A DNA stretch of 22,261 bases, taken from a virus. This document shows, piece after piece, positions 1 through 22,261 of this stretch (position 1 is its first letter; the number at the start of each line of letters is the position of its first letter). The notes under the pieces are model-generated. The model did not search any database, was not told where the DNA came from, and saw only the letters and a program-made list of their open reading frames with translations. The stretch spans positions 1 to 22,261 of the IMG/VR virus record IMGVR_UViG_3300031707_000201; one strand, 5' to 3'. The translations under genes were made by a program, and so were the position numbers.

Positions 1-603
1 CACAACATACTCGCTGTAGATAACGCATCTCAATTACAAACAGCAGAAAATTGTGTAGTAACTCCTCATGCTCCTGGTGCAGTAGTAGCAGAAGTTCAAG
101 ACGCTTCTCAGGCTCAGACAGCGGGGAACGTAGTTCTTGTACAACACAATATATTAGTAGTAGACAACACTACTCAGGCTCAAACTGTTGATAGTGCAAC
201 CCTTGTACAACACAGTACTCTTGTTGTAAACAATGCAAGTCAGTTACAAACATCTGAGAATGTATTATTAAAGGTAACTCTTGCTGTACAGAACGCACTA
301 CAAGATCATAGTGCAGAGAATGTAACATTAGTTCAACATCATACTCTTGTGGTACAGAATAGTTCTCAGGGTATGACTAGCGATATTGTAGGACTTGTAC
401 AGCACCATGTACTTGAAGTACGGGATGCTTTACAATTACAAACTGCCGAAGAAATAATTTTCTACATAGCACCTGCGTTCTTGACTGTAAATAATGCAAT
501 ACAGAATCAAACTACAGAAGGTATTGACCTTATACAGCACAGTATACTGCTAGTAGATGATGCAACTCAATTACAAACTTCTACAATGGTGGACTTCAAT
601 CTA
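1..603 (+). repeat. Nine tandem ~66-bp coding repeats
   Basis: In-frame units start at about 1, 67, 145, 211, 277, 337, 403, 469 and 538. Six are exactly 22 codons; the others are 20, 23 and 26 codons. Conserved positions are a hydrophobic Leu-x-Val, an Asn/Asp-Ala/Ser/Thr pair, Gln-x-Gln-Thr, and a closing Val-Gln-His. DNA identity between units is partial, so the array has diverged under protein-level selection rather than being freshly amplified. The 67-144 unit has an extra four residues at its front. Confidence 0.85.
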
Positions 604-732
604 TACGTTCTAATTTTCTTACTAAGTTGTGTAAGACAATATAGAAATGACTTAGAAATATATAGGGACGATGTGTTCATCAAAGATTTGTATATAAATA
701 ACCTAGTAGTAAAAGACTTTGGAAGAAAGTAG
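1..732 (+). CDS. Repeat-rich phage structural protein, 5' partial
   Basis: The reading frame is open from base 1 to the TAG at 730-732, so the true start lies left of the window; the first in-frame ATG seen (349) falls inside the repeats and is not a credible start. The visible 243 residues are almost entirely nine degenerate copies of a ~22-residue unit with the pattern xLxVxNAxQxQTAENVxLVQH, ending near residue 201. A short non-repeat tail follows, beginning with a hydrophobic patch (YVLIFLLSC) and ending in charged residues. Similar Ala/Gln/Asn-rich repeats occur, as far as I recall, in uncharacterised tailed-phage proteins near capsid genes; no catalytic motif is visible. Position just before neck genes suggests a virion decoration or structural role, which is inference. 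The next gene follows after 8 bases. Confidence 0.7.
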   Translation, partial: HNILAVDNASQLQTAENCVVTPHAPGAVVAEVQDASQAQTAGNVVLVQHNILVVDNTTQAQTVDSATLVQHSTLVVNNASQLQTSENVLLKVTLAVQNALQDHSAENVTLVQHHTLVVQNSSQGMTSDIVGLVQHHVLEVRDALQLQTAEEIIFYIAPAFLTVNNAIQNQTTEGIDLIQHSILLVDDATQLQTSTMVDFNLYVLIFLLSCVRQYRNDLEIYRDDVFIKDLYINNLVVKDFGRK

Positions 733-740
733 GAGACATA

Positions 741-1064
741 ATGGAAGAGATAGAAAAACTACGTTTAGGAGATGTAGGCACAATATTCAGAATAAGAATC
801 ATTGATGTTGATGGTGTTGTTGATCTCCATGATTGTACAGTAAAACAAATTATATTCAAGAAGCCTGATGGATCTTATGTAGAACAGGAAGCAGAATTCT
901 ATACCGATGGTTCTGATGGATATATACAGTATACATCTGTTTCAGGAGATTTAGATCAGGCGGGTAAGTGGCGTATTCAAAGTCATGTAGAATTTAGTAT
1001 TAATGATAGTTGGCACACCACCACAGATTCCTTTTTGGTTTCTGAGAATTTGGAGGACGAATAA
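741..1064 (+). CDS. Small beta-rich phage structural protein (BppU N-domain-like)
   Basis: A 107-residue protein with alternating short beta-type segments and no helix-rich stretch. Key phrases are FRIRIIDVDG near the N-terminus, QIIFKKPDGSYV in the middle, and YTDGSDGYIQYT followed by GDLDQAGKWRIQ. This layout (polynomial-like in DG, conversion of a kkPDG strand, then GxLDxxGxWxI) resembles the immunoglobulin-like N-terminal domain of baseplate upper proteins (BppU_N/DUF2479) and small decoration proteins of metagenomic phages. The family link is from recall of the motif pattern only. An AGGAG lies at 731-735 ahead of the ATG. Its stop overlaps the next start (TAATG), so the two are probably translationally coupled. 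Virion location is inferred from the neighbours. Confidence 0.6.
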   Translation: MEEIEKLRLGDVGTIFRIRIIDVDGVVDLHDCTVKQIIFKKPDGSYVEQEAEFYTDGSDGYIQYTSVSGDLDQAGKWRIQSHVEFSINDSWHTTTDSFLVSENLEDE

Positions 1065-1585
1065 TGGCAGAATCTATTGATTATCTAATCCCATTTCTAA
1101 GAGTTAGAATAGGGGATATTGACAGTGCATCTTACCGTTATATGGATGAATGGCTATTAATAGCCCTTATTGCTGCCGTTAGAGGTCTTGAAAGATACTG
1201 GGGAAGCAAGTATAAGATTACTGAAGGTGGATCAGTAACTAGAAACACTTCCTACGCTGACTTTGAATTTGCCGAATCTGAGGGACTTATTCAGAAGAAG
1301 GATGAGGATATTATCATTATTAAGACAGCACTTATTGTATTAGAGGGTAGTCTTGAGAATTCAGCCTGGGCTATCGGTTCTTGGAGAGACGCTGAAATTT
1401 CATACTCTAACATTCAAGCAGGTAATATAAGGGGAGATACCATTAGAAACTTGAAGGCAGAATTGGACAAATTAATAAAGTCTCCATCAAAGAGGCTATC
1501 ACACGGAACAAGAGCTACTATTTTGGAAGAGGTAAATGGTACGGAAGTTGTACCAGAGGATTTTCGTAAATCAATTATAATATAA
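1064..1585 (+). CDS. Head-tail connector (adaptor) protein candidate
   Basis: A 173-residue, largely helical protein beginning with a short acidic/hydrophobic helix (IDYLIPFLRVRIGD), then an aromatic segment (YRYMDEWLLIALIAAVRGLERYW) that resembles the helical core of gp6/gp15-type connector proteins, which form a 12- or 13-mer ring under the portal. A second helix (IIIIKTALIVLEGSLENSAW) and a charged C-terminal helix follow. Position directly upstream of head-closure and tail-terminator candidates supports the call; no catalytic residues are expected. Start is fixed by the one-base overlap TAATG with the preceding stop; the preceding TTGGAGGAC at about 1050-1058 can serve as ribosome-binding site. 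Alternative: another neck protein of the same ring-forming class. Confidence 0.6.
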   Translation: MAESIDYLIPFLRVRIGDIDSASYRYMDEWLLIALIAAVRGLERYWGSKYKITEGGSVTRNTSYADFEFAESEGLIQKKDEDIIIIKTALIVLEGSLENSAWAIGSWRDAEISYSNIQAGNIRGDTIRNLKAELDKLIKSPSKRLSHGTRATILEEVNGTEVVPEDFRKSIII

Positions 1586-1597
1586 AGGAGAACGAGG

Positions 1598-2794
1598 ATG
1601 AAGGATAAAATTAATATACTATGGGTTTCAGACCTGGTAACACCAACAGGATTTTCAAGAGTATCCCACTCTATACTTGCTAACCTTCCTAGGGACAGAT
1701 ATAATATTGTAGGACTTGGAGTAAACTATAGAGGAGATCCACATGGACTTCCCTTTCCAATATATCCAGCACAATTTGGTGGGGATTTATACGGAATAAA
1801 AAGACTAAAGGACGTATTCAAACGACATCCAATAGACGTAGTATTTATACTAAATGATGTTTGGATTATAAATTCTTACCTAAATGAAATAAAAGAAATT
1901 TTTGGGAAGGAAACTCCTCCAAAGATAGTAATTTATTTTCCAGTAGATGCGGTAGGACACTCCCCCTATTGGTACGATAATTTTGATATAGTACAGAAGG
2001 CGTATACCTACACAGAGTTTGGAAAGAAGGTGGCGGAAACTGCGTGTCCCACCTATAATTTTGGGATTATACCACATGGTATTTCAAAGGATATTTTTCA
2101 CCAACTGTTTGAAAAAAGGAACCAAGCTAAAGAAGTTCTATTTGCTAACTCTAACAACAAAGACCTGTTTAGTGATGAGTCGTTTACCTTTCTAAATGCT
2201 AACCGTAATCAACCAAGAAAAAGACTGGAATTGACTATGGAAGGTTTCAAACTATTTGCAGATGGGAAGCCAATGTCGGTATCTCTATACATGCACTGTG
2301 GTAATGTAGATGCAAAACATATAGATGTTCGTGATCTTGCTTCCAGACTTGGAATAGGTAAGAGATTAATTGTATCTGGAAATGTTTCTGGTATTCAGGG
2401 AGTTTCAGATAACAAACTAAACCTTATTTATAATGCCACAGATGTAGGACTAAACACATCTTTAGGGGAGGGGTGGGGACTTCCAAACATGGAACATGCT
2501 ATTACAGGGGCTCCCCAAATTGTACCAGACCACAGTGCTTGTGGAGAAGTGTACAAAGACATAGGCATCCTGATTCCTACCCACAGTGATTTAATGTTGG
2601 ATGGTGGGGCTATGACGGTAGGTAGGTTAGTAAGTCCAGAAGCAGTAGCCGAGGCTATGGAAAAAATTTATACGGATAAAGAGTTGTATAAAGAGCTATC
2701 TATCAAGACTGTAGCTAAGTTCAGTTCTAAAGAATATAATTGGGAAACCATAGCTAATACTTGGGATAGCGTATTTACAGAGGTAGCAGAATGA
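1598..2794 (+). CDS. Glycosyltransferase, GT-B fold, GT4-like
   Basis: A 398-residue protein with a two-Rossmann (GT-B) layout. The N-terminal half opens with a hydrophobic strand (INILWVSD, residues 5-12) and the glycine loop TPTGFSRV (15-22), typical acceptor-side features. The C-terminal half carries NRNQPRKRLE (from residue 202), where basic residues usually contact the nucleotide-sugar phosphates, and the retaining-enzyme EX7E motif, E291 to E299 within EGWGLPNME. It should transfer a sugar from a nucleotide-sugar donor with retention; donor and acceptor cannot be read. No signal peptide or membrane helix is visible, so it should act in the cytoplasm. AAAGGAG precedes the ATG, and the stop overlaps the next start (ATGA). 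An enzyme inserted between connector and head-closure genes is odd and suggests modification of virion parts or of host glycans. Confidence 0.85.
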   Translation: MKDKINILWVSDLVTPTGFSRVSHSILANLPRDRYNIVGLGVNYRGDPHGLPFPIYPAQFGGDLYGIKRLKDVFKRHPIDVVFILNDVWIINSYLNEIKEIFGKETPPKIVIYFPVDAVGHSPYWYDNFDIVQKAYTYTEFGKKVAETACPTYNFGIIPHGISKDIFHQLFEKRNQAKEVLFANSNNKDLFSDESFTFLNANRNQPRKRLELTMEGFKLFADGKPMSVSLYMHCGNVDAKHIDVRDLASRLGIGKRLIVSGNVSGIQGVSDNKLNLIYNATDVGLNTSLGEGWGLPNMEHAITGAPQIVPDHSACGEVYKDIGILIPTHSDLMLDGGAMTVGRLVSPEAVAEAMEKIYTDKELYKELSIKTVAKFSSKEYNWETIANTWDSVFTEVAE

Positions 2795-3228
2795 CAATAG
2801 TTTGGCCGAATGATACGGGTATGGTTATAGACGCTATTCGTGATGCGATAGGCAGAGAAGTTGAATTCATATATGTAGCATCATCATATGAGTGTTCTGG
2901 ATGTAGTTTAGATCCGGTAACTAATACCTCGGATAATTCTTTTTGCCCTATTTGTTCTGGAGCACATTGGATAGATGTAATCTCAGGTTTTGCTGTAGAC
3001 GCAGTAATAACCTGGGCTCCATCTGATAGACCAGAGTGGCAAAGCGGTGGACAGATGCTTGGAGGAGACTGTATTATCCAAGTAAAATTAGAGGATGATA
3101 TTCTTGAAATTCTTCCTACTACAAAAACTGTAGTGGTTGATGATAAGGTAATGGAGATTAAAAAGAAGCAACTTAGAGGAGTTAAGGGCCTAAACCGCAT
3201 CTTAATCTCCCTAATAGAAAAGGAGTAG
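2791..3228 (+). CDS. Head-closure/neck protein candidate with Cys4 zinc-ribbon-like motif
   Basis: A 145-residue protein. Residues about 34-56 hold CSGC, a 15-residue spacer, then CPIC, a spacing consistent with one zinc-binding ribbon (Cys4). The rest is beta-rich: AVDAVITW, DCIIQVKLEDDILEIL and a C-terminal LNRILISLIEKE. The mixed beta character, small size and position after a connector and before the tail terminator fit head-closure (stopper, SPP1 gp16-like) proteins; the metal site is an embellishment. The ATG at 2791 overlaps the glycosyltransferase stop (ATGA), indicating coupling; GAGGT a few bases upstream is the likely ribosome-binding site. Function is inferred from gene order, whereas the four cysteines are seen directly. 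Confidence 0.5.
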   Translation: MTIVWPNDTGMVIDAIRDAIGREVEFIYVASSYECSGCSLDPVTNTSDNSFCPICSGAHWIDVISGFAVDAVITWAPSDRPEWQSGGQMLGGDCIIQVKLEDDILEILPTTKTVVVDDKVMEIKKKQLRGVKGLNRILISLIEKE

Positions 3229-3233
3229 AGGAT

Positions 3234-3458
3234 ATGGGTACAAATATTGTTCAACAAGTGGATATTCTGGAGGTATTGACCTCCGTTGGTAAGAAGAAGA
3301 GAAAGTTACAAGCAATACTACTACAAGAACTAGAAACTATAGTTCCTAAGGCAACACCTGAGTATGGAAAAATGAGAAAAGTAATTCTGGATGAAACCAG
3401 CGATTATGCTCGTTCTGTAGTAAGAAGTATATTTGGAGATATAGAGGTTCCTGATTAA
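3234..3458 (+). CDS. Small helical protein of unknown function
   Basis: A 74-residue, highly charged protein (KKKRKLQ, then Glu/Lys-rich helices) with no recognisable motif. It starts 5 bases after the preceding stop behind GAGTAGAGGAT, and its stop overlaps the next start (TAATG), so it belongs to the neck operon. Comparable small proteins sit in this slot in many phages as chaperones or minor neck parts, but nothing in the sequence decides between these. Confidence 0.6.
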   Translation: MGTNIVQQVDILEVLTSVGKKKRKLQAILLQELETIVPKATPEYGKMRKVILDETSDYARSVVRSIFGDIEVPD

Positions 3459-4618
3459 TGTTCCAAGATATTCTCAAGGCAGTGCAAGATGAGTTTAATC
3501 GGCTATCAAAAGAGAGACCTAAGGGAGACAAAGAAACTGGTTCTTATACCAGAGAATTGTACAGACTTAGAGCTCAACTAGAGGCTGCTCTTGAGAATAT
3601 TACTATTAGTTTGGACAATCTTCAAAGAGCCGTAACAGAAGTACCAAGACAATTGGCGATTAGTATGCGAGACAGTTCTAAAGCCAATAAGATACTGGTT
3701 AAAAACTTACGAAAAGCCATCAAACTAAACAGAGAGTTTGATACCCCCGCTTTTAGTGATAATCTTATGTCAGCTTGTTTAGATATAAACACTATATTTA
3801 TAAGTTATGTAGGTGGTGTTTTCAATGTGGAAATTCGTCTAAACGATACTGCTGGAAGTGTAGAAGATTACGCCAATGCAGTAAAGGCAGTAAGAGCGGA
3901 AATAGCATCAGAGAATGGAACCAAGACCCCTGCCGCCGCAAGTATGATATGGAAAAATATGTTATACATACCTGCCCGTGAGGGAGGTTCAGTAAAGAAA
4001 CGTATATACAGCCCCCATAGAAGAAGGTCTAAGGTAGTGGATGTTACCGAGGACTCAGTGGCATATTATTGGGGCACTATCAGTAGAAGAATGGCTATGT
4101 CAGGAAAACTAGCCCCCTATTGGGAAATACTTGATAAGGGTTCTTTCGTAATGGAAGGATCTGGTGGAACTCCTTACCCAGAAAACATGCCTACAAATTT
4201 TGTTGGGAATACAATTTTAGAGGTAAGTCAGCTACTTTCAGAACAGGCTGGAATTAAGGTGTCGTCAATAAGAGACCAAATTAGACTTCTAGCCAGCGAG
4301 AGAGCTCAAATAGAATCAGCTCTTGCTAAGATTAGTTTTGAGATGGAAAAGGTTATTTATGGGGGTCCCACATCCCTAGAAATCCCAAATGCAGAACATA
4401 AGATACAGCAATTTATGTCTAAGGTTGGTGATTGGGAAAGAGCACACGGAGTAAAGGCAAGCAGAGCCAAGATAGAGCAGGTAATGAGGGCTCTGAGAAG
4501 TGCTGATATTTCAGAACTTGGTGTAACTGCAGCAGGTCGTATAGAATTGACTGCTCCAGGGTCTTCAGTACGCTTCAGACCCTTTATATCCGACATCATT
4601 AGCGGTTTTGAGATATAA
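3458..4618 (+). CDS. Tail/neck-associated protein in the HK97 gp10 slot, enlarged
   Basis: A 386-residue protein lying between head-closure and tail-terminator candidates, where HK97-gp10-like tail proteins (usually 100-150 aa) are found. The N-terminal ~100 residues are predicted coiled coil (YRLRAQLEAALENITISLDN onward), followed by a beta-rich middle, a basic loop (SPHRRRSK), and the short signature APYWEILDKGSF, which resembles the Y-x-x-x-(L/E)-x-x-G-(T/S) phrase of gp10-like proteins. The C-terminal part is again helical (LLASERAQIESALAKISFEMEK). The extra helical arms make it about three times the usual length. Start is set by TAATG overlap with the previous gene. The role in tail completion is inferred from synteny and the short motif only. 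Confidence 0.5.
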   Translation: MFQDILKAVQDEFNRLSKERPKGDKETGSYTRELYRLRAQLEAALENITISLDNLQRAVTEVPRQLAISMRDSSKANKILVKNLRKAIKLNREFDTPAFSDNLMSACLDINTIFISYVGGVFNVEIRLNDTAGSVEDYANAVKAVRAEIASENGTKTPAAASMIWKNMLYIPAREGGSVKKRIYSPHRRRSKVVDVTEDSVAYYWGTISRRMAMSGKLAPYWEILDKGSFVMEGSGGTPYPENMPTNFVGNTILEVSQLLSEQAGIKVSSIRDQIRLLASERAQIESALAKISFEMEKVIYGGPTSLEIPNAEHKIQQFMSKVGDWERAHGVKASRAKIEQVMRALRSADISELGVTAAGRIELTAPGSSVRFRPFISDIISGFEI

Positions 4619-4632
4619 TCTATATGATAATT

Positions 4633-4640
4633 AAGGAGGA
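4633..4640 (+). promoter_or_regulatory. Ribosome-binding site that decides a GTG start
   Basis: AAGGAGGA lies six bases upstream of GTG at 4647-4649, an optimal spacing. No ATG in the same frame precedes the conserved N-terminal region, so the GTG is taken as the start of the tail terminator candidate. Confidence 0.75.
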
Positions 4641-4646
4641 TTCAAA

Positions 4647-5096
4647 GTGTTTCTTGAGAGAAAAGAGGATCTAGCCATATATTATTGGCTGGTAAATAGC
4701 TTTGCATCGGTCACTGGAATGAAGATAGTAGATGGATTTCCAGAAGATCCTTTAACCCTTCCTACAATATCTGTAGATTGGGATGAGACCAATATAAAGG
4801 ACTTTCAATTGGGAGATAGATCTGGAAGCAGACTTAGAACCTGGTACATTGATGTGTATGCCAAGAACAAATCCACAAGAGATGAGTTCTCATATAAGAT
4901 ACACAATGAATTGAAAGACGGAATTACCGTATATGATATTGTTAATGGTGCTCCTACAGCAGATAGAATAGGACACCTGAACATTTTACAGAGACGAATT
5001 AAAGTTGTTAGAATAGACCCAGAACTTGTTAGCACTATGTATTATAGAGCTTCCATTTCTATTCTAGCTGAGAATGATATACTTCAGGAGGATTAA
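4647..5096 (+). CDS. Tail terminator/tail completion protein candidate
   Basis: A 149-residue alpha/beta protein. Features are DGFPEDPLTLPTISVDW (a strand and loop common at the front of tail terminator/gpU-gp17-like proteins), then RLRTWYIDVYAKNKSTRDEFSYKI, where a beta strand with aromatic residues leads into a helix, and a C-terminal YYRASISILAEND strand. The pattern of mini-protein ring subunit (beta-alpha-beta) and the position just before the major tail protein are typical of the hexameric ring that caps the tail tube and joins it to the head. It starts at GTG 4647 behind AAGGAGGA. The 3' end carries AGGAGG (5086-5091), serving the next gene. Confidence 0.65.
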   Translation: MFLERKEDLAIYYWLVNSFASVTGMKIVDGFPEDPLTLPTISVDWDETNIKDFQLGDRSGSRLRTWYIDVYAKNKSTRDEFSYKIHNELKDGITVYDIVNGAPTADRIGHLNILQRRIKVVRIDPELVSTMYYRASISILAENDILQED

Positions 5097-5102
5097 AAAC
5101 GG

Positions 5103-6293
5103 ATGGCTAAAAGACTAGCAATTCCATCTAAGGAAACCCAGCTACATATAGTTGGGCCTAAGGATGTTTTCAAAGCATCAAGGGTACAGAGGCTGAGCCT
5201 AGGTACTGACATCCCTGCTACTACAGTGGACGAAATTGGTAACTCACTGCATGTTGGGGATACAAAAGACACTCCTAATGTGACTCTTACATTCTCTGCT
5301 TTTGACACAAGTATCAAGATTTTCTCTGCCATGACAGGAAATAACCCAGCAGCTTACCCAGTTTCTGGTGTAGATATTTCACAACTCGGACAGATTGACG
5401 CAATTCTTTTCACAAAGAGTGCAGATATTGCCGACTATGTAAAATCAGGTCATGCCAAAAGGTTACAAATCAGGGACTTTTCATTTAGTTATACTGTAGA
5501 CGGAGAAGCAACAGAGGATTACACCGCTGTTGGTTCAGAAAGAAGGTGGTTGAAGAATGATGTTATTGTAGATAAGTTTTCTACAGGAACTGGTTTCACA
5601 TCAACTCAAATTCCTATACAGTTGAAAAATGCCAATTATGGTCTATCATGTATTGTAGACGGAGCATACTTAGATGAGGTTTCTGGAGCACCAGCCGCAG
5701 GTGAATATAGATTTACCGTAGCAAAGGCTCTAACCCTAGGAGTAGCAGCAGCAAGTCAGGTTATTTTAGTGTATCACTCAAGTCCTACCGGAACTAACTG
5801 GTCAGATATTAGTGATGATACAATTCCTGCCGCAATCAAGGGTAAGGATGTAGGCGTACAAATCCTAGCAAATGATATTCCAAGAGTGCAATCAATCACC
5901 CTAAACGGTAACTTGAATACACAGCCTGTAAAGGAACTTGGTAATAGAAATATTACTGGATACCAGCGTCAAATCCCAACCATTGATGGTACTATCACAG
6001 TACTAGATACAGACACCGAACTTATTAGCCTACTAACCGTAGGTACTCTAAGTGGTGCGGATGTTGAGTGGCAACCTGGCGAGGGATGTACCAGCGTAGA
6101 TCTTTCATTGAAGATTGAACTGATGGACCCATGCGATACCGAATCACCTTACACCGTACTAAAGACCGTATACCTACCATCTATCTCTATAACAGGCGAT
6201 AACTACACTCAAAATGTAAACAACAATGCACAGGTAGTTTTCAACTTCAAGAGTGCAGATGCACAGTGTATTGTCTACAGTGGTGCAATGTAA
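5103..6293 (+). CDS. Major tail tube protein
   Basis: A 396-residue, beta-rich acidic protein in the position of the major tail protein, just after the tail terminator and before chaperones and tape measure. It contains many alternating beta strands, e.g. VTLTFSAFDTSIKIF, LQIRDFSFSYTVDG, SQVILVYHSSPTG, RVQSITLNGNLNTQPVKELGN and a closing AQVVFNFKSADAQ. The phrase pairing an early LQ/REFSFSYTVDGEA strand with late INxSGNLxTxPVxELG is the type expected for stacked tube hexamers. At ~400 residues it is longer than minimal tube proteins (150-250), so one extra surface domain, probably residues ~165-250, is likely. AGGAGG lies 11 bases upstream of the ATG. The strong terminator directly downstream fits a highly expressed gene. 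No sheath gene is adjacent, supporting a non-contractile tail. Confidence 0.75.
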   Translation: MAKRLAIPSKETQLHIVGPKDVFKASRVQRLSLGTDIPATTVDEIGNSLHVGDTKDTPNVTLTFSAFDTSIKIFSAMTGNNPAAYPVSGVDISQLGQIDAILFTKSADIADYVKSGHAKRLQIRDFSFSYTVDGEATEDYTAVGSERRWLKNDVIVDKFSTGTGFTSTQIPIQLKNANYGLSCIVDGAYLDEVSGAPAAGEYRFTVAKALTLGVAAASQVILVYHSSPTGTNWSDISDDTIPAAIKGKDVGVQILANDIPRVQSITLNGNLNTQPVKELGNRNITGYQRQIPTIDGTITVLDTDTELISLLTVGTLSGADVEWQPGEGCTSVDLSLKIELMDPCDTESPYTVLKTVYLPSISITGDNYTQNVNNNAQVVFNFKSADAQCIVYSGAM

Positions 6294-6314
6294 TCAAAAG
6301 CAATAGAATATAAC

Positions 6315-6328
6315 TACCCGTAAGGGTA
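6315..6328 (+). other. Small hairpin with GNRA-type tetraloop
   Basis: TACCC (6315-6319), loop GTAA (6320-6323) and GGGTA (6324-6328) form a 5-bp stem closed by a GUAA loop in RNA, a stable GNRA class. It lies in the 3' untranslated part of the major tail transcript, ahead of the terminator. It may protect the mRNA end or be fortuitous. Confidence 0.4.
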
Positions 6329-6349
6329 AAGCCATAAAGGATGATTTTC

Positions 6350-6397
6350 AAAGGGGCTGTAACTAGAATAAAATCTGTTATAGCCCCTTTCTTTTTT
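6350..6397 (+). terminator. Strong intrinsic terminator after the major tail gene
   Basis: Fourteen base pairs are formed between AAAGGGGCTGTAAC (6350-6363) and GTTATAGCCCCTTT (6377-6390), with one G-U pair and a 13-base loop, followed by CTTTTTT (6391-6397). This is a classical rho-independent terminator. No clear promoter lies between it and the next gene at 6414, so downstream tail genes would depend on read-through or antitermination, lowering their expression relative to the tube protein. Confidence 0.9.
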
Positions 6398-6413
6398 GTA
6401 AAGGAGAGAGGAT

Positions 6414-7124
6414 ATGCCTGTCGTAGAGAAGAATGATGTTGATATTTCTAGCCTATTCCTATGGAGTAAGCAGAGTACCATTCAAGGACTAAAGAAAAAG
6501 GATATAAAGATATATATTCGACTACTTGGAGATGCGGATATAAATAGAGCCAGAGTTATGGCTCTTAGAAGAAGTGCTGAACTACGCAAGTCATTAAGAG
6601 ACCCAGAATCTGATGATAAGTTAGCATTTATTCCAGATCAGGCAGAACTTAATAAGGATGTACTGGTAGAATCTATCATTATGTATACTCTTAGAGAGAT
6701 TACTAAAAAGGCCATGCAGGACGTAGTTATTCCTAAGCCAAAAGATCCTGGTTCAGATGCGGATACAGAGAGAATGGAAAAATTCCAGAAGGAAGTAGAC
6801 GAGTATCCAAAGGTACGAGAAAAAGCAATTAGGGATCTCATAGAGAAATTGGTAGCCGAGAGAAGGAAAGAACTAGCAGAAAAGGATGAAGATTTCCTAT
6901 ATAAACAGTATCAAGGTGTACTTATTGGAGAGCTATGCGAAGAAGAGTTACTACAGAGATTTAAGGAAGGATGTGTGTTTTTTGGTACATTCAAGGATAA
7001 GAAATTCTCTGAAAAATTCTTCAACTCCTATGAAGAACTGGATAATCTTCCAACAGAAATAAAAAGAAAGTTGATTGACGACTACTCACTGTTGGAGATA
7101 GAATCTGAGAAACTAAAAAAATAG
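6414..7124 (+). CDS. Tail assembly chaperone, upstream frame (gpG analogue)
   Basis: A 236-residue charged, mostly helical protein just upstream of the tape measure, the fixed place of tail assembly chaperones. It holds IKIYIRLLGDADINRARVMALRRSAELRK near the N-terminus, a Lys/Glu-rich middle (~residues 120-155), and a C-terminal helical part ending ESEKLKK. Chaperones of this class bind the tape measure until the tube assembles around it and are absent from virions. The gene ends with AAA AAA TAG; base 7115 plus these codons gives the slippery heptamer A AAA AAA at 7115-7121, and the -1 frame is open from there to 7411. AAGGAG precedes the ATG. Sequence identity to known gpG proteins cannot be judged here; the call rests on synteny and the frameshift architecture. 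Confidence 0.75.
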   Translation: MPVVEKNDVDISSLFLWSKQSTIQGLKKKDIKIYIRLLGDADINRARVMALRRSAELRKSLRDPESDDKLAFIPDQAELNKDVLVESIIMYTLREITKKAMQDVVIPKPKDPGSDADTERMEKFQKEVDEYPKVREKAIRDLIEKLVAERRKELAEKDEDFLYKQYQGVLIGELCEEELLQRFKEGCVFFGTFKDKKFSEKFFNSYEELDNLPTEIKRKLIDDYSLLEIESEKLKK

Positions 7125-7180
7125 CGGGGAGCAATGCTATGTCAGCTATTTGGAGCGTGTCGAAGGCATTGCAAATCCCG
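7115..7180 (+). promoter_or_regulatory. Programmed -1 ribosomal frameshift signal
   Basis: The heptamer A AAA AAA (7115-7121) sits in the correct phase of the upstream frame (CTA AAA AAA TAG) directly before its stop. In the -1 frame, reading continues ATA GCG GGG AGC AAT GCT into the downstream frame with no stop. A stem follows: GCAATGC (7131-7137) pairs perfectly with GCATTGC (7166-7172), extended outward by CGGG (7125-7128) with CCCG (7177-7180), or in another register by GGGA (7127-7130) with TCCC (7176-7179). The spacer is 3 to 5 bases depending on register. This is the arrangement of the lambda G/GT frameshift class. Confidence 0.85.
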
Positions 7181-7411
7181 TTGGACAAGAAGCTGACAAA
7201 ATTGGATGAAGTGCCTCACACCATAAGTTTTGTTATAAGAAAGAGGCAGCAAATAGATAGCTTTAATGAGCTTCCCAAAGAAAAGAGACCTCCAGAGGAT
7301 ATAATTTGGGATGGAACCTCAGAGGATATAGATGAGTGGCTTGATAAAGTATTCAAAAAAGATAGTAGGGAAAAGGATGCAACAATTCTAATTACCGATA
7401 TTGAGGACTAA
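7139..7411 (+). CDS. Tail assembly chaperone, downstream frame (T part of gpGT-like fusion)
   Basis: A 90-residue frame, -1 relative to the upstream chaperone. The ATG at 7139 is the first in frame, but the frame is open leftward to the slippery site at 7115-7121, so the physiological product is probably a fusion: 236 residues, six junction residues (IAGSNA), then these 90, giving 332. The segment is acidic and helical (PEDIIWDGTSEDIDEWLDKVF) and ends in a short strand (ATILITDIED). In the lambda paradigm the T extension recruits the tube protein while G binds the tape measure. A GGAG at 7128-7131 is seven bases before ATG, so independent initiation cannot be excluded. It ends 3 bases before the tape measure start. 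Confidence 0.7.
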   Translation: MSAIWSVSKALQIPLDKKLTKLDEVPHTISFVIRKRQQIDSFNELPKEKRPPEDIIWDGTSEDIDEWLDKVFKKDSREKDATILITDIED

Positions 7412-7414
7412 AAT

Positions 7415-10400
7415 ATGCCTAGTAGACTAGAACAATTTGCACAGCAAGTAAGATTAGCGGCTATAAATGTAACGGACTTGACAAGACTTCTTGGTTCCGC
7501 TACTACAGTATTGGCCCAAATGGATAAGGAACTATTCGCAACCAATGGAAACTTAGTAAGATCCAATACGGCTATTGCTAATATAGCCGCTAAAAGAACT
7601 GCTCTTCAGACCCAGATAACAGCCGCTCAAGATCCAAATTCAAGGGTTCCAAGAACTGATGTTATGGCTATGGAGCGTAGATTAGCATCTCTACAGGCAA
7701 GAGAACAAATTCTAACAACTTCCTTGACCGCTAGACAAGCCTCTTTTAATGCTCTGCAAACTGAGAGAGCCGGAATAGCTCAAATATCCCCAACCCAGGA
7801 TATTATTACAAGACTTAAAGCAATACAAACTCTTACTGCTGAATACAATCGTTTGGGACAAAGTATAACAAGGATGCAAAATCTAGGACCTGCTGGAGCA
7901 GCTGGAATACAGAGTCTAAACAATAGAAGAATGGTAGTAAGGGACGTTATGGATCTGAACTGGAAATCAGGTCCAATGGATTACTTTAATCTTCAACAGA
8001 ATACTCTAGGTGGATCTGCTGCAGCTCAGAGATATGTACAGAACCAGACATCTCTAGCAAGAGCCAACCAAATGAGGCAGGTACTATCAACTGAACAAGT
8101 AAGAATAAACAATGCCAGTACTGCATCAGGATTTTATTCCTTTGACGATATTCGTAAACTTGAGTCCATAGCTAGAGCTCTACTAAGAATTCAGGAGATA
8201 GAGCAGAGACTTATACAAACACAGTCTCAACTAGGTATTCCACCAATACTAAATCAGACTACTCCTCATCCTCAAGCTGGAGCAAATGCCAATCTTCCTC
8301 CATATGCACAAGCATGGAATGGAATGACCCCAGCTCAACAATCAAGACAACTTGCATTGGATAGGGATGCTGCTGACGTAGAAAGGACTCAGCGTACCTA
8401 TCAAACAACAGATAGATATACCAGTGCAAGAAAAATAGCAGAAGAACGTGGATTTACTCCAGGAACTCTAAGAAGTATTAAGGGTTCTGGTATTGAGGGT
8501 ATTGAGAAGCTTACTTATGCTTACAAGGATATGCAGGGAATAAACAGAGAATTAGCTTTATTCACCGACATAAATGGTAGGGTACTTCCAACAGCTTCAA
8601 GACAATTTAGTAATTTTGCATCATCAGTAGGTAGAGACTTCAGAGAACTTATGAAGTGGACTATTGCTATTCAGCTTATCTATGGACCTATCAGAAAACT
8701 ACAAGAAATAATGACTCTTATGATAGGAAACGAGGTAAGACTGGCTGACGCTTCTATTGCTGTCTCCGACTCTACTCTAAAAATGGGTCAGATATTTGAT
8801 ATAGCTAATGATGCTGCTAATGCAATGGGTGAAAATGTTTCCGAGGTTATTACTAACTTCTCCGAAGCATATCAAGCAACAGGTGGTATGGGAACTGCTA
8901 TGGAAAGAACAGCAGCAGCCACCCAACTGATGAACGATGCTCTAATCCTGTCTAAACTATCTTCTCTAAATGCCACACAATCTATTGATGTTCTTGCCTC
9001 TGCCCTTAGACAATCAGGAATGGAACTTACAGAGGGAGGTACTTTACTTGACAAGTGGGTTAGAGTTACTAAGGTAGCTAATGTAAGTCTTGATACTCTA
9101 GCCACAGGTTTCTCAGTATTGGGTGAGGCAGCAAGTGCCGCAGGTCTAAATGATGAGCAATTAAACGCAGTCCTTGCAGTAACTTCGGAAACAATGGGGG
9201 TTACTGGTAGGGAAGCTGCTAATATGGCGAGGTCTTTTGTTGCTGGTTTCCAATCCGATAAAGCTGTAGCTGCACTTAACTCAGTTGGTATTGCTACTAA
9301 GACTACCAGTGGAGAAATGAGAACCCTCTTAGATCTTCAACGGGATCTATATAACGCTAAACAAGCGGGTACCATCTCCCCAGGAGTATACTCGAAACTA
9401 ACTCTTGCAATAGGTGGTGGTACAAGGAGACAGGCAGCGGTAGCTGGATTTATTGAATCCTTCCCCCGTATAAGTCAAATAGTAGATGCACAATCAAATG
9501 TATCAGGCCAAGCTTCCGCAGCTCTAGCAAAACAACTAGATACTGTTCAGACATCCATGACCAGATTACAGAACGCTTTCCAATCTCTAGCCCAAAGTTT
9601 GGGGGATGAGGGTGGTCTATTAGATATATTTAAGGTAGTATTGGATTTATTCTCCGCAGTAACCACTATGGCGGACAAGATGTTTGAGAGTGTCGGAAAA
9701 GCCGGACCCGTTCTTGCTCTAGCTCTGGGAGCTGGAATTATGATAAAGTCTCAGGGTCCTCTGTGGACAAAGAATTTTGCTGGTAGTGTGGGTGTTGGAG
9801 TAGCTAATCTCACTGGTGGGGTAGGACCAAACGGAGAACCAAATAGATATGGAACTTTTGCACAGAATGTTCTATTGGGGGGTAGACCTACACAACCAGG
9901 AACACCTGCAACAGCAATATCAGCAGAAAAAATAACTGGAATAGTTGGTTCTGCCATACTTATGGGCGTATTACCAGCTCTTACCAACTTTGGTAACTAC
10001 GGGGCAGGGAAGGATAAGTTTGGTGCTGCAAAAGGAACTGCTGATATAATAGGAGCTGGAATAGGAGCTGTTCTTATTCCACAAGCTCCAATGATTGGTG
10101 CAGCTATCGGAATGGCAATCTCGGAGGCATTTGTTACTGCAGCAACCAAGGATTTAACAGCATTATTGGTTAGCGGAGGAAAGGAAGTTGCTTCCGGACG
10201 AGGAACATCTCAATATGATACAACCGTTCAAGAAAGACTTGGGGGTGGTAATGCGAAACAATGGTTAGCCAGTATAGTAGCCTGGATAGATGCCACTGCA
10301 ATCAAGGCAGTTGTTCCAAATATACCCGAAGGGTACGGAGCAAAACTACCAACTACAGAGAGTGTGTTATATCAATGGCTTGGAAAGAATATCTTTGGTG

Positions 10401-12148
10401 GTGGAGAGAAGGCTGGAGGTAAAGAAGCACAGGCAGAATTTGATGCGTGGTACAACTCACAAATAGCCTCTGGAGCAATAACACCAGAAACAACCTTTAG
10501 ACCCTTTGAAGATGCAACAAAAAAGGAACAAACCGATCACGGTGCTTACATTGATACCCAAAGAAAACTAAGAGAACAGGAATTATTGGATGATCTAATA
10601 AAAGGAAAAACAACCCCCACAGCCTATACAGGAAAAATGGAGGGTCTAGGAACTTTTAAGGAAGTATCAACAAGATTCTTTGCAGCATTTGGGGATGAAT
10701 GGATAAAGATAAGTGATGATATAAATACAGCCGAGGACGCATATTCAGCTTTCATGGATATATTTATGTATGGAGGTGAGGAACAAATTGCAAGTTTGAC
10801 TGCTATGGTAACGGATGTGGCGGAACTTACAGCTAAAGTAGAGGCACTAAAGGAAGCTGGTGCAAGCAGGGAAACTACAGCTCCATTAGAAGCAGAAATA
10901 GCAAGACTTCAGGAAATATTAGCTCAAAGTGCTAATGCAATGGCAAATCAAACCTTTTTTGAGAAGAATCCAGTACCCCAAATGTTTAATCAAGGACGGG
11001 CTATTACTGGTGATAAGGCCATGCTAAAAGAATGGCTACTAAGGAGTGGAGCCGCAGAAGCGGGATTCTTAGGTTCTAAGGGTGGTGGAAATCAAACCAG
11101 AGAACAAATAGAGGCATATAGAACCCTTACCAATGAAGATATATCAATTCCTATTGAAGAGGGAGGACAGATAGTTTACAAGAAACTTACTCAACTAGCT
11201 GAAGATCTTGGAATCCCTCAAGAGCTAATAGGAGGGGATTGGCTACAAAAGATATTTGATGAGATGATAGCAGAAGGTAAACTGGATATAAAGATAGAGG
11301 TAGTACAAAAAGGACTAACCGATATTGGACTTCCTAGAAGTCAAGAGGGACTACTTACTCAATGGGTAAACTACTTTACAGCCATGTTTAAGAATTGGGG
11401 AGTTACCGATGAAACCAGACCTCAAGTTATTATTTGGGAAGATGGTCAATGGAGCGAAATGAAGGCTGGAGATAAAGCCTTTGCTATGGCTCAAGAGAAG
11501 ATGAATGAAACCCTTACCAAGCAACTTGAGCAGGGTATGTGGAATATTCCAGAAGGGGCTACCTGGATGCTACCTCTACAGAGCGCATACTACAATGGAC
11601 CTCCTCAAGGATCTGGCACCCCACTAGGACCTCCAGCAGTTACTCCAGGTCCTGGTGGTGGACCCATATCTCTCGATAAAACCAGATGGCCAGTTCCAGA
11701 CAAAAACTGGTATACCTATCCAGCTGGAATTGCTGGTTCTACAGGAAGTGGATTGATAGAACCACCAAATCCAGATCGTAATAATTCTAAACAAGCCAAA
11801 ATAAGTGAGGGACTAATTGGATTAGGCGGAGGAGGACTATCTGAAGGAAAATATGGTATAGGAATCGGAGCTCCTGGTTCTCCAGGAACATCTCCAGCTA
11901 CTATATTTGAAAGCCTTATGAGATTAATAAACATGTGGCAGATGAACTCAACAAGTCCTTCTAAAGTTGGAAAAGGTGTGTTTGGAACTGAGGTAATGCC
12001 CACAGCACCAAAGGTAAGTTTGAATCTTACCAATACTACCACACTTACTTTGGACGGAAGAATACTAGCACTTTCTATGAAAAAGTACATGGTAGAAGAT
12101 ATGAATAACGCCAAAAGCACTTTAGGTGCTACAGGTAGTGTAATTTAA
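7415..12148 (+). CDS. Tail tape measure protein
   Basis: The largest gene, 1577 residues. Residues 1-170 are Gln/Ala-rich coiled coil. Around residues 430-700 is a region resembling the TP901-type tape measure core (PhageMin_Tail): DASIAVSDSTLKMG, EVITNFSEAYQATGG, LDTLATGFSVLGEAASAAGL and AAVAGFIESFPRI. Hydrophobic stretches follow at about 766-778, 843-860 and 878-907 (Gly/Ala-rich), then another helical part and a Gly/Pro-rich C-terminal segment near 1395-1500. The protein occupies the tail lumen and sets tail length; using the usual ~0.15 nm per residue gives at most about 237 nm. The hydrophobic segments are typical of the part inserted in the host membrane during DNA injection. TTGAGGACT precedes the ATG; the gap to the chaperone is only 3 bases. 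A lytic domain is not evident. Confidence 0.9.
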   Translation: MPSRLEQFAQQVRLAAINVTDLTRLLGSATTVLAQMDKELFATNGNLVRSNTAIANIAAKRTALQTQITAAQDPNSRVPRTDVMAMERRLASLQAREQILTTSLTARQASFNALQTERAGIAQISPTQDIITRLKAIQTLTAEYNRLGQSITRMQNLGPAGAAGIQSLNNRRMVVRDVMDLNWKSGPMDYFNLQQNTLGGSAAAQRYVQNQTSLARANQMRQVLSTEQVRINNASTASGFYSFDDIRKLESIARALLRIQEIEQRLIQTQSQLGIPPILNQTTPHPQAGANANLPPYAQAWNGMTPAQQSRQLALDRDAADVERTQRTYQTTDRYTSARKIAEERGFTPGTLRSIKGSGIEGIEKLTYAYKDMQGINRELALFTDINGRVLPTASRQFSNFASSVGRDFRELMKWTIAIQLIYGPIRKLQEIMTLMIGNEVRLADASIAVSDSTLKMGQIFDIANDAANAMGENVSEVITNFSEAYQATGGMGTAMERTAAATQLMNDALILSKLSSLNATQSIDVLASALRQSGMELTEGGTLLDKWVRVTKVANVSLDTLATGFSVLGEAASAAGLNDEQLNAVLAVTSETMGVTGREAANMARSFVAGFQSDKAVAALNSVGIATKTTSGEMRTLLDLQRDLYNAKQAGTISPGVYSKLTLAIGGGTRRQAAVAGFIESFPRISQIVDAQSNVSGQASAALAKQLDTVQTSMTRLQNAFQSLAQSLGDEGGLLDIFKVVLDLFSAVTTMADKMFESVGKAGPVLALALGAGIMIKSQGPLWTKNFAGSVGVGVANLTGGVGPNGEPNRYGTFAQNVLLGGRPTQPGTPATAISAEKITGIVGSAILMGVLPALTNFGNYGAGKDKFGAAKGTADIIGAGIGAVLIPQAPMIGAAIGMAISEAFVTAATKDLTALLVSGGKEVASGRGTSQYDTTVQERLGGGNAKQWLASIVAWIDATAIKAVVPNIPEGYGAKLPTTESVLYQWLGKNIFGGGEKAGGKEAQAEFDAWYNSQIASGAITPETTFRPFEDATKKEQTDHGAYIDTQRKLREQELLDDLIKGKTTPTAYTGKMEGLGTFKEVSTRFFAAFGDEWIKISDDINTAEDAYSAFMDIFMYGGEEQIASLTAMVTDVAELTAKVEALKEAGASRETTAPLEAEIARLQEILAQSANAMANQTFFEKNPVPQMFNQGRAITGDKAMLKEWLLRSGAAEAGFLGSKGGGNQTREQIEAYRTLTNEDISIPIEEGGQIVYKKLTQLAEDLGIPQELIGGDWLQKIFDEMIAEGKLDIKIEVVQKGLTDIGLPRSQEGLLTQWVNYFTAMFKNWGVTDETRPQVIIWEDGQWSEMKAGDKAFAMAQEKMNETLTKQLEQGMWNIPEGATWMLPLQSAYYNGPPQGSGTPLGPPAVTPGPGGGPISLDKTRWPVPDKNWYTYPAGIAGSTGSGLIEPPNPDRNNSKQAKISEGLIGLGGGGLSEGKYGIGIGAPGSPGTSPATIFESLMRLINMWQMNSTSPSKVGKGVFGTEVMPTAPKVSLNLTNTTTLTLDGRILALSMKKYMVEDMNNAKSTLGATGSVI

Positions 12149-12159
12149 GGAGACTATAG

Positions 12160-12528
12160 ATGAGTGATTGGACGCTTGGCGGAACCCGCATTTTTGTACA
12201 AGAACTGTCAGATGCAGTAAAAAGCATACTAGCTAAACTACAACCTCTGGCAGGTGGAACTGTTCCACAATCTTTTGGATATGAGACAAATCAGATTAAG
12301 TTATCTGGTCTTATTGTTGGAGAAGCTGATAAGTTACATCTTAAGTCTCTTACCACCAGTGGAAGTGTGTCATTTGAACTGATGTCTCCAGAGGGAGATC
12401 TAGGAGACTTTTTTATAGAGGCTGTCTCTACAAAGAGAGAAAGAACCATATCCCAGACTATAAGACAAGATTTAGACTGTGCTTCTCCCGTCTTTACTGT
12501 AGAAATAGAACTGCTAGAGGATGTGTAG
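12160..12528 (+). CDS. Distal tail (Dit)-slot protein
   Basis: A 122-residue protein in the slot after the tape measure, where Dit proteins link tube and hub. It shows WTLGGTRIFVQEL, then QSFGYETNQIKLSGLIVGEADK, and a C-terminal SPVFTVEIELLEDV strand. The opening GG-x-R-I-(F/Y)-V phrase and the middle FGYExxxIKLSGxIVG strand-turn resemble small tail-hub ring proteins, but the length is below classical Dit (~200-250 aa), so only the ring core may be present. AAGGAG lies upstream of the ATG. Its TAG overlaps the next start (TAGTG). The identity is based mainly on gene order. Confidence 0.5.
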   Translation: MSDWTLGGTRIFVQELSDAVKSILAKLQPLAGGTVPQSFGYETNQIKLSGLIVGEADKLHLKSLTTSGSVSFELMSPEGDLGDFFIEAVSTKRERTISQTIRQDLDCASPVFTVEIELLEDV

Positions 12529-13475
12529 TGAAAACTCTTTATGGCTCAGTAACTGGTACTACCGGATTACTGTCTATTAATGTTTCTAATGGTCATTCAA
12601 CTCAGATGGCTAATGCTACCATAGAATGTCGTTCTACATCTCTGGATATTGGAGACGATATAACCGTAGATTTGGGTTACACAGATGATCATGGACTTGT
12701 TTTTACTGGCTATGTAAAGGTTATAGAGGAACAGGGAAAACCAAACTCAATTACTATAACTGCTTCAGACGAACTTGTAAGAGCCGCAGATTTCTTTATT
12801 GTAACTACTAATCCAACAACACCACTAAAAGTTCAGAATAAATCTCCAGAAGATATAATAGAGCAATTACTGGACCTAGCGGGAATATCCGACTTTGAAT
12901 ATGATTCAAGTAGTTATGTATGGGGAGTTGCTGGAGCCATCACAATAGATTGTGTAAGTGTTTATGACTATTCAAAGATGCTTGCTGACCTTATAGCTTG
13001 GCAATTCTGGGCAGATGAAACCGGAACAGTGATGTTCAAGGATAGAAGACCTTATCCTATGGGGGGTGATTCATCCATTGGAACAATCTGGGATAATGAG
13101 ATAATAACAATAAAGGACTGGAAGAATGATAGGTCACTTAGGAATAAAGTGGTATTTTGGGGAGCCACAGGAATATATGCCGAAGCAAGTGACCCTGATT
13201 GTCCTTATGTTCCTGATGGATTCTTCAAAACTGCGGTAGCATCTTCTCCTATTATAGATGACCAGGATATGGCTCAGTTAGCTTGTGATTTCAACTTAGA
13301 AGTATATAACAGACTTGCTAGGGGATATACGGCAACTATAATTGGGGATCATGGATATAATTCAAGAAGGGTATGCCATCTGGATAGAACTAATGAGGAT
13401 GTGTATATTTTTTCAGCGGAACATTCTTGGGGTAAGAGCGGGTATGTAACAAACTTGGAATTGAGGAAAGAATGA
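12528..13475 (+). CDS. Tail hub protein 1 (Tal/gp27-like), GTG start
   Basis: A 315-residue beta-rich protein starting at GTG 12528, which overlaps the previous stop (TAGTG); an upstream AGAGG acts as ribosome-binding site. The N-terminal ~90 residues form a beta barrel-like part (DITVDLGYTDDHGLVFTGYV, SITITASDELVRAADFF). Then KSPEDIIEQLLDLAGIS, a helix region with DYSKMLADLIAWQFWADETG, and DRSLRNKVVFWGATG. These are the hallmarks of hub proteins (phage lambda gpL/gp27/Tal N-domain family), which form the trimer at the tail tip. The same order of motifs recurs in the next gene, so this is one half of a duplicated hub. Its stop overlaps the next start (ATGA). Confidence 0.65.
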   Translation: MKTLYGSVTGTTGLLSINVSNGHSTQMANATIECRSTSLDIGDDITVDLGYTDDHGLVFTGYVKVIEEQGKPNSITITASDELVRAADFFIVTTNPTTPLKVQNKSPEDIIEQLLDLAGISDFEYDSSSYVWGVAGAITIDCVSVYDYSKMLADLIAWQFWADETGTVMFKDRRPYPMGGDSSIGTIWDNEIITIKDWKNDRSLRNKVVFWGATGIYAEASDPDCPYVPDGFFKTAVASSPIIDDQDMAQLACDFNLEVYNRLARGYTATIIGDHGYNSRRVCHLDRTNEDVYIFSAEHSWGKSGYVTNLELRKE

Positions 13476-16400
13476 ATGTAGATGTATATTTGAATGGAAA
13501 CAACATATCCCAATACACCGTAAAATATACCAGAGAGAGTAAAATATGCAGTGGCATTGGAACTCTGGAACTATCTCTCAGTCAAAATTTTACTGGGGAG
13601 ATATTTACTTGGGATACCATTACCATATATGAGGAGGATGAACTTGCTGGTACTTACTCAGTAAGCGAGGTGTCCTATGACGAACCTGAGTACCTTATAA
13701 ATATAGCTGCTCAAGATGATTCCAAGAGACTTCAGGACTATTTTATAGCAGAAAGATATGAGATAAAGTACATATCTACCAATCTATACTGGATTGAGAA
13801 ATTTCTTGCTGAGGCAGGAATTACTTATGTAGTTGAAACAGGAACAACTGCCGTTTACTTACAAGCAGACACATCCATTGGCCCAATAGGTGCTTATGAG
13901 GAAATAATACAACTTCTTCAAATGGGGGGTCTATACATACACTTTACAGAAGATAACACCTGTAGAATAGGAAAACTAAGCAAGGACTTATCTATTCCAG
14001 ATTATAGATTTGATGAAGAAGATGTTCTTTCTATCAAAACAACCAAAGATGATAGGATGCTTAGAAATAGAGCGGTGGTATGGGGAAAGGGGGATCCGTC
14101 AGCCAAGAACTGGATATTTGCAGATGTATCCAGGGATACCACCTGGAACTATGATTCCAATGACAAGAGAGCTGGAGTTCTTGCTAACTCATCTATTCCT
14201 AGTTTTGGTTCAGCCTATGCAATGGCTACCAAGATGTTGGATGAATTTGCTAGAATAACCTTTACCAAGACCATTACTGTTCATGGTGCAAGGGGGGTAA
14301 CTATTGGAGATATAGTATTTATAGATACACCAGTGTTCTGCGGCTCTGGCTTAGTAACTACTGCTGGAACCAGTATGTCGTCCAGTGGACTTATAACCAA
14401 TATTACACTAGATGAGAGATGCCCAAGACTATTTGACTACTTTGGACTGAAAGACTATGTTTATGTTGGTATGAATGGAGATGGAGTTTGGAGAAAGAAA
14501 CTGGATGAGTGGGAGTGGGAAAACTACTCTACCGGACTGACCGATTTAGTTGTAACAGACCTTTATAAGAATAATGGTATTCTATCTTGTGTGACAGAGA
14601 ATGGATACCTGTTCAGAAGAAATGAGTATTCCTCTTCATGGACTCAGGTACCCCTTTCCGGTCTGTCAATAACCGTTTCTGGAGAAGATACTCAAATCAC
14701 CGAAGGACTTAAAGCAAGAGCCGTAACTCAGGACAGATTTACTAATATTATCCATGCAATCGTTGATAATAGAGAAGAAAATAATAGAAGAGAGTACGGG
14801 GTTAGTTCTTCAGGACTAATGAGTGAGATATATAACTCTGATGAAGAGTATTGTTGGGTAGTAGATGTTAGTCCATATAATGGAACTATTATAGATGTGA
14901 GTCAAGTAACTCTATCCGGAGCGTCCATATCGGGGATTACATTTTCAGGATCAACCATATCTGGAGTTGATCATATACTTGGGTTTGATATTGATAATGA
15001 TGGAAAGAACGATTATATTTCTGTTGCAGCAATTGAATCTGGAACTGCTCCTAGTGATATAGATATTGGTTGGGATGGAGAACAGTATAGTTTTGGTAGT
15101 AAAATGCATACAAGAAATGGAAGTTCTCCAATGTATACTTCCCTTATGGATAGTAAAAATTATAATGATTCTGGTCAATCACTTGATTCAGGTCTTCTAG
15201 GAAGTGTTTATGCAGAATCCATATTCTTAATAGACGATAAAGATGATAGGGGTCTAGCATACCTTACAGAATCAAGACAACTTTACTGGATTCCAATAAA
15301 TACAACTGATGGTAGCCTTAGTTGGGGGTCATCAAAAAATCATACAGCAACCCTAACCTTTGGTGATGGGGCTTCTTACTATGTTCGTATTCTTGCTATT
15401 AGAAGAGACCCAAGTGATAAAAACATTTTTAATATTTATTATTATTATACAGACCCAACATATGATGAGCTATGGAAATGTACTGTAAACTTTACTACAT
15501 CATCCCATACAAATACTTTAATAGTACACCCATTTGTTAAACCATACTTTGATTATCCTACTGGTTTTACTCCATATTGGGCAGCAGAAAGAGAAATAAT
15601 GAGGGATAAAGATTGGTATATACTAAAAACAGAAGTAATATCAACCCTTACTCACTATAAAGTATACTATGTTGATTTTGTTACTGAAACACAAACCTGT
15701 ATATTTGACTATACACTTTCGGCAAGTAACATAACTCCTGGTAATATATTTTATTGGGGAACAAGTAAAACTTGTAAATTTACTCCTATGTTATGTTCTA
15801 CTATTAATGGGGGTTGGGATATAAACTTTGGTTATTTAGGTGCTGGTGGTGACTTACACCTAGTAACAAGAACTATTGATAAAATAGTATGTTATCAACC
15901 ATATTCAGCAGCTTATCTGGCGGCACATGGTGTATCTTTTTCGGATATTGTATTCAAATCTCAAGGAGACATAACTCAGGTAAGTTTTGATTACTTTGGA
16001 AGAAAAATGTGGGTAGAATACTCCATACCAGTAATATCCAAATATGTAACAGATGAGGTAGCTATTACTTACGAAGGATATAGCACTCGTGGAACCCCTA
16101 TACTGGATGGTGGACCTGATGATACTTACTATACTGACGAAAAGTATGAGTTTCAAAATGGAGCAAGTTCAGAAAATATTAGTCAAATATATGGACAAAC
16201 ATACGGTCTAAATGGATTAGCAACGACTTGGCACTGGGTAAATGCAATAACAGGAACATCTACTGGTGATGTTACAGCACCATCTGGATATACTTTACAC
16301 GGTGTTTATTGTACATTAGATAGTGTACATAATTATGCCTATATTCAGGCAGTTAGAGATTCCGATAGTGTTAAAGTAATTCTTGCCCTAGATTCAAGTA

Positions 16401-17185
16401 ATACAATTAAAAGAGAAATACTTTATAATTGGTATGAAAATGCTAGTTATCCAAACGCAGTATTAAAATCTTTTGGGAACTTCCTTATTTGGATGAGAAA
16501 TTATTCAACAGATAAATATGGACACGACTACACATATGCTCATACCTCAGATATCGGAAGTTGTCAAGTAAGAATACACTACCTAAACAACGATACTGGG
16601 GTAGATTTACCAGAATCAACTGGAGGTGGAAGTATTATTTTCCTTGTGGCCAGGAAGGAAGAGGACTACTATGAAGTAGTTCAGTCTGGAATTATTTTAC
16701 CCTATCGTATTGATTTATCACTTGATAACCCAATGGTAGTAGTAACTTCTGGAGAATTGGGAGCTGGCTTTATAGAGACTCTTCCAGGAAATGCTCACTA
16801 TATGTCAGATAACGCAGACCTTGCACTTATAAATGATTTCAGATATACTACAATAAATGATACTACTTCTGGACTAATAAAGCAATTTTATTACTCAAGA
16901 GAGGAGAATCTTTTATCACTAAACATAACCGACCTTACTGTTATTGACTGGGACGCATATGTTATAGAATCAGTTACAGCAAGTGGAATAGTTGGAAAAA
17001 TAGAGACATCAAACCATCAACTTCCATACCAGTACTTATTTGTAAGTACGGAACCAGCACCTGAAGAACCTGGATACTCACGGTTCTTCCAGACAGATCC
17101 AATGTCAGGACTATCATTCATAGAGTTCACTGAGGGTCTTCCTTCAGGTCTTATAAACATAATCAGAATAGACGATAGGATATAA
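13472..17185 (+). CDS. Tail hub protein 2 with large beta-rich C-terminal extension
   Basis: A 1237-residue protein. Residues 1-~325 repeat the hub fold of the preceding gene: LINIAAQDDSKRLQDYFI, YWIEKFLAEAGIT, EEIIQLLQMGGLYIHFTEDN, DDRMLRNRAVVWGKGD. From residue 326 a beta-propeller-like section begins (YVYVGMNGDGVWRKKLDEW, LSCVTENGYLFRRN, WTQVPLSGLS). Around residues 485-503 there is a short SG-rich repeat (SGASISGITFSGSTISG), followed by DIDNDGKND at 506-514, a spacing like calcium-binding FG-GAP/EF-loop motifs. The rest is Tyr/Asp/Ser-rich beta sequence ending in IEFTEGLPSGLINIIR. It likely forms the tail tip and may bind host polysaccharide. Base composition drops in the middle (about 15.4-16.4 kb), flanked by higher GC. 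ATGA overlap with hub 1 shows coupling. Confidence 0.7.
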   Translation: MNVDVYLNGNNISQYTVKYTRESKICSGIGTLELSLSQNFTGEIFTWDTITIYEEDELAGTYSVSEVSYDEPEYLINIAAQDDSKRLQDYFIAERYEIKYISTNLYWIEKFLAEAGITYVVETGTTAVYLQADTSIGPIGAYEEIIQLLQMGGLYIHFTEDNTCRIGKLSKDLSIPDYRFDEEDVLSIKTTKDDRMLRNRAVVWGKGDPSAKNWIFADVSRDTTWNYDSNDKRAGVLANSSIPSFGSAYAMATKMLDEFARITFTKTITVHGARGVTIGDIVFIDTPVFCGSGLVTTAGTSMSSSGLITNITLDERCPRLFDYFGLKDYVYVGMNGDGVWRKKLDEWEWENYSTGLTDLVVTDLYKNNGILSCVTENGYLFRRNEYSSSWTQVPLSGLSITVSGEDTQITEGLKARAVTQDRFTNIIHAIVDNREENNRREYGVSSSGLMSEIYNSDEEYCWVVDVSPYNGTIIDVSQVTLSGASISGITFSGSTISGVDHILGFDIDNDGKNDYISVAAIESGTAPSDIDIGWDGEQYSFGSKMHTRNGSSPMYTSLMDSKNYNDSGQSLDSGLLGSVYAESIFLIDDKDDRGLAYLTESRQLYWIPINTTDGSLSWGSSKNHTATLTFGDGASYYVRILAIRRDPSDKNIFNIYYYYTDPTYDELWKCTVNFTTSSHTNTLIVHPFVKPYFDYPTGFTPYWAAEREIMRDKDWYILKTEVISTLTHYKVYYVDFVTETQTCIFDYTLSASNITPGNIFYWGTSKTCKFTPMLCSTINGGWDINFGYLGAGGDLHLVTRTIDKIVCYQPYSAAYLAAHGVSFSDIVFKSQGDITQVSFDYFGRKMWVEYSIPVISKYVTDEVAITYEGYSTRGTPILDGGPDDTYYTDEKYEFQNGASSENISQIYGQTYGLNGLATTWHWVNAITGTSTGDVTAPSGYTLHGVYCTLDSVHNYAYIQAVRDSDSVKVILALDSSNTIKREILYNWYENASYPNAVLKSFGNFLIWMRNYSTDKYGHDYTYAHTSDIGSCQVRIHYLNNDTGVDLPESTGGGSIIFLVARKEEDYYEVVQSGIILPYRIDLSLDNPMVVVTSGELGAGFIETLPGNAHYMSDNADLALINDFRYTTINDTTSGLIKQFYYSREENLLSLNITDLTVIDWDAYVIESVTASGIVGKIETSNHQLPYQYLFVSTEPAPEEPGYSRFFQTDPMSGLSFIEFTEGLPSGLINIIRIDDRI

Positions 17186-17188
17186 CGA

Positions 17189-19528
17189 ATGTTTGAATAC
17201 GAAGCCACAATCATAGAAATGATAAATTCAGCCATAAGGATGCAGAAGGTGCAACCTTTGACCCTTGGAGGTGTTTCCGCAAGCGGTGGGGGCGTTGGTG
17301 GCCCTCCTGGAGGGTTCCTTGGGCTATTACCGCAAACAGCAGTAGCTTATGATATGTCAGAGGAAGCCTCAGCGGATATTCCGGTATCAGGAACTCTATT
17401 GGACAACCTTAATCACCTAAGATACCTTATAGCTAATATATCTGGTGGAGGAGGAGGTCATACAATAGAGGAGGAGGGTTCCCCACTTACCCAAAGGACA
17501 AAACTTAACTTTGTAGGAACCACAGTCACAGTTACGGATGATCCTGGTGATAATGCCACCGTAGTTACAATTACCGCTTCTGGGGGTGGTTATAGTCATC
17601 CAAATCATACTGGTGAGGTTACTAGTATAGGGGATGGTGTTACAAGTATAGCTTTGGATGCTGTAACTAATACTAAACTTGCTAATATGGCTCAAAACAC
17701 CATAAAAGGGCGAGTAACAACAAGTACAGGAGACCCAGAAGATTTAACAGCTACAAATGTTAGAACTATTATTAATGTAGCAGATGGAGCCACAGCAAAT
17801 GCTAAAGCAACAGCAACAGAAGTAGATACTGGTGCTGATGATACTAAATTTACTACCACTGCTGCTATTGCTGGAAGTCATAATGTACCTCATGTTGTTC
17901 CTGGTTCTGATGGAAATGTATTAACTTCTAATGGTACTGATTGGATTAGTGAAACACCAAGTGGGGGCGGGCATACAATTCAAGATGAAGGAGTTTCTAA
18001 AACACAAAGAACTAAACTTAATTTTGTTGGTTCTAGTGTTATAGTTACAGATGATTCTGGAAATGATGCTACAATCGTTACTGTTAGTATTAGTGGTGGA
18101 GGTGGAGGACATACTATTGAGGACGAAGGAACAGCTCTTACTTCGAGAACAAAACTCAACTTTGTTGGTTCTGGTGTAACTGTAACAGATGATGTTGCTA
18201 ATGATAGAACTATTGTAACTATATCTGGTTACTCGGTATTTACTGACCAAGCTGGAGGAACGGGAGATACCTACGGTACTCTTTCTGGAGCCAGAAATAG
18301 TGTAAACACTGAATATACTGTATCACAGGGTTCCTATGCCTCAGGTACTCTAACTGCATATCTAAATGGACAATTACAAACTCAGGGAACTTCTGAGGAC
18401 TGGCATGAGAATGACCCAGCCACAGGTACATTCCATTTTACTACTGCTCCGGCTTCTACAGACCAAATAACTGCTATTTATGGTACAGCATCTTATGGAG
18501 GTGGTGGAGGATCTGGAGGTCCTCCTGGATTCCAAACTCTAACGCCCGGAACTACTATAGATTGGGATTTATCTCTTGGAAGTGCTAGAGTTACAGTAAG
18601 TGGTGAAATGACCATGAACGCTCCTACAAACTTGGGAGATGGAGAGCATTACTTTCTAAGTGTTGTACAATATTCTGGGGTAGGAAATAATACATTATTA
18701 TGGGATGATACTTATAAATTCTCTAGTAATACTCCACCTACTCTTTCTGTGTATAAAGGAAGAGAGGATATTATCCCATTTGAATGTGATGGAGACTATA
18801 TGTACGGTATGGGCATTATAACTAATCTAACTAATGAAGAACCGGACCTAGAGTATCTAACTAACCTTGTTCTATGGTTCAAAGCCGATGCACAAGTATA
18901 TTCAGATAATGGTACTACACCATGTACAAATGGAGATACTGTTTATAGATGGGACGACCAAAGTGGAAACAGTTTTGATGCAATACAGACTACTTCAACA
19001 AATAGACCTACTTGGAGAACCAATGTAATAGGAACTAAACCTGCTATTGATTTTGACGGAGTAGATAATGTTCTTGCTATAACATCAGACCTAGATGGTA
19101 CTGGAGATGATCTATCATTCTTTATTGTTATAGTTCCAGATGATACTGCTCCTATTGGTATATTTGACTCCGGTGATGAAGACTCTATTAGAAACTTCTC
19201 TACAGGACAATGGGATTGGTTCAGTGGTTCACCTTATGTGGATATGGATTTGGGAGATACAAATCCAGTATTACTTGAATTCATCCACACTATGGCCCCT
19301 AACAGGGCAATAACATACTATAAGAATGGTACTTGGGTATCTGATAATCCAACAGGTGATAGCAGTACAACTCTTTGGGAAACTCTAGCCGCCATCGGTT
19401 CAATTAACTTTGGATATGATTATTACGATGGAGATATTGCAGAGTTTATTTTATATAAAGAAGCTGTTGGTACTACAACCAGACAGGATATTGAGACTTA
19501 CCTAAAAGCTAAGTACGGGATAGCATAA
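17189..19528 (+). CDS. Modular tail fibre / receptor-binding protein with LamG-like C-terminus
   Basis: A 779-residue protein made of modules joined by Gly-rich linkers. Residues 1-90 are an attachment region with GGG/PPGG stretches. Residues 91-130, 262-301 and 308-347 are three copies of a 40-residue unit, HTIxxEG...RTKLNFVG...VTVTDD...IVTI. Between copies 1 and 2 lies a common fibre segment (HPNHTGEVTSIGDGVTSIA, NTIKGRVTTSTGDPEDLTA). Residues ~350-440 hold a carbohydrate-binding-like fibre module (LTAYLNGQLQTQGTSEDW). From ~555 to the end is a LamG/concanavalin-like jelly roll (LVLWFKADAQVY, RWDDQSGN, KPAIDFDGVDN, DIAEFILYKE, closing YLKAKYG). It should recognise the host surface; ligand unknown. 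Start ATG 17189 follows the hub stop by 3 bases with only a weak ribosome-binding site. The stop overlaps the next start (TAATG). Confidence 0.8.
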   Translation: MFEYEATIIEMINSAIRMQKVQPLTLGGVSASGGGVGGPPGGFLGLLPQTAVAYDMSEEASADIPVSGTLLDNLNHLRYLIANISGGGGGHTIEEEGSPLTQRTKLNFVGTTVTVTDDPGDNATVVTITASGGGYSHPNHTGEVTSIGDGVTSIALDAVTNTKLANMAQNTIKGRVTTSTGDPEDLTATNVRTIINVADGATANAKATATEVDTGADDTKFTTTAAIAGSHNVPHVVPGSDGNVLTSNGTDWISETPSGGGHTIQDEGVSKTQRTKLNFVGSSVIVTDDSGNDATIVTVSISGGGGGHTIEDEGTALTSRTKLNFVGSGVTVTDDVANDRTIVTISGYSVFTDQAGGTGDTYGTLSGARNSVNTEYTVSQGSYASGTLTAYLNGQLQTQGTSEDWHENDPATGTFHFTTAPASTDQITAIYGTASYGGGGGSGGPPGFQTLTPGTTIDWDLSLGSARVTVSGEMTMNAPTNLGDGEHYFLSVVQYSGVGNNTLLWDDTYKFSSNTPPTLSVYKGREDIIPFECDGDYMYGMGIITNLTNEEPDLEYLTNLVLWFKADAQVYSDNGTTPCTNGDTVYRWDDQSGNSFDAIQTTSTNRPTWRTNVIGTKPAIDFDGVDNVLAITSDLDGTGDDLSFFIVIVPDDTAPIGIFDSGDEDSIRNFSTGQWDWFSGSPYVDMDLGDTNPVLLEFIHTMAPNRAITYYKNGTWVSDNPTGDSSTTLWETLAAIGSINFGYDYYDGDIAEFILYKEAVGTTTRQDIETYLKAKYGIA
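17459..18229 (+). repeat. Three copies of a 120-bp fibre module
   Basis: Copies at 17459-17578, 17972-18091 and 18110-18229 encode 40 residues each, starting HTI and ending in the strand IVTI. The RTKLNFVG core and VTDD are identical or nearly so. Copies 2 and 3 are separated only by a Gly/Ser linker (18 bases), while copies 1 and 2 are 393 bases apart. Codon choices differ between copies, so the duplication is not recent. Confidence 0.9.
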
Positions 19529-20121
19529 TGGGACAAACTAAATTAAAAGGAACTCAATTTGAAGCATTTCCAATAAACTCTGTGTTTATTGCAATTGTAG
19601 CTACTGACCCTAATACCTTATTGGGATATGGTACATGGTCAGCTATTGCTACTGGTAGAGTACTGGTAGGTTATGATTCTGGGGATACTGATTTTGATGC
19701 GGCAGAGCATACTGGTGGTTCAAAGGTTACTGACGTAACTCATACACATAGTCTTTCAGCACATACACATACGATAGCACACACGCACTCTCATTCCCAT
19801 ACTCACAGTATGGCTCATACCCACTCATTTTCCCATACTCATGCAACAGCCGCCGCCAGTGCAGGAATACAGGCATATGGAGCTACAGCCTCTACATTAA
19901 CTCTAGCGGCACACACACATATTACCAACTCACAGAGTACAACTGCTACCAGTGCCGCAAGTTCTACTGTAACAAGTGAAGCAAGTACAACAGCTACAAG
20001 TGCGGCAAGCACCACAGCATCTGGTTCACCTTCTACTGACCAGACTAACAGTAGTGGAAGTACGACACAAAGTGTTATGAACCCATACTTTGTAGTATGG
20101 ATGTGGAAAAGGACAGCCTAA
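19528..20121 (+). CDS. Tail collar/fibre-tip protein with HxH metal-binding needle
   Basis: A 197-residue protein. Residues ~14-68 are the collar-like opening (PINSVFIAI, LLGYGTWSAIATGRVLVGYDSGDTDF, EHTGGS) and the end is MNPYFVVWMWKRTA, the usual closing strand of tail collar domains. Between them is a low-complexity insertion: residues 72-106 carry 13 His in HTH/HSH spacing, H129 and H131 form one more pair, and 132-182 is Ser/Thr/Ala-rich with a 27-bp repeat. In phage T4 the gp37 tip uses HxH motifs from three chains to hold iron along a needle, so a trimeric metal-stabilised needle is likely here. TAATG overlap couples it to the fibre gene. Ser/Thr richness makes it a possible glycosylation target of the following gene. 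Confidence 0.8.
   Translation: MGQTKLKGTQFEAFPINSVFIAIVATDPNTLLGYGTWSAIATGRVLVGYDSGDTDFDAAEHTGGSKVTDVTHTHSLSAHTHTIAHTHSHSHTHSMAHTHSFSHTHATAAASAGIQAYGATASTLTLAAHTHITNSQSTTATSAASSTVTSEASTTATSAASTTASGSPSTDQTNSSGSTTQSVMNPYFVVWMWKRTA
19741..19920 (+). repeat. His-x-His coding array
   Basis: Thirteen histidine codons occur between 19741 and 19841 in H-T-H or H-S-H spacing, with one further pair at 19912-19920. CAT and CAC are mixed, so the array is kept at protein level rather than by slippage. Confidence 0.9.
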
Positions 20122-20134
20122 AAACTAAAAAGTA

Positions 20135-20143
20135 TGGTATAAT
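20135..20143 (+). promoter_or_regulatory. Extended -10 promoter ahead of the GT-A gene
   Basis: TGG followed by a perfect TATAAT (20138-20143) matches the extended -10 form TGnTATAAT; no good -35 at 17 bases. Predicted start near 20150, with AAGGAG at about 20154-20159 and ATG at 20165, giving a very short leader. Confidence 0.6.
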
Positions 20144-20164
20144 ATAGGGAAAAAAGGAGTTACA

Positions 20165-20746
20165 ATGACAGACGAAGTAAAAATTACAATAGGAGTTCCC
20201 AATACTGGGAGCATCAAGACAAACACGGCACTATCTTTAATATCAATAGTAGGTTCTTCACAGTGGCCTACTCATACACACTTTCAAAGTGGGTGCTATG
20301 TACATGAAAATAGAGAGAAGATAGTTCTAGCCGCTCAAGCGGCAGGGTCAAGCCACCTGTTCTTTCTGGACTCAGATATGTTTCCGGATGATGATGTGGT
20401 AATAAAATTATTGGCACATAACAAGGATGTGGTGGGTGTCCACTATAATCAGAGGGGATTTCCGCTAATAAGTACAGTGAAGTTTGCCGATGAGAATGAG
20501 GAGATATATCCAGTACAGGGATTACCGGATACTTTGTTCCCTTGCTATGCAGTTGGAACGGGTTGTATGCTAATAAATTTACGAGTATTTGATATTATAG
20601 CTAAACCTTGGTTCTCCTTCGATACTTATCATGGGGATATACTCGGAGAGGACATATGGTTCTGCCGACAGGTAAAAAGAGCTGGATTAGAAGTTTGGTG
20701 TGATCCAACTATCAAAGTAGGACATATTGGAGACTATGAATACTAA
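20165..20746 (+). CDS. Glycosyltransferase, GT-A fold
   Basis: A 193-residue cytoplasmic-type protein. The opening strand and loop (KITIGVPNTGSIKT, residues ~6-19) fit the nucleotide-binding start of a GT-A Rossmann-like fold. FFLDSDMFP holds the DxD metal/nucleotide-sugar motif at D69-S70-D71. GEDIWFCRQ at 161-169 matches the conserved ED base/acceptor motif, and a late His (H187, in VGHIG) may complete the metal site. It would transfer a sugar from a nucleotide-diphospho-sugar with divalent metal; substrates are not predictable. It is shorter than most GT2 enzymes (220-300 aa), close to minimal phage-encoded forms. It is preceded by its own extended -10 promoter and follows a Ser/Thr-rich fibre protein. 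It has a different fold from the 1598-2794 enzyme, so the two should do different steps. Confidence 0.8.
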   Translation: MTDEVKITIGVPNTGSIKTNTALSLISIVGSSQWPTHTHFQSGCYVHENREKIVLAAQAAGSSHLFFLDSDMFPDDDVVIKLLAHNKDVVGVHYNQRGFPLISTVKFADENEEIYPVQGLPDTLFPCYAVGTGCMLINLRVFDIIAKPWFSFDTYHGDILGEDIWFCRQVKRAGLEVWCDPTIKVGHIGDYEY

Positions 20747-20748
20747 AG

Positions 20749-20757
20749 TGGTATAAT
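20749..20757 (+). promoter_or_regulatory. Extended -10 promoter ahead of the C39-like gene
   Basis: TGG plus TATAAT at 20752-20757 gives another TGnTATAAT. It begins three bases after the preceding stop. The predicted start is near 20764, leaving a leader of about 43 bases before ATG 20807, with AGGAGG at 20791-20796. TTGGAG at 20727-20732 is a possible but poorly spaced -35. Confidence 0.55.
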
Positions 20758-20806
20758 TACTTGAGGAATAAAGAAGAAACAAATAACACTAGGAGGTTAA
20801 AAGTTT

Positions 20807-21115
20807 ATGAATACCTTATCAGTATCTTATGTACCACAGTTAGGTATAGAAGCAGATGAACATAATAATGATTGTGGAGCATCGAGTTCTTTAATGCTAC
20901 TTAGAAGTTATTCTTTAGCAAAAGAAGTTACTGTAGACCAAATCTATAACCTTATTAAACCATCAGGCGATTCTGCTTTAAGTGCTGGTGAGTTACAAGT
21001 TAGGATGGCATCTGACTTGGAACTACAGAAATGTAACTACTGGAATTTCAGTTGCAACATCTGGATTAAAAACCTTAAAATTCCAACTAGATGGAAAACA
21101 TGCCAGTTCAACTAA
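20807..21115 (+). CDS. C39-like cysteine peptidase remnant, probably frame-disrupted
   Basis: The open frame encodes 102 residues. Residues 9-75 resemble the front half of C39-like peptidases: VPQLG, then NNDCGAS with the nucleophile Cys at C23, then VTVDQIYNLIKPSGDSALSAGELQ. Past Trp79 the in-frame translation turns unlike the family and stops at 21115. The +1 frame instead reads ISVATSGLKTLKFQLDG and onward to a TAA at 21159-21161; dropping one A at 21044-21045 joins the two into 117 residues, where LKTLKFQLDGK followed by NYAGY recalls the family's L-x-x-LxxGKP...NY stretch. The catalytic His (usually GHFVVV) is not found in either frame, so it is likely inactive or domesticated. AGGAGG lies at 20791-20796. 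Alternatives are a sequencing error or a +1 frameshift. Confidence 0.55.
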   Translation: MNTLSVSYVPQLGIEADEHNNDCGASSSLMLLRSYSLAKEVTVDQIYNLIKPSGDSALSAGELQVRMASDLELQKCNYWNFSCNIWIKNLKIPTRWKTCQFN

Positions 21116-21187
21116 CTATGCCGGATATATTGTGTATGCTGCTCTTTGGAGAACAGCCTAATAAAATAACCATCTAACCAATTACTA

Positions 21188-21196
21188 TGATATAAT
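21188..21196 (+). promoter_or_regulatory. Extended -10 promoter ahead of the endolysin
   Basis: TGA plus TATAAT at 21191-21196 is the third TGnTATAAT in this part of the window. The predicted start near 21203 falls inside or just before GAGGAG (21202-21207), so the leader is very short. No convincing -35. Confidence 0.55.
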
Positions 21197-21216
21197 TGAA
21201 TGAGGAGTAAAAAAAC

Positions 21217-22089
21217 ATGACTGATATAAGAGTAAAAGGTATTGATGTAAGTCACTGGCAAGGTTTGGTAAATTGGGAACAAGCCAAACGCAACGGGGCT
21301 AAATTCATGTTTGCAAAAGCCAGCCAATGGGTAATAGACCCCATGTTCAAAGAGAATTGGAAGAACGCCAAGGCGGTTGGCTTGCCCCGTGGTGCTTATC
21401 ACTATTTGGATTGGGGTTTGAGTGAACTGACCCAAGCTAAAATCTTCTGTGATGCTATGGATGGGGATTGGGGCGAGTTACCACCCGTTTGTGATTTTGA
21501 GATGGACCCGAAACCTTTTGGGTTGAGTGCCGCAGTAGCAAACGGAAAGCTCTGGAATTTTGTGACCCAGGTAGAGAAGCTTACACATAAAATTCCAATG
21601 ATATATACAGGTTACTATTATTGGAATGATTGGGGAAGCACTGGAATAAACTGGGCACGTTTTCCTCTATGGCTTCCTTGGTATGCCAGCGAATTGTATA
21701 TCCATCTTCGTACCCTGACCAATACCGGAACAGGTGCTCCTAAGCCTTGGAAAGACAAGGACTTTTGGCAACGTACAGACCGTGCCAATGGCATAGACTA
21801 CGGTTGCCAAAGTAAGCAAGTAGATGAAAGCCTCTTCAAAGGAGACGAAATTACTCTGGCACAGTTCTGTGGTGGAAGTTTACCACCCCCTACCCCACAG
21901 CCAGTTGGCTTGAAGTTCATTCTCAAGAACAATGCCAACATTAGATCTGGGCCTTCTACCTATTATCCAGTCGTTCGTATTGAAAAGACAGGTACTGTTA
22001 TCACACTAAAAAGCACAACTGTGACCAATACCTATGCTCAATTGATTGATGGAAATTGGGTAACATTTTCATTTTTATTGCCCGTATAG
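21217..22089 (+). CDS. Endolysin: GH25 muramidase with C-terminal SH3-like domain
   Basis: A 290-residue lysozyme. Residues 1-~215 are GH25: GIDVSHWQG with Asp10 at the start of the barrel, KFMFAKAS, GAYHYLDW, and CDFEMD (near residues 91-96), which holds the acidic catalytic residues, then MIYTGYYYWND and LWLPWYAS. A Pro-rich linker (LPPPTPQP) leads to an SH3_3-like wall-binding domain, NNANIRSGPSTYYPVV onward, which looks slightly short. It cleaves the N-acetylmuramic acid-N-acetylglucosamine bond of host peptidoglycan. No signal peptide is visible, so release would need a holin. Arg codons here are 7 CGN to 2 AGA, against mainly AGA/AGG in neighbours, and GC appears higher, so it probably came from another source. 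It has its own promoter, and GAGGAG precedes the ATG. Confidence 0.9.
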   Translation: MTDIRVKGIDVSHWQGLVNWEQAKRNGAKFMFAKASQWVIDPMFKENWKNAKAVGLPRGAYHYLDWGLSELTQAKIFCDAMDGDWGELPPVCDFEMDPKPFGLSAAVANGKLWNFVTQVEKLTHKIPMIYTGYYYWNDWGSTGINWARFPLWLPWYASELYIHLRTLTNTGTGAPKPWKDKDFWQRTDRANGIDYGCQSKQVDESLFKGDEITLAQFCGGSLPPPTPQPVGLKFILKNNANIRSGPSTYYPVVRIEKTGTVITLKSTTVTNTYAQLIDGNWVTFSFLLPV

Positions 22090-22117
22090 GCTTGTGGGCA
22101 AATCATAGGAGCATAAC

Positions 22118-22261
22118 ATGACAGCTAACGAAAAGAACAACGAAAAATCTCAATTAGACAGAATTGAGGATGCAATATCAGGAAATGGTCGGGAGGGTCT
22201 TTTAGATAGAACAGCTAGAATAGAGGAAAGAATTGTGTCAATAGCCTGTCTAGCAGAGGAT
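22118..22261 (+). CDS. Coiled-coil protein, possible holin partner, 3' partial
   Basis: An ATG at 22118 follows TAGGAG (22106-22111) and the frame stays open to the window's end (48 residues). It starts MTANEKNNEKSQLDRIEDAI, then NGREGLLDRTARIEERIVSI, a heptad-like charged pattern typical of short phage proteins beside the lysin (XhlA-like or holin accessory), which often end in one membrane helix not seen here. The gene is 28 bases downstream of the lysin stop. The lytic role is inferred from position only. Confidence 0.5.
   Translation, partial: MTANEKNNEKSQLDRIEDAISGNGREGLLDRTARIEERIVSIACLAED

Follow-up and report, generated by a model that had tools for sequence, protein, structure and literature searches.

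Comparative evidence for a lambda G/GT-type programmed -1 frameshift just upstream of a phage tape measure gene

In the virus record IMGVR_UViG_3300031707_000201, whose 22,261 bases are called the window below, a pair of tail-assembly genes that directly precedes the tape measure gene is very probably expressed through a programmed -1 ribosomal frameshift of the lambda G/GT type. Frameshifting in tail genes is well known in tailed phages and widely conserved; the pair described here is a new and unusually well-supported case. Its clade offers a slip site in 64/64 sequences together with a hairpin backed by synonymous covariation.

The gene pair and its relatives

The frame-0 ORF (6414-7121; 6414..7124 with its TAG at 7122-7124; + strand, as are the other features of the gene pair and its two neighbours) has 236 codons and ends in GAG AAA CTA AAA AAA TAG. 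These last codons contain the slippery heptamer A_AAA_AAA (7115..7121), in the phase that fits tandem -1 slippage and with the stop codon directly after it. The first codon read after a slip would be ATA (7121-7123), from which the -1 frame continues as ATA GCG GGG AGC AAT GCT ATG... and translates as IAGSNAMSAIWSVSKALQIPLD..., remaining open to 7408 with its stop at 7411. This T-like extension (7121..7411 including the stop; IAGSNAMSAIW...) adds 96 residues, giving a predicted fusion of 236+96 = 332 residues with KLKK-IAGSNAMSAIWSVSK (KLKK-IAGSNA) across the junction. The preliminary description had placed A AAA AAA in the -1 slippery phase right before TAG and had predicted a 236-residue protein together with a 332-residue fusion; the sequence agrees on the first point and the ORF coordinates on both lengths. 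Only two A7 runs occur in the window (7115 and 21209), and no T7 run. The second of them (21209-21215) starts 8 bases 5' of the ATG of a GH25 lysozyme-like gene (21217-22089; PF01183, E 4e-29); it falls in the ribosome-binding region of that gene and is not a slip site.

Relatives were collected from IMG/VR with two peptide motifs of the second frame, NELPKEK and RKRQQID, and a degenerate form, yielding 43 and then 79 loci. The motifs lie about 40-55 codons 3' of the slip site, so the sample is unselected for the slip site itself. Removal of duplicates over 220 bases left 64 distinct sequences, the window included. Identity to the window is about 41-81% in frame 2 and 23-67% in frame 0, the latter having homologues in 62 aligned relatives. 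A tblastn search of 50,697 phage records (GenBank) returned no relative for either frame. The sole match among genome contigs, L139 (DYKD01000020.1), is binned with Brevinema andersonii in a sample named SulCav. It is probably a phage contig co-binned with the spirochaete MAG and does not identify the host, because it is identical across the compared 220 bases to the IMG/VR viral contig L069.

The slip site and the downstream hairpin

An in-phase heptamer is found exactly where the frame-2 homology starts in all 64 distinct sequences, as A_AAA_AAA in 59 and in five relatives as A_AAA_AAC, another tandem-slip heptamer. Elsewhere in the same frame-0 genes, in which 66% of the lysine codons are AAA, the pattern NNA AAA AA(A/C) stands in phase at only 4 of 14,767 codons. 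The -1 frame lacks an intervening stop in the window, as had been described, and throughout the set. A comparative alignment had been suggested as a check, with homologues lacking the A-run, or having stops between the frames, taken as evidence against the shift; the 64 sequences contain neither, and the slip site is conserved in phase in every one. The stop follows the heptamer directly in 24/64 (the window and 23 relatives), and in the other 40 the zero frame extends 6-18 codons past it. A conserved upstream Shine-Dalgarno-like stimulator was sought in the relatives and none was found, such sequences occupying scattered minority positions only. The leucine codon that gives the slip site its first A (7113-7115 in the window) is CTA in 52/64 and TTA in 12/64; elsewhere in the same genes, leucine TTA (485) is commoner than CTA (328). 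The codon before the slip is possibly under extra constraint.

A predicted stimulatory hairpin lies 3' of the heptamer, with a 5' arm GCAATGC (7131..7137) and a 3' arm GCATTGC (7166..7172). The perfect 7-bp stem noted earlier is thus confirmed in the window, and compensatory synonymous changes are found in its relatives. The predicted fold of 7122-7200 reaches -26.3 kcal/mol, which is a z of -2.6 against dinucleotide shuffles, in line with the folding check that had been proposed, and a z of -3.9 against sequences recoded synonymously for that peptide. An Rfam search of the window returned no known RNA family.

Covariation was counted in the 35 sequences that share the window's stem layout, in which two variable pairs of third codon positions change together. 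Asn3 x Ala3 is C-G in 19, T-A in 15 and mismatched in 1 (Fisher 5e-9), and Ser3 x Leu3 is C-G in 22, T-A in 11 and T-G in 2 (Fisher 2e-7); the base changes in stem pairs are synonymous in nearly all cases. The two rank first and second of the 253 third-position pairs within codons 1-23, with mutual information z values of 28.6 and 14.6, the next pair standing at 10.1, a level reachable by relatedness alone. On the alignment, 90% of the cells of the inner helix are paired and four of its pairs show double changes. When the 3' partners are slid by 1-3 columns, pairing over the whole structure drops from 77% to 28-36%. Across all 64 sequences the mean helix score is 18.1 vs 11.0 for synonymous recodings (the maximum of 300 null sets being 11.9), and 45/64 exceed the 95th percentile of their own null. 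Tree-independent pairs favour covariation by 4 to 0 and about 4.4 to 0, numbers too few for a sign test at 0.05. Taken together, the comparative data show selection on the 7-bp stem.

Not every relative has the hairpin: some nine of them (L092, L095, L107, L110-L112, L115, L129 and L137) form a clade that keeps the slip site with a weak or absent stem. The outer 4-bp helix (CGGG at 7125..7128 with CCCG at 7177..7180) is present in the window's fold as had been described, but it is not conserved: it was dropped as a component of the conserved signal because only 55% of its cells are paired in the relatives, with zero double changes. The structure had been said to begin 3-5 bases after the slip site, and this does not hold for the conserved part: the outer helix alone starts at 3 nt, whereas the conserved stem starts at +10. 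Since the outer helix is not conserved, about 9 nt effectively separate the slip site from the stem, a distance at the edge of what is given for stimulatory stems (5-9 nt; PMC5009743).

In other clades the 3' arm lies elsewhere. Eleven relatives with SNG in place of SNA (SSG in L118) carry a 5' arm GCAACGG that pairs with CCGTTGC at +57 to +63, which is 12 nt further 3' than in the window; in L118 the arms read GTAGCGG and CCGCTAC, a compensatory change. The 3' arm of L128, L130 and L131 is located at +34 to +40 (GCAACGC/GCGTTGC), 11 nt nearer than the window's, and L134 and L135 have helices of 11-12 bp that end at +41/+42. It therefore seems reasonably likely that the hairpin has been evolutionarily rewired, the 5' arm staying fixed at +10 to +16 and the 3' arm occupying at least three places within the coding sequence (+45-51, +57-63 and +34-40), with complementarity restored each time and the frameshift signal kept. 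The changing position of the 3' arm is what makes this case most interesting.

Proposed mechanism and competing explanations

Most ribosomes would stop at the TAG (7122-7124) and release the 236-residue G-like protein. A minority would be held up by the hairpin, whose stem starts 9 nt downstream, and both tRNA-Lys, one in the P site and one in the A site, would slip together from A_AAA_AAA onto AAA AAA in the -1 frame. Reading would then resume at ATA, producing the 332-residue G-T fusion, which might help to load tail tube subunits on the tape measure, as in lambda. Comparison of related sequences shows the slip site, its register and the selection on the hairpin; that the shift occurs, how often it does so and what the fusion does in loading are inferred from lambda (PMC5009743). 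Shifting of about 10% has been measured for a published A_AAA_AAA cassette and of 6-7% for tail chaperone sites of phages (PMC3711429), so that no unusual mechanism is needed.

The same fusion could also arise by another slip step, in which termination at the adjacent TAG is slow, the P-site tRNA-Lys slips alone (on A_AAA) and the stop codon acts as the stimulator. The stop immediately after the heptamer in the window and 23 relatives fits such a step, but the full heptamer is equally kept in the 40/64 sequences whose zero frame runs 6-18 codons on, and among the 35 sequences that share the window's stem layout the hairpin persists with or without an adjacent stop. As the principal route this step is unlikely; termination-assisted P-site slippage at an adjacent TAG may nevertheless contribute, yielding the same protein.

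Slippage of RNA polymerase on the A7 run, leaving some mRNAs with one additional A (or two fewer) and thus bringing T into frame, has very little probability. A-runs can cause such slippage, many insertion sequences exploit it (PMC5009743), and a stop straight after the run in 24/64 looks compatible with it. The run, however, is only 7 A long, and 6 A in five relatives, whereas realignment has been tied to A-runs longer than 7 (PMC3711429). The exact codon phase is moreover constant in all sequences, and the selected hairpin lies 3' of the run: with the polymerase still on the A-run, the nascent RNA cannot yet fold into it. Tandem slippage of the ribosome is preferred for these reasons.

The ATG of the second frame (7139..7141) lies in the hairpin loop, 15 nt past the stop, and is preceded at suitable spacing by the Shine-Dalgarno-like GGGGAG (7126-7131). 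Among the 63 relatives, codon 7 of frame 2 is ATG in L062 and L098 only and ATA, ATT, GTA or the like in nearly all others; ten of the 64 sequences have no ATG, GTG or TTG within the first 30 codons of frame 2. Upstream of the slip site, none of the 64 has any of these three codons in the open part of the -1 frame. Frame-2 protein homology (I-A-x-S-N) starts at the first post-slip codon, upstream of the window's ATG. Two separately translated genes, with T started from ATG 7139 by re-initiation after the TAG through the well-placed GGGGAG, would be the least probable arrangement of all, as the ATG is replaced in nearly all relatives, ten of them lack any of the three start codons up to codon 30, protein conservation begins upstream of it and the conserved heptamer would be left unexplained. 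Separate initiation is thus not the mechanism of the family, because the ATG recurs in two relatives only and ten sequences have no start up to codon 30. The earlier suggestion that the loop ATG gives the second frame at low level can be kept in part: minor separate initiation of T is possible in the window's phage, because of the GGGGAG before the ATG, but this accessory start would be no feature of the family, the ATG being nearly unique to this phage.

Gene context and known frameshift systems

The gene pair is flanked by a probable tail tube gene (5103..6293, 396 aa) and by the gene for a tape measure protein (7415..12148, 1577 aa), which matches PF10145 (PhageMin_Tail, E 2e-10) and phrog_991, tail length tape measure protein (E 6e-9). 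The tail tube assignment is drawn from position, because the Phage_tube_2 match reaches just E 0.28. Where the locus of a relative extends far enough, a long ORF nearly always starts within a few bases of the frame-2 end, and the adjacent ORF matched PF10145 in 10/10 divergent relatives tested.

Neither of the window's two proteins gave a match in Pfam and PHROG searches or in a search of solved structures. AF2 models were confident for the G-like protein (pLDDT 91) and moderate for the T-like one (pLDDT 72). Foldseek found no significant match for these models; the matches to chaperones were not significant, the HK97 chaperone 2ob9 appearing at E 2.0 only. For single members of the family, PHROG chaperone families come up at E 0.0017 and 0.004. 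The term tail assembly chaperone, used in the preliminary description, is accordingly retained as a functional assignment suggested by position and architecture beside PF10145 tape measure genes, and it does not extend to likeness of sequence or fold.

The arrangement resembles lambda G/GT in having two frames immediately 5' of the tape measure gene, a -1 shift near the end of the first, long and short (predicted) products with a common N-terminus, and a second frame without a conserved start. The slip site of lambda is G_GGA_AAG, whereas A_AAA_AAA or A_AAA_AAC is used here. The present clade also differs from lambda in its clade-wide covarying downstream hairpin and in proteins for which no resemblance to known chaperones could be detected in either sequence or fold. 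The frameshift in lambda tail assembly has been described earlier (Levin 1993; Xu 2004, 2013, 2014; reviewed in PMC5009743). In lambda, the tape measure protein is bound by gpG and by the less abundant fusion gpGT, whose T part brings in the tail tube protein, and the proportion of the two products is important (PMC5009743).

The cassettes of IS elements and dnaX (PMC4066793, PMC5009743) share with the present case an A-rich tandem lysine heptamer and a stem that follows it after about 5-9 nt; they belong to other genes, and no conserved upstream Shine-Dalgarno stimulator accompanies the slip site here. In E. coli the A-rich heptamer that shifts most readily is A_AAA_AAG, which none of the 64 sequences has. 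The HK97-like cluster of tail chaperone frameshifts (6-7%, PMC3711429) appears to share the gene role, assigned here by architecture, and the recoding; no sequence relation to it was found.

Downstream RNA stimulators at tail-gene frameshift sites have so far been poorly supported; a survey of E. coli genomes reported a conserved potential hairpin in 3/5 phage clusters, relevant-looking in one only (PMC4066793). The role of the stimulator in the G:GT ratio could be tested in this clade with natural variants, such as stem-bearing and stem-poor, A7 and A6C, or stop-adjacent and stop-distant sequences. The frameshift would also put the gene model right in a lineage where automatic annotation would call two separate ORFs and where the proteins at the chaperone position have no match in Pfam, in PHROG or among the phage records.

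A glycosyltransferase-like ORF of the window (1598-2794) lies inside the phage structural module, its Glyco_trans_1_4 match (E 2e-5) being below the curated cut-off, and a second ORF of glycosyltransferase-like look (20165-20746) has no Pfam match. The first ORF (1-732), cut by the left end of the window, is made up of degenerate repeats, each about 20 residues long (VQHNILVVDNATQLQTAE-like).
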